In this document: in pieces, positions 1-64,000 of the stretch
Layout of the letters: each line of letters begins with the position of its first letter
How positions within the stretch are numbered: position 1 is the first letter of the stretch
Source: Chelatococcus asaccharovorans
GTDB lineage: Bacteria > Pseudomonadota > Alphaproteobacteria > Rhizobiales > Beijerinckiaceae
DNA: 64,000 nucleotides
Assembly: GCF_003201475.1 (NCBI RefSeq)
Contig: NZ_QJJK01000001.1
Coordinates: 384,501 to 448,500 of the forward strand
Direction of reading: 5' to 3'
Notes under the pieces: generated by a model
Databases searched by the model: none
Told to the model about the DNA's origin: nothing
The model's input: the letters and a program-made list of their open reading frames with translations, nothing else
Position numbers and translations under genes: made by a program

Positions 1-124
1 CTCTTCTCGTCGCCTTTCTCTTTCTCGGCCGGAGCCACGAGACAGTAGAGGATATCGACGACGAGGCAGAATTGGCCGCAGGCGCCGCGATGTCACCCGA
101 CAAAGCAGGATTTTGCAGCCAGCC
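1..124. other. Left edge, no gene recognised
   Basis: These bases lie downstream of the relaxase remnant. I found no frame with a recognisable domain. In related elements a coupling protein gene often follows the relaxase, but nothing here shows one. Confidence 0.4.
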
Positions 125-1842
125 CTAGCGGGCCAATCCCCGCTGCCGTCCAAGCTGCCACGACACCGAACCGCCCTGCATAACGCCCATAACCTCGCGG
201 CCGAGCTGGCGGTCGATGACCGGCCGCCACGGGACAAGGGTGAACTCGTGCGCCTTCTCGACCACGGCGAATTTCCCGCTCGATAGCTGCACGGTGCCGG
301 TGAACTTGCCGCTGACGGTTTCGCCGTCCGTTGCGGCGCGGAAAGGCAGCACCTTGCTCTCCGTCATCTCCGCGCCGACGTGGGCAACCTCCCGATCGCG
401 CAACGTGGTGAGAAGGTTGCGCCGGTAGAAGACGCGACCGTCTTGCCGACGCGCAGCATCGCCGTGCTCGATGTGATGCTCGCGGCGCTGCTCCATCGCC
501 TCCCGCACCTGCTGGCCGAAACCGGCCGGCACAAGGTCGGATGCATCGGGCGATACCAATCGCCGGTCGAGCCAGGTCGCACCGTCCGCGCCGATCTGGT
601 TCTCAAGGTCGAGCACCGAAAGCACGCGAACGCTGGCCTGCCGATTGCGTCCGGCGTCATAGGCGGCGGCGCGGCTCTCGAAATCTTCGGGGATGCGCCA
701 TTGGTCCGCGTCGATCCGCTCGACGATGCCGGCCCGGCGCAGCGCCTCCGTCGGCGCACATGGGCATCGACATAGCTTTCGTAGTCGCTGCTTGGAACGC
801 GCCCCTCAAACTTCGCCTGCTCCAGATGGCGGCTCGGTTGATAGATGCCGTCTTTGGCGATGGCGGCAATAGTGCGGTCGGACGGCCGCTGCGTGGTGTC
901 TACCGGACCTATCTCGATGACGCTGCCTAGCCGTGCATCCTCGACCCGGGCCGGGTCGATGCCGGCGACATGGTGCGTCCGGCCGTCGATCCCGTCCAGC
1001 ACGACGGTCAGGTTCTCGCCCAGCTCGTCAGACAGATACTTGTCCACGACGCGGCCGACGATAGGCGTCTCGGGCGGCCCTTCGTGGATGTAGAAGGTCA
1101 TGGGATCGCGCTCCAGGCCATCCGCCTTCAGCGCCTTGTGCATGTTGCGGATGATGTCGCCGCGCTCGCCCAGCTCGCGCAAGGTCGGCTCCATGCGCTC
1201 GCTCAACTCCCAAACACCGGGCGCGTGCTCGGTCGCCAGCCCCATCTTCTCCAGCTTGGCGAGACGGCGCAGGCGGAGCGTGCGATTGAACTGCCGCTTC
1301 GGTTCGGCCGGCTCATGGCGAAGGTCGAGGAACCTGTCGTCGGCCTCCTCGGTCATTGCCCGGTCGATGCGGGTGAAGCGGTCCTGATCGATTTCGGCCG
1401 AGAGCTTGCGGCTCTGCTCGATCTCGGTCACGGGGCCGAGTTCGAGCGTGGCGAGATCGCTCGCCCGCTCGCGGATGCCGTTGGCGAGGTAGTCGCCGTT
1501 GATGACAAGGTTCTCGCCCAGATCGTCCTTGCCCCGGACGATGACATGCACATGGGGATGGCCGGTATTGTAGTGGTTCACCGCCACCCAATCGAGCTTC
1601 GTGCCAAGGTCGGTTTCGATCCGGCTGATGAGGTCGCGGGTGTGTGCCGTGAGGTCGGAGAGGTCCTCGCCGTCCTCCGGCGAGACGATGAACCGGAACT
1701 GGTGTCGGTCCTCTTTGCCGCGCTCAAGGAAGGCATTGCCATCGGCGCGGTCCTCGGCCGCCGAATAGAGCTGGCCGCGCTCGCCATCGCGCGACGTGCC
1801 GTCACGCTGCGCCTCCGGCCAAACCACAAGAAAATCGGGCAT
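125..1842 (-). pseudogene. Broken relaxase/mobilisation nuclease, DUF3363 type
   Basis: This is a remnant of a DNA-nicking relaxase that would start conjugative transfer. The readable part begins near RDGTSRDGERG and carries the family stretches HQFRFIVSPEDG, LDWVAVNHYNTGHPHVHVIVRG (shortened: the metal-binding HPHVHV motif) and the DUF3363 region. Two defects are visible. First, the usual N-terminal ~90 residues (basic region and first catalytic motif) are missing: upstream of the ATG at 1842 the frame has no relaxase similarity. Second, one base is missing near 750; restoring it would give DAHVRRLEALRRAGI and join the frame to the C-terminal 166 codons ending at 125. The neighbours (transglycosylase, DUF736, TraF-like peptidase) are the usual ICE context. 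A single sequencing error could explain the frameshift but not the missing N-terminus. Inference: the element cannot mobilise itself with this protein. Confidence 0.8.
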
Positions 1843-2117
1843 TCGGCGGCCACGGTGCCGGTCGAAATCCAGCAAAGCCCGGGCTTTGCGCCAAATCGCG
1901 GCACGCGGGGTCCAAAACCATGGTGCCGCTCGCGGCCCACCTAAACAGTGTGCAGACAACAACAACTTCAGAAACCGGCCCAACGTGGTGCCGGTTTCCT
2001 TTATCTTGCCCTCCGCCTTTTCTGACCTTTCTGCCCTTCCGACAGGGAATGCAGCCCGGCGCGACCCTGCCTGACTGCACACCGGACCAGGCGCAATCGG
2101 ACGGGAGAATGCCATCG
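1843..2117. other. Gap between relaxase remnant and transglycosylase
   Basis: No supported gene. The relaxase frame stays open through here, but the residues are arginine-rich and do not resemble a relaxase N-terminus, so I treat it as sequence left by a deletion or rearrangement. Confidence 0.4.
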
Positions 2118-2891
2118 TCATGGCATTCTCCCGTCGTCGGCGCGCGCGACGAACATGCTGCCGTCTCGCGGTTCCGCATCGCGACGCTCGCGCACCGGAA
2201 CGGATGGGCGAGTGTCGCCTGATGTGCCGATAGCCTGCGCCGGATCGGCCATTCGCGCGCCGGTCGGACGCATGACGAACAGCGGTGCGTCCCGCCAATC
2301 GGGCGGCGGTTCCGCGCGTTTCGCTGGATTGCTCGATGGTGCCGCACCGGCGAGCAGCGGCGCGAGTGCGGCGACATAGGCGCGGGTCTCGGCCGGAAGC
2401 GGCCGGCCCGTCGCGTGATGCTCGTCATAACGACCGGGACCGGCATTGTAGGCAGCGAGCATCGCCGCGACGTTGCCGTAGCGGTCCCACATCTCGCGCA
2501 GATAGGCGGTGCCTGCGAGAATGTTGTCGCGCGGATCGTTGGGATTGCGACCGAGACGATATGGGATACGCAAGCCCGCCCAGGTGTCGGGCATGACCTG
2601 CATCAGCCCGATCGCGCCCGCCGACGAGATCGCGCGCACCTCGCCCGCACTCTCGGCGCGCAGGACGGCGCGAATCCAGTGCTCGGGAATGCCAAAGCGC
2701 TGCGACGCCTCGGTGATGTGGCCACCAAGGGGATCGGCGGCGACCGCGCGCGCGACGGGCGCGGACTGCGCCATTGTCGTTGCCGGTCCCGCGCCGAGCA
2801 CAAGCCCGCAAGCGAGCAGGATAACGGGATAGCGCCGTGACGGCCTTTCTCCGCCGAACCACCAGCCTGCCAGCGTGCTCGCTGCGGTCAA
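2118..2891 (-). CDS. Conjugative lytic transglycosylase (SLT domain)
   Basis: This is a periplasmic murein transglycosylase that would open peptidoglycan for the conjugation apparatus. The SLT domain is plain: catalytic Glu in LRAESAGEVRAIS, then SAGAIGLMQVMPDTW and the AYNAGPGRY motif, about 150 residues in all. A proline- and arginine-rich tail follows. The start is uncertain: the ATG at 2774 (MAQSAP) falls just after a signal-peptide-like stretch YPVILLACGLVLGAG, so I chose an upstream TTG at 2891 that includes it. The frame is open far upstream, but that part overlaps other genes. The C-terminal part includes one copy of a short repeat shared with repA (see repeat at 2218). Confidence 0.75.
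   Translation of the reverse strand: MTAASTLAGWWFGGERPSRRYPVILLACGLVLGAGPATTMAQSAPVARAVAADPLGGHITEASQRFGIPEHWIRAVLRAESAGEVRAISSAGAIGLMQVMPDTWAGLRIPYRLGRNPNDPRDNILAGTAYLREMWDRYGNVAAMLAAYNAGPGRYDEHHATGRPLPAETRAYVAALAPLLAGAAPSSNPAKRAEPPPDWRDAPLFVMRPTGARMADPAQAIGTSGDTRPSVPVRERRDAEPRDGSMFVARADDGRMP
2218..2236. repeat. Copy 1 of CCTGATGTGCCGATA repeat
   Basis: CCTGATGTGCCGATAGC, inside the C-terminal part of the transglycosylase gene, reading IGTSG on the minus strand. It matches the three copies inside repA at 4695-4759. Confidence 0.5.
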
Positions 2892-3045
2892 GGGTACGCG
2901 CGAAGCGCCGGCCGATGACCGCCCTTGACCTTCGCTGCGCGCGTCGGCCGACTTTAGGTCGAGCGGGACGAAGGAATGAGGCGGCTTTCCCGCGAACAAA
3001 GGAATAGAGGCTTTGAGCCCGATGATGACACGGGACCGCATGGCC

Positions 3046-3381
3046 TCAGTCCCGCTCTTCGCGCGGCTTCGGGCGCGTCCAGTGCAGCGACCATGATGCG
3101 CCGGCATCACCGTCGCGGAAGAGGTTCGCGCGGATCGGTTGCGGCAAGGCGGGATCGTCGAGCAGCACCGAAAGATATTCGCCAGCCTTCTCGCCGGTGC
3201 GCTTCCACGCCGCGCCGATCTCCGGGCCGTCATCGGCGCCGTGATGGACGCGGTAGTCCGGCGCGTTCTCCGCGTCGGAATGCCCGGCGGGAACGATGGT
3301 GAGTTCACGGTAGAGCGTGAGGGTGTGAACGCGCCCGGTGAAGCCGGAACCTTCGCGCGTGAATTGACCGATTTGCGGCAT
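3046..3381 (-). CDS. DUF736 family protein (first copy)
   Basis: A 111-residue member of the DUF736 family, small proteins of unknown function nearly always found in alphaproteobacterial conjugative elements. It shows the family layout: MPQIGQFTREGSGFTG at the start, GAAWKRTGEKAGEYLSV in the middle and the LDDPALPQPI motif, ending with a SLHW strand. The ATG at 3381 is chosen over that at 3393 because DUF736 proteins begin close to the MxxIGxF motif and a GGAG lies six bases before it. A second copy is at 9054 and a decayed third at 9644. Function unknown; carriage next to relaxase and TraF is the only clue. Confidence 0.85.
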   Translation of the reverse strand: MPQIGQFTREGSGFTGRVHTLTLYRELTIVPAGHSDAENAPDYRVHHGADDGPEIGAAWKRTGEKAGEYLSVLLDDPALPQPIRANLFRDGDAGASWSLHWTRPKPREERD

Positions 3382-3448
3382 GACTGTCTCCATGCGGTGG
3401 TGTTGGAAAAGCCATCGGCGGACACCGCTTCCGTCGATGGGGAAGCGG

Positions 3449-3994
3449 TCAGCGGGTCCGTGCGCGCCAGGCGAAGCGGCCGTCGCCGTCCTCGTCGGTC
3501 CAGAGCGGCAGGGCGCGGCCGATGACGAAGCTTGCGAGGATGGGTCCGAAGTAGCGGCCGTCGAGGCTGTCGGGGACGTCCCAATTCATGAGGAAGAGCT
3601 GGCCGTCGGCGATGGCGCGGCAGCCCTGCCAGACCGGCAGAGCGCGGCCCATCCGGTCACGGTCGAGCGCATCGCCCATCTCAACGCCATCGACGGTGAT
3701 GGCGCTGCCGGTGCGGCAAACCCGCTGGCCGGGAAGACCGATCACGCGCTTCAGGAGCGGCACGCCGCGCCCGACATAGCCGCGCTCGGTCATGAACCCG
3801 GCGAGCGGTTCCGGCGGCCTGATGGCGACCAGCTCAGGCACTTCGATCCGGTCGGCCGGCTCTATCGTGTAGAAGCCGACCGGCGCGCTCGCCGTGGCGT
3901 TCCAGACGAGTATTGTCTGCATATCGGCCGCGCTGGTGGCGGCGATGCCGATGACCGCGAGCAGCGTCACCGCGAGGATGCGGCGGCGGCTCAT
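3449..3994 (-). CDS. traF: TraF-like S26 family signal peptidase
   Basis: A 181-residue membrane-anchored serine peptidase of the S26/TraF type, which in related systems matures the conjugative pilin. One N-terminal membrane segment (residues about 5-22) is followed by the catalytic Ser in ATASAPVGFY and the catalytic Lys in PLLKRVIGLPGQ; the C-terminus carries the usual GRYFGP substrate-pocket motif. The ATG at 3994 overlaps the stop of the DUF2840 gene (ATGA), so the two are translationally coupled. An alternative start at 4021 would add nine polar residues before the membrane segment. The active site is intact, unlike the neighbouring relaxase. Confidence 0.88.
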   Translation of the reverse strand: MSRRRILAVTLLAVIGIAATSAADMQTILVWNATASAPVGFYTIEPADRIEVPELVAIRPPEPLAGFMTERGYVGRGVPLLKRVIGLPGQRVCRTGSAITVDGVEMGDALDRDRMGRALPVWQGCRAIADGQLFLMNWDVPDSLDGRYFGPILASFVIGRALPLWTDEDGDGRFAWRARTR

Positions 3995-4509
3995 GGGTCG
4001 ATCCTCCGGCGGCCGATCCATGCCGCATGGCGCTCGGGCGTGTAGGCGCTCGGCTCCAGACCGGCGGAAAGCCGGTTATGGACATGCCGCCAGTGATCAG
4101 GCGAAGCGTCTGCCGGATCGAGGCCGAGCGCTTCAACGGCGTCGATCGCGGCAAGCGCGCGCTGAACCTTCGGCCAGCCGCCGAGGCGCAGGAGGATGTC
4201 GCCGCCAGGCCGGACGAAGGGCAGCGTCTGGAACGACTCGCCGCGGCGGATGGCGCGCACGATGTCGATGCGCGAGATGATCGTGCCATGCTCGCCGGCC
4301 GCCCAGCGGACGAAGGCAAAGATGCTGTCGGGCGCGAAGCCGACGACGCTGCGGCGACGGTCGAGGATCTGTTCGTAGCTCTTGCGCCCGAACCTGATCC
4401 AGTGCTCGACCTTGCGTTTCTCGAAGATCAGCTCGACCAGGGTGGTGAACGGCGCTGGCCCCTCTGTCAGCGGACGACCATGCGCGCGGTGGGAAGCCCT
4501 GTCGCTCAT
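3991..4509 (-). CDS. DUF2840 domain protein
   Basis: A 172-residue protein of the DUF2840 family, a conserved ICE/plasmid protein of unknown function encoded between repA and traF in many Hyphomicrobiales elements. Recognisable stretches are TTLVELIFEKRKVEHWIRFGRK, cut here to its core KRKVEHWIRFG, and RPGGDILLRLGGWPKVQRAL. No membrane segment or signal peptide. Both ends overlap neighbours by four bases (ATGA with repA upstream and traF downstream), so it is part of one translationally coupled unit. No catalytic motif is visible. Confidence 0.8.
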   Translation of the reverse strand: MSDRASHRAHGRPLTEGPAPFTTLVELIFEKRKVEHWIRFGRKSYEQILDRRRSVVGFAPDSIFAFVRWAAGEHGTIISRIDIVRAIRRGESFQTLPFVRPGGDILLRLGGWPKVQRALAAIDAVEALGLDPADASPDHWRHVHNRLSAGLEPSAYTPERHAAWIGRRRIDP

Positions 4510-5633
4510 GACCGGCCTCCATGGCGGTCATCGGCGGCGAGCATGTCGCGCAGCACGTCGGCGATGGAACGAGCGGCACCGGCACCACGCCTCGCGTGCG
4601 CATGCGTCAAAGAAGAAGAGTTAGATTCTCTGTTAGACTCTAAGTTAGAAGCCGGATTCCGCGTTTCAGGCCATAGGTTTAGCTGTGGCCCTTGCGCCTG
4701 ATGTACCGATAGGGCTGCGCCCGATGTGCCGATACCGCGCGCGCCTGATGTGCCGATGGTTTCCACAGGGGTATCCACAGGCACTGTGCACAGCGTTTCG
4801 GGGCGAATGCGCAGCAACTCGCGGCCGTGCTCCCGCTCGATCTGGAGGCGGTAACCGGGGAGCGGCTGGCGGGCGGCGATGCGGCGCAGGTCGAGCGCGA
4901 AATCGGAGACGCGGGCGAGACTGCCGGATTTCGCATGGAGGTGCGCGACCTCGAACAGCCAGCCATGGCGCTGGTGGCCGGCGTGCTTGCGGGCGACACG
5001 ATAGAGCCAGCGTTCGATACCGCCGGTCAGCCGGAAATAGGCCGGGTCGATGGTGAGGACGAGCGAGCGGTCGACGACGCTGTTGTAGAACCATTCGGGC
5101 AGGACGAATTCCATGCCCTCGACGCGGCCGGCGCGCGTCGTCATCTCCTCCCACTCGTTGATCCACGAGAATTGCCGACGCCGCCAATGCGGGCCGTTGC
5201 GGATCGTCGTGGCGATGACAGTGGATTGCAGGCGCGCGAGCGCGGCCTTCAGCAGCACGTATTGGCGGTTGCCGGTCGGCCGCCCGATGGCGCGCAGCAG
5301 ATGATAGGGCGTGAAGCGGAAGAAGCGCGAGGTGTGCAGGCCGTCGTTCTCGGCCGCGACGATCTGCGAGGCGGCCCATATCAGCACGTCGGCGTCCCAG
5401 ATGGTCGCCATGCCGTGTTCGGGCATGGCGAGCACCTGCACCTCGACATCGGCGGCCTTGTAGAGAATCGGCTTGGTGCGCGGCGTCTTCGCCAGCGAGA
5501 AGAAGGGCCGCTCCATCAAATCACGCTGGTCGCGCGGGGCGGCATCGCCGGTCGCGACCACGAAGGGGTTGAGATGGCTGCGTTCGCTCGCATCGGTCGG
5601 CTGCGCGGGTCTATGATCGTCGTCGCGCAGCAT
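4506..5633 (-). CDS. repA: RepA-like replication initiator (RPA family)
   Basis: A 375-residue protein of the plasmid replication initiator RepA family (RPA type). The core from about residue 40 to 270 contains ERPFFSLAKTPR, the LRAIGRPTGNRQYVLLKAAL winged-helix stretch and GIERWLYRVARKHAG, all typical. Such genes occur on plasmids and on ICEs, where they may allow transient replication after excision. The C-terminal ~90 residues are low-complexity and coded partly by three copies of a short DNA repeat reading IGTSG (4695-4759), which could be iteron-like binding sites lying inside the gene. The stop overlaps the DUF2840 start. An HTH excisionase-like gene ends at 5634, one base upstream of this start, so they probably share a transcript. 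Confidence 0.85.
   Translation of the reverse strand: MLRDDDHRPAQPTDASERSHLNPFVVATGDAAPRDQRDLMERPFFSLAKTPRTKPILYKAADVEVQVLAMPEHGMATIWDADVLIWAASQIVAAENDGLHTSRFFRFTPYHLLRAIGRPTGNRQYVLLKAALARLQSTVIATTIRNGPHWRRRQFSWINEWEEMTTRAGRVEGMEFVLPEWFYNSVVDRSLVLTIDPAYFRLTGGIERWLYRVARKHAGHQRHGWLFEVAHLHAKSGSLARVSDFALDLRRIAARQPLPGYRLQIEREHGRELLRIRPETLCTVPVDTPVETIGTSGARGIGTSGAALSVHQAQGPQLNLWPETRNPASNLESNRESNSSSLTHAHARRGAGAARSIADVLRDMLAADDRHGGRS
4695..4759. repeat. Three spaced copies of CCTGATGTGCCGATA
   Basis: Three near-identical units (CGCCTGATGTACCGATA, CGCCCGATGTGCCGATA, CGCCTGATGTGCCGATG) start near 4695, 4718 and 4742, about 23-24 bases apart, close to two helical turns. They lie within the 3' third of repA. 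Regular spacing and placement by an initiator gene suggest iterons, but they also encode a repetitive IGTSG tail, so the signal could be protein-level. Confidence 0.45.
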
Positions 5634-5903
5634 TCAGCACTTGCCCCGCTCTTCGGGCGTCAGCGGACGCGCGGGGAAAACCGTGCCGGGCGTCGTCTCG
5701 CGGGTGGATTTGCGGGTGCCGATCTCCGACCAGGATTCGAGGTCGTGGACGGTATAGAGGACGCGCCCGCCAATCTTGCGATAGGTCGGGCCGGTTCCGT
5801 AGGTCCGGTGTTTCTCAAGGGTGCGGATGGAAATGCCGAGGAAGCGGGCAGCTTCCTGCGTGCGCAAAAGTCGTGGCGGCAGGCCCGCCAAGGGGTTGGC
5901 CAT
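5634..5903 (-). CDS. Helix-turn-helix excisionase-like protein
   Basis: An 89-residue small DNA-binding protein of the MerR-like/excisionase HTH type. The HTH is LRTQEAARFLGISIRTLEKH followed by GPTYRKIGGRVLYTVHDLESW, the classic wing and the Y-x-x-x-D-L-E-x-W ending of this family. In ICEs such proteins act as recombination directionality factors or as transcriptional regulators. The ATG at 5903 (MANPLAGLPP) is preferred over an upstream start at 6002 that adds an arginine-rich unlikely tail. It sits immediately upstream of repA (0-1 base gap), suggesting it is co-transcribed with, and may control, replication and transfer genes. No integrase is present in the window for it to partner. Confidence 0.8.
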   Translation of the reverse strand: MANPLAGLPPRLLRTQEAARFLGISIRTLEKHRTYGTGPTYRKIGGRVLYTVHDLESWSEIGTRKSTRETTPGTVFPARPLTPEERGKC

Positions 5904-6106
5904 GGGATCACCTCTGGAGTTCGTCGTTAATGCGCGCCGCAGACAAAGCGGCGGGCTACGGCGAACCATGGCGAGGGATCGGCGGCGGGTAGCGTGCCGC
6001 ATTTGCGCTCACGCGCTGGCGGCACCCCTCCGGCTGTTGTGGCTGGGATTGTCGTACGGTCGCTCGGCGGACCTAGCCAGCGACGTTCGGCCCTGTGATC
6101 GGCCTG
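5904..6106. other. Intergenic region before the HTH-repA operon
   Basis: About 200 bases between the XRE regulator and the excisionase-like gene. It should hold the promoter for the repA operon (minus strand); I cannot identify a clear -35/-10 pair or operator. Confidence 0.3.
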
Positions 6107-6328
6107 CTATTTTGGCGCGCCGACCTTCTTCAGTAATTCGCCGGGCTCGATCTCAAGGGCATCGGCAATCTGGCCAAGGACGGTGACACTGGCGGATACG
6201 TCGCCACGCTCGATCGCACCGACATAGCGCATACTCAGGCCCGCCCGATCAGCGAGTTCTTCTTGCGTCAGCTTTTTATCATGACGTGCCCGACGCAGAT
6301 TCCTCGCCATGACCTCCTTGAGATCCAT
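6107..6328 (-). CDS. XRE family HTH regulator (Cro/CI-like)
   Basis: A 73-residue single-domain repressor-like protein. Residues 6-62 form one HTH_3 domain: LRRARHDKKLTQEELADRAGLS is the helix-turn-helix and YVGAIERGDVSASVTVLGQIADALEI completes the five-helix fold. There is no additional ligand or peptidase domain. It is divergent from the gene at 6430, and a 35-bp perfect inverted repeat (6347-6381) lies between the two starts, about 18 bases from this ATG. This arrangement fits autorepression and control of the divergent gene, like a lysis-lysogeny or transfer switch. The binding relationship is inference from position. Confidence 0.88.
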   Translation of the reverse strand: MDLKEVMARNLRRARHDKKLTQEELADRAGLSMRYVGAIERGDVSASVTVLGQIADALEIEPGELLKKVGAPK

Positions 6329-6346
6329 GACCAGAGGGGAACCAGC

Positions 6347-6381
6347 ATAGGAACGATCATTCTAGGAATGATCGTTCCTAT
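6347..6381. promoter_or_regulatory. Perfect 35-bp inverted repeat, likely XRE operator
   Basis: Arms ATAGGAACGATCATTC and GAATGATCGTTCCTAT are exact reverse complements around a TAG centre. Each arm itself holds a quasi-palindrome (GAACGATCATTC and GAATGATCGTTC), so it could be two adjacent dimer sites. It sits between divergent genes starting at 6328 (minus, XRE) and 6430/6463 (plus). Confidence 0.75.
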
Positions 6382-6429
6382 TCGTATCAGACCATGCTAT
6401 TCATCAGGTTGTCCTGAACTTGCTTCATT

Positions 6430-6768
6430 ATGTCCGCGTTCTCGATGCAAAAGGCGGAATTCATGCGTGAACGGCCTCAGCTTGATCCCGATGTTGAAGA
6501 TGAGGCTCCCGACGGGTTAGACATTACGCCCTATGACGAACAGCACTTCGTCACTTACCTACGCCTGCTAGACGCCAGCCGGGACGGCGCCGACTGGCAA
6601 GAGGTCGCGCGCATCGTTCTGCATCGCGATCCCGCCGCGGAAGAAGCGCGCACTCGCCGTTGTTGGGAAAGCCATCTGGCGCGCGCGCAATGGCTCTCGG
6701 GCTCGGGCTATCGGCGCATTCTGGAACAGGCCGTCGCGATGGCTGCACGCGGCGGCAAGCAGGCGTAG
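6430..6768 (+). CDS. Small ICE-associated protein, DUF2285-like neighbour
   Basis: A 112-residue acidic protein of a family common beside DUF2285 and XRE genes in Hyphomicrobiales elements. Conserved-looking parts are YDEQHFVTYLRLLDASRDGAD, shortened to HFVTYLRLLDA, and WQEVARIVLHRDPAAE with a following CWESHLARAQWLSGSGYR. No catalytic residues are obvious. The start is unsure: ATG at 6430 has no good ribosome site, while the ATG at 6463 (MRERPQ) has AAGGCGG five bases upstream and would give 101 residues. It is divergent from the XRE gene across the 35-bp palindrome and so probably repressed by it. I cannot assign a function. Confidence 0.65.
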   Translation: MSAFSMQKAEFMRERPQLDPDVEDEAPDGLDITPYDEQHFVTYLRLLDASRDGADWQEVARIVLHRDPAAEEARTRRCWESHLARAQWLSGSGYRRILEQAVAMAARGGKQA

Positions 6769-6770
6769 GT

Positions 6771-7554
6771 TTACTTGCCCAACGCTTTGATCGGATAATG
6801 CAGCAACAGCCGATAGCCACCGAGCATCATCTTGATGCCATGGGCGACAAGGCGACGGGCCTTGTTCTTGCGCGGGTCGACCTCAAAATCCTCTTTGGTG
6901 CCACGGAAGCCGAGCAGGACTTCAGCGATCGTGCGGTAGCTCTCGCTGCGAAGGCGGGCGTCGAGTGCGCGCAGAGATAGGATGTGCCATTGCCGAAGCT
7001 GCTCCGGCAGCGCGCGAAAATCAGGACCGGGCGGTCGGCCTTTGAGGGAGCGCCAAAGCCTCCGGGCGGCGTGAGCGCGCAGATCGTAGAGGTCGTCCAT
7101 CGGCAGGACTGTTCCATAGAAAGTCGCGGCGTCAGGAACGGCGTGTGGCAACCAGAATTGATGCGCTACGCCCTCGACCAGCCAGATGCCATGCCAGCCA
7201 TCTGCGGCCTGGCGCAGATCGAGGCCGTCGAGATGCGCCAGCGTTATGATCGGCTCCGTTTCGCTGTCGTGATGCTGCACGGGAGAGAGCCATATGGCTT
7301 GCGGCTGAAGGCTTGGGCTCCAGAACAGGGATTGCCGATCCGATGGGGTTTCAGGATCGGTCGGAAAATCGCAGCCCCCAGCGTTGCATGAAGGCTTCCA
7401 ACCGCTCCGGGTCTGGCTCGTGCGACGCGGTTATGGTTTGAAACTCGCGACGATACTCGTCATCGCGGCGAAGATATTCCCAGGCGAAACCGGCGGCGGG
7501 GATGCTCTTGGCAAATCTGTACGCCGCCGGAGAACGCCAGTCGATGCTCAGCAT
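6771..7554 (-). pseudogene. Frameshifted DUF6499-DUF2285 transcription-regulator-like gene
   Basis: Two adjacent minus-strand frames form one family protein. The upstream part (7554-7351) is a DUF6499 domain: MLSIDWRSPAAYRFAKS, AGFAWEYLRRDDEYRREF, ending FMQRWGLRF. The downstream frame (from about 7366 to 6771) continues with PTDPETPSDRQSLFWSP and a DUF2285 (RovC-type DNA-binding) domain ending LRALDARLRSESYRTIAEVL and KMMLGGYRLLLHYP. In relatives I know, these domains lie on one polypeptide with RF(P/A)xDP at this point. Removing one base from the T4 run on the coding strand (7365-7368) restores RFPTDPETP and one ~260-residue protein. If the frameshift is real the two halves could still be made separately (a GTG at 7280 is available). 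Confidence 0.7.
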
Positions 7555-7862
7555 GGCGCTACCTCTCTACACCGGACACACGCAAAGCAACGCCCGGATA
7601 GAGACCTTCAAGCATCGATTGGAATAACTGTAGCTGCGCTATCGAGATAACTAGATCGGTTAACGCGATCAATCGTTTGGTTATTTTCTTCTTAACAGTG
7701 CTTACGTGTTTCTGCGAGCCGGGCGCAGCCCGGCGAGCGCGGCCATGATCTCGGGCATGGCCGCACCGCCGATCCGCAACGTCGGATCGGCGCGATTTTT
7801 CCGCTCCTGTGATCGCGGGAAGAGGCAGGGCCGCCGGGACGGCGGCCCTGTCGCGTTCGGGG
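7555..7862. other. Intergenic region with a GC hairpin
   Basis: About 300 bases between DUF932 and the DUF6499 gene. The right side should hold the promoter of the DUF6499-DUF2285 gene (minus strand; an AT-rich stretch near 7600-7690 lies on the other side of the start). It contains the hairpin listed at 7827. No gene seen. Confidence 0.35.
7827..7849 (-). terminator. Hairpin after the DUF932 gene
   Basis: AGGGCCGCCG and CGGCGGCCCT form a perfect 10-bp stem with a 3-base loop, 13 bases past the DUF932 stop on the minus strand. There is no T-run, so it may be a processing/stability hairpin rather than an intrinsic terminator. Confidence 0.45.
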
Positions 7863-8705
7863 TCAAAGCCCCTTCAAGCGCTGTATACCCTCCGCCAGCG
7901 TCCAGAGCGCGCGATTGAGGCCCACATTCTGGTCGATGCCGTTGATGGCGCGGGTCTGGGTGCGACGAATGCGGCCGTCTGACGTCTGGCGGCGTCCCCG
8001 CAATCCGCCCCGGATGAGATTTTCCTGAATGACGTTGAACGTGCTCCAGACGCTTTGCCCCGCATCCTCGTGCCGGCGGGGCATGATGATCTGGTCCGGC
8101 TGAACCGGGCTTTCCTCTTCGCCATAACGGGCGACAAGACTGGCCTCGGCCAAAACCCGCTGCTCGTCTCGCGAAAGCCGCGTCTCCTTCATCGTCTCGG
8201 TGGCGTCGATGAGGCGCGGGAAGTCCTCGGCGACGGTATAGACGCCCTCGATGATCTGATCCTGAATGCCGCCTTTGTGGGGAACGCGGATTTCCTCGAA
8301 GCGCTCGCCCGCAATCATGCTGTTGGTGCAGACGAAACGCAGCATCCCCGCGAACATCTGATAGGCGCTCGTCCCGTCATGGCTGTTGACGATGATGACT
8401 TCGGCGGCCTCCGGCTTGCCGATCCCGCCATCCCGGCGCAGGCGCAGCATATGCTTGGCGTGGCCGTGGCGGCTGCCGTCGCGCGGAACCGACTGCACGG
8501 CGAAGAACGGGAACCATCCCTCCCGGCGCAAGCCCTCCACGATGTCGATGGTGGGGACATAGACGTAACGCTCGGACCGGCTGTCATGGGCCTCGCGGGC
8601 GAAGATGGAAGGGACGTGGCGAAACAGAGCCTCATTGTCGAGCGGTTCGCGTCCGCTGATCTGATGGGCATTGCGGCCGAACCGCGTGGCGAGCTGGTGA
8701 TACAT
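7863..8705 (-). CDS. DUF932 domain protein
   Basis: A 280-residue DUF932 (phage/plasmid-like) protein, a widespread accessory protein of mobile elements whose biochemical role is not settled. The domain covers most of the protein: LFRHVPSIFAREAHDSRSERY, shortened to the HVPSIFAREAHDSRSERY motif, VEGLRREGWFPFFAVQSVPR, then VIIVNSHDGTSAYQMFAGM and RFVCTNSMI, all family landmarks. The ATG at 8705 (MYHQLATRFG) is supported by an upstream GGAAGG; a longer frame reaching 8816 runs through the leader repeat and is rejected. Its 5' leader (8706-8826) is nearly the same as that of the ParB-like gene at 13561, so the two genes are likely co-regulated. Confidence 0.85.
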   Translation of the reverse strand: MYHQLATRFGRNAHQISGREPLDNEALFRHVPSIFAREAHDSRSERYVYVPTIDIVEGLRREGWFPFFAVQSVPRDGSRHGHAKHMLRLRRDGGIGKPEAAEVIIVNSHDGTSAYQMFAGMLRFVCTNSMIAGERFEEIRVPHKGGIQDQIIEGVYTVAEDFPRLIDATETMKETRLSRDEQRVLAEASLVARYGEEESPVQPDQIIMPRRHEDAGQSVWSTFNVIQENLIRGGLRGRRQTSDGRIRRTQTRAINGIDQNVGLNRALWTLAEGIQRLKGL

Positions 8706-8826
8706 GGTCTTTCCTTCCGTGGGTCTGGGTTGGAGCGCAGCGCTGCGCTGCAACCCTGGCCGTCGCCGAGACCGGGGTAGAAAGGTGCAAGGGCGGCCGG
8801 GGCGGAGGGGGATCACCCGGCCTGCA
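8703..8826 (-). repeat. Leader repeat A (shared 5' region)
   Basis: About 124 bases from the DUF932 start codon upstream. Same order and largely the same bases as 13559-13681 upstream of the ParB-like gene. It contains the 16-bp palindrome AGCGCAGCGCTGCGCT at 8734-8749, within a longer near-perfect stem (GGTTG...CAACC). Confidence 0.75.
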
Positions 8827-9053
8827 CGGAACGGAGGAACGACGTGGAGGAAGGCCGGGGAGACCGGCCCGGCCGAGCGTCAGCGATCCCTTGCGCCGCG
8901 CGGGGGCAGCGCCCCTAGCCAGACTGCCGGCTGAAGCGGAGGCGGAAGCCGGGATGACGATTCGATCGGGATACCGATCTCCCTGTTCCTTGAAGGCGGC
9001 GGGCATGAGCATAGAGAAGCCCCGCTCTTGGCGGGGCTCCTGAAGGGCTGGTC

Positions 9054-9371
9054 TTAGTCGCCGATGCGGCGGGACCAGATGAGGTTGTGGCCACTGCCAT
9101 CCTCGGCTTCGACCAGGCTGGCGTAGATCGGGGCCGGGAAGCTCGGATCGTCCAGCTTGACCGAGAGGTATTCGCGCTGGGTCTCGCGGGCGACTTTCTT
9201 CCAGGCCGCGCCGAACTCGGTCGCGCCGGCGAAGATGCGAAAGTCCGGGCCGCGCTCGCTTTCGCCCTCCGAGGGGACGAACTTGGCCTTGACGTTGAGG
9301 GTCAGGGTCTTGACCGCGCCGGTGAAGCCCGCGCCGTTTTCGTTCTTGGTGAAGGTGCCGATGGTCGCCAT
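9054..9371 (-). CDS. DUF736 family protein (second copy)
   Basis: A 105-residue DUF736 protein with all family blocks: [68 protein letters not shown] and HNLIWSRR. It is closer to the family consensus than the copy at 3046. It is coded alone between DUF932 and the DUF736 remnant at 9644. Function unknown; carried by almost all elements of this type. Confidence 0.9.
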
Positions 9372-9643
9372 TGTCGTATTCCTTTTCCTGTCGGGCCGCA
9401 CCATTGCGACCTCAATGGGGGTCGTGAGACCGGGGACGATCGGCCCTGCACCCGAAGGGCTGGAACAAAGTGGAAGGCGGCCGGCGACGGCTTTTTTGCT
9501 TCGCGATGCAAGCCGAAGGCGGCGGAAAAAAGTTGGCGACGGACGTTGCGGGAGACGAGTGAGGCGAAGCCGGTCCTCGGTCAGACCCATGCCAATCGAG
9601 ATCGCGGATGGGGCGCCGTTTCAGGAAATCGAGGGAATACGAC
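9372..9643. other. Intergenic region upstream of DUF736
   Basis: Roughly 270 bases with no supported gene. It should contain the promoter of the DUF736 gene at 9371 (minus). No clear motif found. Confidence 0.3.
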
Positions 9644-9950
9644 AATGGCGACCTTCCCTGCGCCTCAACGCTCGAGAACGAAAACAGGCGGGTTTCGCTG
9701 GCCTATGCACAATCGCCCTGATCCTCGCCGTCGCGGCCGGCCCACTGGCTCCTCGGCGAGAAGCGAGGGACGCTTGGTCCCGCTTCGCTCCATCGCTGCA
9801 CAGACCGGCAGGTGCTGCCAGCAGTGTGCTCGCACGATGCTCAGCCAGTTCCCGGGCTGCTGGATGATCCGAGTTTCCCGGCTTTGGTCCGTCGCCTGAT
9901 AGCCGACCGGGGCCAAACGGTCTCACCTCATTTGGTCCTGCCGCAAACGG
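9644..9950 (+). pseudogene. Decayed third DUF736 copy
   Basis: On the plus strand, an ATG at 9644 reads MATFPAPQRSRTKTGGF, matching the start of DUF736 proteins. Further on, in another frame, [22 protein letters not shown] and PHLVLPQ align with the family blocks [22 protein letters not shown] and HxLIWSR in the right order and spacing. The middle is unreadable and the frame changes at least once. It is convergent-divergent with the intact copy at 9054, so it looks like an old duplicate. Confidence 0.5.
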
Positions 9951-10112
9951 CGACTGAGGCCAGCCTTTCGGGAACCTCGTCCACAACGGGGCGGCCCGCG
10001 AAATGACCGTCGCCGCCTTCGCGTTAGCGATTGAAGCCGGATGGTGGAAATGCGCCGTAGGCGTGGTTCCGGCGCAGCCGAAAGCGCGGCCCGAAGAGCA
10101 ACGCTATTGCCT
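9951..10112. other. Short intergenic region
   Basis: No supported gene between the DUF736 remnant and the XRE gene. Confidence 0.3.
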
Positions 10113-10808
10113 CTATCCTAACGAACCTCGATCCGATTCCAGGCTTTCCCATCCACCTTCAAGCTGGACTAGGGCGAAGCGGCTCCCCTCTGAACCATCT
10201 TTGGGCAGAAGGGTCATCAAACCTACTGTGAAGACAAGAGTCGGTCGGTCTTTTTGACGAAGCTGCTGCTTGTGGGTTCCCATATGGCAAATGAACCCAT
10301 GTTTATCCATGTCTTGGCACAACTCTATGAAGCTACGCGCATATTCAAGCCGCTGTGACATGGGGCAGTCGTCCCACACGTCGTTCAAATCCGTGATCCA
10401 GTCCGTCATGGCGGCGGCCGTCTCCAACGCCACATCGTCCGTCACGGCGGAGGTATCGATACGGAAAGCGTGTTGCTGACCGAACGCTGAGAGGAAGTCG
10501 CTTGCCTTGCAGATAGGGTGGGTCGTCACCAGCACCATTTTACGGAGCGCCCGTTCCATCTCCGCTTTCTGTCGAGCCTCTTGTTCGGGCGTGGGCTTCT
10601 CGAAGTAACGAACGTCGATCTGCATGGCGCGAGTAATACTGCGTAGCGTCTGTTCATCCGGCCGGTGACGACCGCTTTCGATTTTTTCAATGGTTCGTGT
10701 GGTCAAGCCCGCTGCGTCGGCGAGGTTTTCCTGTGTGAGCTTGTGCAGCTTGCGAATGAACTTAACTTGTTCGGCAATATAAGCGGGATCACGTTCCATG
10801 GTTTCCAT
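10113..10808 (-). CDS. XRE family regulator with C-terminal extension
   Basis: A 231-residue protein. Residues about 10-70 form a Cro/CI-type HTH: VKFIRKLHKLTQENLADAAGLT and RTIEKIESGRHRPDEQTLRSI. The remaining ~160 residues (EKPTPEQEARQKAEMERALR onward) have no domain I recognise; they contain a WITDLNDVWDD stretch and an apparently folded, mixed region with several Cys and His, without a membrane segment. I chose the ATG at 10808 (METMERDP). The gene stands between the DUF736 remnant and a small membrane protein in the same direction. Likely a regulator with an effector- or partner-binding C-terminal domain; target unknown. Confidence 0.75.
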   Translation of the reverse strand: METMERDPAYIAEQVKFIRKLHKLTQENLADAAGLTTRTIEKIESGRHRPDEQTLRSITRAMQIDVRYFEKPTPEQEARQKAEMERALRKMVLVTTHPICKASDFLSAFGQQHAFRIDTSAVTDDVALETAAAMTDWITDLNDVWDDCPMSQRLEYARSFIELCQDMDKHGFICHMGTHKQQLRQKDRPTLVFTVGLMTLLPKDGSEGSRFALVQLEGGWESLESDRGSLG

Positions 10809-10897
10809 TGTTGCTCTCCATCGTTGAGATGCAACCATTTTGCGTATTGAGCACCTGATTGTCCCCGAACGCGACCCGAACGGAATCCGAACCAAGG
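10809..10897. promoter_or_regulatory. Promoter region of the XRE gene
   Basis: Short AT-richer gap upstream of the XRE start (minus strand) and just after the membrane protein stop. No confident -35/-10 assignment. Confidence 0.25.
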
Positions 10898-11314
10898 TCA
10901 CGTTTGTTGCGGCATCGGCGAGATGCCCAACCGCATCACTGCCGACACACCAACGAAACCGCCGCCAATGAGGCAGAAAATCTGCCGCCAGATTTCGGAC
11001 GGTACGGAAACCTTCGTCACGCCATGAACGAGCGCGTATCCGGCGACAGCGGCTGGCGCGGCGAAGGCAAGCGCCGCAATGAGGCGCAGGATCGGCGGAC
11101 GCCGCGCGTGAAATAGGAACGCCAGAATGCTGAAGGCCGCACCGGCTGCGATAAGGCCGACAAGGCCCGCGCCGATCAGGCCGGAGCCTGTCTGATAGGC
11201 GAATTGCGCTGCGGTCAGTCCAAGCATGAACGGGAGAGCATAGACGGCGAGCGTATAGGCCAGGACGCAAAGCATCGCGATCAGCGCGACGCTCATAATC
11301 ATGACAGCGGCCAT
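10898..11314 (-). CDS. Small multi-pass membrane protein
   Basis: A 138-residue integral membrane protein with four likely membrane segments (about 3-25, 42-67, 75-95 and 110-128), starting MAAVMIMSVALIAMLCVLAY. No motif identifies a family. It is coded on the same strand as and downstream of the ParB-like gene, separated by two hairpins. Related small membrane proteins are common in the accessory part of these elements. I do not assign a function. Confidence 0.65.
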   Translation of the reverse strand: MAAVMIMSVALIAMLCVLAYTLAVYALPFMLGLTAAQFAYQTGSGLIGAGLVGLIAAGAAFSILAFLFHARRPPILRLIAALAFAAPAAVAGYALVHGVTKVSVPSEIWRQIFCLIGGGFVGVSAVMRLGISPMPQQT

Positions 11315-11390
11315 TGTTCTTCTCCTCTCTGGAGGTGCTCGCCCTGTCGATGTCGAACAGGGCCTCTCGTCGTGACGGTCGAGGTCATCC

Positions 11391-11419
11391 GGCCGCGCAA
11401 CAGCGCGGCCGTTTTTTTT
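11391..11419 (+). terminator. Rho-independent terminator (plus strand)
   Basis: GGCCGCGC and GCGCGGCC pair around AACA and are followed by GTTTTTTTT: a textbook intrinsic terminator reading rightward. No rightward gene precedes it closely, so it may block read-through antisense to the ParB-like gene. Confidence 0.65.
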
Positions 11420-11427
11420 CCAGCGAG

Positions 11428-11457
11428 AGGCCGGGACCGCTCGCACGGTCCCGGCCT
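11428..11457 (-). terminator. Hairpin after the ParB-like gene
   Basis: AGGCCGGGACCG and CGGTCCCGGCCT form a perfect 12-bp stem with a six-base loop, starting eight bases past the ParB-like stop on the minus strand. Probable terminator or mRNA 3' stem. Confidence 0.55.
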
Positions 11458-11464
11458 GTCTTCC

Positions 11465-13561
11465 TCACTCCGCTGCAATGGCGAAATGCGCGTCGTTCCG
11501 CGCTTCCGGCACGATCTCGGTGTTGATGGCGAAAGCATCGGACTGCTGTTCCGCAAGCCATGCGGGCCGTTCGGTGCGTAGCACGGGCGGAAGCCAGCCG
11601 ATCCCAGCTAGAAGCTGTTCGGCGGCTTCGGCCATCTCCACCTTCTTCTTGTCCGCAATCCGCTCTGCCGCCTCGTCGCCAAGGGCTTCGCGCACGGCGG
11701 CGAGTATATGCGCCTTGGTGACGCGGCCGAGATAGGTCCGCACGGTGGGCGTCCAGTGCGCCGTCATGTCAAGCGTCACCGCCGTCGCCAGCTTGTCCGC
11801 CGTCTCATGGGCGCAGCGCTTGCTGGTTTCCCAAGGCAGCTTCACCACATTGACGGTGAGCGAGGCGCAATGTGCGAGCAAGGCCATGAGGCTCGCATAG
11901 TCCAGACCGGCGACGAATCTCCACAGGTCCGCAACATCGCGCGGCATGTCCGCCGCCCATCCGGCATGACGATCCGCCAGCATCTTCGCCGCCGCCGTGT
12001 CCTCGATACCGTCCGCGTGGGCCGCGAGGTAGTTGCTGGTCGGATGGATTTCGAGGCAATGGGCCTCCCCGCCGCCGCGATAGAAGGTCTGCGCGGCCAG
12101 AGCGTGAACCACGGCGACAAGCGCCATGTCCGGCTGCTCGCCGAGGGCAAGGCGCAGCGCAAGGGTGCGATGCGCGGTCAGGTCGCGGATGAGAGAATCG
12201 GGCAGCGGCTTGCGGTCATCCCCGGCTTCTTCTTCGGGCTCCGGCTCGCTCGCGGAAACCTCGCCGCCATCGCCGTCCTGCTCGTCGCCGTCGAGAATTT
12301 CGCCATCGCCGTTGACGCGCACCCCTTCAATGACGGTTTCGCCATCCTCGGCGGCTTCCGGTTCCGGTTCCGGTGCCTCGTCCTCGGCCCGGATAAAGCC
12401 GCGCTCGATACGGATTTCGCCGTCATGGGCCACGACGACGAACACGCCGCCGCGCGCGATCTCGTCGGGATCGTAGGCATGACGCAGGGCGTCGATCCGC
12501 TCGATCTCGGCCTCAAGCTCCGCGAACCGCGCATCCACTTCGGGCGGGAGGTCAATGTCAGCGTCCTCCCATTCCGCCGTCAGGCGCTCAAACTCGTCCT
12601 GCGCGGCGTCGTAGGCATTGGCGTCCGCCTCCGAAAGCTCCACCGAATGCGGATAGACGCGCCGCATCCCATGGGCATGGGGGAAGTCGAGATAGACGGC
12701 GGTCCATTTCCAGCCTTCGGCCTCCCGCACCTCGGCGGCGATCCGTTCCAGCTTCTCGATGGCAAGCCGGTCCAGCAGCGCGGAGTCTTCAAAGAAGCCG
12801 CCGCGATCCTCGGTGAACAGGTCACGGATGATGTTGCCGCCTGCCTCGGTATAGACCTGCGCGCCGACGAAGACGGCGCGCCGTTCCGTTGCTGCCACGT
12901 TCATCTTGGTCAGGTCGCGCCGGATGATCGACGGATCGCGGTTATAGGACAGGTTTTCATAGACGTGTTCCTGCCGTGCGTGATCGTCGGTGATGGCGAA
13001 GGCCATCAACTGGTCCAAGGTCAGTTCGCCGTCGCGATAGACCTGCAAGAGCTTTGGGCTGACAGCGCCGAGCCGCATCCGCTGCTTCACGACATGCGCG
13101 GTCACGCCGAACCGGGCGGCGATTTCCTCCGCACCCCATCCACGATCCTCCGAAAGCTCGCGGAAGCGCTCGAACTCGTCGGCAGGGTGCAGGTTCTCGC
13201 GCGTGACATTCTCGTCAAGACTGATCTCGGCGGCATCGTTCGCCATGTCGATGACGCAGCGGATCGGCTCGGTCTTTTTGATCTCCTTGCGCTTCACGCG
13301 CAGCATCTGCGCCAGCCTGCGGCCTTCACCGATGCTGACCAGATAGAAGCCGGTCGGTTCGCCGGATGCATCAAGCTCCGGCTCCACCACCAGATTTTGC
13401 AGGATGCCCTTGGCGGCAATGCTCGCGGCCTTCGCCTCGATAGACGCCTCGCTGTGCGGGGTCTTGCGGGCATTCTTCGGGTGCTTCTTGAGCTTGTTGA
13501 GCGGGATGAAGACGGTCGCGCCATTTTCGACGATCGGGGGGTTGTTTGCAGTCGTGGCCAT
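11465..13561 (-). CDS. ParB/RepB/Spo0J-like partition protein, long form
   Basis: A 698-residue ParB-superfamily protein. The N-terminal ParB/Srx nuclease-like domain (residues about 15-130) has VFIPLNKLKKHPKNARKT, IEAKAASIAAKGILQNLVV and FYLVSIGEGRRLAQML; the central HTH (about 150-210) has GWGAEEIAARFGVTAHVVKQRMRLGAV. An acidic low-complexity stretch (EAPEPEPEAAEDGE and similar) near residues 395-450 separates a helical C-terminal domain. Long ParB-like proteins of this kind are standard in Hyphomicrobiales ICEs and plasmids and are thought to bind DNA, perhaps as a partition, transfer or regulatory factor; no ParA lies next to it here. The ATG at 13561 is directly preceded by the shared leader repeat. 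Confidence 0.9.
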   Translation of the reverse strand: MATTANNPPIVENGATVFIPLNKLKKHPKNARKTPHSEASIEAKAASIAAKGILQNLVVEPELDASGEPTGFYLVSIGEGRRLAQMLRVKRKEIKKTEPIRCVIDMANDAAEISLDENVTRENLHPADEFERFRELSEDRGWGAEEIAARFGVTAHVVKQRMRLGAVSPKLLQVYRDGELTLDQLMAFAITDDHARQEHVYENLSYNRDPSIIRRDLTKMNVAATERRAVFVGAQVYTEAGGNIIRDLFTEDRGGFFEDSALLDRLAIEKLERIAAEVREAEGWKWTAVYLDFPHAHGMRRVYPHSVELSEADANAYDAAQDEFERLTAEWEDADIDLPPEVDARFAELEAEIERIDALRHAYDPDEIARGGVFVVVAHDGEIRIERGFIRAEDEAPEPEPEAAEDGETVIEGVRVNGDGEILDGDEQDGDGGEVSASEPEPEEEAGDDRKPLPDSLIRDLTAHRTLALRLALGEQPDMALVAVVHALAAQTFYRGGGEAHCLEIHPTSNYLAAHADGIEDTAAAKMLADRHAGWAADMPRDVADLWRFVAGLDYASLMALLAHCASLTVNVVKLPWETSKRCAHETADKLATAVTLDMTAHWTPTVRTYLGRVTKAHILAAVREALGDEAAERIADKKKVEMAEAAEQLLAGIGWLPPVLRTERPAWLAEQQSDAFAINTEIVPEARNDAHFAIAAE

Positions 13562-13681
13562 GGTCTTTCTCCTATTGGCTTGGGTTGGAGCGCAGCGCTG
13601 CGCTGCAACCCTGCCCGTCGGCGAGACCGGGGTAGCAGAGGGCAAGAGCGGTCGGGCGGAGGGGGATCACCCGGCCTGCAC
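13559..13681 (-). repeat. Leader repeat B (shared 5' region)
   Basis: Counterpart of 8703-8826, ending at the ParB-like start codon. The palindrome AGCGCAGCGCTGCGCT is at 13589-13604, about 30 bases before the start, so the transcript leader would fold into a strong hairpin. Confidence 0.75.
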
Positions 13682-13931
13682 AAGCGGGTTTCCTTCAACG
13701 TGAAGTGCTGAAAGCTTTATCCGCGCGGAAGGTCGGGGATACCGCCCGCCCGCTCTTGCCCGCCGCGAGGGCGGAGCCCTTAGCCCTGAAAGGCGGTGCG
13801 AGCCCTTGGGATCAGTGAGAAAAGTCGCAACACCGTCAAGATCTGGAGCCTTGCCGATCTTCTACTTCAATTGAGCAAATTGCAGCGGTTGTATATTGTG
13901 GCTGTGGGCGATCGCTCGGGGGGGCATCAGT
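13682..13931. other. Junction between ICE backbone and defence island
   Basis: About 250 bases between divergent genes (ParB-like, minus; small protein, plus). It holds the ParB-side promoter and the promoter listed at 13871. The left half shows a loose echo of the sequence upstream of DUF932 (a GC-rich block ending CCCTTAGCC). Confidence 0.4.
13871..13899 (+). promoter_or_regulatory. Candidate promoter for the small protein-ATPase operon
   Basis: TTGAGC (13871-13876) and TATTGT (13894-13899) are 17 bases apart, about 33 bases before the start codon at 13932. A G-rich stretch before the ATG could act as ribosome site. Confidence 0.35.
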
Positions 13932-14159
13932 ATGTCGGGCAGTTTTGATTTTTCACTCGATGAGGACTGGTCGACAAACATCGGCCGGCTGAAGGTGCAT
14001 CTCGAGACAGTTGATGCCGAGTGCGTCAAAATCCTCTTCGATAACCTCGCCATCCTGGAAGCTGGCGACAACAACGCGCGGCGGGATTTCAATCAGAAGG
14101 TCCTTGAAGCCTTGGAGGCCGCCGCGCAGGCGGAGATAGACTCTCAGGGGGGCGAGTGA
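13932..14159 (+). CDS. Small acidic protein coupled to Rad50-like ATPase
   Basis: A 75-residue acidic, mostly helical protein (MSGSFDFSLDEDWSTNIGRL at the start; helix-rich KVLEALEAAAQAEIDSQ at the end). I recognise no family. Its stop codon overlaps the start of the ATPase gene (ATGA), so the two products are made together and probably act as a complex. The closest idea is a small partner subunit of an SMC/Rad50-like ATPase system, comparable in position to the middle component in ABC-three-component defence systems, but sequence alone does not prove that. It starts the plus-strand part of the defence island. Confidence 0.75.
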   Translation: MSGSFDFSLDEDWSTNIGRLKVHLETVDAECVKILFDNLAILEAGDNNARRDFNQKVLEALEAAAQAEIDSQGGE

Positions 14160-16657
14160 TGCCCCGTTACTACCTGACCAAGCTCGGCGTTGAAGGGTTT
14201 CGAGGCATCAAGAACGAGGGAGATCCGCTCACCCTTCGCTTCAAGCCAGACGCGGTCAATTCCATCTATGCCCAGAACGGCATCGGCAAGACCTCGCTGT
14301 TCGAGGCCATCAGCTACGCCATCTTCGACAAGTTGCCCAAGCTCGACGGGCTCCAGCGGAGCGAGCGGCCGGAGACATACTATGTGAATCGCTTCCATAC
14401 GGGCGGGGTCGGCTCCATCTCCTTGGAGTTTACACCGGACGACGGCACAGCGGCGGTCGAAATCGTCGTCCAGCGCACGGCCGCAGGTCAGCGCACCGTG
14501 ACGAGCCCGACAGGACATGCCGATCCCGAAGCTTTCCTCGCCGCGTTGGCCGAAGATTTCACGGTCGTGGATTACGCCAAATTCACGCGCTTTATCGACG
14601 ATTCGCCCCTCGATCGGGGGCGCACCTTCTCCTCCTTGATCGGACTGGCCCGCTTCGCGCACCTCCGCCAACGGTTCGATCAGGCGAGCAACACACGGGC
14701 TTTCAACACCGATTTCCAGATGGCCGCGTTGAAGGCGAAGCTTGAAGCCGCCGAAAAGCTCGTGCGGGATCATCGGGCTGCGGCGTTGTCGGCTTATGAG
14801 GCCGTGACGGGAACGGCAATCCAGGACCTGTCGGCAGAAGTGCAGCGGGTCGCGGAAATCACGGCCGCACTGGCTGCCATTCCAACGCTCGCGCCAGTCT
14901 TCGCCGGAAAAGACATCCTGACGGTGGACATGGATGCCGCCCGCGCCGCCATCGTCGCGGCGGAGGGCGGTCCCGCGAAGGCCGAGTATCAGAAGGTGTT
15001 GCGCAATATCGAGGCGCTTTCCCAGAGCGCGCCCACGCCGGAAGCGGCGGCCGACATCGGGACGCTGCTCGACCTGGCACGCCGTCATGACGCGGCGGTC
15101 GCGCTCGCCGGCAGCAAGAGCCGGCAGGACCTTTTCGAGGCCGCCAAGGGCGTGGTCGAGGAAGCGGACTATAGCGATCCTCACCAATGCCCCGTCTGCG
15201 ACACGCATATCGAAGAGCCCATTGCCACGCGGATGGAACGGCTGCTTGAGCGCTATCGTGAGGCGGACCAACTCGGCGAAGAAGTCAAGCAGGCCGTGAC
15301 CGCCAGCGTCTGGCTGGATTGGCTCAACAAGCTGGAAAGTTGCGCCGCCCTGACCGTCGCGGACGACAAGAAGCACCGGGCGAGCATCCGACAGTTGGCG
15401 AACGAAAACCGCCTGACTGAGGGTCGTCTGCGGGAAGCGGTCGATAACGCGCAGCCGCTCGAAGAGGAGCGAAAGACCGCACTTGAGACCGCGCAGAAGC
15501 GGGAACAGGAGCTTCAGGCCGAATTGCCGCCGTCGCTTGTCGCACTGACCCAGCAACTCGAAGCCGGAAGCCGCTTCCGTGAAGCCATCCTTGGACATCG
15601 AACAGCGGCAAAGGAAGCAAGCGCCTGGCGGTCGCACAAGAAATGGCGAGAGCGGTGGCAAACCTTCATCGGCGCCGCCGCCAAGACCGTGGGTGAGGCG
15701 GAGAGTCGGCTGGCGACCCAGCGCATCAACGCGATTGAGGCGAGCTATCAAGACCTGTTTCGGGGTCTGGTGCGGGGCGGCGTGGATATGCGGCCCAAAC
15801 TGGAGCGGTCGGCGGACAGCGAAGACGTGGATCTGAAGCTGGAGAACTTCTACGGCGAGGCCGGCATCTCGGCACGGGCCGTCCTGTCCGAGAGCTACCG
15901 GAACGCCATAGCCGGCTCGATCTTCTTCGCGGCGGCGGTCAAGCAGAGCGGTCCCGCCCGATTCATGGTGCTCGACGACATAACCTCCAGCTTCGATGGC
16001 GGCCACCAGTTCGCCTTGATGGAGGCATTGCGCACCAAGTTGCAGGCTTCAGCGGCAGCCGACGGCCTGCAATTCATCGTGCTCAGCCACGACACGCTTT
16101 TGGAGAAGTATTTCGACAAGACAGCGAGCGAACAGGTGGGCTGGCACCACCAGCGCCTGCAAGGTGCCGCCCCGACGGGGAACGTGTACGCCAGCCAGCT
16201 CGATGCGAACCGGCTCAAGAATCTGGCGACGACGCATCTTCAGGCCGGGCAGGTGGACATCGGCCAGCCGTTCGTGCGGCAGTATCTGGAGTTCAAGTTG
16301 TCGCAGATCATCTCCAAGCTGAAGATTCCGGTGCCGCCCGACTATGCCATCCGCAGCGACAACAAGACTGTCGGGAATGCTCTCGACGCCATCTCATCGG
16401 CCATCGACCTTTTCGACAGCGCCGGCAGAATCGTACTGAGCGCGCAACAGAAGACGGATTTCCGCAACCAGCATGTCCCTGCGATTATCGCGAACTACGT
16501 CAGTCACTATGAGACAGGCGGCGGCACACCGATCAACGCCCATGTGCTGCTCGGCGTGCTGCAATCCGTGGACGACCTCGCCGAATGCTTTCGGTACGAT
16601 GATACGTCCAAGACGCCGCCCGAGCGGAAATGGTATCGGAATCTGGGACAATGGTAG
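14159..16657 (+). CDS. Rad50/SMC-like AAA ATPase with CPVC zinc hook
   Basis: An 832-residue ABC-class ATPase of the Rad50/RecF/RecN kind. Visible parts: fold start KLGVEGFRGIKN; Walker A AQNGIGKTS (about 38-46, first Gly replaced by Ala); long helical arms with a single CPVC motif at 344-347, which in Rad50 pairs with another monomer around zinc; signature LSESYRNAIAGS (about 575-586); Walker B FMVLDDITSSFD (about 602-613); switch His in IVLSHD (about 640). After the head there are ~180 extra residues not found in a minimal Rad50. There is no Mre11-type nuclease beside it; only the coupled 75-residue protein. It converges with the GGCT-like gene that ends the opposite operon. Likely senses DNA ends or structures as part of a defence module; function inferred from context. 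Confidence 0.85.
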   Translation: MPRYYLTKLGVEGFRGIKNEGDPLTLRFKPDAVNSIYAQNGIGKTSLFEAISYAIFDKLPKLDGLQRSERPETYYVNRFHTGGVGSISLEFTPDDGTAAVEIVVQRTAAGQRTVTSPTGHADPEAFLAALAEDFTVVDYAKFTRFIDDSPLDRGRTFSSLIGLARFAHLRQRFDQASNTRAFNTDFQMAALKAKLEAAEKLVRDHRAAALSAYEAVTGTAIQDLSAEVQRVAEITAALAAIPTLAPVFAGKDILTVDMDAARAAIVAAEGGPAKAEYQKVLRNIEALSQSAPTPEAAADIGTLLDLARRHDAAVALAGSKSRQDLFEAAKGVVEEADYSDPHQCPVCDTHIEEPIATRMERLLERYREADQLGEEVKQAVTASVWLDWLNKLESCAALTVADDKKHRASIRQLANENRLTEGRLREAVDNAQPLEEERKTALETAQKREQELQAELPPSLVALTQQLEAGSRFREAILGHRTAAKEASAWRSHKKWRERWQTFIGAAAKTVGEAESRLATQRINAIEASYQDLFRGLVRGGVDMRPKLERSADSEDVDLKLENFYGEAGISARAVLSESYRNAIAGSIFFAAAVKQSGPARFMVLDDITSSFDGGHQFALMEALRTKLQASAAADGLQFIVLSHDTLLEKYFDKTASEQVGWHHQRLQGAAPTGNVYASQLDANRLKNLATTHLQAGQVDIGQPFVRQYLEFKLSQIISKLKIPVPPDYAIRSDNKTVGNALDAISSAIDLFDSAGRIVLSAQQKTDFRNQHVPAIIANYVSHYETGGGTPINAHVLLGVLQSVDDLAECFRYDDTSKTPPERKWYRNLGQW

Positions 16658-16878
16658 CCGGCGTGCCGGTTTCCTCAGACTATTGCGCGGCGGGCCCGAG
16701 CGGTAGATGTAGATGCGCGTTTAGTGAAGAACGGCCAATATCTCCGCGGATGCCTAACTGTCGAGCGGCGATGGCTGCAGAGGATCAGCACTATAGCAGG
16801 GCGTTGAGGCACATGCCCGCAGGGGGAGCGGTCGAGACGAAAGGCGTGACCGCAGGGGAAGGCGCTTTCTGAAAGGCG
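16658..16878. other. Convergent intergenic region
   Basis: About 220 bases between the ATPase gene (plus) and the GGCT-like gene (minus). No gene, and no clear bidirectional terminator. Confidence 0.35.
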
Positions 16879-17610
16879 TTAAGCTTCCAGCATTTCGCTA
16901 CGCAACATCGTGATGACATCGCTATATGTATCAGTAGTTAACCAGCATGGCGCCGCCCTTTCGACGTGGCTCCAGATTTCGAGATCGGCTTCGGTGCGGA
17001 TACCGTGACGCACATTTTCCAGGAAATAGCGCTCATGACCGCCATCCTGGTCTATCCACGCATCGGCAACGGCATCTACTGTAGGCAGCCGAGCGTCTGG
17101 AACCGTCGCGGTTGCCAGGATGATGTCGATATCCAGCACTTCGCCGGCCGCACCGCTCGGCCATCCGATATCCAGATGCCCGTCAGGTTTCACGATCGAA
17201 AGACCTTTTGCGCCTACTTCCCGGAAATGATTACTCCAGTGAGCGGCCAATAACTTTCTAGCTTTATCGCTCCCGAGTAGTGCACCCACACATCCCCAAC
17301 CGCTCCCGATCGCGCCGGGCGCAGATGTGGGCGCCTCGGCCTTCCATAGCGCACCAGCCTCGACCACCAAGTCATCGATCGTTTCGATCTCAAGCTGACA
17401 GGGCACCAGAATCGCCACGCCGGAAGGGTCGTCCGATCGAAGGGTCATCGTAAAGGTATTCCCGCGCGAACGTGATCTACGGCCATAATATATCGGCGCT
17501 TTCACCGGCATACGCCTGCCGATGTCCAGCCGCGTGTTTCGCCAGTTTACCCGCCCGTCTGTCTCAGAGTCCCAGAGAAGTGAGCCTATGATCAGAATTC
17601 CACATTTCAT
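16879..17610 (-). CDS. Gamma-glutamylcyclotransferase-like protein
   Basis: A 243-residue protein starting MKCGILIIGSLLWDSE. The strand-then-GSLLW start, followed by an arginine-rich YYGRRSRSRGNTFTMTL stretch, recalls the BtrG/gamma-glutamylcyclotransferase (ChaC/GGCT) fold, where YGSLxW forms the substrate loop. The catalytic acid of that fold cannot be placed with confidence, and the second half has no match I know. It follows the AIPR gene by 47 bases on the same strand, so it is probably the last gene of the defence operon. GGCT-type proteins can cleave gamma-glutamyl or similar small-molecule bonds, so a nucleotide- or peptide-modifying effector role is possible but unproven. Confidence 0.55.
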   Translation of the reverse strand: MKCGILIIGSLLWDSETDGRVNWRNTRLDIGRRMPVKAPIYYGRRSRSRGNTFTMTLRSDDPSGVAILVPCQLEIETIDDLVVEAGALWKAEAPTSAPGAIGSGWGCVGALLGSDKARKLLAAHWSNHFREVGAKGLSIVKPDGHLDIGWPSGAAGEVLDIDIILATATVPDARLPTVDAVADAWIDQDGGHERYFLENVRHGIRTEADLEIWSHVERAAPCWLTTDTYSDVITMLRSEMLEA

Positions 17611-17657
17611 CACAAAATGCCGTTTCTCTGTTTGTACCCCAAGATGTCGTTTGCTGG

Positions 17658-19712
17658 TTAGAGTATCCCCTCATGCTGAGCCTTGCCGAGGATTTCCATA
17701 AGGACAGCACTCTGCTTTTCCGTAGGGATCTTTGTGGGCATCTGCTCCGCAATCTTGAGTATACCCATCTCCTTCGGCGTCAAAAGCCGACGGCTTGTGC
17801 CTTCCTTCAGAATGAGGGACCAATGTGCCGTCGGCACTTCGAAAACCTGCTTCTGCACCTCGATCCCGTTGTCGATTTTCTGAGTCTGCCGTGCGGTCTT
17901 CGCTTCGTGCCGGTTATCCTCGACGGACGCGAGTGCGGCCCAGAACTCCTCGGGCAGAAGCTCGGCGATGTCGTCGGCCTGTTCGAACAACCGTGTCCAG
18001 CAACCCTCCCTCTTGCACCATTCGGAGATGTTCGAGATGCCCTGTGGCGGGCGGATGATATCCTCGTTCACGGCCGTCGCAATGGTAGCCAGCGCCTGTG
18101 AAAGCACTTCGTCCACCCCTTGAGCGGCCCATATTCTTTGATAATCCGGCGTTGTTTTCCGACGCTTCGTAATCTCTCCGAGCATGGAAAGCGTGTAGGC
18201 TACGATGTTCGCGCGGTAGCCGCCATTGTACCAGGACTGCGCGGAAACGAGCCTCTCGGTCGCGCGAAACAGAATGCCCCGCGCAATCGCCCGACGGAAA
18301 TACAATTCGTTGAAGGCGTCCGACGACTTTTCCCATTCCTTACCGATCCTGAGGGCATAACGGGCGAAGTTCTTCTGGCTGCCAAGGTTCACCCATCGGG
18401 GGTGATCGTCGAAGACGTTCTCGAACTTGGCGAGATCGGTCTTTGTGAGCATCTGCGTCTTGGGATATTCCGCCCGGCAGCGCTTCTGTTCGCTGGCCGT
18501 CAGCTTCGACTGCGCATCCACATACTGACCGCGTGCCCGCTCGTAGAACCATTTGGTCTCGCGCTGCGCGCCCTGCTGAGCGGGAGCCCAGATGCGGCGC
18601 GAGAATTCGGCCATTCGGACGTGGAAGGGGTGATTGGAGAAGAAGTCGGCCGCGTTCACCCGGTTCTGAGTGTTGGCATATTCCGAAATGCGGGGAACGA
18701 CCATCTCGCTCTGCTCGCTGTCGATCACTGACAGCTTCATCTGGACGAAGATGCCCGACAGGTCGGCCTTGTCGCGGCGCTGGGTGTGGAAGAGTGAGGC
18801 TGTTGTCTGGCCGCCGTTCACGATCTGAAGATCAGTCATGCGGACGATCTGGAGCCCGGTATCGGTCATCCGCGTCTCGACCTCCTGCGCCGTCGCGGTG
18901 ATGCCGTTGTTATAGGCGAAGAACATCTGCGGTTCATTGAGAATGGTTGCGCGGATGCCCTTGTTCACTTGCGCGCGGGCCTGGAGGAACGTCCGCACAT
19001 TCTGCTCCAGCAGGCGGGCGCTGTATCTGTCGTAGAGCGCGGCGAGGATATTGGCCGGCATAACGATCAGGTAGGATTGATAAGAGTCCGAGCCGAGATT
19101 GGCGGGCAGGCAGTTGATGCCGTTCCCGAACAGCTCCACAAAATCGATATTGAGCGGCTCCTTGTGGCCGCGCGAGCTGCGCTGGCGCTGGAACCGCGCC
19201 ATGTCCCAGATGTGGTAGGTGGCACGGATACCGCCCACCTCGCCATCCGGAAACGCCTGGAAGCGGTCGCTGAGCAGCCGCTCGGAGGTCAGGTAGAAAT
19301 TGACTTGGCGAAGCATTGCGCGGCGGTCGGCGATCTGCCGGACGAGACCGTATTCCGGTGTGGTCACGTCGGGCTCCAGTGTGCGCTGAAGGCTTGCCTC
19401 GAAAAAGTTGACGACCCTCTTGAAGGCCGCATCCACGTCGGTTCGGGTCAGGGTTTCCAGTTCACGGCGGCAGTCGAAGTCAGCCACGAAGATGTCGAGT
19501 GCGCCCTCGTCATTGAACCAATAGCCATCGACGCGCATGCCGCGCGGAGCGCGGTAGTGGCAGTGCTCGAATCCCTCGATGAAGCCGGTTTCGATCAGCT
19601 CGGTGGAGACCGCCTCCATGAAGGCTTCAAGCTGATAGGTACTATTGGCCTCGGCGTCGGCCAGCGTCTCCTGACGGAAGTCGTGAAAGAACTCCTCGAC
19701 CGTCTGTTCCAT
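17658..19712 (-). CDS. AIPR family (abortive infection phage resistance) protein
   Basis: A 684-residue AIPR protein. The family signature is clear: FFAYNNGITATAQEV (about 264-278) and LQIVNGGQTTASLFH (about 295-309), followed by an ISEYANTQNRVNAADFFSNH block. The N-terminal ~110 residues (VDGYWFNDEGALDIFVADFD) have the spacing of a small nuclease-like or sensor fold seen in many AIPR proteins, but I do not see a complete PD-(D/E)XK site. The ATG at 19712 overlaps the stop of the DUF4420 gene. AIPR proteins recur in defence islands, including those with Z1 helicases and MORC-type ATPases, where their job is unknown. Confidence 0.9.
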   Translation of the reverse strand: MEQTVEEFFHDFRQETLADAEANSTYQLEAFMEAVSTELIETGFIEGFEHCHYRAPRGMRVDGYWFNDEGALDIFVADFDCRRELETLTRTDVDAAFKRVVNFFEASLQRTLEPDVTTPEYGLVRQIADRRAMLRQVNFYLTSERLLSDRFQAFPDGEVGGIRATYHIWDMARFQRQRSSRGHKEPLNIDFVELFGNGINCLPANLGSDSYQSYLIVMPANILAALYDRYSARLLEQNVRTFLQARAQVNKGIRATILNEPQMFFAYNNGITATAQEVETRMTDTGLQIVRMTDLQIVNGGQTTASLFHTQRRDKADLSGIFVQMKLSVIDSEQSEMVVPRISEYANTQNRVNAADFFSNHPFHVRMAEFSRRIWAPAQQGAQRETKWFYERARGQYVDAQSKLTASEQKRCRAEYPKTQMLTKTDLAKFENVFDDHPRWVNLGSQKNFARYALRIGKEWEKSSDAFNELYFRRAIARGILFRATERLVSAQSWYNGGYRANIVAYTLSMLGEITKRRKTTPDYQRIWAAQGVDEVLSQALATIATAVNEDIIRPPQGISNISEWCKREGCWTRLFEQADDIAELLPEEFWAALASVEDNRHEAKTARQTQKIDNGIEVQKQVFEVPTAHWSLILKEGTSRRLLTPKEMGILKIAEQMPTKIPTEKQSAVLMEILGKAQHEGIL

Positions 19713-20677
19713 CAGTTCCCCCCGAAGGCTTCCTCGTTGTCGCATTCGTAGGGCGCAATGGCTTCCAGCCGGATATCATATGCGACTCTGTCGATGCCGG
19801 TCGGCAGTTGCGACCGCATGAGCCGAGGAAAACCGTCGCCGACGCGATAGCTGTGCACATCGCTGACGACGAAGCGCGGTCCGTCATAGTCGGGTAATGG
19901 CGCATATCCGTGCGCGACCAGCTTTCGATCGAATGCCTCGACGGCTTCCGCTTCCGCGAGCTGCGTCTGCACGGCGCCGACGATCTCGTTGAGCGATCGT
20001 GCGCCCGTAGCGTCAGGCAGATTGCTCAGCCTGTAGATGCGCAGAAACAGTTCATCATTGAGCGATTCGAGCTGATCCTCTGAAGAAATGCGGACTGTGC
20101 TGCGCTCGGTGCCGGAGAGCGATTTGATCTCCACCGCCGTGTTGCCGAAGATGAAATCCTGATGCGACTTTTCCGGGCCGAGCCAGGCCTCGACGACTGC
20201 GGTGGTGGAAGCCTGCCGCTCGATCAGTTCCAGAAGAAAGGTGAGTTCGGCGAAGAGGCCGCGGACCTCCTCGGCCGACAGGTGTTGGCTGCGACCGGAC
20301 AGAAAGGTTTTCCAGCGCCGGATATGGGCCAGCGCGACGGCGAGCGAACTGGCGGAGTCGGTGGCGCGCTCCAGCGCGGATGCGAGCGTGAGGCAGAGCC
20401 CCTCGAAAAGATCGCGATCGACCTGTTTCTCAAGGGTGAGGACAAGGCGCTGCCGTCCCGATTCGCCTCCGCGAAGATCGACTTCAATGCCATGCACCGT
20501 GACCGCATTCTTCCGGAACTGGTCGGTGTGGTCGCCCTGAAGCTCCACAATGAACAGACAGGCGCCAGTCGTGTCCCGTCCCCAGAAGCAAGGCACGGCG
20601 GTTTCGCCAGGCACTTGGCGGACGTTGAAGTCCGCGCCGGGAACCGCGATGTCATCCCAAGGCGAGGACTCAGACAT
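19712..20677 (-). CDS. PD-(D/E)XK family protein, DUF4420 type
   Basis: A 321-residue nuclease-fold protein. An acidic residue of the first helix lies in LFAELTFLLELIE (about 141-153), and the catalytic strand pair is D174 in HQDFIFG with E183-x-K185 in AVEIKS, fitting the PD-(D/E)XK pattern; a following serine-rich strand (ERSTVRISSEDQL) is typical of DUF4420. The start overlaps the Z1 stop by eight bases and the stop overlaps the AIPR start, so translation is coupled on both sides. Likely the DNA-cleaving subunit paired with the Z1 helicase and MORC ATPase. The active-site residues are all present. Confidence 0.88.
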   Translation of the reverse strand: MSESSPWDDIAVPGADFNVRQVPGETAVPCFWGRDTTGACLFIVELQGDHTDQFRKNAVTVHGIEVDLRGGESGRQRLVLTLEKQVDRDLFEGLCLTLASALERATDSASSLAVALAHIRRWKTFLSGRSQHLSAEEVRGLFAELTFLLELIERQASTTAVVEAWLGPEKSHQDFIFGNTAVEIKSLSGTERSTVRISSEDQLESLNDELFLRIYRLSNLPDATGARSLNEIVGAVQTQLAEAEAVEAFDRKLVAHGYAPLPDYDGPRFVVSDVHSYRVGDGFPRLMRSQLPTGIDRVAYDIRLEAIAPYECDNEEAFGGN

Positions 20678-23327
20678 CGTAGTCTTCCTCCTCGTCCGGG
20701 TCATCGCCGTAGCCCTGCATCTGCTGGAGCCAGACTTTATTCACGACCACGTTGATGGTGGTCGAATAGTCTCCGTAGGGAAAGCTCACGCCAAAAGCGG
20801 CGATCGGCCCCGTCACAGACTCGTCCCTGGGTTCGAGGCTGTGGATCATGAGGAGCGGTCTGTTCCGGACCATCCGATAATGCGTGTCGGACACCGCTCC
20901 GGTTCCATCCTCATCGCCGGCTAGCGCCTCCGCTTCCTCCCGCTGTGCATCGTCGAGCCCGAGCTTCTCGTCGCCGCGGGAGGCGACGCGATCCTTGTTC
21001 AAGCGCCACGCGGTTCCGTTCGGCTGATCCTTGCCGACGACGCGCACCTGGTTTCTCAGGGTAAAGGGTTTCTCGCCGGGTACGCCCGAGGGAGAGATTA
21101 GCAGCACGTCGGTCAGCGGACGCTTTTCCGCGATCCGTTCGAGGTAGTTCAACACGTCCGATTTTATGCCAGTGAAGGTCGAGTGACACTCGAACCGGGT
21201 CAGGAAATCCTCGACCACCGCAATCGGAACGTCGCGGAAGATGACGCCCTTTTCGGTGGCCTCCTCCGGATGCCCTCCGAAGCCGCCGCGCCAGTGCTCG
21301 GCGATAAGCTCGAAGTTCCGAGCGTTCACCTCCGGATCGGTCGAGACGACGTAGCTCTCCCGCAACCGCCCGCTGAAGCTCTGTTCGACCGTGACCTCCT
21401 GGCCGGACCGCATCTTATTGGTAGCGGTGATCAGCAGGCTGTCCGGGTGCGAACGGACATACAGACCGAAATCCTTCGGGCTAAGTCCGTCGCGCCTCAT
21501 CCGCTTGACTTGCTGGGTGAGTTCCTCCGCGGCCTCAGCGATATGCGAGTACCAATTGATGGAGTCGCGCGAGAGGTGGACGCGGCAGAGGTCCTCGAAG
21601 CCCGGACGGTAGCCGAACCAACGGCCCATCTGCATGAGCGTGTCGTACATCTTGGTGTTGCGATACATGTAGCTGACGGTCAGACCTTCGATGGTCAGGC
21701 CGCGTGACAAGCTGAGCCCGCCGACGGCAATCGCGGTCAGACCGACGCCCTCCTTCTCGTACCGGGTGTAGTCGAGAACCTCGTCGCTCTTACTGTTGAT
21801 GACGTAGAGATGGAGCTGATCGAACGCGCTATTGAGCGTCGCCTTTACCTCGGACCAAGTGAAGCCCGCATCAGCATATTCGGCGTCGAACGCCTGTTTC
21901 AGACCCTGCATGTACACATTCGCCGAGGAAACAGATTCCGGCATCAGATAGTTGGTCCGGACCGCCTCCCTGATCTTCTTCTCGCGCAGGCTGAGGAAAT
22001 CGCGCACGGCCTGCTGCACCGGCACGAACCGCGACACGTTGATCATCATCGAGCAGTGCTTGCCGGTCTGCCCGCGCAGGTTGCGGATGGCACGCGCGAC
22101 GATGAACTCGTCGAGGGCGTGGTAGAGGCTGGGCGGCAGCTCCGGGACGGGGTCGTCACGTTTATGCCTGTAAGGGAGGAAGTCCTCGCAGTCGTCGATC
22201 GGCTTCACGATCGACTGGCTGGTCTCGTCGTCGAGGAAGACCTTCTCCGCACCGAAATAGGTCGTCGGCGCGTCGAGGCAGTAGATGAAGTCGCGCGGGA
22301 ACAGCTCCTCGCGCACGTCATCGTCATAGGCATCGGGATTGATGAAGATGTTGGCGAACGGAGTCGCCGTGTAGCCAACGTAGCAGGATTTCGCGAACAG
22401 CCCGAGGATGCGCCGGATCATGGCGTTCGTGCGGGTCGGGTCGAGATCCTCCTTGTTGGTGTTGATCGAGGCATTGTCGGCCTCGTCGTCAATCAGTAGC
22501 ATCGGCACGTCGGAAATCCGGCCGTCGCCTTCGGCGTCAAGCGCCTTCAGCCACTTGTGGAGGGCCGTCAGCGTCGTGACATTCTTCTTGATGATGAGGA
22601 TGATCGGCTTTGAGAAATCGTTGATTTTCCAGCCGCTCTTTGCCGCGGTGTTCTTGTTGAAATCCTCGTTGATGTTGGTGAGCGTTGCAGGATGAGGATA
22701 GCCGAGGTCGAGGCCGACGCCGATGGAGCGACGGTCCTCGGGGTCGCTGGACCGCCCGATGAAGGCTTCATCGATGCGCTCCTGGGTCTGCTTGCGCAGG
22801 TTGTTGTGAATACCGGCAATGACGATGATAAACTTGTAGCCGGCATCGGCGGCGCGGGCGATCAGGCCGGTGTAGTTGGCCGTCTTGCCGGACTGGACAT
22901 GTCCGATGACCAGCCCGCGGCGGTTCCAGCTCGTGCCCTCGCTGTGGGGGTCCTGGAGATGCCCCAGGATGCGGCTGGTAACGTCGCTCAGGGACTGCAC
23001 CATCCGGGGCGGCCAACCGTCCTTCAACAGGAAATTCTCGTAGGCGCCGCCATAGGTCCAGGTGATATCCTCGCGTTTGCGGACCCACTGATCATCATGC
23101 TTCGCGGTGACGTCGACGAGCGAGACACCCGCGCCCATGCGCGTATCGACCGAGATCATCGCTTCGGTGATGATGTTGCGGAGATCGCCGGTGTAGCCGA
23201 AAATGGCGGCGATCTGCTTCGCCTTTTCCTCCACCTGTTCGCGCGTCGGTGTCTCGGTCAGATTGGCAAGACCCGAGATAAGCGCGTTGGCAATATTCCG
23301 TTCTTCCGTAATTGTGGTGGCGCTCAC
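20670..23327 (-). CDS. Z1 domain superfamily II helicase-like protein
   Basis: An 885-residue SF2-type ATPase with a Z1 domain. Motif I is GHVQSGKTANY (Lys148); motif II is MLLIDDEADNAS (about 276-286); motif III is YTATPFAN (about 319-326); motif VI is QMGRWFGYRPGF (566-577). The Z1 domain lies between and after these (GLSLSRGLTIEGLTVSYMYR). The C-terminus is very acidic (DDPDEEEDYDV). Z1 proteins of this form are fixed partners of MORC-like ATPases, DUF4420, AIPR, Vsr and cytosine methylases in predicted restriction systems. It probably translocates on DNA and drives the nuclease. The start lies three bases before the MORC stop, another overlap in the operon. Confidence 0.92.
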   Translation of the reverse strand: MSATTITEERNIANALISGLANLTETPTREQVEEKAKQIAAIFGYTGDLRNIITEAMISVDTRMGAGVSLVDVTAKHDDQWVRKREDITWTYGGAYENFLLKDGWPPRMVQSLSDVTSRILGHLQDPHSEGTSWNRRGLVIGHVQSGKTANYTGLIARAADAGYKFIIVIAGIHNNLRKQTQERIDEAFIGRSSDPEDRRSIGVGLDLGYPHPATLTNINEDFNKNTAAKSGWKINDFSKPIILIIKKNVTTLTALHKWLKALDAEGDGRISDVPMLLIDDEADNASINTNKEDLDPTRTNAMIRRILGLFAKSCYVGYTATPFANIFINPDAYDDDVREELFPRDFIYCLDAPTTYFGAEKVFLDDETSQSIVKPIDDCEDFLPYRHKRDDPVPELPPSLYHALDEFIVARAIRNLRGQTGKHCSMMINVSRFVPVQQAVRDFLSLREKKIREAVRTNYLMPESVSSANVYMQGLKQAFDAEYADAGFTWSEVKATLNSAFDQLHLYVINSKSDEVLDYTRYEKEGVGLTAIAVGGLSLSRGLTIEGLTVSYMYRNTKMYDTLMQMGRWFGYRPGFEDLCRVHLSRDSINWYSHIAEAAEELTQQVKRMRRDGLSPKDFGLYVRSHPDSLLITATNKMRSGQEVTVEQSFSGRLRESYVVSTDPEVNARNFELIAEHWRGGFGGHPEEATEKGVIFRDVPIAVVEDFLTRFECHSTFTGIKSDVLNYLERIAEKRPLTDVLLISPSGVPGEKPFTLRNQVRVVGKDQPNGTAWRLNKDRVASRGDEKLGLDDAQREEAEALAGDEDGTGAVSDTHYRMVRNRPLLMIHSLEPRDESVTGPIAAFGVSFPYGDYSTTINVVVNKVWLQQMQGYGDDPDEEEDYDV

Positions 23328-24802
23328 GCAAAAGCCTCGCTGATGAATTTTTCGGCCGCCTCAATCTGGCCATCGAAGAGGTGCGTCGAGCGCACAATAT
23401 TTAGAAAAGCGTTCGGGTCGCCCGGGCCGTCTCCGTAGAGGACCTGCTTGAGGCTCCTCAGCCGGTCCAGCGTCCGGTTCTCGTCCACAATTGTCTGGCT
23501 CACTTCGCGCGGATGGGTCGAGTAATCCGAGTAGATCATTTCAACTGGCAGGGCAGCGGCGATTGAATCGAGCAGCACGCGAAGCGACACCATATCCTCA
23601 GGCGAAAGCCTCTCGCTCAGCGATGTGATGAGCGGATGCTGTTCATTGATCGAGAAGCGGATGCCGCCGTGATCGGCATAGCGTTCCCAGAGCGGAGCCT
23701 GGTTCTCCTGAAACAGCTTCTGCCCCCTACCACGATGCACGGTCACACTGCGGGCGGTGATCTTAGTGATGATCTGGCGAAGGCGCTCCCGCACGACCTG
23801 CGGGGGGCGAGCGCGCGATTTTTTGATGTCGATGGTCCAGGCCTCGTCGAGGCTGTTGGGGAAATCGATCTGGACCCGAGCGAGCTTCGTCGCTTCGCCT
23901 TTGGGCACGAGTCGGAACCAGTCACCCCACGCCATCAATCGTCCGTTCCGATAGATGTAAGCGCCCTGATTGGAGATGAAGTCGCTGCGGTCCTGATAAT
24001 AGTCGTACTCCGATGCGGACAGCCTGCTGTGGTGAGGCAGGATGTAAGGCTGCATCGAAACCGCCACGTCATCGACCCAGACGGTTTCCTCGGGGAGGAT
24101 CTGTGTCGCCGTATTCCTCCTGCAGAAGGGATCGAAGGGTGTGATCGGATGGCCGTTAATGCGAATCGCCAGTTTCCGTCGGCCTTTCACTTCACCTGCG
24201 AGGAAGCGGTGGAACACCAGCGATAGGTGTCGTTCGACGATGGCCAGCTTCTCGTTGACAATTTCATCCCGCTTCTGCCCGGTCTCATCTTCGAACAGTC
24301 GGTCGAGGTCACGCCAGATGACCAGCGTGCCGGTATCGCCCAGCATTTCGAAGAACGGCTGCGCCGCGATATCAGCCGGCTCGAGAACGGCGATGAACCA
24401 GTCATCGTCCTCCTCGACCTGGGCGAGATCCCATTCTGCGCCGGCACGATGGCCGCTCACGGCGCTCACGACGGTGAGCCGACGGCATTGGGAGAAGGAC
24501 GCAGTCTTAAGCCCAAGACCGAAGCGTCCCAAGTCCTTCGGCCCACGTTTCTTGCGGGGGTCCGCCGCACCGTGGCGCATGGCGGCTATCACCTCGGCTT
24601 CCGTCATGCCCCGTCCATTGTCGATAATGACGAGGACCGGAGCGCTTCGGCTCATGTCGCAAAAGATTTGGATGTCGGTTGCGTCTGCGGAGATGCTGTT
24701 GTCGATCAGGTCGGCAATCGCAGTTTCGAGCGAGTAGCCGAGATCGCGGAGAGATGCCGTCAGGCTGGAGGCGCTCGGCGGAAGATGGTGGGCGCGCGCC
24801 AT
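23324..24802 (-). CDS. MORC/HSP90-like GHKL ATPase
   Basis: A 492-residue GHKL-fold ATPase with a following S5-like domain. Motif I is TAIADLIDNSISA (about 28-39), motif II VIIDNGRGM (about 58-66), motif III LGRFGLGLKTASFSQ (about 91-105). In most GHKL proteins the catalytic base in motif I is Glu; here the matching residue appears to be Asp31 (DLIDN), as also in some prokaryotic MORC relatives. Prokaryotic MORC ATPases occur in predicted restriction systems with Z1, nuclease and methylase genes and are thought to be DNA-clamping or remodelling factors, related to eukaryotic MORC and MutL. The start overlaps the vsr stop (TGATG). Confidence 0.9.
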   Translation of the reverse strand: MARAHHLPPSASSLTASLRDLGYSLETAIADLIDNSISADATDIQIFCDMSRSAPVLVIIDNGRGMTEAEVIAAMRHGAADPRKKRGPKDLGRFGLGLKTASFSQCRRLTVVSAVSGHRAGAEWDLAQVEEDDDWFIAVLEPADIAAQPFFEMLGDTGTLVIWRDLDRLFEDETGQKRDEIVNEKLAIVERHLSLVFHRFLAGEVKGRRKLAIRINGHPITPFDPFCRRNTATQILPEETVWVDDVAVSMQPYILPHHSRLSASEYDYYQDRSDFISNQGAYIYRNGRLMAWGDWFRLVPKGEATKLARVQIDFPNSLDEAWTIDIKKSRARPPQVVRERLRQIITKITARSVTVHRGRGQKLFQENQAPLWERYADHGGIRFSINEQHPLITSLSERLSPEDMVSLRVLLDSIAAALPVEMIYSDYSTHPREVSQTIVDENRTLDRLRSLKQVLYGDGPGDPNAFLNIVRSTHLFDGQIEAAEKFISEAFA

Positions 24803-25224
24803 CAATCGTCCTTCCGCAGATCGCTCGCCAAACGACGAGCAACACCTTCCGCATCCGCCTTAAGCTCGCACTCCCAAACGGTCAGGACGGTCCAACCGGC
24901 AGCTTCGAGCTCTGCTTGATTGCGAGCGTCGCGGCTGACATTGCCATCGAACTTCGCCTGCCAGAATTCCCGGCGCGTCGAGGGCGTGGTTGCATTCCGG
25001 CAGCCAGGATGCCGATGCCAGAAGCAGCCGTGAACGAAGATCGCAGTCCGATATCTGGGGAGAATGATGTCAGGGCGGCCGGGAAGCTGCTTCGCGTGGA
25101 GCCGGAAGCGGAATCCCGCGCGGTGCAGCAGCGAACGCAGCACCAGTTCAGGGCCGGTGTCCCGGCCTCTGATCCTTGACATGTTCCAGCTTCTGCGTTC
25201 GCTCGTCAGCGTGTCTGCCATCAT
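24802..25224 (-). CDS. vsr: Vsr-type very short patch repair endonuclease
   Basis: A 140-residue Vsr endonuclease. It shows RSWNMSRIRGRDTGPELVLR, GFRFRLHAKQLPGRPDIILP and the active-site region RYRTAIFVHGCFWHRHPGC with the catalytic Asp and paired His residues and the structural zinc ligands; EFWQAKFDGNVSRDARN completes the fold. Classic Vsr nicks T:G mismatches that arise by deamination at Dcm sites, which fits its place right after the methyltransferase gene (stop/start overlap at 25221-25224). In MORC-Z1 islands Vsr-like nucleases may instead take part in restriction. A longer frame to 25401 only extends into the methyltransferase gene and is not used. Confidence 0.92.
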   Translation of the reverse strand: MMADTLTSERRSWNMSRIRGRDTGPELVLRSLLHRAGFRFRLHAKQLPGRPDIILPRYRTAIFVHGCFWHRHPGCRNATTPSTRREFWQAKFDGNVSRDARNQAELEAAGWTVLTVWECELKADAEGVARRLASDLRKDD

Positions 25225-26846
25225 CGTCCGCTCCGGACGGAATCCAGCACTTGGGCGATAACTTCCGCAATCTGTTTCGCCAACTGCGGCGGCACCGCAT
25301 TGCCGACCTGGTGATATTGTGCCGTTCGTGGTCCTGCGAAATGATAATTGTCCGGAAAAGTCTGAAGGCGCGCAGCTTCGCGCACAGTCAGGCTTCGGCA
25401 CTGGGCCGGATCGTAGTGAATGAAGTAATGGCCATCCTTCGAAATGTGTGACGTAATCGTCGTCGACACTTGCTCGGCAAGCTGCACCCGGAATCGGTCC
25501 GAGAACATTTTTCCAGTTCGCCCTTCCTCAACATTTTGATGGTCGGGAAGAAGATTGGCAGGAAAATCCGCAAGTTTCGGACTGCGCCCGGTTTCCTGCG
25601 CAAAGGTCGCAGCATATAGATAGCGGCGAAGATCGGACGCCATGTGACTGCGAGCCTCATGTGCGGTCAGAACCGGCAACCGTTCATCATACAGGCTGCG
25701 CAGAACGCCGTGGTTCGGCCGCCGGAACCTGTAGCGCGTCGAAGAAGTGGCGCGCGGCGACTGCATCTCGATGAGATTTTCAAACTTGAGGCTGCGTGCA
25801 ACGGGACCGGCATATGTGGCGCCGTTCAGCTCACGACGAATGTTCATGCTCGAAATCTGGCGGATCTCTCGTAGCCACGCCGTCGGACTGTCCTCTTCCC
25901 GCGACAACCCGCTTCGGATCGGAGGCAGAGAGCCAATTGTGTCCCGTAGCGTTGGCGCGAGCATCTTCTTGAGCAATGCCGGTCGAGCTTTCAGGTCACC
26001 GCGGATGCCGACAATGAACATTCGATGTCGCGCCTGCGGAATGCCATGATCCTCTGCTCGAACCAGAAACAGGCGCGGATCGACCTCTCCCTCGGCCGCC
26101 TCTTCCTGCGTAAGCGAGTAGAGCTTGTAGGTAAGGTCGGCCGGCGCGTCAGAAATTGCGGTGGCCGGCTTTGCGAGATCCTGCACTATGCGGGAAATGG
26201 CCGACTTCCCCTCGATGGTCGCCGAAAGAAGTCCCTTCACGTTCTCCATGACGAAAACAGGAGGGCGATGATCCGCGATGATTCTCAGATATTCGAGATA
26301 GAGGGTATGCCGCTCGTCTTTTTCGAACCCCGGCTGTCCCATCATCCGGGAACGGCCGACCAAAGAGTATGCCTGGCAGGGTGGGCCGCCGACGAGTGCC
26401 CATAGCTCGTTGGCCTGGAGGCGATCCTGGATGACGCTGCGCACCTCTGCATGAGTTTCGCGGCCGAGCGAGATTCGCAGTGCGCTGCGCATGGCATGGG
26501 CATGCGCAGCAGGGTGCCGAGCGAATAGTTCAGCCTCCGTAATACGGCCAGCTAGAAAATCGTAATAGTCTTCCGGGACCTCCCCGTCAGGAAAGTGGCG
26601 AAAGAAATGACGAAGCAGGAGTGTTTGATGTGAGAATGCGTCCCGTTCAATCGACACGACACTGCGGAACCGACGACGCAGCTTATCGTCGAGCGCCGAC
26701 GCAAAACCTTCCCCAAGTCCGCCGGGGCCGGCGAAGACGTCTATGACAGGGTATCCAGTTACCGCCTCGCCTGCGACATCGGCGTCATGCGGCGCCACTT
26801 CCGAAGCCGATCCCGTCTGTGTTTGAATCTCCCCCTGTTCCAGCAT
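25221..26846 (-). CDS. C5 cytosine-specific DNA methyltransferase
   Basis: A 541-residue Dcm-type enzyme that makes 5-methylcytosine with S-adenosylmethionine. Motifs in order: I VIDVFAGPGGLGEGFASAL; IV ALVGGPPCQAYSLVGRSR with the catalytic Cys; VI VFVMENVKGLL; VIII IPQARHRMFIVGIRG; a ~170-residue target-recognition region; X YHQVGNAVPPQLAKQI. All catalytic residues are present. At 541 residues it is longer than minimal Dcm, mostly through an N-terminal ~35-residue lead and an insert near 75-130. The ATG at 26846 lies two bases after the stop of the Phd-like gene. Expected to protect host DNA from the restriction components downstream; target sequence unknown. Confidence 0.93.
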   Translation of the reverse strand: MLEQGEIQTQTGSASEVAPHDADVAGEAVTGYPVIDVFAGPGGLGEGFASALDDKLRRRFRSVVSIERDAFSHQTLLLRHFFRHFPDGEVPEDYYDFLAGRITEAELFARHPAAHAHAMRSALRISLGRETHAEVRSVIQDRLQANELWALVGGPPCQAYSLVGRSRMMGQPGFEKDERHTLYLEYLRIIADHRPPVFVMENVKGLLSATIEGKSAISRIVQDLAKPATAISDAPADLTYKLYSLTQEEAAEGEVDPRLFLVRAEDHGIPQARHRMFIVGIRGDLKARPALLKKMLAPTLRDTIGSLPPIRSGLSREEDSPTAWLREIRQISSMNIRRELNGATYAGPVARSLKFENLIEMQSPRATSSTRYRFRRPNHGVLRSLYDERLPVLTAHEARSHMASDLRRYLYAATFAQETGRSPKLADFPANLLPDHQNVEEGRTGKMFSDRFRVQLAEQVSTTITSHISKDGHYFIHYDPAQCRSLTVREAARLQTFPDNYHFAGPRTAQYHQVGNAVPPQLAKQIAEVIAQVLDSVRSGR

Positions 26847-26848
26847 TC

Positions 26849-27046
26849 TCAACGACCGACCTTCACCGTATTCCGCATCGCGTCATCTGGCCGCTTAGCC
26901 GGCTTATTCAGACGCTGGAACTCCTCGACACTCATCACAACGACAACCGGCCTGCCATGCTTCTCGACCTGAACCGGCGCAGCACGCGCATAGTCCAGAA
27001 GCATGCCGAAACTGTTCTTTGCGTCCTTCGCGGACATCGTTCGCAT
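26849..27046 (-). CDS. Phd/YefM-type small regulator heading the operon
   Basis: A 65-residue protein with the Phd/YefM antitoxin fold: MSAKDAKNSFGMLLDYARAA, PVQVEKHGRPVVVVMSVEEF and QRLNK are the family strand-helix pattern. It is a little shorter than usual (75-90) because the C-terminal toxin-neutralising tail is brief. No RelE/ParE/Doc toxin gene follows; instead the methyltransferase starts two bases after its stop. Phd/YefM proteins bind palindromic operators at their own promoter, and a perfect palindrome lies 18 bases upstream (27065-27078). So this protein may act as the control gene of the restriction-type operon, like C proteins elsewhere. That role is inference. Confidence 0.82.
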   Translation of the reverse strand: MRTMSAKDAKNSFGMLLDYARAAPVQVEKHGRPVVVVMSVEEFQRLNKPAKRPDDAMRNTVKVGR

Positions 27047-27064
27047 GAGAGCACCGTATCCCTT

Positions 27065-27078
27065 AAAATAGCTATTTT
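27065..27078. promoter_or_regulatory. Palindromic operator AAAATAGCTATTTT
   Basis: A perfect 14-bp palindrome just upstream of the Phd-like start, with a second half-like site GGCTATTCC next to it (27079-27087). A TTGCAT hexamer lies on the upstream side in minus-strand sense, so the palindrome would overlap the promoter. Fits autorepression by the Phd/YefM-type protein. Confidence 0.6.
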
Positions 27079-27210
27079 GGCTATTCCGTGAGTGAATGCA
27101 ATAGCAATCGATCGCAGTTGGGGATCAGCAACCCACGCTCTTCGAACACACCTTGAAGTGACGTGACGGCATCTCGGCTCGTGCCGCTACATTGCACATC
27201 GTGCGGGCAA

Positions 27211-27963
27211 TCACGCCGTAGATAGAGATCGTCGGTTTACCGTCCGGACCTCGCAAAGGCCCATAACGAGATGAAGTTCGGCTGACTGCGCACCTCGCTC
27301 ATCCGCCTCGATCGAGGCGAGCCAGAACCACGGCAGTCGACACGCGCACTGATGACCTATGTCGGTATCGTCGTCCTCGGGAACGCAGAGGATCTGATGG
27401 CAGGTCGCACAGGACACATGAAAGACTCCGCAACGATCGCACTTGCCGACGCTATGGACGAACGCGCGTCGTGTCGGCGTGCCGTTAAGGGCAAGAAGGC
27501 CGAGCGAGACCTCCGGATAGCCGTCCCAGAAAACGCGTCCGTTCCTGCACTTCGGGCGAGAGCAGCGAGGCCAAGTTCTCGGATCGAAATCCTCAAGACG
27601 GTCGAGCGGCAGCAAGCGAATGCTCACCGCGGTTTGGGCTCGCTTCTCCGCCGCTGGCGTGTGTCCGTAAGGACAAATGAGATAGCCATGGGTTGCGCCT
27701 ACGTCTTCCATCATCCCCCGGAAGGTCTCTACATCCTTTACATCGATCTTGCGCTTCCGCCGCTTCGCGTCAACGATGATCCGCCGAGTGTTGTCGGTGT
27801 CATGTCGCGCTTCGATCAGAACGTCGATCTGTCGCTTGATACCTGTAATGCCCCCCCGAATCGAAGCGTTCGGAGTCACGCAAAACTCCGTCGAAAGCTG
27901 GTCCGCCATCAATCGAGCGACCAAGCGCTCGTAGAGTTTCCAGTCTTCCCACACGTCCTTCAT
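27211..27963 (-). CDS. Mrr-type restriction endonuclease with zinc-ribbon tail
   Basis: A 250-residue nuclease. Residues about 8-120 form an Mrr_cat PD-(D/E)XK domain: YERLVARLMADQL, SIRGGITGIKRQIDVLIEAR with the catalytic Asp, and RIIVDAKRRKRKIDVKDVE with the D-A-K pair. The following HGYLICPYGHTPAAEKRAQ is a family strand-helix. The C-terminal ~110 residues carry at least four Cys pairs (CSRPKC, CDRCGVFHVSCATC, CAC), so one or two zinc ribbons, perhaps for DNA or modified-base binding. Start ATG 27963 (MKDVWED). It is in the same direction as the Phd-methyltransferase operon but separated by 164 bases, and divergent from the HNH gene. May be a Type IV-like modification-dependent nuclease; inference. 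Confidence 0.8.
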   Translation of the reverse strand: MKDVWEDWKLYERLVARLMADQLSTEFCVTPNASIRGGITGIKRQIDVLIEARHDTDNTRRIIVDAKRRKRKIDVKDVETFRGMMEDVGATHGYLICPYGHTPAAEKRAQTAVSIRLLPLDRLEDFDPRTWPRCSRPKCRNGRVFWDGYPEVSLGLLALNGTPTRRAFVHSVGKCDRCGVFHVSCATCHQILCVPEDDDTDIGHQCACRLPWFWLASIEADERGAQSAELHLVMGLCEVRTVNRRSLSTA

Positions 27964-28039
27964 CGTGATCGCCCCCCCAAAACGCATACCACCGCCCAGC
28001 GGCAAGCATGCTACACTATCCGGAGCGCAGGAGGATACT
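27964..28039. promoter_or_regulatory. Divergent promoter region, Mrr and HNH genes
   Basis: 76 bases between two nuclease genes reading outward. A strong AGGAGG at 28029-28034 belongs to the plus-strand gene. No palindrome seen. Confidence 0.4.
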
Positions 28040-28762
28040 TTGGAGAGAGTGGAAGAATTCGTAGATGACCGACAGAAGTCGTGGTGCATCCACTGCACGA
28101 AATGGCTCACTGAACTCGATACGACCGAGGATCACGTTCCGACGAAGAGCTTGCTGATCAAACCTCGCCCGCATCACCTCCCCATCGTCACAATCTGTCG
28201 TGATTGCAACAACGGCTTTTCACGAGACGAGCAGTATGCCGTCACCTTCTTGAGCTGCGTTCTCGCCGGCTCGACTGATCCCGAAAAGCAACGGAGTGCG
28301 AGTGCGGCGCGAGCTCTAACCGAAAGCGCGGCCCTGCGCGCAATGATTGATCGGACAAAGAGAGAGTTTCAGACGGCGGGAGGGGAAACGCGCATCGTCT
28401 GGCAACCAGACATGGACCGTATCGATCGCGTGGTCCTCAAGAACGCGCGAGGCCATGCTTACTTCGAATACGGCGAGCCGAAGATGGAAGCGCCACTCCG
28501 AGTCTGGGCTCGCCCGTTGGAAAGCATGTCGGAATACGAACGCGAGGATTTCGAAGGGCTAGGCGCCGCGGGCGGCCCGGCCGCGTGGCCCGAGGTGGGC
28601 AGTCGGATGATGACACGCATTGCCACTGGCTTGGACATGGATCGAAACTGGATCGTCGTGCAAGACGGCACCTATCGTTACACGGTGGACGATAGCCAAG
28701 GCCTGCGGGTTAGGTCGGTTATATGGGAATACCTTGCGACGGAGGTCCATTGGGAGCACTAA
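28040..28762 (+). CDS. HNH-type endonuclease-like protein
   Basis: A 240-residue protein whose N-terminus holds a zinc-bound HNH motif: CIHCTKWLTELDTTEDHVPTK has the first Cys pair and the catalytic DHVPxK, and ICRDCNNGFSRDEQ supplies the second Cys pair and the Asn. The rest (about 90-240) has no family I know. I chose a TTG start at 28040 because AGGAGG sits five bases upstream; a GTG nine bases later is a poorer fit, and a longer frame from 27965 has no ribosome site. It is a stand-alone nuclease gene at the edge of the defence island, divergent from the Mrr-type gene. Target unknown. Confidence 0.75.
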   Translation: MERVEEFVDDRQKSWCIHCTKWLTELDTTEDHVPTKSLLIKPRPHHLPIVTICRDCNNGFSRDEQYAVTFLSCVLAGSTDPEKQRSASAARALTESAALRAMIDRTKREFQTAGGETRIVWQPDMDRIDRVVLKNARGHAYFEYGEPKMEAPLRVWARPLESMSEYEREDFEGLGAAGGPAAWPEVGSRMMTRIATGLDMDRNWIVVQDGTYRYTVDDSQGLRVRSVIWEYLATEVHWEH

Positions 28763-29141
28763 GGGTTTGATAAACGCCGAGCGACAGCCTTCCAGGGATG
28801 AGGAGCAGCGGAAGTCCCAGCCATTGATGGAGCCGCGCCATATTCCGAAAGCCAACCGGCATTTCGCAAGCTGACACCCTCCATCACCTGAGAGCGCACG
28901 CAGCGGAACGAGAAGGATTCGAGCTCCTCTTAATGGAGGGCTATAGCGTAGACATAGTTCTCATCATCACCCGGTGCGGCGCGCCAATAAAAATCAACAA
29001 CTTAGTTGAAAGTGCTGTCTCGTAAAAATTGCCAGTGTCACCGAAGTGTCACCGCAAGAATGGCAATTTCAGACTGACAGAGGCTTGGTCTACCACGGCC
29101 TGCCATCTCGCCCCTGCCGACCACGCCTGACCTTCAAGGAA
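28763..29141. other. Intergenic region with inverted and direct repeats
   Basis: About 380 bases without a supported gene. Near its right end, AAATTGCCA (29026-29034) and TGGCAATTT (29061-29069) are inverted, enclosing two tandem copies of GTGTCACCG(A/C)A (29035-29056). This looks like an insertion-sequence end or operator; the rest shows nothing. Confidence 0.45.
29026..29069. repeat. Nested inverted and direct repeats, possible IS end
   Basis: Nine-base inverted arms AAATTGCCA/TGGCAATTT flank two tandem 11-base units starting GTGTCACCG. Multiple short repeats at an end are usual for IS21-like elements, but no istA/istB is present. Confidence 0.35.
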
Positions 29142-29840
29142 TCACAATCCATCGAGATTCGCGTCCAGTTGAGCGAGGATCGCGTCGAGCGAAGGCCGAT
29201 CCCTGTAGTAGAGGGCGCGGGTTCGCTCATAGGCATCAGCATAGATCTGTCGGGTCGCGGGGTCGCTGAGACGAAAGGCTTCGTTCCGCCGCAGGTTCGG
29301 CTCATCCCCGCCTCGGAATCGATCGGCCTTGTGTGCCCGGTATTCCGGGGTGCCGATGAAAGCCCGGACGCCTTCGTCCTCCAGGAGACAGGAGACGTCG
29401 TAGTCGTGACGCATGAAGTTGACGGGCATCTCTCCGGAAGCCTGCTGCTGCCGGAACTTGGTGGAAAGGGTCTGGAGCTTTTCGACAAGAGTGTAGCCGG
29501 GCTCATAGCAGAGAACATCGATGGCGCGGTTAGCGTCGGACACGACGCACGGCACGAGCGCGGTCTTGTTGAGGCGCTTCTGCTTCACAAGCAGTTCCAG
29601 CGCCCGATAGCGCCTGCCGCCCGCAGGAACCTCGAACATGCCGGTTTCCGCGCCTTCGGCGTCGACGACGGGACGGACTTGCAGCGACTGAATGAGGCCA
29701 AGTCGGGCGATAGATTCGGCCAGTTCTTCGATCGAGACGCCGGATTTCACGCGCCTGACGTTCGCCTGGCTGAGCACCAACTTGTTGAAGGGGATGTCGC
29801 GCGAGGACGACAGGGTGATTTTCTGAATGGCGGTTGCCAT
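29142..29840 (-). pseudogene. Chimera: ParB N-terminus fused to AbiEii toxin C-terminus
   Basis: A 232-codon open frame made of two unrelated halves. Residues 1 to about 100 are a plasmid-type ParB: SRDIPFNKLVLSQANVRRV, SIEELAESIARLGLIQSLQV and FEVPAGGRRYRALELLVKQK, breaking off after LVPCVVSD. From about residue 108 the text is the C-terminal third of an AbiEii-family nucleotidyltransferase toxin: GYTLVEKLQTLSTKFRQQQ, GEMPVNFMRHDYDVSCLLED, VRAFIGTPEYRAHKADRF and RNEAFRLSDPATRQIYADAY. The ParB HTH domain and the toxin's catalytic domain are both gone. The frame is intact through the junction (about 29515-29545), so a fusion protein could be made, but more likely it is a deletion scar. Confidence 0.8.
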
Positions 29841-29845
29841 GTTCC

Positions 29846-30310
29846 TTACTCCGCGACGGACGCGGTCACCTGACCATTGGCGATGTCGAGCGCCGCGAAT
29901 AGGGGCGTCGTGCCATGTCGGATGTAGTCGTGGGTGACGCCCTCGGCGTACCCCAACCCCAACGGCAGGATCGGCTGGGTTCGTTCGAGCGCCTGGATCT
30001 GGGTCTTCTCACCGATGCACAGCACGATGGCGTTGTCGGGAGGGTTGAGGTAGAGGCCAACGATATCACGCACCTTGTCGACGAAGGCGGGATCGGTGGA
30101 AAGCTTGAAGCTCTTCGAACGATGCGGCTGCACACCGAAGAGAGCGAGAATACGGGCGACCGCCGTCTTGGAGAGGCCGGTCTTGGAGAGGCCGATCTTG
30201 GAGGGGGCCGGTCTTGGAGAGGCCGGTCTCGGCGGCGGCGGATCGGACCGTCCAGTGCGTGCCCTCGGTCGGCTTCTTCTCGAGTACCGTGCGTAGGCGG
30301 GCGTGCCGGG
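29846..30310 (-). mobile_element. Inactivated IS630-family transposase fragment
   Basis: An IS630 transposase remnant of about 150 codons. Recognisable text: [20 protein letters not shown] in one frame, then after a frameshift [37 protein letters not shown] and [16 protein letters not shown], ending [12 protein letters not shown]. Three faults are visible: the first catalytic Asp of the VDEKSQ motif is Gly (CIGEKTQ); a 15-bp unit coding GLSKT(G) is repeated about four times (30170-30235), with one unit of 16 bases causing a frameshift; and the C-terminal third with the last catalytic residues is absent, cut six bases before the ParB-AbiEii chimera. It has no visible terminal repeats. Confidence 0.75.
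30170..30235. repeat. 15-bp tandem repeat in the transposase remnant
   Basis: About four tandem units close to CTTGGAGAGGCCGGT, one changed and one base longer. Encodes repeated GLSKT on the minus strand where a normal transposase has the motif once. Confidence 0.65.
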
Positions 30311-30660
30311 CAGATTGTTCTTCACGCGATGGCGTGACGATGTCGTCCCTTCAATCGCCCGTTGCTGGCCGGGGTCGACGATAAGGGCATAGCTCCCTTG
30401 GGTGGTGTCAGGCAGATCTAGCCGGGCATCGAGCAGCCATTCGTACAGGAACCAGATCCGCCGTGCGTGAGAGCCGGTTGGCGCTGCACGGACAAGCGCC
30501 GCAATCGGCTCCGGCCCCGTGGCCAGGAACAGTCTCTTCAGAACGGCGATATCGAGCCCTTCATAGCGAAGCGCGAAGGTGAGATGACCGCCGAGGCTAG
30601 CGTCGGGCCGGTGGCGCGGTGTATAGAGCCTCCATCCGTCGCCCTCGTAAACCTTGTGCC
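30311..30660 (-). pseudogene. Fic-family protein, N-terminal fragment
   Basis: A minus-strand frame without a start reads [73 protein letters not shown] and [12 protein letters not shown], which is the N-terminal region of a Fic-family protein I recall from proteobacteria. It then runs straight into the IS630 text, so the Fic catalytic core (HPFxxGNGR) has been lost. Upstream of about 30660 the frame shifts. Fic proteins transfer AMP or act in toxin modules; this one is dead. Confidence 0.55.
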
Positions 30661-30679
30661 GCGGGCAAGAAGTCTTCCG

Positions 30680-30893
30680 CGCAGATCAGGTCATCATCGA
30701 GCAGACTATGCTCACGCCCGGCGGCCGTCCGGCCTATCTCGTGTACGGTTTCCTGCTGGTCATCTATTTCGTGCTGTGCTGGCTGATCTCTCTCGTCAGG
30801 CGTCGCCGCGAGCAACACTTCACGCGGCATTTGACACGAGCCGATGAAGGTTCCCCTCTACCGCGGGCTATGACACAAGTCGTGCCTACCTAA
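30680..30893 (+). pseudogene. Possible permease tail fragment
   Basis: A plus-strand stretch reads TPGGRPAYLVYGFLLVIYF and FVLCWLISLVRRRREQHFTR before a stop at 30893. One membrane helix followed by a basic tail is what the last segment of amino-acid ABC transporter permeases looks like. No start or other part of the gene is present, so this would be a chromosomal gene cut by the island. It overlaps the end of the Fic fragment region. Confidence 0.3.
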
Positions 30894-31083
30894 TGTCCGC
30901 GGCAATGAGGCTCCTTGCCACTCAAGGGGCTCGACATCCACGGCCTTCTGCTCGACACGCTCTGCCAAGGACCGGGCCTTGAGCCCTCGCTCTCCCGCCA
31001 AATGCCGGCTGCGATTGCTGGCGCGCGGGCGAGAGCGATCCCGTGAACGAGAGCGATCCCGCGCGACCGAGGCCTGAACGGCC
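30894..31083. other. Island-chromosome boundary region
   Basis: About 190 bases without a gene. Two direct copies of CGAGAGCGATCCCG lie about 17 bases apart near 31031-31061. I cannot identify an attachment site. Confidence 0.3.
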
Positions 31084-31794
31084 TCAGTGTCCGCCGAGAT
31101 AGGCTGCTATGAGTTTAGGATCGTGAATCAACGAGCTCGCCGAGCCTTCCTGGATGACTTCCCCGGTCTCCAGCACATAGCCGTAATCCGCGGTCTCTAG
31201 CGCAGCACGCGCATTCTGCTCGACCAGCAAGACGGAGACGCCAAGCTCGCGCAGCGATGCGATCGTCCGGAAGATCTCGCGCACGATCAGCGGTGCCAGG
31301 CCCAGGCTCGGCTCGTCAAGGATGAGCAGCTTCGGCTTGGCCATCAGGGCTCGGCCCAGCGCCAGCATCTGACGCTCACCGCCCGACAGCGTGCCGGCCT
31401 TTTGACGCCGGCGCTCCAGCAGCCGCGGGAAGCGCTGGTAGACTTGCTGCAAGGCCGCATCGACGCCGGAGCGGTCCTTCAGGCTGTACGAGCCGAGGAT
31501 CAGATTGTCGGCGACGGACATGTCGGCGAACAGCTCGCGCCTTTCCGGTACGAGACAGATGCCACGCTCGACGCGCTCCTCGACCTCGAGCCCGTTGAGC
31601 CTGGAGCCCTCGAAGATCACCTCCCCCGCCAACGGCAGAAGCCCCATGGTCGCCAGCATCATCGTTGTCTTGCCGGCTCCGTTCGGCCCGATCACCGAGA
31701 CGATCTGGCCTGCCTCGACGTCCAGTGAGACGTCGCGCACGGCCTCCACCTTGTCGTAGGAAACACTGACGTTGCGGAGGGATAGCAGCGCCAT
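31084..31794 (-). CDS. livF: Branched-chain-type ABC transporter ATPase, LivF-like
   Basis: A 236-residue cytoplasmic ABC ATPase. Walker [10 protein letters not shown] (about 38-46), signature LSGGERQML, Walker [14 protein letters not shown] and the switch His region LLVEQNAR are all intact. Length and LivF-type text ([19 protein letters not shown], cut to [13 protein letters not shown]) place it with the second ATPase of HAAT/Liv transporters. Its start overlaps the stop of the fused LivM-LivG gene. With the upstream livH and substrate-binding protein it makes a complete importer, probably for an aromatic or amide-type acid rather than leucine, judged by the catabolic surroundings. Confidence 0.9.
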
Positions 31795-33563
31795 CAGACC
31801 GTGCTCCCCAAATAGGCTTCCTGCACGCGGGCATCGTTGCGGATCGCCGCCGGATCGCCCTCGCAGAGCTTGGTGCCGAAATCCATGACGACGATGCGGT
31901 CGACGAGGTTCATGACGAATTCCATGTCGTGCTCAACCAGCAGGATGGTGACATGCTCGCGGCGCAGATTAGCGAGAAGCTCGGCGAGCTTCTGCTTTTC
32001 GTTGCGGCGCAGGCCGGCTGCAGGCTCGTCGAGGACAAGCAGCAACGGATCGGCGGCCAATGCACGGGCAATCTCCAGCAGCCGCTGGTTGCCGAGCGGA
32101 AGGTTGCCGGCGAGTTCGAAAGGATGATCGCCGAGGCCGATTCGCTCCAGTTGCCGCATCGCCTCGGCGCGGGCGCTCGCCTCCTCCTGCCGCTCCAGCC
32201 GGAGGGCGCCGGAGATGAGACCGGCCTTGGTCCGCGTATAAGTGCCGAGCAGGACGTTGTCGAGCAGCGTCATGCGCGGCCGCAGCTTCACATGCTGGAA
32301 GGTACGGGCGATGCCGGCACGCGCGATCTTCGCTTGCGAGAGCCGCTCGATGCTGCGGCCGGCGAAGACGATCTTGCCACTGTTGCAGGCAAGCGCGCCC
32401 GTCAGCAGGTTGAACATCGTGCTCTTGCCGGCGCCGTTGGGGCCGATCAGCCCCAGAATCTCGCCGGCGCGGACCTCGAACGAGACCTTGTTGACGGCGA
32501 TGAGCCCGCCGAAGCGTCGCTCGGCGCCTTCGACCTGCAGCAGAACCTCGCCCGGCGCCGGCTGGTTGCGCAGCGGCAGGGGCGGCGCAGGCTCCGGGCG
32601 CTTCGGCTGTGGCTGAGGCAGGAAACGCGAGAGGAACGGCACGATGCCCTGCCGCGCACGCTGCAGGAACAAGATGAAGATGCTGGCGAAGACGACGATC
32701 TCGAGCTGGCCCGAGGCACCCTTGGCGATCACAGGCAGATAGTCCTGCACCGCATTCTTCAGGAAGATGATCACCGCCGCGCCGACGATGCCGCCGAGCA
32801 GGCTGGTCGCACCGCCGATCATCGCCATCATCAGGTACTCGATGCCGGCCAGCGGCTCGAATGGTGTCGGGCTGATGAAGCGGCTGAGATGGGCGTAGAG
32901 CCACCCCGACAGTGCCGCGAGGAAGGCGGCGATGACGAAAGCGGTGAGATTGACCCAATAAGCGCTGACGCCGAGGCTTTCGACCAGCGTCTTGCCACCG
33001 CGCATGGTGCGCATGGCCCGGCCGAGGCGCGAGTTCAGCAGGTTGTTCAGCAGGATCAGCACGGCCACCACGAACGCCCAGATCAGGTAGTAGATCTGCC
33101 AGCCCTCGCTCAGCGCATAGGAGCCGATCGAGATCGGCGGGATGTTGGACAGGCCGTTGAAGCCGCCGAGCCCGTCGATATTGCCGAACAGGAAGCCGAT
33201 CGACAGCCCCCAGGCGATGGTGCTGAGCGAGAGGAAATGCCCTTGCAGGCGCAGCGTCGCCAGTCCGAGCACGGCCGCGACGGTGCAGGTGAGAACGATC
33301 GCCAGGACCAGGCCGAGCCAGGGCGACTGGCCGTTGATCGCCGAGACCCATGCCGTGGCATAGGCGGCAATGCCGATGAAGGCGGCCTGGCCGAAGGAGA
33401 TGATGCCGACGATGCCTGTAAGCAGGACGAGGCCGACGGCAACGAGCGAGTAGATGCCGACATAGTTCAGCAGCGTGATCGAGAACGGGCTGAGCAGGAA
33501 AGGCGCGGCGGCGAGCGCCAGCACGGCCACGATCTTCACGGTGGCAAGCTGGGCGCGAGTCAT
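31794..33563 (-). CDS. LivM-LivG fusion: ABC permease joined to ATPase
   Basis: A 589-residue fusion. Residues about 1-315 are a LivM-type permease with 8-10 membrane helices ([20 protein letters not shown], the EAA-like loop in [20 protein letters not shown], and [20 protein letters not shown]). After a proline-rich linker ([20 protein letters not shown]) residues about 345-589 are a LivG-type ATPase: Walker [45 protein letters not shown] and Walker [12 protein letters not shown]. The signature reads LPLGNQR instead of LSxGxQR, common in LivG-like proteins. The start at 33563 overlaps the livH stop; a longer frame upstream runs antisense-like through livH and is rejected. Fusion forces one-to-one stoichiometry of permease and ATPase. 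Confidence 0.92.
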
Positions 33564-34603
33564 TCCTCGACCTCTTCTTCGATATGCGGCGACACGATCG
33601 AGCGCCAGATCAGGATCGGGATGAGCAGGGAGAAGACGATCACCTCCTTCAGCGCGCTGCTTTCGAAGGAGGCGAAGCTTTCCAGCACGCCGACGAAGAC
33701 GGCGCCGATAGCGGTGCCAGGATAGCTGGCCAGCCCGCCGATGATCGCGCCGACGAAGGCCTTGAGGCCGAGCAGGAAGCCTGAGTCGTAGAAGATGGTG
33801 TTGACCGGCGCGACCAGAATGCCGGAGACGCCGGCCATCAGCGAACCGACGAGATAGGCGATGGTGCCCGACCTGGCCGGGCGGATGCCCATCAGCCGCG
33901 CACCGGTGCGGTTCACCGCCGTGGCACGCAAGGCCTTGCCGGTCAGGGTGAAGCCGAAGAACAGATAGAGCAGCCCGCTGAACACGATCGAGGCGATCAC
34001 GATCAGCAGCGTCTGGCCATTGACGTGGACGCCGAGCACCTCGAAGGCGGAATCCGTCAGCGGTTGGGTGCGCACCCCCTCCGGCCCGAAGAAGAGCAGG
34101 CCGAGCCCAACCAGCGCGAAATGCAGCGCCATCGAGACGATCAGCAGGAGGAGCACACTCGCATCCGCGATCGGCCGGAAGACGATCCGGTCGAGCAGCG
34201 GCGAGATCGGCATGACAAGCAGCAGCGCCAGCACGATGCGGACCGGCATGGACGGCGCCAGCGGCAAGGCCAACCGCACGAACAAGGCGACCAGCACTGG
34301 CAGCAGCAGATAGAAGGCCAGCGCCTTCGGGATATGACGCCCCCTCCCGCTCCGGCCGAGCGACCAGCACTCGGCCAGCGAGGCCAGCACTGCAAGCACC
34401 AGGACGAGGCCGACCGTTCCCGGGAGATGCCCGGTTTCGAGAGCCGCTAGGGTCAGCGCCGTGAAGGCCGCGATGTCACCGAAGGGAATGAACATCACGC
34501 GGGTGACCGTAAAGATCAGTACCGTCCCGACTGCAACCAGAACATAGATGGCGCCGGTCGCTATTCCGTCGATGGCGAGAATCGCCGCGATATCGCTCGT
34601 CAT
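33560..34603 (-). CDS. livH: Branched-chain-type ABC transporter permease, LivH-like
   Basis: A 347-residue inner-membrane permease with about nine helices, starting MTSDIAAILAIDGIATGAIY. The cytoplasmic coupling loop is GKALRATAVNRTGARLMGIR, and the C-terminal GGLASYPGTAIGAVFVGVLE is the usual LivH glycine-rich stretch. Compared with standard LivH (~290-300) it has an extra ~50 residues around 80-130 (AECWSLGRSGRGRHIPKAL and the next hydrophobic segment), so perhaps one or two added helices. It lies 33 bases downstream of the substrate-binding protein gene and overlaps the LivM-LivG fusion. Confidence 0.88.
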   Translation of the reverse strand: MTSDIAAILAIDGIATGAIYVLVAVGTVLIFTVTRVMFIPFGDIAAFTALTLAALETGHLPGTVGLVLVLAVLASLAECWSLGRSGRGRHIPKALAFYLLLPVLVALFVRLALPLAPSMPVRIVLALLLVMPISPLLDRIVFRPIADASVLLLLIVSMALHFALVGLGLLFFGPEGVRTQPLTDSAFEVLGVHVNGQTLLIVIASIVFSGLLYLFFGFTLTGKALRATAVNRTGARLMGIRPARSGTIAYLVGSLMAGVSGILVAPVNTIFYDSGFLLGLKAFVGAIIGGLASYPGTAIGAVFVGVLESFASFESSALKEVIVFSLLIPILIWRSIVSPHIEEEVEE

Positions 34604-34636
34604 GCCGATGGTTCTCTATCCTCTCCTGGCCGCGCC

Positions 34637-35788
34637 TCAGGGTGCGTAGGTCCAGGTCCCGTTCTTCAGCTGAACCATCACGAGGCTCCGCTCGTCGACG
34701 CCGTGGGTCGCGCCCGGCTTGAAGTTGTAGACGGCATGGACGCCCGGGACTTCCTTGGTCGAGAGCAAGGCGTTGCGCAGCTCGGTGCGAAATTCGGGTG
34801 AACCCGGCTGCGCGGATTTGAGCGCGCGCGGCACCGCATCGAGCATCACGAGCCAGGCGTCGAACGAGTAACCCGAGAAGCCGTCGGTCGACGGGACCGC
34901 GTTGGCTTTCAGGAACGCTTCCCGGAAGGCGGCAGAAAGAGCCTTGGAGAAGTGGCCGTCCGGGAGCTGATCGGCGACGATGACCGGACCGGTCGAGACC
35001 AGGATGCCTTCGGCTGCCTTGCCACCGACGCGCACGAAATCGGGATTGACCAGGGCCGTCGTGCCGTAGATCTTGCCCTTGTACCCACGCTCAGCCAGCG
35101 CCAGCAGCGGCAGCGCGCCCTGTGTCGCCGAGCCGCCGTCAAGGACGCCATCCGGACGGGCGGCGGCGACCTTGAGGATCTGGCCCGTGACGGAGGTGTC
35201 GGTGCGGGCATAGCGCTCATTGGTGACGACCTCGATGTCACCGCGGCTTTCGGCAGCCTTGGCGCCATTGTAGACGAGATCGCCCCAAGCATCGGAGAAG
35301 CCGATATAGCCGACCTTCTTGACGCCGTCGCGCTTCATGCGATCGGCCACCACCTTGACCAGGAGCGGTGCCGGCTGCGGGATCGCGATCGCCCATTGAT
35401 TGTTCGGGTCGGCCGTCGGCTGGATCGGCGAGATGGCGATGAACGGCACCTTCAGCTCGCTGGCGACGGCCGCCATCGCGATGGTCGAGGGCGCGGTCGC
35501 GGTGCCGATCAGGATATCGACCTTCTCCTCCTCCGCGAGCTTGCGCGCGTTGCGGGTGGCGGCGGACGGATCGGAGGCGTCGTCAAGCTGGATCAGCTTG
35601 ATCTTCTGGCCCGCGACTTCGCTGCGATAGGCGAAGGCCGCGGCGATGCCGCGTCCATAGGGAATGCCGATCGAAGAACCTGCCCCGCTCAGCGAGGTGA
35701 CGAAGCCGACGGTGATGTCGGCGCGGGCGACGGACGTCATCGCTGCGAGCGCAGCGAGCGAAATACAGACCTTGCCAAAGCGTGACAT
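34637..35788 (-). CDS. ABC transporter substrate-binding protein (Leu/Ile/Val fold)
   Basis: A 383-residue periplasmic binding protein of the LivJ type I fold. An N-terminal signal peptide (LAALAAMTSVARA, cut about residue 23) precedes ITVGFVTSLSGAGSSIGIPY, the first lobe. The ligand-contact regions TATAPSTIAMA and YARTDTSVTGQ follow. It is the first gene of the leftward transporter operon. It is a clear paralogue of the orphan protein at 50650 (GFVTxLSG, SSIGIP, IQLDDASDP, VYNFxP shared), hinting that both feed the same permease with related ligands. Substrate unknown; likely an aromatic or acyl acid handled by nearby enzymes. Confidence 0.9.
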   Translation of the reverse strand: MSRFGKVCISLAALAAMTSVARADITVGFVTSLSGAGSSIGIPYGRGIAAAFAYRSEVAGQKIKLIQLDDASDPSAATRNARKLAEEEKVDILIGTATAPSTIAMAAVASELKVPFIAISPIQPTADPNNQWAIAIPQPAPLLVKVVADRMKRDGVKKVGYIGFSDAWGDLVYNGAKAAESRGDIEVVTNERYARTDTSVTGQILKVAAARPDGVLDGGSATQGALPLLALAERGYKGKIYGTTALVNPDFVRVGGKAAEGILVSTGPVIVADQLPDGHFSKALSAAFREAFLKANAVPSTDGFSGYSFDAWLVMLDAVPRALKSAQPGSPEFRTELRNALLSTKEVPGVHAVYNFKPGATHGVDERSLVMVQLKNGTWTYAP

Positions 35789-35889
35789 CTTTATTTCCCC
35801 TCACCTGTTTTACATTGATTATCGAAGATCAATAGCAGTATTGAATCAACCTGTCATCGCAGATCTCTTGTTTCCGGAATGCATCTCTC
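35789..35889. promoter_or_regulatory. Divergent promoter with inverted repeat
   Basis: Between the leftward transporter operon and the rightward hydrolase. ATTGAT (35814-35819) and ATCAAT (35828-35833) are inverted around an 8-base centre; candidate operator, regulator unknown. Confidence 0.4.
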
Positions 35890-36699
35890 ATGCCGAAAAC
35901 TGACCCCATCATTGAACGCAACTTCATCGGCGTCGGATATGGCCGCATGCACGCCGCGACGTGCGGCGCAGGCTTTCCCGTCCTGCTGCTCCACCAGACC
36001 CCGCGCTCCTGGGACGAGTATCGCGACGTCCTGCCACTGATCGGCGGGCACCGGCGCGCCATCGCCATCGACACGCCGGGCTTCGGCGATTCCGAGCCGC
36101 TGCCGGGCATACCCACGATCGAGGGCTGGGCAGCGGCTGCCTTTGAGCTGCTGAGCGCCCTGGCTGTCGAGCGTTTCGCCGTCGTGGGGCATCACACCGG
36201 CGCCGCGATCGCAGCCGAGATCGCCGCTCGCGCGCCGGATCGCGTCGCGGCGGCCGTGCTCTCGGCCTGCCCCTTCGTCGACGCCGCCCGCCGCGAGCGC
36301 CATGCGAACCAGCGCGTCATCGACGACGTGACCGAGCGCGCCGACGGCAGTCATCTCGCCGAGCTCTGGAACCGTCGCCGCCCGTTCTATCCTGAAAACG
36401 ACACCGAGCTGCTGCGCCGCTTCATGGCCGACGCGCTGCGCAGCGGACCGTTGGCGGTGGAAGGCCACCGCGTCGTCAATCGCTACCGCATGGAAGACCG
36501 GCTCGGCCTGATCGCCTGCCCCACCTTGGTGCTGGTACCCGAGAATGACCCGAATGCCCGATCCGGCAATGCGGTCGCAGCCGCGATCTGCGGCAGCGTG
36601 ATGCGCAGCATCCCTGGTGCGCAGGTGCCCTTCCCCGACCAGATGCCGGCGATCTTCGCCGAGCAAGTCGATGGCTTCCTGCGCGACCATGGCTGCTGA
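35890..36699 (+). CDS. Alpha/beta hydrolase with unusual nucleophile elbow
   Basis: A 269-residue alpha/beta-hydrolase-fold protein. The oxyanion strand is VLLLHQTPRSWDEYRDV and a D-T-P-G-F-G-D-S block follows. At the nucleophile elbow, where G-x-S-x-G is expected, it reads GHHTG (about residues 98-102), so the Ser is replaced by His; relatives with GxHTG exist. The later acid and base can be guessed at LVPENDP and near VPFPDQMP, where a final catalytic His is not evident. So a standard esterase mechanism is doubtful; it could be a non-hydrolytic or alternative-mechanism member. It is divergent from the transporter operon, consistent with acting on the imported compound. Confidence 0.8.
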   Translation: MPKTDPIIERNFIGVGYGRMHAATCGAGFPVLLLHQTPRSWDEYRDVLPLIGGHRRAIAIDTPGFGDSEPLPGIPTIEGWAAAAFELLSALAVERFAVVGHHTGAAIAAEIAARAPDRVAAAVLSACPFVDAARRERHANQRVIDDVTERADGSHLAELWNRRRPFYPENDTELLRRFMADALRSGPLAVEGHRVVNRYRMEDRLGLIACPTLVLVPENDPNARSGNAVAAAICGSVMRSIPGAQVPFPDQMPAIFAEQVDGFLRDHGC

Positions 36700-37062
36700 T
36701 CCCGGGAATGGGATGCGTTCCGCAGACAAAGTGAGCCTCGCCACGATCGTCTTCTCCGTTCCCCCGCGCCTCACCTCGCCGCGGAGAGAGCGGCGGGGAG
36801 CAATTATTTAATGTCCTAAATATCTTTCGAAAATCCGTCAACCGTCATAACGCGGACTTTCCGTATTTCTCAGCTGACGAAAGCTGGCAGAATCCCAAGA
36901 GATCGCGGCAGAACGCGCCGGATCGGTGCGGCCAAACCGAACATATGGGGAGAGCGTCGCCCATCGCATCGCCGCTACTCGCGCTTGACCGAACGATTCT
37001 TCGTGCTTTAATTAATTCGGGCACGAGCGATGATGCCCACACCCCGAGGGATCTCGCGGCTC
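36700..37062. other. Regulatory intergenic region upstream of the thiolase operon
   Basis: About 360 bases. It contains copy 1 of the MarR-type palindrome (36802-36825) and the adjacent TATCTTTCGAAAAT, similar to the element upstream of the gentisate dioxygenase gene. An AT-rich TTTAATTAATTC lies at 37006-37017, about 45 bases before the start at 37063. No gene seen. Confidence 0.45.
36802..36825. promoter_or_regulatory. Operator copy 1 (MarR-type palindrome)
   Basis: AATTATTTA-ATGTCC-TAAATATCT; arms match the consensus AATTAnTTA / TAAnTAATT with a six-base ATGtCc centre shared by sites at 45648 and 50337. The right outer arm is the weakest of the three. Confidence 0.5.
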
Positions 37063-37878
37063 ATGAAGATTTTCTGGCAAAGCTTCGTCGATGCAAGCCT
37101 GAACGCGGCCTATCTCATCAAGCTTTCCTCCTATCTGAACGAGATTGCGGCGCCGGACACAAGCGTCCATGTCGCCGGGCTGACGCCACCCGACCGGGAT
37201 TTCGGCCGGCTCAGCGAATTGCGCTGTGCCGTCGCAGCGATCGACAACGGGCTGAAAGCCGAAGATGACGGCTTCGACGCCTATGTCATGGGCCATTTCC
37301 AGGACCCCGGGCTCTACGAGCTGCGCTCGGCCCTTCAGATCCCCGTCGTCGGCACCGGCGAGGCGACATTGCTCGCGGCCTCCCAACTCGGCCGCCGCCT
37401 TGGGCTGGTGACGATCGACAAAGTGTTTGCGACCTATCACTACGAGCAGGCCGATCGCTACGGCCTCGGCAGCCGCATCGGCGGCATCGTGGGGCTCGGC
37501 TGCAAGCCGGAGGATTTCTCAGAGGCCTTCGCCGGCAACGAGAGTGCCAGACTGAGCATGCTCGCCGATTTCACCGTCTGCGCCCAGCCCCTGATCGAGG
37601 CGGGCTGCGACGTGCTGGTGCCGGCAGGCGTCCTGCCCGGCCTGCTGCTCTGCTCCGAGCACAATCTCAGGGTCGCCCATGCGCCGGTGGTGAATTGCGC
37701 CGCCGTAGCGCTGAAATCGGCCGAGATGTGGGTCCAGCTCCAGCGCCTCAACGGTACGCAGCCGAGCAGAGGCCCGAGCTTCGCGCTGGCCAGCCGGCGC
37801 GCGCGTGACGATTTCAGCCGCCTCGCCCGACATGGCGGCACCTCCATCACAGCAGCATCGAGCGAGGACCGCCCATGA
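37063..37878 (+). CDS. Asp/Glu/hydantoin racemase-like protein
   Basis: A 271-residue protein of the aspartate/glutamate/hydantoin racemase superfamily by its layout: MKIFWQSFVDASLNAAYLI at the start, DAYVMGHFQDPGLYELRSAL (shortened: GHFQDPGL) in the first half and GCDVLVPAGVLPGLLL in the second. Active members use two Cys, one in each of those places (usually xCFxDPGL and xxGCAG). Here the first is His (GHFQDPG) and the second appears as Ala-Gly, so racemase chemistry is unlikely. It could be a decarboxylase, isomerase or binding protein. I chose ATG 37063 (MKIFWQ) over 37030. It overlaps the Ohr gene by four bases and starts the operon running to 41545. Confidence 0.72.
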   Translation: MKIFWQSFVDASLNAAYLIKLSSYLNEIAAPDTSVHVAGLTPPDRDFGRLSELRCAVAAIDNGLKAEDDGFDAYVMGHFQDPGLYELRSALQIPVVGTGEATLLAASQLGRRLGLVTIDKVFATYHYEQADRYGLGSRIGGIVGLGCKPEDFSEAFAGNESARLSMLADFTVCAQPLIEAGCDVLVPAGVLPGLLLCSEHNLRVAHAPVVNCAAVALKSAEMWVQLQRLNGTQPSRGPSFALASRRARDDFSRLARHGGTSITAASSEDRP

Positions 37879-38306
37879 CCACCGTTCCCGACAAGATCCT
37901 CTTCGAGGCCGAGATGACAGCGACCGGCGGCCGCGAAGGCACGGCGAGCAGCCCCGACGGCGCTTTCGCCCTGACGTTGTCGCTGCCGAAGGCACTCGGC
38001 GGACCGGGTGGCGAGGGGACTAATCCCGAGCAGCTCTTCGCAGCCGGCTATGCCGCCTGCTTCCTGGGGGCGGTCAAGCTCGTCGCCCGCACCAGCAAAG
38101 TGCCGCTGACGGACGATGCCAGCGTGACCGCCCGGATCGGCATGGGCCCAATCGCCACCGGCTATGCGCTCGCGGTCGAGCTCAAGGTCTCCTTGCCCGG
38201 CGTCGAGCGGACTCTGGCGCAGAAGATCGTCGAAGGCGCGCATCAGCGCTGCCCCTATTCCAACGCGACGCGCGGCAATGTCCCCGTCGTACTGACGGTC
38301 GTCTGA
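37875..38306 (+). CDS. Ohr/OsmC family peroxidase
   Basis: A 143-residue thiol peroxidase of the organic-hydroperoxide-resistance type. The two reactive Cys are in AAGYAACFLGAVKLVA and GAHQRCPYSNATRGNVPV, exactly as in Ohr. GTNPEQLFAAGYAACF is the family fingerprint. It would reduce organic or fatty-acid hydroperoxides with lipoyl or thiol electrons in the cytoplasm. The start overlaps the racemase-like gene (ATGA) and the thiolase gene begins one base after its stop. Being inside a catabolic operon suggests it deals with peroxides formed during aromatic oxidation. Confidence 0.9.
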   Translation: MTTVPDKILFEAEMTATGGREGTASSPDGAFALTLSLPKALGGPGGEGTNPEQLFAAGYAACFLGAVKLVARTSKVPLTDDASVTARIGMGPIATGYALAVELKVSLPGVERTLAQKIVEGAHQRCPYSNATRGNVPVVLTVV

Positions 38307-38307
38307 G

Positions 38308-39492
38308 ATGAGCGAAGCGGCAAGGCTGCGCCGCCCCTACGACGGCGTGGTGGTCGCGGCGCCGGTGACGATCCCCTATGAGCGCTACTCGCTCGAGAGC
38401 GCGCAATGGTGGATCGGCCGGGCTCTGAAGGCACTCGTCGAGACCTCAAGGCTCGACAAGCGCGCGATCGACGGGCTCGTGGTGTCGAGTTTCACGCTCC
38501 AGCCGGATTCCGCCGTCGCGCTGACCCAGCATTTCGGGCTGAGCACGCGCTGGCTCGACACGATCCCCCTCGGCGGCGTCAGCGGCATCGCCGGCCTGCG
38601 CAAGGCGGCGCGCGCCGTCCAGGCCGGTGATGCCGATGTCGTCGCCTGCATCGCCGGCGACACCAACCAGGTCGACACCTTCCGCCGGACGCTGGAGAAT
38701 TTCTCACGCTTCGCCCAGGATGCCGCTTACCCCTATGGCGCCGGCGGCGCCAATGCCAGCTTCGCCCTGATCGCCCGGCACTACATGACGCGCTTCGGCG
38801 CGACGCGGGAGGATTTCGGCCGGATCGCCGTCTCGCAACGGGCGAATGCGCTGCGCAATCCGCATGCCTTGATGAAGACGCCGCTCACTCTGGAGCAGTA
38901 TATGGCGGCGCGGCCGATCTCCGACCCGATCCATCTGTTCGACTGCGTGATGCCCTGCGCCGGCGCCGAGGCCTTCCTGGTCATGCGCGAGGACATCGCG
39001 GCCTCGCTCAACCTGCCGGCGGCCCGGATCGCCGGCACGATCGAGCGCCACAACGCCTTCGCCGAGGACGTCGTCCAGACCCGCGGCGGCTGGGCGATGG
39101 ACGTCTCCGATCTCTACGGCATGGCCGGCGTACAGCCGGACGACATCGACGTCGTCCTCACCTATGACGATTATCCCTTCGTGGTGATGATGCAGTTCGA
39201 GGATCTCGGCTTCTGCGCCAAGGGCGAGGGACCGCGCTTCGTGCGCGAGCACGATTTCACCATCGGCGGCGACTTTCCGCACAACACCTCCGGCGGCCAG
39301 CTCTCCGTCGGCCAGGCCGGAGCCGGCGGCGGCTATCTCGGGATGACAGAGGCCCTGCGCCAGGTCCTCGGCATGGCTGGCCCGACCCAGGTCGCAGGCG
39401 CGCGCACGGCGCTGGCTTCCGGCTTCGGCATGATCAACTATGACCGCGGGCTGTCTTCCGGCGCCGCGATACTCACGGGACCATCGGCATGA
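38308..39492 (+). CDS. Thiolase-fold acyl-CoA transferase (SCP-x type)
   Basis: A 394-residue thiolase-family protein of the kind that pairs with DUF35 proteins. The active-site region ADVVACIAGDTNQVDTF carries a Cys in CIAGDT. The second half has HNAFAEDVVQTRGG, LTYDDYPFV and HNTSGGQLSVGQAGAGGGYL, where the catalytic His of thiolases (NxxGG) is replaced by the HNTSGG loop, typical for the non-decarboxylating thiolase-like group. Such proteins with a DUF35 partner carry out retro-Claisen or aldol cleavage of side chains in steroid and aromatic degradation. Its stop overlaps the start of the DUF35-SDR fusion, supporting a complex. Confidence 0.85.
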   Translation: MSEAARLRRPYDGVVVAAPVTIPYERYSLESAQWWIGRALKALVETSRLDKRAIDGLVVSSFTLQPDSAVALTQHFGLSTRWLDTIPLGGVSGIAGLRKAARAVQAGDADVVACIAGDTNQVDTFRRTLENFSRFAQDAAYPYGAGGANASFALIARHYMTRFGATREDFGRIAVSQRANALRNPHALMKTPLTLEQYMAARPISDPIHLFDCVMPCAGAEAFLVMREDIAASLNLPAARIAGTIERHNAFAEDVVQTRGGWAMDVSDLYGMAGVQPDDIDVVLTYDDYPFVVMMQFEDLGFCAKGEGPRFVREHDFTIGGDFPHNTSGGQLSVGQAGAGGGYLGMTEALRQVLGMAGPTQVAGARTALASGFGMINYDRGLSSGAAILTGPSA

Positions 39493-40727
39493 CCGAGCCG
39501 CTCTCGCCTCCGCTCAAGCGTAGTCCGCTCAATCGAACGCAGCTTCCCTCCCAGCCACCGGCCGCGCGCAGCCGAACCTCGCACGGGTTGACGCGTGCCG
39601 CGGCGGAAGGCCGCTTCGCCCTCCAGCGCTGCACCCATTGCGGGGCGTTCTGCTACCCGGCCCGCGACATCTGCCCGCAATGCCTGTCGACGGACCTGCC
39701 CTTCGTCGACGCCCCGAACGGCGGCAAGCTCGTGTCGGAAACGACAGTGCGCGTGCCGGCGGACGTCTATTTCCGCGAGCGGGCGCCCTGGCGCATCGGC
39801 CTGGTCGAGCTGGACTGCGGCCCGATCCTGGTCTCCCATCTCCACGGCGACTGCGTCGCAGGCGAACGGGTGCGCCTCTCGCTGCAACTCGACAAGAGCG
39901 GACAGGCGGTCGCCTTCGCCAAGCCGCAAGAGGAGACTCCGGCGATGCAGGACGACCGGCAATGGCGGGAACTGACCGCGGACCCGAAATTCCGGCGCGC
40001 CCTGGTGACGAACGGGCGCTCCGCCGTCGGGCTCGCCACCGTCGACGCCCTGGTCAAGGCCGGGGCGCGCATCGTTCATGTCGGCGTGCCTGATCGCTGG
40101 AAGCCATTCCCGGAGGAGGAGCGTTTGCGCACTCTCCCCGGCGTCAAGCTCGTCCCGCTCGATCTCGGCGACGAGCGCTCGGTTCGCGACCTCGCGGCCG
40201 ACATCGCCAGCAAGACCGACATCCTCGTCAACACTGCCGAATTCGTGCGGCCGGGCGGACTCACCGACCGCAAGGGCACCAGCTTCTTTCAGATGGAGCT
40301 GGCCGAGACCTATATGGGCCTGGTGCATCTCGCCCAGAGCTTCGGCCCGACCATGCGCATGCGCGGCGCCGACGGCGTCGACAGCGCCGCTGCCTGGGTC
40401 AATGTCCTCTCCGTCTATGCGCTGGCGAACTGGCCGCCCTTTGGTGCCCACGCGGCCGCGCAGGCAGGCTGCCTCTCGCTGTCCCACTGCCTGCGCGCCG
40501 AATTGCGCAGCGGCGGGGTCAAGGTGATGAACGTCTTCACCGGGCCGATCGACGGCGACTGGTTCCAGACCCTGCCGCCGCCGAAGGTGGCGCCGCGCGC
40601 TGTCGCGGAGGCGATCGTCTCCGGCCTGCGCAACGGGCTGGAAGAGGTGTTCGTCGGCGACGTGGCACAGGACGTCCGCCGCCGCCTCGCAGCCAATCCC
40701 AAGGCGCTCGAACGCGAACTGAGCTGA
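39489..40727 (+). CDS. DUF35 zinc-ribbon/OB fold fused to degenerate SDR
   Basis: A 412-residue fusion. Residues about 38-150 are a DUF35 protein: rubredoxin-like zinc ribbon (CTHCGAFCYPARDICPQC) and an OB fold ending VAGERVRLSLQ. Residues about 165-405 are a short-chain-dehydrogenase fold, but its motifs are altered: the nucleotide loop reads TNGRSAVG instead of TGxxxGxG, NNAG reads NTAE, and the YxxxK catalytic pair reads FGAHA. So the SDR half is probably catalytically dead and structural or acyl-binding. It starts inside the thiolase stop (ATGA), fitting the DUF35-thiolase complex. A fused DUF35-SDR together with a thiolase is reminiscent of hydratase/aldolase pairs. Confidence 0.82.
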   Translation: MTEPLSPPLKRSPLNRTQLPSQPPAARSRTSHGLTRAAAEGRFALQRCTHCGAFCYPARDICPQCLSTDLPFVDAPNGGKLVSETTVRVPADVYFRERAPWRIGLVELDCGPILVSHLHGDCVAGERVRLSLQLDKSGQAVAFAKPQEETPAMQDDRQWRELTADPKFRRALVTNGRSAVGLATVDALVKAGARIVHVGVPDRWKPFPEEERLRTLPGVKLVPLDLGDERSVRDLAADIASKTDILVNTAEFVRPGGLTDRKGTSFFQMELAETYMGLVHLAQSFGPTMRMRGADGVDSAAAWVNVLSVYALANWPPFGAHAAAQAGCLSLSHCLRAELRSGGVKVMNVFTGPIDGDWFQTLPPPKVAPRAVAEAIVSGLRNGLEEVFVGDVAQDVRRRLAANPKALERELS

Positions 40728-40759
40728 TCGACGTTACCCCTTCCGACAGGAGCCTCGCC

Positions 40760-41545
40760 ATGGGCGCTTTCGACCTTCTGAGCTTCTCCAGCGCGCTCGC
40801 CGACGGCTCGGTGCGGGTGATCGACCTTACCTTCACGCTGAGCCCGGACTTCCCGGTCATCGTGTTGCCGCCCGAATTCGGCCAGGCCTCACCGCTTCGG
40901 GTCGAGCAGATCTCGCGCTACGATGCCGCCGGCCCGGCCTGGTACTGGAATAACATCACGCTGAGCGAGCACACCGGCACGCATTTCGACGCGCCGATCC
41001 ACTGGTTCACCGGCAAGGACCTGCCCAACAACGCAGTCGACACCCTGCCCGTGCGCGACATGATCGCGCCGGCCTGCGTGATCGACTGCTCGGCGCAGGC
41101 CGCGGCCGATCCCGATTTCCTCCTCGGCATCGCCGATGTCGAAGCCTGGGAAGCGCGCCATGGCCGCATTCCCGAGCGCAACTGGGTGCTGCTGCGCACG
41201 GACTGGTCAAAGCGCCAGGGGCGCGACTACGCCAATCTCGGCGAGGGCGGTCCGCATACGCCGGGGCCCGACGCGGAGGTGATGCGCTGGCTGGTCGAGG
41301 AGCGCGGCATCATCGGCTTCGGCACCGAGACGATCGGCACCGACGCCGGCCAGGCTGCGCATCTGCAACCGCCCTTCCCGGCGCACCACTTCCTGCATGG
41401 CGGCGGGCGCTATGGGCTGCAGTGCCTGCGCGATCTCGACCAATTGCCGCCGACTGGCGCGATCGTCATCGCGACGCCGCTCAAGATCGTGAACGGCTCC
41501 GGCAGCCCGGTCCGCGTGCTGGCGCTGGTCGGCGCGCAGGGGTGA
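40760..41545 (+). CDS. Cyclase family hydrolase (kynurenine formamidase/isatin hydrolase-like)
   Basis: A 261-residue metal-dependent hydrolase of the cyclase family. The metal motif HTGTHFDAPIHW (about 73-84) is complete, and GTETIGTDAGQ and HHFLHGGGRYGLQCL are the later family blocks. Members hydrolyse N-formylkynurenine, isatin or related cyclic or formyl amides with Mn or Zn. The presence of an indolepyruvate oxidoreductase and an iac-like set nearby makes an indole-derived amide a reasonable substrate, but this is inference. It is the last gene of the rightward operon, 32 bases after the fusion gene. Confidence 0.85.
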   Translation: MGAFDLLSFSSALADGSVRVIDLTFTLSPDFPVIVLPPEFGQASPLRVEQISRYDAAGPAWYWNNITLSEHTGTHFDAPIHWFTGKDLPNNAVDTLPVRDMIAPACVIDCSAQAAADPDFLLGIADVEAWEARHGRIPERNWVLLRTDWSKRQGRDYANLGEGGPHTPGPDAEVMRWLVEERGIIGFGTETIGTDAGQAAHLQPPFPAHHFLHGGGRYGLQCLRDLDQLPPTGAIVIATPLKIVNGSGSPVRVLALVGAQG

Positions 41546-41711
41546 ACGCAGCAGGATTCGCTCACAGCCTTGATCGGCCTGGGACCGTGTTGGTCTGACG
41601 CGAACCACGCCCTCATTCCGGGGCAGGCAGGAGCCCGGAACCCGGAATTGTCTGTTCGAAAGTTGGTATTGTCGGGGCGTTCCGCGCGAGCGGGATGCTT
41701 GCATCGCGCCA
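41546..41711. other. Convergent intergenic region
   Basis: 166 bases between the cyclase-family gene (plus) and a ligase gene (minus); no gene and no convincing terminator stem with T-run. Confidence 0.35.
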
Positions 41712-43340
41712 TCAATGCTTGCGCAGCCCGGCCTTCAGGGCGCGCAGGTCGAGGGCCGTGCCCTCGCTCACGGCCTTGGCGGCGAGCTGCTTGATCTCGC
41801 CGCGCGCCAGCTTCCTTGTCGCCGACAGCGGCAGCTCCGTGACGAAGGCCACATAGCCCGGCAGCTTGTGATAGGCGATCAGGGCGGCACTCGCGCGCGC
41901 GATCCGCTCGGCGAAGGCGGCCTTGTCCGTGATGTCGTCGGGATCGGCGACGATGAAGGCGAAGACCTCCTCGCCGCGCAACTCGTCGGGCACCGGCGTG
42001 ACGGCGGTGGCCCGCACACCCTCCTGCCGTTGCAGCACCGACTCGACCTCGAGGACGGCGATGTTCTCGCCGCTGCGGCGCACGATGCTCTTCTTACGGT
42101 CGAAGAAATAAAGCAGCCCGTCCTCGCCGGTCCGGACGAAGTCGCCGGTGTGGAACCAGCCGCCCTGCCAGGCCTCCTCGGTCGCGACGGGATCGTCGAG
42201 ATAGCCGCTGAAGAAGCCGGCGCGCGGCTCCGCGCCGGCCGCCCGGACAAGGAGCTCGCCGGCCTGCCCGGCAGCGACATCGCCACCCTGCTCGTCAACG
42301 ATCCGGTATTCCATGCCGGCCGCGGGCTCGCCGATGCAGCGCGCACCGAAACCGGACGGAACCCGTGCCGTCGTGGTCGCCGCGGCACCACCGGTCTCGG
42401 TCATCGCCCAGGCATCGACGATCCGGATGCCGTAGCGCTCCTCGAAGGCGGCGCGGTGGCGCACGTCTACCCCCGGCGCGAAGGCGAAGCGCACCTTGTG
42501 CCGGCGCTCGTCCGGGCTCGGCGGCAGTTGCAGCAGGATGGCGGGGATGACGCCGAGGCAATGGACGACAGTCGCGCCGCTCTCGGCGACGCTCGCCCAC
42601 CAGCGGCTGGCATGGAAGCGGTCGAGCGGCACGACCGCCCCGCCCTGCGCCATCATGCCGACGGCGCTGCAACCGAGCGCGTTCATATGGAACATCGGCA
42701 GGGGCGTGAGATTGACCTCGCCCTCCGGCTGCAAGGCGGCGATGCCGCCCTGGCCGTGATACCATTGCGCGACCTGGAGGAAATAGCGGTTCGAGAGGAT
42801 GCAGCCCTTCGGCTTGCCGGTGCTGCCCGAGGTGAAGAGCAGAGCGCATTCGGCCGTGAGATCGCCGGCCTGGGCCGTCACCGTCTTGCGGCTATCGGGA
42901 ATGGCGGCGCCGAGCTCGACCGGCCGGAAAGCGGCGAAATCGGCGCGGCCGGCGAGCGGAGCGATGCGCTCGCCCAGGCCGACGGCAAGATCGGCATCGG
43001 CGAGCGTCAGCTGGAAGGCGAGTTCCTCAGGCCGCAGGTCCGGATTGATCGGCACGATCGAGACGCCGAGCGCGTTGAGCGCGAGCCAGTGGACGAAGAA
43101 CTCCGGACGATTGTCGAGCAGCAGCGCCACCCGCGCGCCACGGCCGTAGCCGGCGCGGGCATAGACCTGCCTCGCCGCCTCGACCTCGCCGGCGATCGTG
43201 CCATAGGCGAGGCGGAAGCCGTCGCGGGCATAGGGCAGCCCGGCGCTCGCGGGCGCTATCAGGAAGGGAGCATCCGGCGATCGGAGAGCTGAGCTCCGGA
43301 AGGCGTCATGCGGCGACGGAAAGCGGCCAAGAACGTTCAT
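41712..43340 (-). CDS. Class I adenylate-forming acyl-CoA ligase
   Basis: A 542-residue ATP-dependent carboxylate-CoA ligase. The AMP-binding P-loop is ALLFTSGSTGKPKGCILSN (about 165-183). Further motifs: LPMFHMNALG, DAWAMTETGG, GGWFHTGDFVR, FFDRKKSIVRRSGENIAVLE with the hinge, and the C-terminal catalytic Lys expected in LSATRKLARGEIKQL. All key residues are present. It is divergent from the second ligase at 43498. Probably activates an aromatic or branched acid to its CoA thioester in the cytoplasm; the exact acid cannot be read from sequence. Confidence 0.9.
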   Translation of the reverse strand: MNVLGRFPSPHDAFRSSALRSPDAPFLIAPASAGLPYARDGFRLAYGTIAGEVEAARQVYARAGYGRGARVALLLDNRPEFFVHWLALNALGVSIVPINPDLRPEELAFQLTLADADLAVGLGERIAPLAGRADFAAFRPVELGAAIPDSRKTVTAQAGDLTAECALLFTSGSTGKPKGCILSNRYFLQVAQWYHGQGGIAALQPEGEVNLTPLPMFHMNALGCSAVGMMAQGGAVVPLDRFHASRWWASVAESGATVVHCLGVIPAILLQLPPSPDERRHKVRFAFAPGVDVRHRAAFEERYGIRIVDAWAMTETGGAAATTTARVPSGFGARCIGEPAAGMEYRIVDEQGGDVAAGQAGELLVRAAGAEPRAGFFSGYLDDPVATEEAWQGGWFHTGDFVRTGEDGLLYFFDRKKSIVRRSGENIAVLEVESVLQRQEGVRATAVTPVPDELRGEEVFAFIVADPDDITDKAAFAERIARASAALIAYHKLPGYVAFVTELPLSATRKLARGEIKQLAAKAVSEGTALDLRALKAGLRKH

Positions 43341-43497
43341 GAAGCTTTCTCCGAACTAGAAGCTCCTCATCTATAAAGCTATCTCGCCGTAAATGCGATA
43401 ACCGCTTGCAAATTTCCTTCATGCATGAACTAAGTTTATCACGCGTCGCCGGCACCGGCCGCGAGCCTTGTCGTTATCGCAAAGTATGGAGAACCGC
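43341..43497. promoter_or_regulatory. Divergent promoter between two ligase genes
   Basis: 157 bases with the perfect 12-bp palindrome TTCATGCATGAA (43418-43429), followed by CTAAGTTTAT. The flanks recall, loosely, the three MarR-type operators but the match is poor. GGAG six bases before 43498 is the ribosome site of the rightward gene. Confidence 0.45.
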
Positions 43498-45114
43498 ATG
43501 GGCGATCTCGATCGCAACCTCGTGGAACCGGTCGATGTGGTGAAGCGGTTCCCACCGGCAGAGCGCGTGCTGCCGGTTCTCCTGCGGCGTCAGGCCGAAC
43601 GCTATGGCGATCGCCGCCTCCTCGTCTTCGGCGATACGGTCTGGAGCTTCGCCGACACCGCCAGGATTGCCGCGGCCTCTGCGCGGACGCTTGCCGATGC
43701 CGGCCTGCGTCACGGCGACCGCGTCGCGATCCTGTGCTCGAACCGGCCGGAATTCCTGCGGGTCTATCTCGGCTGCGCGTGGCTCGGCATCATCGCCGTG
43801 CCGATCAACCTCGCCTTGCGCGGTGGCCAGCTCGAGCATGTGCTGCGCAATGCCGGCCCGTCGCTCCTCGTCGTCGAGGACGCCTCGATTCCGGCTCTCG
43901 ACACGATCGACTCGAAGCTCCTGCCTGAAATGGTTTGGATCGTCGGCGATGCTGCGCCGCCGGAAACGCCGGCAGGCTGGTCCGGACTGCCCGAACTCGG
44001 CGAGAGCATTGCGCCCGGAGCGGTGCGACCGGGCGACACCGTCGCCATCCTCTACACCTCAGGCACCACGGGACCTGCCAAGGGCGTCTGCTGCCCGCAG
44101 GCGCAGATGTTCTGGTGGGGCGTCTATTCGGCCCGCGCGCTCGGCATTCGCGAGGGCGAGACGTTGCTGACGACGCTGCCTTTGTTCCACACCAACGCGC
44201 TCAATGCCTTCTACCAGGCGATCCTCAACGGCTGCACCTATGTGCTCGAGCCGAAATTCTCGGCATCGCGTTTCTGGGATTCGATCCGGCGCCACGAGGC
44301 GAATGTCGGCTATCTGCTCGGCGCCATGGCGGCGATCCTGCTGGCGCAGCCGGAGCGGCCCGAGGACAGCGAACACAAGCTGCGCGTCGCGCTCGGAGGC
44401 GGCGTGCCGGCCCGGTTCCATGACGTCTTCCTCAAGCGCTTCAACGTGCCGTTGCTCGACGGCTACGGCTCGACCGAGACCAATTTCGCCTTCGCCAGCC
44501 CAATCCCCTCCGATCATCCGGGGAGCCTGGGCTATCTCGCCGCTGGCATCGAGGCGTTGATCGTCGACGAGAACGACGCGCCGGTCCCCGACGGCGTCTC
44601 GGGCGAATTGCTGCTGCGACCCACCGAAGCCTATTCCTTCGCCACGGGCTACTACAACATGCCCGAAAAGACGGTCGAGGCTTGGCGCAATCTCTGGTTC
44701 CACTCCGGCGACCGGGTCGTGCGCGAGCCCGGCGGCCATTACCGCTTCATCGACCGCATCAAGGATACGATCCGCCGGCGGGGCGAGAACGTCTCGTCCT
44801 GGGATGTCGAGCAGATCCTGCTCGCGCATCCCGCGATCGGCGCCTGCGCTGTCTATCCTCTCCCCTCCGAACTCGGCGAAGACGAGGTCGCGGCGGCCAT
44901 CCAGTTCGAGCCGGGCGCCACGCTGACGCCCGAGGAGGTCCTGCGCCATTGCGAGGACCGACTAGCCTATTTCGCCCTGCCGCGCTTCCTGACCTTCGTC
45001 GAAGCCATGCCGCTGACCGAGAACGGCAAGATCAGCAAGCCGACGCTGCGCGAGAGGGGCCGGCGCCCCGAGACCTGGGATCGCGAAAAATCCGGCTATC
45101 AGGTAAAGCGCTGA
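43498..45114 (+). CDS. Class I adenylate-forming acyl-CoA ligase, second copy
   Basis: A 538-residue ATP-dependent acyl-CoA ligase. P-loop TVAILYTSGTTGPAKGVCCP (about 180-199), LPLFHTNALNAFYQA, DGYGSTETNFAF, LWFHSGDRV, FIDRIKDTIRRRGENVSSWD with hinge, and TENGKISKPTLRERG with the catalytic Lys. Its closest general kin are carnitine/crotonobetaine-type and FadD-like ligases. ATG 43498 (MGDLDRN) has GGAG six bases upstream; earlier starts at 43468 and 43486 are weaker. It and the ligase at 41712 read apart, so each may act on a different intermediate (for example side-chain acid and ring acid). Confidence 0.88.
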   Translation: MGDLDRNLVEPVDVVKRFPPAERVLPVLLRRQAERYGDRRLLVFGDTVWSFADTARIAAASARTLADAGLRHGDRVAILCSNRPEFLRVYLGCAWLGIIAVPINLALRGGQLEHVLRNAGPSLLVVEDASIPALDTIDSKLLPEMVWIVGDAAPPETPAGWSGLPELGESIAPGAVRPGDTVAILYTSGTTGPAKGVCCPQAQMFWWGVYSARALGIREGETLLTTLPLFHTNALNAFYQAILNGCTYVLEPKFSASRFWDSIRRHEANVGYLLGAMAAILLAQPERPEDSEHKLRVALGGGVPARFHDVFLKRFNVPLLDGYGSTETNFAFASPIPSDHPGSLGYLAAGIEALIVDENDAPVPDGVSGELLLRPTEAYSFATGYYNMPEKTVEAWRNLWFHSGDRVVREPGGHYRFIDRIKDTIRRRGENVSSWDVEQILLAHPAIGACAVYPLPSELGEDEVAAAIQFEPGATLTPEEVLRHCEDRLAYFALPRFLTFVEAMPLTENGKISKPTLRERGRRPETWDREKSGYQVKR

Positions 45115-45149
45115 GGCGCCAGGGTGTGCCCTTGGTGCCCTTGCATGGA

Positions 45150-45638
45150 TCAGACCGCCGACGCCGCAGGCGGCTCAGGCATGCGGCAGCGCTCCCGATA
45201 GGCCTCGAACGCCGAACGGAGGTCATCAGGCACCAGCATGGCCTTGTGATCGATCAGCGAGGTCACTACCGTGACGAAGTTCGCGCGCGCGCACTCAATC
45301 CCGTTCTTGAAGGCATGAAGGCACAAGGTCACCGAGCTGCGGCCCACCGCGTCGACGACGACGGCGACCTCAAGCGTTTCGCCCATCCGCGCCGGTGTCG
45401 CAAAATCGGCCGAGGCGTGGGCATATCCGAGCCCGATCCGGCGCGAGCCGATCAGATCGTAATAGGAGGTGTCAAGCGCCTGCCCGTACCAGTCCTCCAG
45501 GACGGTATTGAAGAGGTGGAAATACTGCGGTGTGTAGACGATCCCGGCGGGGTCGCAGTGCCCGAAACGGATCGCCAGCGGACAGCGCCAGATTCCCGGC
45601 GGAAGGTTGCTCGCCCGCATGAGGGTGAAGCGTGGCAT
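45150..45638 (-). CDS. Hotdog-fold acyl-CoA thioesterase (4HBT type)
   Basis: A 162-residue hotdog thioesterase. The 4-hydroxybenzoyl-CoA thioesterase fingerprint IRFGHCDPAGIVYTPQYF, with the catalytic Asp, is near residue 25-42; a long central helix (HLFNTVLEDWYGQAL) and the ATPARMGETLEVAVVV strands follow. It would release a free acid from an aryl-CoA. The ATG at 45638 is preferred over 45647. It is divergent from the MarR gene across operator copy 2 and converges with the second ligase, so CoA activation and release are coded side by side. Confidence 0.88.
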   Translation of the reverse strand: MPRFTLMRASNLPPGIWRCPLAIRFGHCDPAGIVYTPQYFHLFNTVLEDWYGQALDTSYYDLIGSRRIGLGYAHASADFATPARMGETLEVAVVVDAVGRSSVTLCLHAFKNGIECARANFVTVVTSLIDHKAMLVPDDLRSAFEAYRERCRMPEPPAASAV

Positions 45639-45647
45639 CGGCCTCAC

Positions 45648-45672
45648 AAATTTGTTAATGCACTAAGTAATT
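45648..45672. promoter_or_regulatory. Operator copy 2 (MarR-type palindrome)
   Basis: AATTTGTTA-ATGCAC-TAAGTAATT; palindromic arms around a six-base centre. It lies ten bases from the thioesterase start and upstream of the MarR gene, the place expected for autoregulation. Confidence 0.6.
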
Positions 45673-45787
45673 TATATCGACGACTGAAATGGGAGTCGAG
45701 CGCGAAACGGAGTCCCATCCAAAAATAGATGGTTCCACTGCGCTCGTTTTTGCGCGATATCAGCAGCAATCGCGATCCGCCTGCGAC

Positions 45788-46324
45788 ATGCGGCAGCCGC
45801 AAAAGGATAATGCATTGAGCATTCAGGAAGATCTGGACGACTTTCGCCTCGGCGAGCGCGCGGGCGATCAGGACCACCGCGCCGAAGTGCGCCTATGGCT
45901 CAGGCTGCTCGCCTGCTCGACTCTGATTGAAGCCGAATTACGCAGGCAGTTCAGGGAGAAGTTCAACTTCACGCTGCCGCGCTTCGACATCCTGGCGCAG
46001 CTTGACCGCGAGCCCGGCGGTCTGGTGCAAGGCGAGCTATCAAAGCGCCTGATGGTCTCGCAAGCCAATGTCACACCGATCATCGAGCGCCTGATCGCCG
46101 ACGGCTTCGTTACCCGCAGCCCCTCCAATCTGGATCGGCGCGTCCAGATCATCTGCCTGACGATCGAAGGGCGGCAGAAATTCCGCCGCATGGCCAAGAA
46201 GCACAACGCCTGGCTGGCCGATGCGATGGCTGGATTCCCCGAAGAGGAAATCGACGAGATCGGCAAGAAGCTTGCCTCGCTGAAGCGCGCACTGATCGCC
46301 AACAAGAGCGAGCCGCGGCGCTAG
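45788..46324 (+). CDS. MarR family transcriptional regulator
   Basis: A 178-residue winged-helix regulator. The DNA-binding core is FNFTLPRFDILAQLDREPGG, VQGELSKRLMVSQANVTPII (recognition helix) and the wing GFVTRSPSNLDRRVQIICLT. Dimer helices flank it. MarR proteins commonly release DNA on binding aromatic acids or their CoA esters. Palindromic sites with the same arms lie upstream of this gene, of the indolepyruvate oxidoreductase operon and of the thiolase operon, so it is the best candidate regulator for those. I start it at ATG 45788; upstream frame codons to 45689 are not MarR-like. Its stop codon lies inside the left end of a repeat element. Confidence 0.88.
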   Translation: MRQPQKDNALSIQEDLDDFRLGERAGDQDHRAEVRLWLRLLACSTLIEAELRRQFREKFNFTLPRFDILAQLDREPGGLVQGELSKRLMVSQANVTPIIERLIADGFVTRSPSNLDRRVQIICLTIEGRQKFRRMAKKHNAWLADAMAGFPEEEIDEIGKKLASLKRALIANKSEPRR

Positions 46325-46491
46325 AGCAAGTCCGTCTGTTGCGGACTTGGCAACGCTCAAAAATTGACGAGTAAGTTCATCGACTCAGATGGCATCAGAC
46401 GATTCCATCTAAGCCGAATATGCTCCAGACCTTTGTTTTTACGCATTTTCTTCACGCGAACCGGTGTCCACTTCGCTCGACAATGCTCTAG
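46321..46491. repeat. CTAGAGCA-bounded palindromic element (RIME/MITE-like)
   Basis: A 171-bp stretch bounded by CTAGAGCA (46321-46328) and TGCTCTAG (46484-46491), exact inverted ends. The right part has the CGCGAACCGGTGTCCACTTC type sequence that I recall as a common intergenic repeat in Hyphomicrobiales. A stem CAAGTCCG/CGGACTTG (46327-46349) lies at the left end. The left terminus provides the TAG stop of the MarR gene. Confidence 0.55.
46327..46349 (+). terminator. Hairpin just after MarR stop
   Basis: CAAGTCCG and CGGACTTG pair around TCTGTTG three bases past the MarR stop; no strong T-run. It is part of the repeat element and may also end MarR transcripts. Confidence 0.4.
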
Positions 46492-46530
46492 GGTCTCTCT
46501 CATGAGGCCCCTGCTCGGGCGCCATGACGC

Positions 46531-48090
46531 TCATGCCTCGAAGGCGTGCTCCAGCGTCATGAGCGCGCCGGCCAAGGCTTCGCCGGCCTCGTCGGCGAGC
46601 GCGGCTGTGCGCAGCCGGCGCAGCCAGCCGGCGCTGTCGGGCTTGCCGAGAAGGCTTGGTACAGCCGCAAGGACATGATCGAACTTGGCCTCGCCGCGCG
46701 CATGAGTGTCGGAGTAGCCCTTCACCAGTCGCCGACAGTGCAGAACCTCGACGGCGAGCGCGTAATCCTGCTCGGCGGTGCGGGTGGCAAGCGCCAACCA
46801 TGCCTCGATATGCTGCATCTCACGCGCATGGCGCAGCAGCAGACGGCGTGCCGGGCGCAGGGCAGCGACGCAGTTGAGGGACAAGAACCAGCCGACATGC
46901 CCGGTCTTCACCCGGCGGCCGCGATTGACCGCACGGTCGAGCAGGCGAACGAGGCCGGGCTTGCGTTCGAACCAGAGGCCGAGTCCTTTCGGCATGGTGC
47001 CGATGACCTCCTCCATGCGCGGGTGCATGAATTCGGTCATGTAGAGCAATTGGTCGTCTCGCTTGCCGATCTCCTTGTCGATGCGCTCGAAACGTGACGC
47101 CCGTGTCTTGAGATCGGCGACGCGGATGACATCGTCATAGGCCATGGCGACGGCGAGATACTTTGCGGCGGCATCGGTGAAGGCATGGCCCGCAGCTTCC
47201 CCGCCCTGACGGCGGTCGAGCGCCAGCAGATCACGCATCCGATCGAGATATTCGCCGGCATAGGCGACGTCCTGATAGTCCGTCAGGCGCTTGACGCCGG
47301 CGAACAGCATCGGCCGCAGGGTCTCCGGAAACTCGCCGTGAATACGCACCAGCAATCCATCGAGCTGCGGCACCCCGACACTCGTCGGGACCGGCGGCGG
47401 GGCTTCCGCGTCAGGCGCAGGCGCGGTCTCGGCCGGACGCGACGCCCGCTCGAAGCCGGCTCCGAAGGCGCGCAGACTGGGCTCGACACCCTTGCCGCCC
47501 TCGCGGATGGCAGCTTCGAAGGTCTCGCGCGGGAACGGCAGCACGCCGGACCCGGCCAGTGCGCCGAACATCACGGCCGAGATCACGCTGCCGTTCCGCT
47601 CCGCCAGCGCCTGCATATCGAACTGAATTGCGTGGCGCGCGGCGAAATCAGAAGCTTCGAAGACCGGCTCGGAGGATGCGATGCCGTCGCCAGGCTTTCC
47701 CTTCTCGCTCACTGCCAGGCTGCGATGGGTCGAGGCGATCAGCGTCGTGCGGTCCGGCGTGATGAAGCCCCGCAGCATGGCGCGGCCGGCTTCCATGAAT
47801 TCGGCGGCAGCCACGACATCGACATCGCCCGGCGTCGGCATCAGCGAGAGCACGGGATGGCGGCCGTCGCGCGGCGGCAGCATTTCGACATAATAGATCG
47901 TCGCACCGGTCCGCTGGGCCACACCCGGCACGGAGGTCGATTGCGCGATCCAGCCGGCGTGTTCGGCTGCGGCAACGATCCAGTCGGTCAGGACGCCGCC
48001 GCCTTGGCCGCCCATGGCGAGTATGGCGATCGACAGGGGGCGGTCGAAGGTTGCCGGACCGACAGGGGTTAGGGGCATCACGGCATTCAC
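46531..48090 (-). CDS. iorB: Indolepyruvate ferredoxin oxidoreductase, beta subunit (long form)
   Basis: A 519-residue protein. Residues about 18-215 are the 2-oxoacid:ferredoxin oxidoreductase gamma-type domain: SIAILAMGGQGGGVLTDWIV, AQSTSVPGVAQRTGATIYYV and NGSVISAVMFGALAGSGVLP. The rest is the long C-terminal domain found in aerobic forms (DUF6537-like), with YQDVAYAGEYLDRMRDL and MPKGLGLWFERKPGLVRLLD. With the alpha subunit it oxidatively decarboxylates aryl-pyruvates (indolepyruvate, phenylpyruvate) to the aryl-acetyl-CoA, passing electrons to ferredoxin. It overlaps the alpha-subunit stop by four bases (ATGA). Operator copy 3 lies upstream of the operon. Confidence 0.9.
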   Translation of the reverse strand: MNAVMPLTPVGPATFDRPLSIAILAMGGQGGGVLTDWIVAAAEHAGWIAQSTSVPGVAQRTGATIYYVEMLPPRDGRHPVLSLMPTPGDVDVVAAAEFMEAGRAMLRGFITPDRTTLIASTHRSLAVSEKGKPGDGIASSEPVFEASDFAARHAIQFDMQALAERNGSVISAVMFGALAGSGVLPFPRETFEAAIREGGKGVEPSLRAFGAGFERASRPAETAPAPDAEAPPPVPTSVGVPQLDGLLVRIHGEFPETLRPMLFAGVKRLTDYQDVAYAGEYLDRMRDLLALDRRQGGEAAGHAFTDAAAKYLAVAMAYDDVIRVADLKTRASRFERIDKEIGKRDDQLLYMTEFMHPRMEEVIGTMPKGLGLWFERKPGLVRLLDRAVNRGRRVKTGHVGWFLSLNCVAALRPARRLLLRHAREMQHIEAWLALATRTAEQDYALAVEVLHCRRLVKGYSDTHARGEAKFDHVLAAVPSLLGKPDSAGWLRRLRTAALADEAGEALAGALMTLEHAFEA

Positions 48091-50237
48091 GAGAACACCA
48101 CCCTGCGCGCGTTGCGGCGGCGCTGGATAGAGCCGATCACGGCGCCGCGCAACCGCGCCATCCAGCGATCGAGCCGTGTCGGGTTGTAGATGACGTCAGC
48201 GCGATAGAAGGACGGGCAGAGCACGGCGGCCTCCGCGACCTCTCCGCAATTGCCGCAGCCGACGCAGTTGTTGTCGATCGCGGCGACGGGGTCGTCGCGC
48301 AGCGGGTCGTCGAGATGCTTGACGGAGAGCGAGGGACAGCCGGAGAGGCGGATGCAGGCATGGTCGCCTGTGCAGATATCCTCGTCCACGCCGAAGCGCT
48401 GCTTGACCGAGCGCTTGCCTTCCTTGACCGCCTTGTTGAACTGCGGCTTCACACGGCGCTGCTTGTTCAACATACATTCGGATGAGGCGATGATGATCTT
48501 CGGCCCCTCCTCCTTCGACGTCAGCGCAGCCTTCAGCGTGTCGCGCATCTTCGCCACGTCATAGGTGCGATCGATCTCGCGCACCCATTTGGCGCCGATG
48601 CCGCGCACGGCCCTGGCAATCGGATTGTTGGTCGAGCGACGGTCGCTGTCGGCGCGCGAAGACATGATGTCCTGCCCACCGGTCGCCGACGAATAGTAAT
48701 TGTCGACGACCATGATGACCTGGTTCTGCTTGTTGAAGACGGCGTTGCCGACGCCGGACGACAGGCCGTTATGCCAGAAGCCGCCATCGCCCATGATCGA
48801 GATCGGCTTTTTCCCGGCCTCGACATTGAAGGCCGAGGCCGAAGCGGGCCCCAGGCCATAGCCCATCGTCGTGCCACCGAGATTGAAAGGCGGCAGGATC
48901 GAGAAGAGATGGCAGCCGATATCGGCCGAGATCTGATGCGCGCCCAGTTCCTTCTCGACGAGCTTCATCGCCGCGAAGATCGGCCGCTCGGGACAGCCGA
49001 TGCAGAAACCGGCCGGGCGCGGCGGCACGATCTCGACCAGTTTCTGGACGGGGGCGGCCGCAACGATCGCATCCGCGCTCGGCAGCGGCGGGCGGTTGCC
49101 GAGCAGATGCGGAGCGTTCTGCTCAAGAAAGGCGCCGATGCCCTTGCTCAGCACGGCTGCGGTATAGTCGCCTCCGAGTGGCAGCACATCCTTGCCTGCG
49201 AGCGTGGCGGCGATGCCGCGGCGGCGCAGCACCGTGCCGATCGCCTGTTCGATATATTCCGGGTGCCCTTCCTCCACGACCAGCACGGCGCGCTTGTCGC
49301 GGCAAAAATCGGCGACCTCGTCGTCCGCCAGCGGATAGGTGACATTGAGGACGTAGAGCGGGATCTTGCTGTCGCCATAGGCGTCGGCCAGGCCGAGATA
49401 TTGCAGCCCGCGCATCACGGAATTGTACATTCCGCCCTGCATGACAATGCCGATTTCGCCGGCATCGGGGCCGAAGAACTCGTTGAGCCTGCGGCGCTTG
49501 ATGAAGTCGACCGCCGCCGGCCAGCGCTGTTCCAGCTTCTGCCGATCCTGCAGCATCGAGGCCGGCGGCAGCACGATGCGGTTGAGATCGCGCTGTGGAT
49601 TCTCCAGCGCCTCGCGGATGGTGAAGGCGGGCTTGCGGTTGTCCTTGGCGACGAACTGGCCGTGGACATGGCAGGCGCGGATGCGGACCTGCAGCATGAC
49701 CGGCGTGTTGGTGGCTTCGGAGAGCTCGAAACCGTCCTCGACCGATTTGACGATGGATTCGAGGTTGGGACGGGGGTCGAGCAGCCAGAGCTGCGATTTC
49801 ATCGCGAAGGCGTGGCTGCGTTCCTGCGGGATTGAGGAGCCCTCGCCGTAATCCTCTCCGAGGATGATCAGCGCACCGCCGGTCACGCCGCCCGAGGCCA
49901 GATTGGTCAAGGCGTCGCTGGCGACATTGGTGCCGGCCGTCGACTTCCAGGTCACGGCGCCGCGCAGCGGATACATCACCGAGGCCGAGAGCGAAGCGGC
50001 GGCGGCCGCTTCCGAGGCCGACGATTCGAAATGGACACCGAGCTCGTCGAGCACGTCCTTGGCGTCGGCCAGCACGTCCATCAGATGGGAGATGGGCGAG
50101 CCTTGATAACCGCCGACATAGGACACACCGGATTGCAGAAGCGCCTTGGTGATGGCGAGGATGCCCTCGCCCCGAAAGATCTCGCCCTCGCCGAGGCGCA
50201 GATCCTCGACCTCGCGCGCAAATGAGCGTTCCGCCAT
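48087..50237 (-). CDS. iorA: Indolepyruvate ferredoxin oxidoreductase, alpha subunit
   Basis: A 716-residue thiamine-pyrophosphate enzyme. The N-terminal pyrimidine domain has YVGGYQGSPISHLMDVLADA; the central region RPAGFCIGCPERPIFAAMK; the TPP-binding motif ISIMGDGGFWHNGLSSGVGN with VVDNYYSSATGGQ; and the C-terminal ferredoxin domain has Cys clusters CTGDHACIRLSGCPS and CVGCGNCGEVAEAAVLCPS for one or two 4Fe-4S centres. All needed residues are present. The ATG at 50237 has GGAGGG just upstream. It would produce aryl-acetyl-CoA from aryl-pyruvates made by transamination of aromatic amino acids, feeding the ligase/thiolase enzymes around it. Confidence 0.92.
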   Translation of the reverse strand: MAERSFAREVEDLRLGEGEIFRGEGILAITKALLQSGVSYVGGYQGSPISHLMDVLADAKDVLDELGVHFESSASEAAAAASLSASVMYPLRGAVTWKSTAGTNVASDALTNLASGGVTGGALIILGEDYGEGSSIPQERSHAFAMKSQLWLLDPRPNLESIVKSVEDGFELSEATNTPVMLQVRIRACHVHGQFVAKDNRKPAFTIREALENPQRDLNRIVLPPASMLQDRQKLEQRWPAAVDFIKRRRLNEFFGPDAGEIGIVMQGGMYNSVMRGLQYLGLADAYGDSKIPLYVLNVTYPLADDEVADFCRDKRAVLVVEEGHPEYIEQAIGTVLRRRGIAATLAGKDVLPLGGDYTAAVLSKGIGAFLEQNAPHLLGNRPPLPSADAIVAAAPVQKLVEIVPPRPAGFCIGCPERPIFAAMKLVEKELGAHQISADIGCHLFSILPPFNLGGTTMGYGLGPASASAFNVEAGKKPISIMGDGGFWHNGLSSGVGNAVFNKQNQVIMVVDNYYSSATGGQDIMSSRADSDRRSTNNPIARAVRGIGAKWVREIDRTYDVAKMRDTLKAALTSKEEGPKIIIASSECMLNKQRRVKPQFNKAVKEGKRSVKQRFGVDEDICTGDHACIRLSGCPSLSVKHLDDPLRDDPVAAIDNNCVGCGNCGEVAEAAVLCPSFYRADVIYNPTRLDRWMARLRGAVIGSIQRRRNARRVVFS

Positions 50238-50649
50238 CAATCCCTCCACGCCAAGCCGACGGCGGAACCGCTCGATACACGCCCCTTCCCCTCGGGGCGC
50301 ACAAGCCGAACCGCGCGGTCTTCAGGCTCTCTCGCTAATTACTTTATGTCTTAACTAATTCACGTCAAGCCTGCCGCAGGGCCAGACCCCGCTTTGACCA
50401 TGCTCGCCTCCACGGCAATATATTGAGATTCCTCATGATATCCTCTTTTCAGGTATTTTCGTAAGAATTTCATTTCATCGAAAACTTGACAGCGATTGTT
50501 CAGGCACGGATTGTTCTACCGCGCGGTCACGCGAAGCGCGGGGTCGCAAATATCCTGCGATTGGACGGGGCCATGCCACGCAGATGCAGATGGCGTGCCG
50601 CGCATGGCAACGCTTCAAACGATCAGTATTAACAACAGGGGAAATCTCG
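50238..50649. other. Divergent regulatory region, ior operon and substrate-binding protein
   Basis: About 410 bases between the ior operon (minus) and the gene at 50650 (plus). It holds operator copy 3 at 50337-50360, about 100 bases before the iorA start. The right half (50400-50500) is AT-rich and likely carries the plus-strand promoter. No gene supported. Confidence 0.45.
50337..50360. promoter_or_regulatory. Operator copy 3 (MarR-type palindrome)
   Basis: AATTACTTT-ATGTCT-TAACTAATT; the best-formed palindrome of the three, with arms nearly exact reverse complements. Confidence 0.6.
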
Positions 50650-51807
50650 ATGCGTCACCGGATCTGCGCCGCCGCAACGGCCATCTCGCTCGTACTCGCT
50701 GCAACGTCCGCACGCGCGGAGATCGTGGTCGGCTTCGTCACCGGCCTGAGCGGGCCGATTTCGTCGATCGGTATCCCCAACGCCAAGGGCATCGCGGCGG
50801 GCGCTGCCTATAAGAGCGAGGTCGGCGGCGAGACGATCCGGATCATCCAGCTCGACGACGCCTCCGACCCGACGGCCGCGGTGCGCAATGCCCGCAAGCT
50901 CGTCGAGCAGGAGAAGGTCGATTTCCTGATCGGCACCTCAGGCGCTCCCCAGACAGTGGCTATGGCGACGGTCGCAACCGAGCTCAAGGTGCCGATGGTC
51001 GCGATCTCGCCGATCGCGGAGCCGGCGAAAGGCGATGGCGGCCCTTGGGTCGTGCAGATCCCGCACCCACAGATGCTGCTGGCGCAAGGCGTCGTCGCGG
51101 ATATGAAGAAGCGCAACGTCAAGACGGTCGGCTTCATCGGCTTCAGCGACGCGCTTGGTGACCTGATGTACAATTCGCTGACCGCGGCGGCGCAGGAAGC
51201 GGGCATCAAGGTCATCAACAACGAGCGCTATGCCCGCACCGACACCTCGGTGATGCCGCAGGTGCTGAAGACGATCGCAGCCCGCCCCGACGCGATCATG
51301 GTCGGCGGCACCGCCACGCCGGGCGCCCTCCCCGTGCTGGCGCTGAGCGAGCGCGGCTACAAGGGCCCGATCTACGGCAACAACGGTATGATCAGCACTG
51401 ATTTCCTGCGCGTCGCCGGCAAGGCTGCCGATGGCCTGATCTGCCCGACCGGGCCGGTTGCCGTCGCCGAGCAACTACCTGACACCAATCCGATCAAGGC
51501 GGTCGCGCTGGCCTATCGAGCGGCCTATGAGAAGGCGAACGGCAGCAAGCCGACGGACGGTTTCTCGGCCTATGCCTTCGACGGCTGGATCGTCTTCACC
51601 GATGCCGCCAGGCGGGCGTTGGAGAGCGGCGCCAAGCCCGGCACGCCCGCCTTCAAGGAGGCGCTGCGCCAGGCGCTGATGTCGAGCAAGGAGGTCGTCG
51701 GCACCCACGCCGTCTATAACTTCACGCCGCAAAGCAGCTTCGGTGTCGACGAGCGCTCCCGCGTTCTGGTGAAGAGCGAACAGGGCGGCTGGAAGCTCCT
51801 GCCCTGA
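50650..51807 (+). CDS. Orphan ABC substrate-binding protein (Liv fold)
   Basis: A 385-residue periplasmic protein. Signal peptide ICAAATAISLVLAATSARA is cleaved before EIVVGFVTGLSGPISSIGIP. It is a close paralogue of the binding protein at 34637 over the whole length (IQLDDASDPTAAVRNARKL, YARTDTSV, GVDERSxV and VYNFxP shared), but no permease or ATPase gene lies next to it: a GntR gene follows on the other strand. It probably lends a second ligand specificity to one of the two Liv transporters in the window. It is divergent from the ior operon and may be under the same operator. Confidence 0.88.
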   Translation: MRHRICAAATAISLVLAATSARAEIVVGFVTGLSGPISSIGIPNAKGIAAGAAYKSEVGGETIRIIQLDDASDPTAAVRNARKLVEQEKVDFLIGTSGAPQTVAMATVATELKVPMVAISPIAEPAKGDGGPWVVQIPHPQMLLAQGVVADMKKRNVKTVGFIGFSDALGDLMYNSLTAAAQEAGIKVINNERYARTDTSVMPQVLKTIAARPDAIMVGGTATPGALPVLALSERGYKGPIYGNNGMISTDFLRVAGKAADGLICPTGPVAVAEQLPDTNPIKAVALAYRAAYEKANGSKPTDGFSAYAFDGWIVFTDAARRALESGAKPGTPAFKEALRQALMSSKEVVGTHAVYNFTPQSSFGVDERSRVLVKSEQGGWKLLP

Positions 51808-51827
51808 CCCTGGAATGGCGCTCCGGC

Positions 51828-52586
51828 CTACTTGGCCGGCGCGCGCTCCATATAGCTTTCGACGATAGTCGAGGTCTTGCGATAATGCGCCGCAAGGAGC
51901 GCCGCGGCCTCGTCGCCACGGCGCTCCAGCGTCGCTTCCATGATCTGGCGGTGTTCGAGCGCCACGTCGCGGCTGGCGGCGGGATTTTGGCCTGCCAGCG
52001 TCGGCAGGCGGTAGCGTTGCGTTTCGACATAGAGCTGGTCGGCAATATCGATCAGGCGGCGCGACCGGCAGCGGACGATAAGGGCGCGGTGGAAATCCTG
52101 GTGCCGCGTCTCGAGCGCGATCAGCTCGTCATCGCCAATTCCGCTTGAGGCCGCCTTGCGGCGAACCTGCAGATCGAGCGCATGGAAGGCGGCAACGATG
52201 CCGGCCTCCCAATCGTCATCGCCATGGGCGATCGAACGACGGAGCGCCTCGCACTCGATCAGGATACGCGTCTCGGTCGCGTCCCACATCTCCTCGATCG
52301 AAACCGGCGCGACCGAAAAGCCGCGCAGCGGCGCGGTCACGACCAGACGCTCCGTCTGGAGCCGGTTCAGGGCCTCGCGCAAAGGTGAGAAGCTCAGGCC
52401 GTAGCGCTGCTTGAGCAGCTCCAGCCGCAAGGGTTGGCTCGGCGCGAAGACGCCGGCGACAATATCCTGGCGCAGGCGCCGATAGGCGGCCTCTGCCAAG
52501 GTCGCGACCCCGCCCTGAGCATCCAGGATCTCGTCATTCGCCGGCTGTGGCCCGCTTCGCCCCACACGCACCCGGTGTCTCCTCAT
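51828..52586 (-). CDS. GntR family regulator, FCD domain
   Basis: A 252-residue FadR-class GntR regulator. The winged helix is AAYRRLRQDIVAGVFAPSQP and LKQRYGLSFSPLREALNRLQ with the RLVVTAPLRGFSVAPVS wing. From about residue 100 the all-helical FCD ligand domain has TETRILIECEALRRSI, ETRHQDFHRALI (metal-binding Asp and His) and LEHRQIMEATLERRGDEAAALL. FCD regulators respond to organic acids. It reads away from the gentisate dioxygenase gene across a 111-base gap with a palindrome, so it probably controls the ring-cleavage operon. Its N-terminus has ~25 extra basic residues before the HTH. Confidence 0.9.
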   Translation of the reverse strand: MRRHRVRVGRSGPQPANDEILDAQGGVATLAEAAYRRLRQDIVAGVFAPSQPLRLELLKQRYGLSFSPLREALNRLQTERLVVTAPLRGFSVAPVSIEEMWDATETRILIECEALRRSIAHGDDDWEAGIVAAFHALDLQVRRKAASSGIGDDELIALETRHQDFHRALIVRCRSRRLIDIADQLYVETQRYRLPTLAGQNPAASRDVALEHRQIMEATLERRGDEAAALLAAHYRKTSTIVESYMERAPAK

Positions 52587-52633
52587 TCGTCTCTCCCCTC
52601 AGGCTCTACACCAGCGTGACGTCTAACGCAAAA

Positions 52634-52654
52634 ATATCTTTCTTTCGAAAATAT
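52634..52654. promoter_or_regulatory. Candidate GntR operator
   Basis: ATATCTTTC and GAAAATAT flank TTTC, an imperfect palindrome between divergent GntR and dioxygenase genes. A related TATCTTTCGAAAAT lies at 36821-36834 upstream of the thiolase operon. Confidence 0.4.
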
Positions 52655-52697
52655 GGCGTGTCATATAAACCCTATCGTGATCTGAACGGAGGCTCGC

Positions 52698-53822
52698 ATG
52701 TCCAATTCCCGAGAGAACCACCGCGAGGACGTCGCCGGTCGCGCGAACGTCGAAGACACATCAGAGCTGCTGGCCTATTACGATCAGCTCGAACGCCTCG
52801 AGGCCGGCGCGCTCTGGACCGTCGCCAACAAGATCGAGCCCTGGCAGCCGAAATCGAAATCCGAGCCGGTGCTGTGGCGCTATCGCGATCTGCGCGAACA
52901 TGTGCTGCGCTCGATCGAACTCGTCACGCCGGAAAAGGCGGGGCGCCGCGTGATCTATCTCAACAATCCGGGCAGGCGCGACGTCTCGGCGGCCGTGGGC
53001 TGGCTCTATTCCGGCCTTCAGGTGATGAATCCGGGCGAAGTCGCGTCGGCTCACGCGCATGCAGCCTCGGCGTTGCGCTTCATCATGGAAGGCTCAGGCG
53101 CCTACACCATCGTCGACGGTCACAAGATGACGCTAGGCGCCAACGACTTCGTACTGACGCCGAACGGTACCTGGCACGAGCACGGCGTCGCCGCCGACGG
53201 CTCGCCCTGCCTCTGGCAGGACGGGCTCGACATCCCGCTCGTCAACACCCTCGAAGCCAATTTCTACGCTGTGCATGAGGACCTGCAGCAGGCCGTCGGC
53301 TACCCCGTCGACGACGCCACGGGGACCTGGGGCAACCCGGGCCTGCGCCCTTACGGCACGCAATGGGACAAGCCGTATTCGCCGCTCTTCAAATACGAAT
53401 GGGCGCCGACCTACGAGGCGCTGCAGCGTTACGCCAAGGTCACGGATGGCTCTGCCTTCGACGGCATCCTGATGAACTACATCAATCCGGTGACCGGCGG
53501 GCCGGTGATGCAGACGATCGGCGCGTCGATGCAGCTGTTGCGCCCCGGCGAGCGCACCAGGGCGCATCGCCACACCGGCAGCTTCATCTACCAGGCGGCG
53601 AAGGGCAAAGGCTATTCGGTCATCAACGGCAAGCGCTTCGACTGGCAGGAGCGGGACATCTTCTGCGTACCCTCCTGGGCCTGGCACGAGCACGCCAACG
53701 CCTCTGACAGCGAGGACGCCGTCCTGTTCTGCTTCAACGACATGCCGGTGATGAACGCACTTGGCCTCTATCGCGAGGAGGCCTTCGGCGAAAACGGCGG
53801 GCAGCAGCCCCTGGTGGCCTGA
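52698..53822 (+). CDS. Gentisate 1,2-dioxygenase-like bicupin
   Basis: A 374-residue bicupin ring-cleavage dioxygenase. The first cupin holds the Fe ligands in SAHAHAASALRFIMEG and TWHEHG (about 115-160). The second cupin (about 265-350) has RAHRHTGSFIYQAAKGKG and WAWHEHANASDSEDAVLF, so it too looks metal-capable. Length and text fit gentisate, salicylate or 1-hydroxy-2-naphthoate dioxygenases, which open the ring between vicinal carbons next to the carboxyl, giving maleylpyruvate-type products. The next gene, twelve bases on, codes the matching hydrolase. An upstream frame to 52547 is out of phase and rejected. Confidence 0.9.
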   Translation: MSNSRENHREDVAGRANVEDTSELLAYYDQLERLEAGALWTVANKIEPWQPKSKSEPVLWRYRDLREHVLRSIELVTPEKAGRRVIYLNNPGRRDVSAAVGWLYSGLQVMNPGEVASAHAHAASALRFIMEGSGAYTIVDGHKMTLGANDFVLTPNGTWHEHGVAADGSPCLWQDGLDIPLVNTLEANFYAVHEDLQQAVGYPVDDATGTWGNPGLRPYGTQWDKPYSPLFKYEWAPTYEALQRYAKVTDGSAFDGILMNYINPVTGGPVMQTIGASMQLLRPGERTRAHRHTGSFIYQAAKGKGYSVINGKRFDWQERDIFCVPSWAWHEHANASDSEDAVLFCFNDMPVMNALGLYREEAFGENGGQQPLVA

Positions 53823-53834
53823 GGACCTTCAATC

Positions 53835-54746
53835 ATGCGTTTCGTGACCTATCGCAGCGTCGTCGACGCTGCGGCCCGCCTCGGCGTGATCGAGGACGAT
53901 CTCGTCGTCGATGTCGAGCAACTCGGTGCCAAGGCCGGACTGGGCTTTCCTTCCACCATGCTCGCATTCATCGATCTCGGGCCAGCCGCCCTGGCGGCCC
54001 TGCGCCAGGCGCTCGACGATCAACGCGGGCGCTGGCCGGTGGGCGCGGCGTTGCCGCTCGGCAATGTCCGGCTGCTGGCGCCGATCCCGCGCCCACGCAA
54101 GAACATCTTCGGCATCGGCCTGAACTATGTCGAGCATGTCGCGGAATCGGCCCGCACACTCGACACCTCCAAGGAACTGCCCAAGCAGCCGGTGATCTTC
54201 TCGAAGCCGCCGACCAGCGTCATCGGGCCGGGCGATGCAATCGAGCACAACCGGGCGATCACCCAGCAGCTCGACTGGGAGGTCGAGCTCGCAGTCATTA
54301 TGGGCCGGACCGCCCGGCGCGTCTCCGAGGCCGACGCCCTCGCCCACGTCTTCGGCTACAGCGTGCTGATCGATGTCAGCGCCCGCGACAACCGGCGCGC
54401 CGGGCAATGGATCTATTCGAAGGGACAGGACACCTACGCCCCCTTCGGACCCTGCATCGTGACCGCCGACGAGGTCGGCGATCCGCATGCGCTCGATCTC
54501 TGGCTCACTGTCAACGGCGAGACCAAGCAGCGCTCCAATACGCGCCACATGCTGTTCAAGATTCCGATGCTGATCGCCGACATCAGCGCCGCGATCACAC
54601 TGGAAGCCGGGGACATCATCGCGTCGGGCACACCAGACGGCGTCGGAGCCGGCAGGACGCCTCAGGAATGGCTCTGGCCCGGCGACATCGTGGAAGCCGG
54701 CGTCGACGGCATCGGCACGATCCGCCACCCGGTCGTGGCGGTGTGA
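53835..54746 (+). CDS. Fumarylacetoacetate hydrolase family protein
   Basis: A 303-residue FAH-fold hydrolase, starting MRFVTYRSV. The metal-site residues are in QQLDWEVELAVIMGRTARRV (E-x-E and the following acid), DVSARD, and the catalytic GxNYxxH-like loop is KNIFGIGLNYVEHVAES. GTPDGVG near the C-terminus is the standard end block. Next to a gentisate dioxygenase, the likely reaction is hydrolysis of maleylpyruvate or fumarylpyruvate to pyruvate plus a C4 acid. No maleylpyruvate isomerase is coded nearby, which favours direct maleylpyruvate hydrolysis. Same strand as the dioxygenase and the second transporter. Confidence 0.88.
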   Translation: MRFVTYRSVVDAAARLGVIEDDLVVDVEQLGAKAGLGFPSTMLAFIDLGPAALAALRQALDDQRGRWPVGAALPLGNVRLLAPIPRPRKNIFGIGLNYVEHVAESARTLDTSKELPKQPVIFSKPPTSVIGPGDAIEHNRAITQQLDWEVELAVIMGRTARRVSEADALAHVFGYSVLIDVSARDNRRAGQWIYSKGQDTYAPFGPCIVTADEVGDPHALDLWLTVNGETKQRSNTRHMLFKIPMLIADISAAITLEAGDIIASGTPDGVGAGRTPQEWLWPGDIVEAGVDGIGTIRHPVVAV

Positions 54747-54797
54747 CGGGTCGAGACGGACGGGTTTTCATCAAACAGAACAACGGGGGACCGACAG

Positions 54798-55997
54798 ATG
54801 ACAAGGATATCCTCATCGTGGCAGGCCGTCGCCGCGGCCTTCCTCGCAGCGATCCTGGCCGTAATCCTGGCCGCGCCGGCCAGCGCCCAGAGCGGCCCGG
54901 CGACGCCGACCACGATCGGCTTCATCACGACGCTATCCACGCCCGCCGGCTATATCGGCGAAGATATCCGCGACGGCTTCCAGCTTGCCCTGAAGGACGG
55001 CACGCTCGGCGGCGTGCCGGTCAAGCTCCAGATCGAGGATGACAGCCTGAAGCCGGCCAATGCCAAACAGGCCGCCGACCGCATGATCCAGTCGGGCATC
55101 AAGCTGTTCACCGGGGTCAATTTCTCGAACGTGCTTGCCGCGGTCGTGCCGGGCGTGCTCGAAGCGGGCGGCGTCTATGTCAGCCTCAATCCCGGGCCGT
55201 CGGTCTTCGCCGGCGAGAAGTGCAACCGCAACTACTTCGTCGCGTCCTATCAGAACGACGCCTTCCACGAGGCGGCAGGCCTGTCCGCCAACCTGCTGGG
55301 CTACAAGCGCGTCGTCCTGCTCGCGCCGGCCTATCAGGCCGGACGTGACGCGCTTGAAGGGTTCAAGCGGACTTTCAAAGGCGAGATCATCGGCGAAATC
55401 TACACGAAGCTCGACCAGACCGACTTCTCGGTCGAACTTGCGCGCGTGCGTTCGCTCCAACCCGACGCGATCTACCAGTTCCATCCCGGCGGTGCCGGAA
55501 TCAACTTCGCCAAGCAATATGCCAATTCCGGCCTGTCGAAATCCGTCCCGATGCTGATTCCGAGCTTCTCGATGGATGCGCGCATGATCGGCGCCACCGG
55601 CGAGGCTGCGGACGGCATCTACGCCTCCGCGATCTGGACCACGGAAAGCGACAATCCTGCGTCCAAGGCCTTCGTCGAAGCCTTCCGCAAAGCCTATTCG
55701 CGCACCCCGACGATGTATGCCCAGCAGGCCTACGATACGGCCAACCTCATCGGCAGCGCGCTCAAGGCGGTCAACGGTGACATCAGCAAACAGGCGGAGT
55801 TCCGCGACGCCCTGCGAAAGGCGCATTTCACGGCGGTACGCGGCAAGTTCTCACTCGGTCCGAACCAGCACCCGATCCAGGACTATTACTTGACGAAATT
55901 CGTCAAGAACGCGTCCGGCGAGATCGTGCAGACCGTCGTCAGGAAAGTCGCCGAGGACTACGGCGACGCCTATGCCGCGCGCTGCAAGATCGACTGA
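54798..55997 (+). CDS. ABC substrate-binding protein of the second transporter
   Basis: A 399-residue periplasmic Liv-fold protein with a signal peptide (AAFLAAILAVILAAPASAQ). The mature start TIGFITTLSTPAGYIGEDIR opens the first lobe. It differs clearly from the binding proteins at 34637 and 50650: GTLGGVPVKLQIEDDSLKPA and an extra Cys pair region (GEKCNRNYFVAS, CKID end), features seen in aromatic-acid-binding members. It starts 51 bases after the FAH gene and precedes livH, livM, livG and livF, so the whole importer is co-transcribed with the ring-cleavage genes; gentisate-like or other hydroxyaromatic acids are likely ligands. Confidence 0.9.
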   Translation: MTRISSSWQAVAAAFLAAILAVILAAPASAQSGPATPTTIGFITTLSTPAGYIGEDIRDGFQLALKDGTLGGVPVKLQIEDDSLKPANAKQAADRMIQSGIKLFTGVNFSNVLAAVVPGVLEAGGVYVSLNPGPSVFAGEKCNRNYFVASYQNDAFHEAAGLSANLLGYKRVVLLAPAYQAGRDALEGFKRTFKGEIIGEIYTKLDQTDFSVELARVRSLQPDAIYQFHPGGAGINFAKQYANSGLSKSVPMLIPSFSMDARMIGATGEAADGIYASAIWTTESDNPASKAFVEAFRKAYSRTPTMYAQQAYDTANLIGSALKAVNGDISKQAEFRDALRKAHFTAVRGKFSLGPNQHPIQDYYLTKFVKNASGEIVQTVVRKVAEDYGDAYAARCKID

Positions 55998-56058
55998 CGT
56001 CGCGCGCCGCCGGCGGTCGAACGGTGGCGCTCTCAATCCATAAAAGGGCGGTCCGGGG

Positions 56059-56973
56059 ATGATCCTCTTGATCGAGCAGGTCCTGAACGGCCTGCAATAC
56101 GGCGCCATGCTGTTCATGCTGGCGTCCGGACTGACGCTGATCTTCGGTATCATGGGCGTCATCAACCTGACCCACGGCTCCCTCTACATGGTCGGCGCCT
56201 ATTGCGCCGCCAGTGCGGTGCTGCAGAGCGGTTCCTTTCTGGTCGGCATCGCCGCCGCCCTTGCCGGCGCCGGCCTCTATGCCGTCGTGATCGAGCTCGC
56301 CGTCGTGCAATGGCTCTATCGCCGCGATCATCTCTATCAGGTGCTGGCGACGCTCGGGCTGATCCTCTTCACCAACGAAGCGGTGAGCCTGATCTTTGGC
56401 CGTCGCCCGCCCCTGATGGACATCCCGCCTTTCCTGCAGGGTTCGGTGACGGTCCTGCCCGGGCTCGACTATCCGCTGATGCGCCTGGCCTTCATCGGCG
56501 TCGGCGGCCTCGTCGCCGTCGGCCTCTGGCTCCTCGTCAACCACACGCGGCTCGGCATGCTTGTGCGGGCGGGCGCCGACGATCGCGAGATGGTATCTGC
56601 GCTCGGCGTCGATATCCGCCGGCTCTACACGCTCGTCTTCGGTCTCGGCGGATTGCTCTGCGGACTGGCCGGCGTCATGGCGGCGCCGCTGCTCGCGGTC
56701 GAGATCGGCATGGGCGAGCGGGTGCTGATCACCACCTTCGTCGTCATCGTCATCGGCGGCGTCGGCTCGATCCGCGGGGCCCTCGTCGGAGCTCTGCTGG
56801 TCGGCATGGTCGATGGCCTCGGCCGCGCCTACCTGCCCCAGGGCCTGCAGATGCTGCTGCCGCCCTCGGTCGCCGATACGCTCAGCGCGGGTCTTGTCTC
56901 TGCAAGCATCTACGTCCTGATGGCGATCGTTCTGCTCGTGAGGCCCCTCGGCCTCCTGCCCGCGCGGAGCTGA
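56059..56973 (+). CDS. livH: ABC transporter permease, LivH-like (second transporter)
   Basis: A 304-residue inner-membrane permease with about eight helices, MILLIEQVLNGLQYGAMLFM at the start. The coupling loop is LGMLVRAGADDREMVSALGV and the C-terminal gly-rich segment GGVGSIRGALVGALLVGMVD. Standard LivH length, unlike the longer version at 33560. It starts 61 bases after the binding protein and is followed three bases later by livM. Confidence 0.92.
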   Translation: MILLIEQVLNGLQYGAMLFMLASGLTLIFGIMGVINLTHGSLYMVGAYCAASAVLQSGSFLVGIAAALAGAGLYAVVIELAVVQWLYRRDHLYQVLATLGLILFTNEAVSLIFGRRPPLMDIPPFLQGSVTVLPGLDYPLMRLAFIGVGGLVAVGLWLLVNHTRLGMLVRAGADDREMVSALGVDIRRLYTLVFGLGGLLCGLAGVMAAPLLAVEIGMGERVLITTFVVIVIGGVGSIRGALVGALLVGMVDGLGRAYLPQGLQMLLPPSVADTLSAGLVSASIYVLMAIVLLVRPLGLLPARS

Positions 56974-56976
56974 CTG

Positions 56977-57948
56977 ATGCGCCGCACCCTGCGCACGATG
57001 ACAATCTTGCTCGGCCTCGCACTTTTCGTAGCCGTTCCGCCCGCTGTCGATGCGGGCGGCAGCCCGGCGCTGCTCGGCCTTGCGAACCGCATCCTGATCT
57101 ATGCGATCGCCGCGGTCAGCCTCGACCTGATTATCGGCTACGGCGCGATGGTCAGCTTCGGCCATGCCATGTTCTTCGGCCTAGGCGGCTACACGGTCGG
57201 CATCGTTGCCTACCACACCTTCGGCGGCGAGCCCCTGCTGGGCTGGTCGGGCACGAACGCGGCGCTGATCGTCTGGCCGCTCGCGCTCCTCGTCTGCGCG
57301 CTCATCGCCTTGGTGGTCGGCGCGCTGACGCTGCGCACGAGCGGCGTCCAGTTCATCATGATCACGCTCGCCTTCGCGCAGATGGTCTTCTTCGTCCTGG
57401 TCTCGCTGCAGATTTATGGCGGCGACGACGGATTGATGCTGGAACGGCGCAACCAGCTGCCTCTGATCGATCTCGCCGGGCCGCAGACCTTCTATTATCT
57501 CTGCCTGGCGCTGCTGGTCGCGTGGACGGCGATCTGCGCCCTGATCGTCAACTCGCGCTTCGGTCTCGTCCTCCAGGCGCTGCGCCAGAGCGAGCGGCGC
57601 GCCATCAATCTCGGCATCCGCCCCTTCCCGTTTCGGCTCGCGGCCTTCGTGATCTCGGCGGTTGGCACCGGCCTCGCCGGCGTGCTCTGGGCGAATTACG
57701 CGCGCTTCGTCACCCCGGACATGGCCGCCTGGAGCAAATCGGGCGAGTTCATGGCGATCGTCGTGCTGGGCGGGCTCGGCACCCTGCTCGGCCCGATCGC
57801 GGGCACGGCGGTGTTCATTGCGCTCGAGCAGCTCCTGTCGGCCTGGACTGAGCACTGGATGATCGTAATGGGACCGGTCCTCACGCTGGTTGCGCTCTTC
57901 GGCCGGCGAGGCATCGCCGGTCGCTTGTTCGGAGGGCGCCGTGACTGA
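56977..57948 (+). CDS. livM: ABC transporter permease, LivM-like (second transporter)
   Basis: A 323-residue permease with roughly nine helices. Family blocks: SLDLIIGYGAMVSFGHAMFF, the coupling loop LVLQALRQSERRAINLGIRP and FVTPDMAAWSKSGEFMAIVV with VLGGLGTLLGPIAGTAVFIA. It overlaps the livG start by eight bases. Here LivM and LivG are separate, in contrast to the fused pair at 31794. Confidence 0.92.
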   Translation: MRRTLRTMTILLGLALFVAVPPAVDAGGSPALLGLANRILIYAIAAVSLDLIIGYGAMVSFGHAMFFGLGGYTVGIVAYHTFGGEPLLGWSGTNAALIVWPLALLVCALIALVVGALTLRTSGVQFIMITLAFAQMVFFVLVSLQIYGGDDGLMLERRNQLPLIDLAGPQTFYYLCLALLVAWTAICALIVNSRFGLVLQALRQSERRAINLGIRPFPFRLAAFVISAVGTGLAGVLWANYARFVTPDMAAWSKSGEFMAIVVLGGLGTLLGPIAGTAVFIALEQLLSAWTEHWMIVMGPVLTLVALFGRRGIAGRLFGGRRD

Positions 57949-58713
57949 CGCCCTCCTGCAGAACGCCGCGACGCCAGTGCTCGCGATCGAAGGCCTCCGC
58001 AAGAGCTTCGGCGCTCTGGTCGCGACAGACAATGTCTCGCTGGAGGTCGGACCTGGCGAGCTGCACGCACTGATCGGACCGAACGGCGCCGGCAAGTCGA
58101 CCCTGATCACGCAGATCTGCGGCGAGATCAGACCCAATGCCGGCCGCATCCTGTTCGAGGGTCGCGACGTCACCGCACTGCGGGCGCCGGCGCGCGCACG
58201 GCTCGGTCTCGGCCGGACCTTCCAGATCACGCAACTCTGCCCAGACTTCACCGCGATCGAGAACGTGCTGCTCTCGATCGAGGCGCGGCATGGCGGCTCC
58301 TTCGACATGCTGTCCAATCCGCGCCGGAATGCCGCCCATCTCGAACTGGCGCGGAACTGGCTCGACCAGGTCGGCCTTGCCGCGCAGGGCGACCGCACGG
58401 TCGCGCAGCTGGCGCATGGCGAGCGTCGGCAGCTCGAGATCGCGGTGGCGCTGGCGCGCCAGCCCAAGCTGCTGCTGCTCGACGAGCCGATGGCGGGAAT
58501 GGGAGCGGAGGAATCGATGAGCCTCACCAGACTGCTCCAGAGCCTGAAGCGCCGCTACGCCATCCTCCTCGTCGAGCACGACATGGATGCCGTCTTCGCA
58601 CTGGCCGACCGCATCAGCGTCCTCGTCTACGGGCGGGTCGTGTTCACAGGCACGGTCGAGGAGGTGCGCGAGCACCCGGAGGTCCGCGCCGCCTATCTCG
58701 GGGAGGATCGGCC

Positions 58714-58720
<7 letters not shown>
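57941..58720 (+). CDS. livG: ABC transporter ATPase, LivG-like (second transporter)
   Basis: A 259-residue ABC ATPase. Walker [11 protein letters not shown] (about 44-53), the LivG block GLGRTFQITQLCPDFTAIEN, signature LAHGERRQLEIAVALA, Walker B LLLLDEPMAGMG and LLVEHDMD are present. I chose the GTG at 57941 (VTDALLQ), inside the livM stop; the frame extends upstream to 57890 but only antisense-like text is gained. The stop overlaps the livF start. Confidence 0.9.
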
Positions 58721-59415
<695 letters not shown>

Positions 59416-59427
59416 CGGAGGCCGACG

Positions 59428-60300
59428 ATGACGCAGGCAGCAATCCTCTATCGCGGCATGGACCGGGCAACCCTGGCCCGCGAATACGATGCGCGCGGCA
59501 GCGTGCCGTCCTTCGATGCGGAATACGCACGCTACGTCGCCGGCAGCGAGGTCGCGCAGCGCGAACACCGGCGCATCGCCGACATCGTCTATGATGCAGC
59601 GAGCGGCGAAACGCTCGACCTCTATCCGGCAGAACCCGGCGCACCGCTCTTCCTGTGGATCCATGGCGGCTACTGGCGAGCGAGCTCGAAGGACGACAAT
59701 GCTTTCGTCGTGCCCGGGCTCAAGGCCCAGGGCATGGCCGTCGCGGTCATGAACTACACATTGGCGCCGCAGGCCTCGCTGGACGAGATCGTCCGCCAGA
59801 CCCGCGCCGCCCTCGCCTTCCTGCACCGCGAGCGGTCGCGCTACGATTTCGGCGCCATCACGATCGGCGGCTCGTCGGCCGGCGGGCACCTAACCGCGAT
59901 GCTGCTCGCCGGCGGCTGGCATGCCGCTTACGGCATGCCAGGGGATGTGATCGAGGTCGCGCTCGACCTTTCCGGCCTGCACGAGCTCGAGCCGCTTCGT
60001 CATATCGAGGTCAATAGCTGGCTCTCGCTCGACGATGCGATGATCGACCGCAACAGCCCCATACGCCATATCCCCAGCCGCTCGTCGACGACGCTGATCA
60101 CCGCTGTCGGCGGGCGCGAGACCAGCGAGTTTCGCCGCCAGACCTCAGCCTACGCCGCCGCCTGGGCCGATGCCGGACATCGCGCCGAGACGGTCGCCAT
60201 GCCGCATCACAACCATTTCGACATCGCTGCGAGCCTCGGATCTTCCGACAGCGTCCTCGCGAGAGCGGTCGCGGCTGCGGTAAAACGACAAGCGGCCTGA
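59428..60300 (+). CDS. Alpha/beta hydrolase, formamidase-like
   Basis: A 290-residue alpha/beta hydrolase of the hormone-sensitive-lipase-like side. The oxyanion motif is FLWIHGGYWRASSKDDNAFV (HGGxWR) and the nucleophile elbow TIGGSSAGGHL holds the Ser; the catalytic His should be in MPHHNHFDIAASL. This pattern, with a ~110-residue N-terminal lead, is that of kynurenine formamidase/arylformamidase-like enzymes (BNA7 type), which split N-formyl or similar amides of aromatic amines. It is the last gene of the dioxygenase-transporter operon, 12 bases after livF. Substrate by context: a formylated or esterified aromatic acid. Confidence 0.82.
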   Translation: MTQAAILYRGMDRATLAREYDARGSVPSFDAEYARYVAGSEVAQREHRRIADIVYDAASGETLDLYPAEPGAPLFLWIHGGYWRASSKDDNAFVVPGLKAQGMAVAVMNYTLAPQASLDEIVRQTRAALAFLHRERSRYDFGAITIGGSSAGGHLTAMLLAGGWHAAYGMPGDVIEVALDLSGLHELEPLRHIEVNSWLSLDDAMIDRNSPIRHIPSRSSTTLITAVGGRETSEFRRQTSAYAAAWADAGHRAETVAMPHHNHFDIAASLGSSDSVLARAVAAAVKRQAA

Positions 60301-60376
60301 TGAGCCGAGCGGCATCGGCCGTCGGCCAGGCCTGGAAAAGCTGGACTTCGCGGGCAAATTGGGGAATCTCGCCGCG

Positions 60377-60829
60377 ATGACCGATGTCCCGCCAACGGAA
60401 CCGCCTTTCCACCGCGCCAAATGGCCGTTCTACTGGATCGCGCGCGTCACAGGCCGCTATTTCCAGACGATGGAGACGGCGCTGGAGCCGATCGGCATCG
60501 ATGTTCCGAGCTATCGCGTGCTGATGACGCTGTACGAGGACCACCATGTCAGCGTCTCGGCGATTGCGGATGCCTGCGTCATAAAGCTCAGCACTGCCAC
60601 GCGCATCGTCCAGCGCATGACGGCAGACGGGTTGGTCGTGACGCGGCCGAGCCCCCGCGACCGTCGCGTCACGGAAGTCAGCCTGACGGCCAAGGGGGAG
60701 ACGCTGCGCCACCAGGTCAAGGCGATCGCCGAGAGCGTTCTGGCGCAGGCTTTCGAAGGCGTCTCAGATGCCGAACGAGAGGCGTTGAACAGCCTCCTCG
60801 CCGGTGTGTTCGGGCGCCTGAAAGGCTGA
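60377..60829 (+). CDS. MarR family regulator of the iac-like set
   Basis: A 150-residue MarR regulator. The helix-turn-helix is VSVSAIADACVIKLSTATRI with the wing LVVTRPSPRDRRVTEVSLTAKG; flanking helices form the dimer. The N-terminal FHRAKWPFYWIARVTGRYFQ is typical of aromatic-responsive MarR members. In indole-acetate degradation clusters a MarR protein (IacR) controls the enzyme genes; the gene order here is similar. A perfect palindrome (61023-61042) upstream of the monooxygenase gene is the likely binding site. Start ATG 60377; an earlier TTG is weaker. Confidence 0.87.
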   Translation: MTDVPPTEPPFHRAKWPFYWIARVTGRYFQTMETALEPIGIDVPSYRVLMTLYEDHHVSVSAIADACVIKLSTATRIVQRMTADGLVVTRPSPRDRRVTEVSLTAKGETLRHQVKAIAESVLAQAFEGVSDAEREALNSLLAGVFGRLKG

Positions 60830-61228
60830 TTGCGCGGACCTCCCCGCTTCTTGCGGACGCCCCCGGACGACGCAAGGTACGATGTCGCGCTTTCACGAAA
60901 CGCCGCAAGCACTCGCCGTTCCGCCACGTTGTCCAGGCTTTCGCCGCAGGAATCGGCCGCTTGTGCCGATACCGGCCGTCTCCTCGAAATAGCACTTGCC
61001 AAGCCCGCGATGACCCGTCACATTACGTGAAAATTCACGTAAATAAGAACGACGGGGATTTCAATGCACTGCCACAGTTCTGCATTGGCCTGAGCCTGGA
61101 CGGCGGAGCTGCCAAGCCGGCGATAGCCGCGCATTCGTGCAGACCCATCACAACGGCATGTCCCGCGCCACGTGGCGGAGAGCCCTATTGGCGACGAGCA
61201 GCGTCGGCCGACACATGGAGGGAGCGTC
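60830..61228. other. Regulatory region before the monooxygenase gene
   Basis: About 400 bases between the MarR gene and the monooxygenase gene, both plus. It contains the perfect palindrome at 61023-61042. No other gene seen. Confidence 0.45.
61023..61042. promoter_or_regulatory. Perfect palindromic operator
   Basis: TTACGTGAAAATTCACGTAA: nine-base arms TTACGTGAA/TTCACGTAA with a two-base centre, about 190 bases before the monooxygenase start. Size and symmetry suit a MarR dimer. Confidence 0.7.
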
Positions 61229-62377
61229 ATGAACAAGATCATCGACCCAGAGCTACCCCGGGAAGCCACTCTCACGAACCTCCTCGCCGAGATCCGCGCC
61301 CGGCGCGACGAGTTCGAGAAGCTGACCTACGTGCCCCTCGACATGGTCGGCAAGCTCAAGACCATCGGAGCCTATCGTGCCTTCGTGCCGAAGGAACTGG
61401 GGGGCGACGCAAGCAGCCCGGCCGAATTCTGCCGGCTCATCGAACGGCTTTCGGAAGCGGACGCCTCGACCGGGTGGGTTGCGAGCTTCGGCGTCTCCGC
61501 CGTCTATCTCGCCGCACTGCCCCCTGCGACCTTCAAGGCGATCTACGGGGAGGATCCCGATACCGTCTTCGCCGGAGCGCTTTTCCCGCCGCAGACCGCG
61601 CGCGAGGTCGAGGGCGGCTTCGAAGTCCAGGGACGCTGGCCCTATTGTTCGGGGTGCATGGGCGCGAGCCTGATCGGAGCCGGCATCCGCGTCGAAGGCG
61701 GCTCCTCCTCGGGCCTGCCGCGCATGGCGGTGATGCCGCGCGAGAAGGTCCAGATCAAGCACAGCTGGGACGCGCTCGGGCTGTCCGCCACCGGCAGCCA
61801 CGACGTGGTGGCCGATTGCGTGATCGTCCCGGAGGAATGGACCTTCATCCGGGGCGCGCCCCCCCACCGCGACGAGCCGGTCTTCCGCTATCCCTCCATG
61901 GCGCTGGCCGCCCAGGTGCTGGCCGTCGTCGGGCTCGGAACAGCCCGTGAGGCGTTGAACTGGGTGCATCGCGAGGCGCGCGACAAGCCGGCGATCACGG
62001 GCGCCCCGCCGATCGGCGCCCGCCCGTATATCCAGGCTGAGCTGGGCCGCGCCGAGGCCAGGCTGCGATCAGCCCGCAGCTTCTTCTACGACACGATCGA
62101 AGAGGCATGGGAGGTCATCCTCGCCGGCCGCGACCTCGAGCGCGATCTCCATGTCCGTCTGCGCCTGGTCGCAACCGAGGCGGCCGCGGCCGGATCCGAG
62201 GTCACCCGCATGGCCTTCGTCATGGCGGGATCCGAGGCGATCCGCAGGGGCCATCTGATCTCGCGCTGCATGCTCGATGCCGCCGCCGTGGCGCAGCATG
62301 CCTTCCTTGGCCAAGGCACCTGGACGTCCGCCGGCGCGGCCTTGCTCGGCCAGCCCAATTTCCCCGGCTATCCCTAA
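61229..62377 (+). CDS. Acyl-CoA-dehydrogenase-fold flavin monooxygenase (IacA/HsaA-like)
   Basis: A 382-residue two-component flavin monooxygenase of the acyl-CoA dehydrogenase fold, related to HpaB/HsaA-type hydroxylases and to IacA. Blocks: LKTIGAYRAFVPKELGG, RLSEADASTGWVASFGVSAV, VEGGFEVQGRWPYCSGCMGA, WDALGLSATGSHDVVADCVI and the final helical bundle ending LGQPNFPGYP. It has no own reductase, which fits the flavin reductase coded three genes on. The ATG at 61229 has GGAG eight bases upstream. By context it may oxygenate an indole or other aromatic ring; exact substrate not visible. Confidence 0.85.
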   Translation: MNKIIDPELPREATLTNLLAEIRARRDEFEKLTYVPLDMVGKLKTIGAYRAFVPKELGGDASSPAEFCRLIERLSEADASTGWVASFGVSAVYLAALPPATFKAIYGEDPDTVFAGALFPPQTAREVEGGFEVQGRWPYCSGCMGASLIGAGIRVEGGSSSGLPRMAVMPREKVQIKHSWDALGLSATGSHDVVADCVIVPEEWTFIRGAPPHRDEPVFRYPSMALAAQVLAVVGLGTAREALNWVHREARDKPAITGAPPIGARPYIQAELGRAEARLRSARSFFYDTIEEAWEVILAGRDLERDLHVRLRLVATEAAAAGSEVTRMAFVMAGSEAIRRGHLISRCMLDAAAVAQHAFLGQGTWTSAGAALLGQPNFPGYP

Positions 62378-62389
62378 GGAGATCGGCAA

Positions 62390-62757
62390 TGATTCAAGCC
62401 AAGCCCATCCGTGTGCTCTTCTGCATCGCCGTACAGCAGAATTTCTTCGACCTGCCCTTCTCGCAGATCGGTCCGGTCTGGAAAGCATTCGGCACGATGA
62501 TGAAGGGGATTTCGGACCTCCCCGGCGTCACCATCCTTGGTATGCTCGACGACGACGAGACCATGGTCGGCACCTCTCCGACAGGCTTCCCCTGGACGGC
62601 CTATATCATGGCCGACGTGCCGGACCGCGAGACTGTACGGCAAGCCTGCAACCTCTTCCGCACCACGCCGGTGGGCGACACCGACGAACGGCTCTGGAAG
62701 TATTGCCGGGTCGAGGCCCGCATGGGCCGGGCCCTCGAAGTGCCGACCAACCTCTGA
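62390..62757 (+). CDS. Small conserved protein in iac-like operon
   Basis: A 121-residue protein of unknown function, starting MIQAKPIRVLFCIAVQQNFF. The pattern VLFCIAVQQNFFDLPFSQIG, then WKAFGTMMKGISDLPGVTIL and ADVPDRETVRQACNLFRTTP suggests a small ferredoxin-like alpha-beta (dimeric barrel) fold. It lies twelve bases after the monooxygenase gene. iac clusters also hold a small protein of unknown role next to IacA, so this may be its counterpart; I cannot confirm that from sequence. Confidence 0.7.
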
Positions 62758-62788
62758 AGACGGCGCGCATCGCCCGTAAGGAGCCAGC

Positions 62789-63544
62789 ATGACCGCAAGC
62801 GACACGCCTCACACCGCTATCGTCACCGGCGCGGCCTCGGGCTTCGGCGCCGTCGCCGCCCGCGCGCTGCACCGGGCCTTCCATCGCGTCGTCGTCACCG
62901 ATGTCGATGGCGAAGCGGCAGGGCGTCTGGCCAAGGAGCTGGATCCTTCCGAGGCGACGGCAACCGCAGCCACCCTCGATATCCGCCGGCCCGAGGATTT
63001 CGAACGCGTGCGCGACGAGGCGGTCGGCCGCTGGGGCTCGGTCGAAATTCTCGTCAACAATGCGGCCGTGACCGTGGCGCGGCCGCTGCTGGAGATCGAG
63101 CCGGCCGAATTCAACGCCGTTATGGCAACCAACGCCGGCGGGGTCTTCGCCGGCAGCCAGATTCTCGGCAGGCACTTCAAGGAGCGCGGCTATGGCCGCA
63201 TCGTCAACCTCGCCTCACTCGCCGGGCAGAACGGCGGCACGGCGACAGGCGCCCATTACGCCGCATCGAAAGGTGCGATCCTGACCTTGACCAAGGTTTT
63301 CGCGCGCGATCTGGCGCCATTCGGCATCACCGTGAACGCGATCGCGCCAGGCCCGATGGACTCTCCGCTCGTCCATGCGCTTGTGCCGGCGGAGAAAATG
63401 CCCGGCCTGCTCGCCAACATCCCGGTGGGGCAGCTGATCGACCCGGGCTTCGTCGCCGAGATGATCGTGCTGCTCGCCTCGCCGGCCGCCGCCTCGGTGA
63501 CGGGAGCCTGCTGGGACGTCAATGGCGGCCTCTTCATGCGATGA
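62789..63544 (+). CDS. Short-chain dehydrogenase/reductase
   Basis: A 251-residue classical SDR. NAD(P) motif IVTGAASGFGAVAARAL, VTDVDGEA (Asp, so NAD-preferring), NNAAVTVA, catalytic Ser in VNLASLAGQNGG and YxxxK in HYAASKGAIL; C-terminal CWDVNGGLFM. All catalytic residues are present, unlike the fused SDR at 39489. It is the fourth gene of the iac-like operon, where IacE is also an SDR. Likely oxidises a hydroxylated intermediate made by the monooxygenase. Confidence 0.92.
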   Translation: MTASDTPHTAIVTGAASGFGAVAARALHRAFHRVVVTDVDGEAAGRLAKELDPSEATATAATLDIRRPEDFERVRDEAVGRWGSVEILVNNAAVTVARPLLEIEPAEFNAVMATNAGGVFAGSQILGRHFKERGYGRIVNLASLAGQNGGTATGAHYAASKGAILTLTKVFARDLAPFGITVNAIAPGPMDSPLVHALVPAEKMPGLLANIPVGQLIDPGFVAEMIVLLASPAAASVTGACWDVNGGLFMR

Positions 63545-63581
63545 GGCACGACGCACCAGACGAATTCGAGGGAGAGAGCCG

Positions 63582-64000
63582 ATGGATGTCACCGCCGCAA
63601 GCTTCCGCGAAGGCATGAGCTGCCTCGGCGCCGCAGTCAGCCTCATCACCTCCGGCGGCCCCGAAGGGCGCCATGGGATGACCGCCTCGGCCGTCTGCTC
63701 GATCACCGACAGTCCGCCGACGCTGCTGGTCTGCGTGAACCAGAAGAACCGTTCTCACGACGTCTTCAACGGCAACGGCAATCTCTGCGTCAACGTCCTC
63801 GCCGGACGGCACGTGGCATTGGCCGACGCCTTCGCCGGGCGCGGCGACACGGGCCGCTTCGAGGCCGGCAGCTGGACAACCCTCCAGACCGGCGCTCCCG
63901 TGCTGGCGGACGCGGTCGTCGCCTTCGACTGCCGCATCATGGAGCGTCGCGCGATCGGCAGTCATTCGGTCTTCTATGCCAGGGTAGTCGCCCTGCTCAA
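63582..64000 (+). CDS. Flavin reductase domain protein, cut by window end
   Basis: The first 139 codons of a flavin reductase of the HpaC/IacG type: MDVTAASFREGMSCLGAAVS, MTASAVCSITDSPPTLLVCV, NQKNRSHDVF, NLCVNVLAGRHVALADAFAG and FDCRIMERRAIGSHSVFYAR (cut by the window). It would supply reduced FMN or FAD to the monooxygenase at 61229. The gene starts 37 bases after the SDR with GGAGAG before the ATG; the C-terminal ~25 residues lie beyond 64000. Confidence 0.88.
   Translation, partial: MDVTAASFREGMSCLGAAVSLITSGGPEGRHGMTASAVCSITDSPPTLLVCVNQKNRSHDVFNGNGNLCVNVLAGRHVALADAFAGRGDTGRFEAGSWTTLQTGAPVLADAVVAFDCRIMERRAIGSHSVFYARVVALL

Follow-up and report, generated by a model that had tools for sequence, protein, structure and literature searches.

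RloC is a Rad50-like tRNase with a zinc hook, and it has a conserved Arg-x3-Glu-x36-52-His array in which a Ser often precedes the His; tRNA cleavage requires each of R692, E696, and H737, and the zinc hook regulates the enzyme (PMC2610378). It is known that DNA breaks activate RloC (PMC3874168). A zinc hook and a small partner are also found in Lamassu (PMC10586767), and the coiled-coil ABC ATPase of the DndD/CxC type forms an obligate dyad with the small protein DndE (PMC10853773). DUF4145 (PF13643) has been classed as HEPN, the ABC-HEPN groups include APECO1_4465 and ERFG_01251, and HEPN domains that have lost the motif are considered non-catalytic (PMC3710099).

I analyzed a gene pair in a 64,000-nucleotide stretch of the genome of an Alphaproteobacteria species, Chelatococcus asaccharovorans (this whole stretch is called the window). 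The pair looks like a compact cell-defence or toxin module that so far has no name. Its features are as follows (residue numbers refer to the ATPase).

13932..14159, plus strand: small acidic partner protein of 75 aa, assigned to a new family (ORF call, match in 86/87 loci, selection)
14159..16657, plus strand: zinc-hook ABC (Rad50-like) ATPase of 832 aa with a predicted C-terminal HEPN-type domain (ORF, Pfam, alignment, model)
14276..14296, plus strand: Walker A NGIGKTS, residues 40-46 (G43 and K44 invariant in 66/66)
15188..15199, plus strand: zinc hook CPVC, residues 344-347 (C344 and C347 invariant in 66/66)
15884..15907, plus strand: LSESYRNA, residues 576-583, presumed ABC signature (sequence, alignment)
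15962..15997, plus strand: Walker B and D-loop FMVLDDITSSFD, residues 602-613 (D606 and D607 invariant)
16205..16585, plus strand: C-terminal helical bundle, residues 683-809, putatively HEPN/DUF4145-like (model helices; hhalign to DUF4145)
16277..16291, plus strand: R707-x3-E711, predicted to be catalytic, compare R-x3-E of the RloC triad (66/66)
16493..16507, plus strand: N779-x3-H783, predicted HEPN active-site motif, in which the Arg of Rx4-6H is missing (66/66; in register with N..aH of DUF4145)
13866..16650, no strand: the sole part of the window with DNA-level similarity to the 18.5-kb locus L003 (91.5%; DNA comparison)

The small ORF starts with an ATG at 13932, ends with a stop codon at 14157-14159, and encodes a protein with a net charge of -10. 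It shares one base with the ATPase gene, at 14159, which ends its stop codon and begins the ATPase ATG. Thus, the ORF coordinates and the one-base overlap bear out the first-pass annotation, which had described a 75-residue acidic protein overlapping an 832-residue ATPase. With an upstream TTG (13896) as the start, the small frame would be longer; in L003, the nearest relative, the gene is annotated with a start that agrees with the ATG. A promoter and terminator scan of the plus strand found none for the gene pair. The ATPase matches AAA_23 (E 2e-12) and SMC_N (E 2e-10) of Pfam above the cut-off and AAA_13 (E 6e-8) below it. The single CPVC hook, the presumed ABC signature (LSESYRNA), and the C-terminal extension of about 180 residues that had been read from the sequence were all located; there is a single CxxC-type hook, and about 150-180 residues follow the head. 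The usual residue in Walker B is Glu, while this ATPase has an Asp at that position (DD: D606, D607).

A structural model of the ATPase was made from 66 sequences (mean pLDDT 86.4, pTM 0.55), with low-confidence blocks (58-70) in the tail near residues 731-740 and 781-790. The 66-row alignment does not include L072 and other near-copies. A Rad50-type zinc hook and head are present in both the alignment and the model. In Foldseek and VIA searches, the part comprising head and arms resembles Rad50, SMC, and Lamassu LmuACB chains, and the best matches of the head are Rad50 and SMC; for Rad50 9bi4, VIA gives a Z of 27.3 with 409 aligned residues at 3.6 A. The best 50 matches of the full model cover the head only and contain no HEPN chain, and they are uninformative on the tail.

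Is the small ORF a real gene? From 72 of the small proteins, I built a profile that matches at the start of the ATPase gene, and on its strand, in 86 of the 87 loci, the window included. Relative to the assumed start of the ATPase, the end of the match lies anywhere from 138 bases upstream to 25 bases downstream. The first-pass annotation had considered that the frame might be absent in homologous loci; the only locus without a match (L087) is a broken ATPase fragment. In the 72 unfused loci, a four-base overlap (49 loci) or a one-base overlap (18 loci) is common. Purifying selection on the small gene was indicated by a dN/dS of 0.05-0.29 in 17 of 19 pairs hand-picked among close relatives; the signal is missing in the window/L003 pair (omega 0.58) and in the L031/L037 pair (1.21 at a dS of 0.034). 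The net charge is negative in 70 of the 72 small proteins, with a median of -7. No significant match was found in Pfam, NCBIfam, PHROGs, or PADLOC, which agrees with the earlier suggestion that the protein may be a new family, and this assignment is supported at the sequence level. A PDB search with the profile gave zinc-uptake periplasmic proteins (E 4e-4) over a single 32-residue stretch, which was taken as a chance match.

The 14 matched loci outside the profile (E 6e-5 or better) have the small protein and the ATPase in one open frame, in most cases with a Pro/Ala-rich linker between them. On the tree of 66 ATPases, the fused state requires two label changes, one for a 12-row Alphaproteobacterial group and one for a single Arthrobacter sequence; 13 of the 14 fused rows entered this tracing, since L072 is absent from the tree. 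The simplest reading of the tree is two independent fusion events. Because the small protein is covalently joined to the ATPase in two places of the tree, a freely degraded antitoxin is less likely, and the small protein is more likely to be a built-in regulator than a separately degraded antitoxin.

The genome scan, with one genome per species, found at least 77 loci. They belong mostly to Alphaproteobacteria, and also to Beta- and Gammaproteobacteria, Actinomycetota, Nitrospirota, Planctomycetota, Acidobacteriota, Bdellovibrionota, and Bacteroidota. For the latter taxa, many loci come from metagenome-assembled genomes. On plasmids, 19 records have a relative, and at least 80% of the query is covered in 18 of them. 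No relatives were found in viral contigs and phage records. The distribution is patchy; only 2 of 100 near genomes are positive, the window's own included, and the tail profile matches only the window's own genome among 289 genomes of the class. The two nearest relatives are L003 (on a Rhizobium NLR16a plasmid) and L011 (Vineibacter terrae); DNA similarity of the window to their 18.5-kb loci is confined to 13866-16650 (91.5%) for L003 and to 13943-16650 (87.3%) for L011. It seems that the two genes travel together and leave their neighbors behind. The most frequent gene family within 6 kb, in a count over 84 loci that include some short contigs and leave out the partial loci L083, L084, and L087, occurs in 13 of them; I read its inspected members as putative tyrosine integrases. 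Restriction or anti-phage genes lie within 8 kb in four of the seven annotated plasmid loci (L003, L006, L007, and L009), a raw count that has no baseline.

The tail was analyzed separately. In the model, it has helices at residues 683-695, 699-721, 737-754, 762-785, and 794-809, with R707 and E711 on the second and N779 and H783 on the fourth. These four residues are invariant in 66/66 members, one of which is a Bacteroidetes relative with 23% identity. The classical HEPN motif is Rx4-6H, with a polar residue following the R; its Arg is missing from positions 776-778 in all 66. The first-pass annotation had proposed profile searches of the small protein, which gave no family, as noted above, and of the extension. 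For the latter, hmmscan of the 66 tails against Pfam and NCBIfam gave scattered weak matches and none to DUF4145; HEPN_AbiU2 and DUF5677, both of which I take to be HEPN-like, each had hits from two tails, with best E values of 0.12 and 0.28. A comparison with the DUF5677 profile gave no clear signal (14.3, reached by 3/40 shuffles; 15.8 for the wider profile defined below, with a shuffle maximum of 14.9), and the PDB sequences contain no convincing match to the tail profile.

The link to DUF4145 was obtained via distant relatives. A wider tail profile of 20 proteins consists of 14 core members and six distant relatives, namely L127 of the same class and L133-L137 from plasmids. In these 20 aligned tails, the R is present in 19, E or D in 20, the N in 19, and the H in 20; the exception is L135, which has the HEPN-like string RNEVGAH. 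In hhalign, the alignment of the 20-protein profile to DUF4145 (14 of 15 sequences, L148 being left out) spans the entire domain and brings both R-x3-E and N..H into register; it has a score of 32.2, a probability of 65.6%, and a single-comparison E of 5.8e-5. This score was reached by none of the column shuffles in three series (0/40, maximum 14.6; 0/200, 13.7; 0/150, 14.4), and the controls were at 16.2 for the reversed alignment and 9.1-9.8 for three segments taken from the coils of this ATPase. The six distant tails alone score 30.0 (0/149 shuffles, maximum 19.9). As a yardstick, the RloC tail, which is an accepted HEPN, scores 24.1 against DUF4145 with a probability of 16.9% (0/150 shuffles, maximum 17.5). 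The narrower sets are borderline: the 66-row family profile scores 21.8 (5.8%; 0/149 shuffles, best 20.3), and the 14 core members score 19.0 (2.7%), which 1/149 shuffles reached. The core and distant tails match each other at 98.3%, both sets being cut from one joint alignment. These results suggest that the tail is probably a HEPN domain, and an active RNase is the reading of it that I favor on balance. The statement of the first-pass annotation that the pair has no nuclease is probably wrong because, by distant similarity and motif conservation, the tail resembles a HEPN domain.

The tail was also compared with RloC tails. Its score of 15.5 is not significant (9/99 shuffles reached it, and the reversed control scored 17.0), while the wider profile scored 16.9, reached by 1/40 and 0/100 shuffles. 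The RloC tail set excludes L118 (the same gene as L113), L109, and L117, and the compared profile also excludes L105 and L089. The single aligned block of this comparison places N..SH over N..SH.

The distant relatives have small ORFs at the same place. Five plasmid records were fetched from 54 matching ones, and all five have an ORF of 58-81 codons that overlaps the ATPase start by 4-26 bases; L127 has a 68-codon ORF just upstream of the ATPase. When the six distant relatives were compared with the window family by their small proteins, no similarity was detected (score 9.3, reached by 3/60 shuffles). In L133-L137, the cysteine pairs after the HEPN-like part may form a zinc ribbon in my reading. 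A further reading, to which I give somewhat less than even odds, is that all of these belong to an unnamed SMC-like immune superfamily. In it, a single polypeptide would combine a sensor ATPase with a HEPN RNase effector, and the firing threshold would be set by a tiny acidic subunit that is either the product of an overlapping gene or fused to the N-terminus; between branches, the small subunits are alike in place and size and have no detectable sequence similarity.

How might the pair work? By inference from Rad50, the ATPase would dimerize via the zinc hook, and its head would sense an abnormal state of DNA, such as the ends of invading DNA. By analogy with RloC, an ATP-driven change of the head would unleash the C-terminal HEPN-type domain, which would then cut RNA, perhaps tRNA, and cause a growth stop, putatively in defence. 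Near the N-terminus of the ATPase, the small acidic protein would serve as a dedicated, fixed subunit. I consider it slightly better than an even bet that the pair is such a self-contained, horizontally moving module, in which a DNA-sensing ATPase unleashes the HEPN RNase that it carries and the small protein is a built-in regulatory subunit. The computed part comprises the two-gene unit, the conservation of the small frame, the fusions, the zinc hook, the Rad50/SMC fold of the head, the invariant R-E-N-H residues, and the distant DUF4145/HEPN similarity of the wider group.

The main alternative concerns the tail, which might be a catalytically dead HEPN or an unrelated binding bundle, the pair then acting as an accessory in DNA-end binding or repair and relying on nucleases of the host. 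The missing Arg of Rx4-6H fits this reading, given that HEPN domains that have lost the motif are considered non-catalytic (PMC3710099), as does the borderline score of the family-only profile against DUF4145. Against it stand the invariance of R707, E711, N779, and H783 down to 23% identity and the R-x3-E...SH that the tail shares with the proven RloC triad (PMC2610378). This alternative is rather unlikely, though it carries some weight. The pair might instead serve its neighbor. As the first-pass annotation noticed, it converges on a MORC-Z1 (MZA) operon. This adjacent operon is on the minus strand, and its genes match MzaB, MzaC, MzaD, and MzaE, a Vsr, and a C5-methyltransferase. The pair was proposed in that annotation to be either an independent small module or an accessory DNA-end sensor of the operon, and an analysis of co-occurrence was suggested. 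In the loci of 86 relatives, 65 of which are 15 kb or longer, MzaC was matched in one and MzaB, MzaD, and MzaE in none, and the DNA similarity to the two nearest loci stops at the pair. An accessory of the MZA operon is therefore hardly credible. The independent module fared better, with sharing of DNA limited to the pair, no third recurrent family (at most 13/84), and no co-occurrence with the MZA genes.

Membership of the ATPase in the RloC/PrrC anticodon nuclease family was also assessed. The order of parts is the same as in RloC, that is, a Rad50-like ABC head, a CxxC hook, and a C-terminal R-x3-E...(S)H (R707-x3-E711...S-H783 in the window), and the lengths are alike (804 and 832 aa). From the motifs, I read L102-L105 as RloC and PDC-S06 of PADLOC as a candidate RloC model. 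This best PADLOC model gives 529, 473, and 453 bits to L102, L103, and L104, and 227 bits to the divergent L105, but only 36 bits to the window protein, and the PADLOC search listed no PrrC match for it. The head tree sets the window clade apart from the RloC-like rows (support 91/91), the spacing from R-E to H is 71 in the window protein versus 36-52 in RloC, the tails have no detectable profile similarity, and the window ATPase has a dedicated small partner gene. The bit scores (36 versus 453-529 for three RloC-like proteins) and the separate clade led me to reject the ATPase as an RloC, and its membership in the wider family is very improbable. A reduced Lamassu (ABC-three-component) system, with an LmuB, a small LmuC-like subunit, and an effector that was lost or fused, is about as improbable. 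It would explain the zinc hook and the small partner, which Lamassu also has (PMC10586767), and the best PADLOC match of the window ATPase is indeed LmuB PDLC03859 (72.6 bits, residues 17-652). However, this match is generic because the same model gives 55-62 bits to three of the four RloC-like rows. The head tree contains 25 of 44 rows and does not place LmuB because the LmuB rows dropped out. Walker B is DQ in the four strong LmuB rows (L120-L123) and DD in the window family, the small protein has no match to LmuC models, and no effector-like neighbor, LmuA-type or other, recurs within 6 kb in the 84 loci, some of which are short contigs. Lamassu by its parts was rejected on the lack of an effector gene and the DD at Walker B.

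The first-pass annotation also raised the case that the pair is common elsewhere under a known name. The literature searched yielded no paper naming the pair and none joining a zinc hook and HEPN; a 2020 ABC ATPase classification that lay outside the search may already list the clade. If the reading as a self-contained module is true, a compact two-gene design joins the ABC-HEPN group, whose member RloC reacts to DNA breaks. The dedicated small subunit and its natural fusions would make it easier to study how sensors of the Rad50 type are coupled to effectors that cut RNA, and would provide a searchable signature for modules now recorded as 'AAA family ATPase' plus 'hypothetical protein'.

In comparison with known systems, the pair shares the head fold and the zinc hook with Rad50/SbcC, the partner of Mre11/SbcD, whereas its ATPase has short coils and an extra C-terminal domain. 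No Mre11-like gene was seen; a Mre11/SbcD nuclease partner is not named in the seven annotated loci, no neighbor family recurs in more than 13 of the 84 loci, and the Mre11-Rad50 assignment was ruled out for lack of a partner nuclease. A coiled-coil ABC ATPase paired with a small protein is also the design of DndD/DndE, but the window hook is CPxC rather than CxC, the ATPase matches DndD models weakly, and the small protein has no family match. Lamassu likewise combines a zinc-hook SMC-like ATPase with a small partner; the window module differs in the absence of a separate effector among the genes found, in the 180-residue tail, and in the DD and the small protein described above. Unlike DUF4145 (PF13643), the window tail has the N and H with no Arg before the N, and it sits on a zinc-hook ABC ATPase. 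By analogy, the pair would function in the manner of the ABC-HEPN proteins, with a small subunit of its own in addition.

It was found that the small acidic protein is naturally joined in frame to the zinc-hook ABC ATPase at the related loci L054, L056, L065, L067, L068, L072, L073, L074, L076, L077, L079, L080, L082, and L085. These fusions are ideal material for modelling the complex of the small protein and the ATPase. The distant loci L127 and L133-L137 encode zinc-hook ABC ATPases whose tails are HEPN-like, and the proteins of L133-L137 additionally have cysteine pairs at the C-terminal end. Each of these distant loci has a small ORF of its own, overlapping or adjacent, and no similarity was detectable between these ORFs and the small protein of the window family. 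In L135, the invariant R707 of the tail is replaced by G, yet an Arg adjoins N in RNEVGAH; in this single case, the active-site Arg may have moved between two helices.

The following features flank the pair in the window.

11465-13645, minus strand: ParB-like ORF, upstream of the pair
16879-17613, minus strand: terminal 244-aa ORF of the MZA (MORC-Z1) operon
17658-26852, minus strand: MZA-like operon, with matches to MzaB, MzaC, MzaD, and MzaE

The name ParB-like for the upstream ORF follows the annotation of the related locus L008. The fetched flanks contain a relative in 6 of the 86 loci, a hint at a cargo site that recurs on plasmids or integrative elements. The family search of the window proteins gave no match above the cut-off for the 244-aa ORF. 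Vsr and C5-methyltransferase genes precede the MZA-like operon. Because all four Mza matches score below the NCBIfam equivalog cut-offs, the operon is, as judged from its sequence, a divergent MZA.
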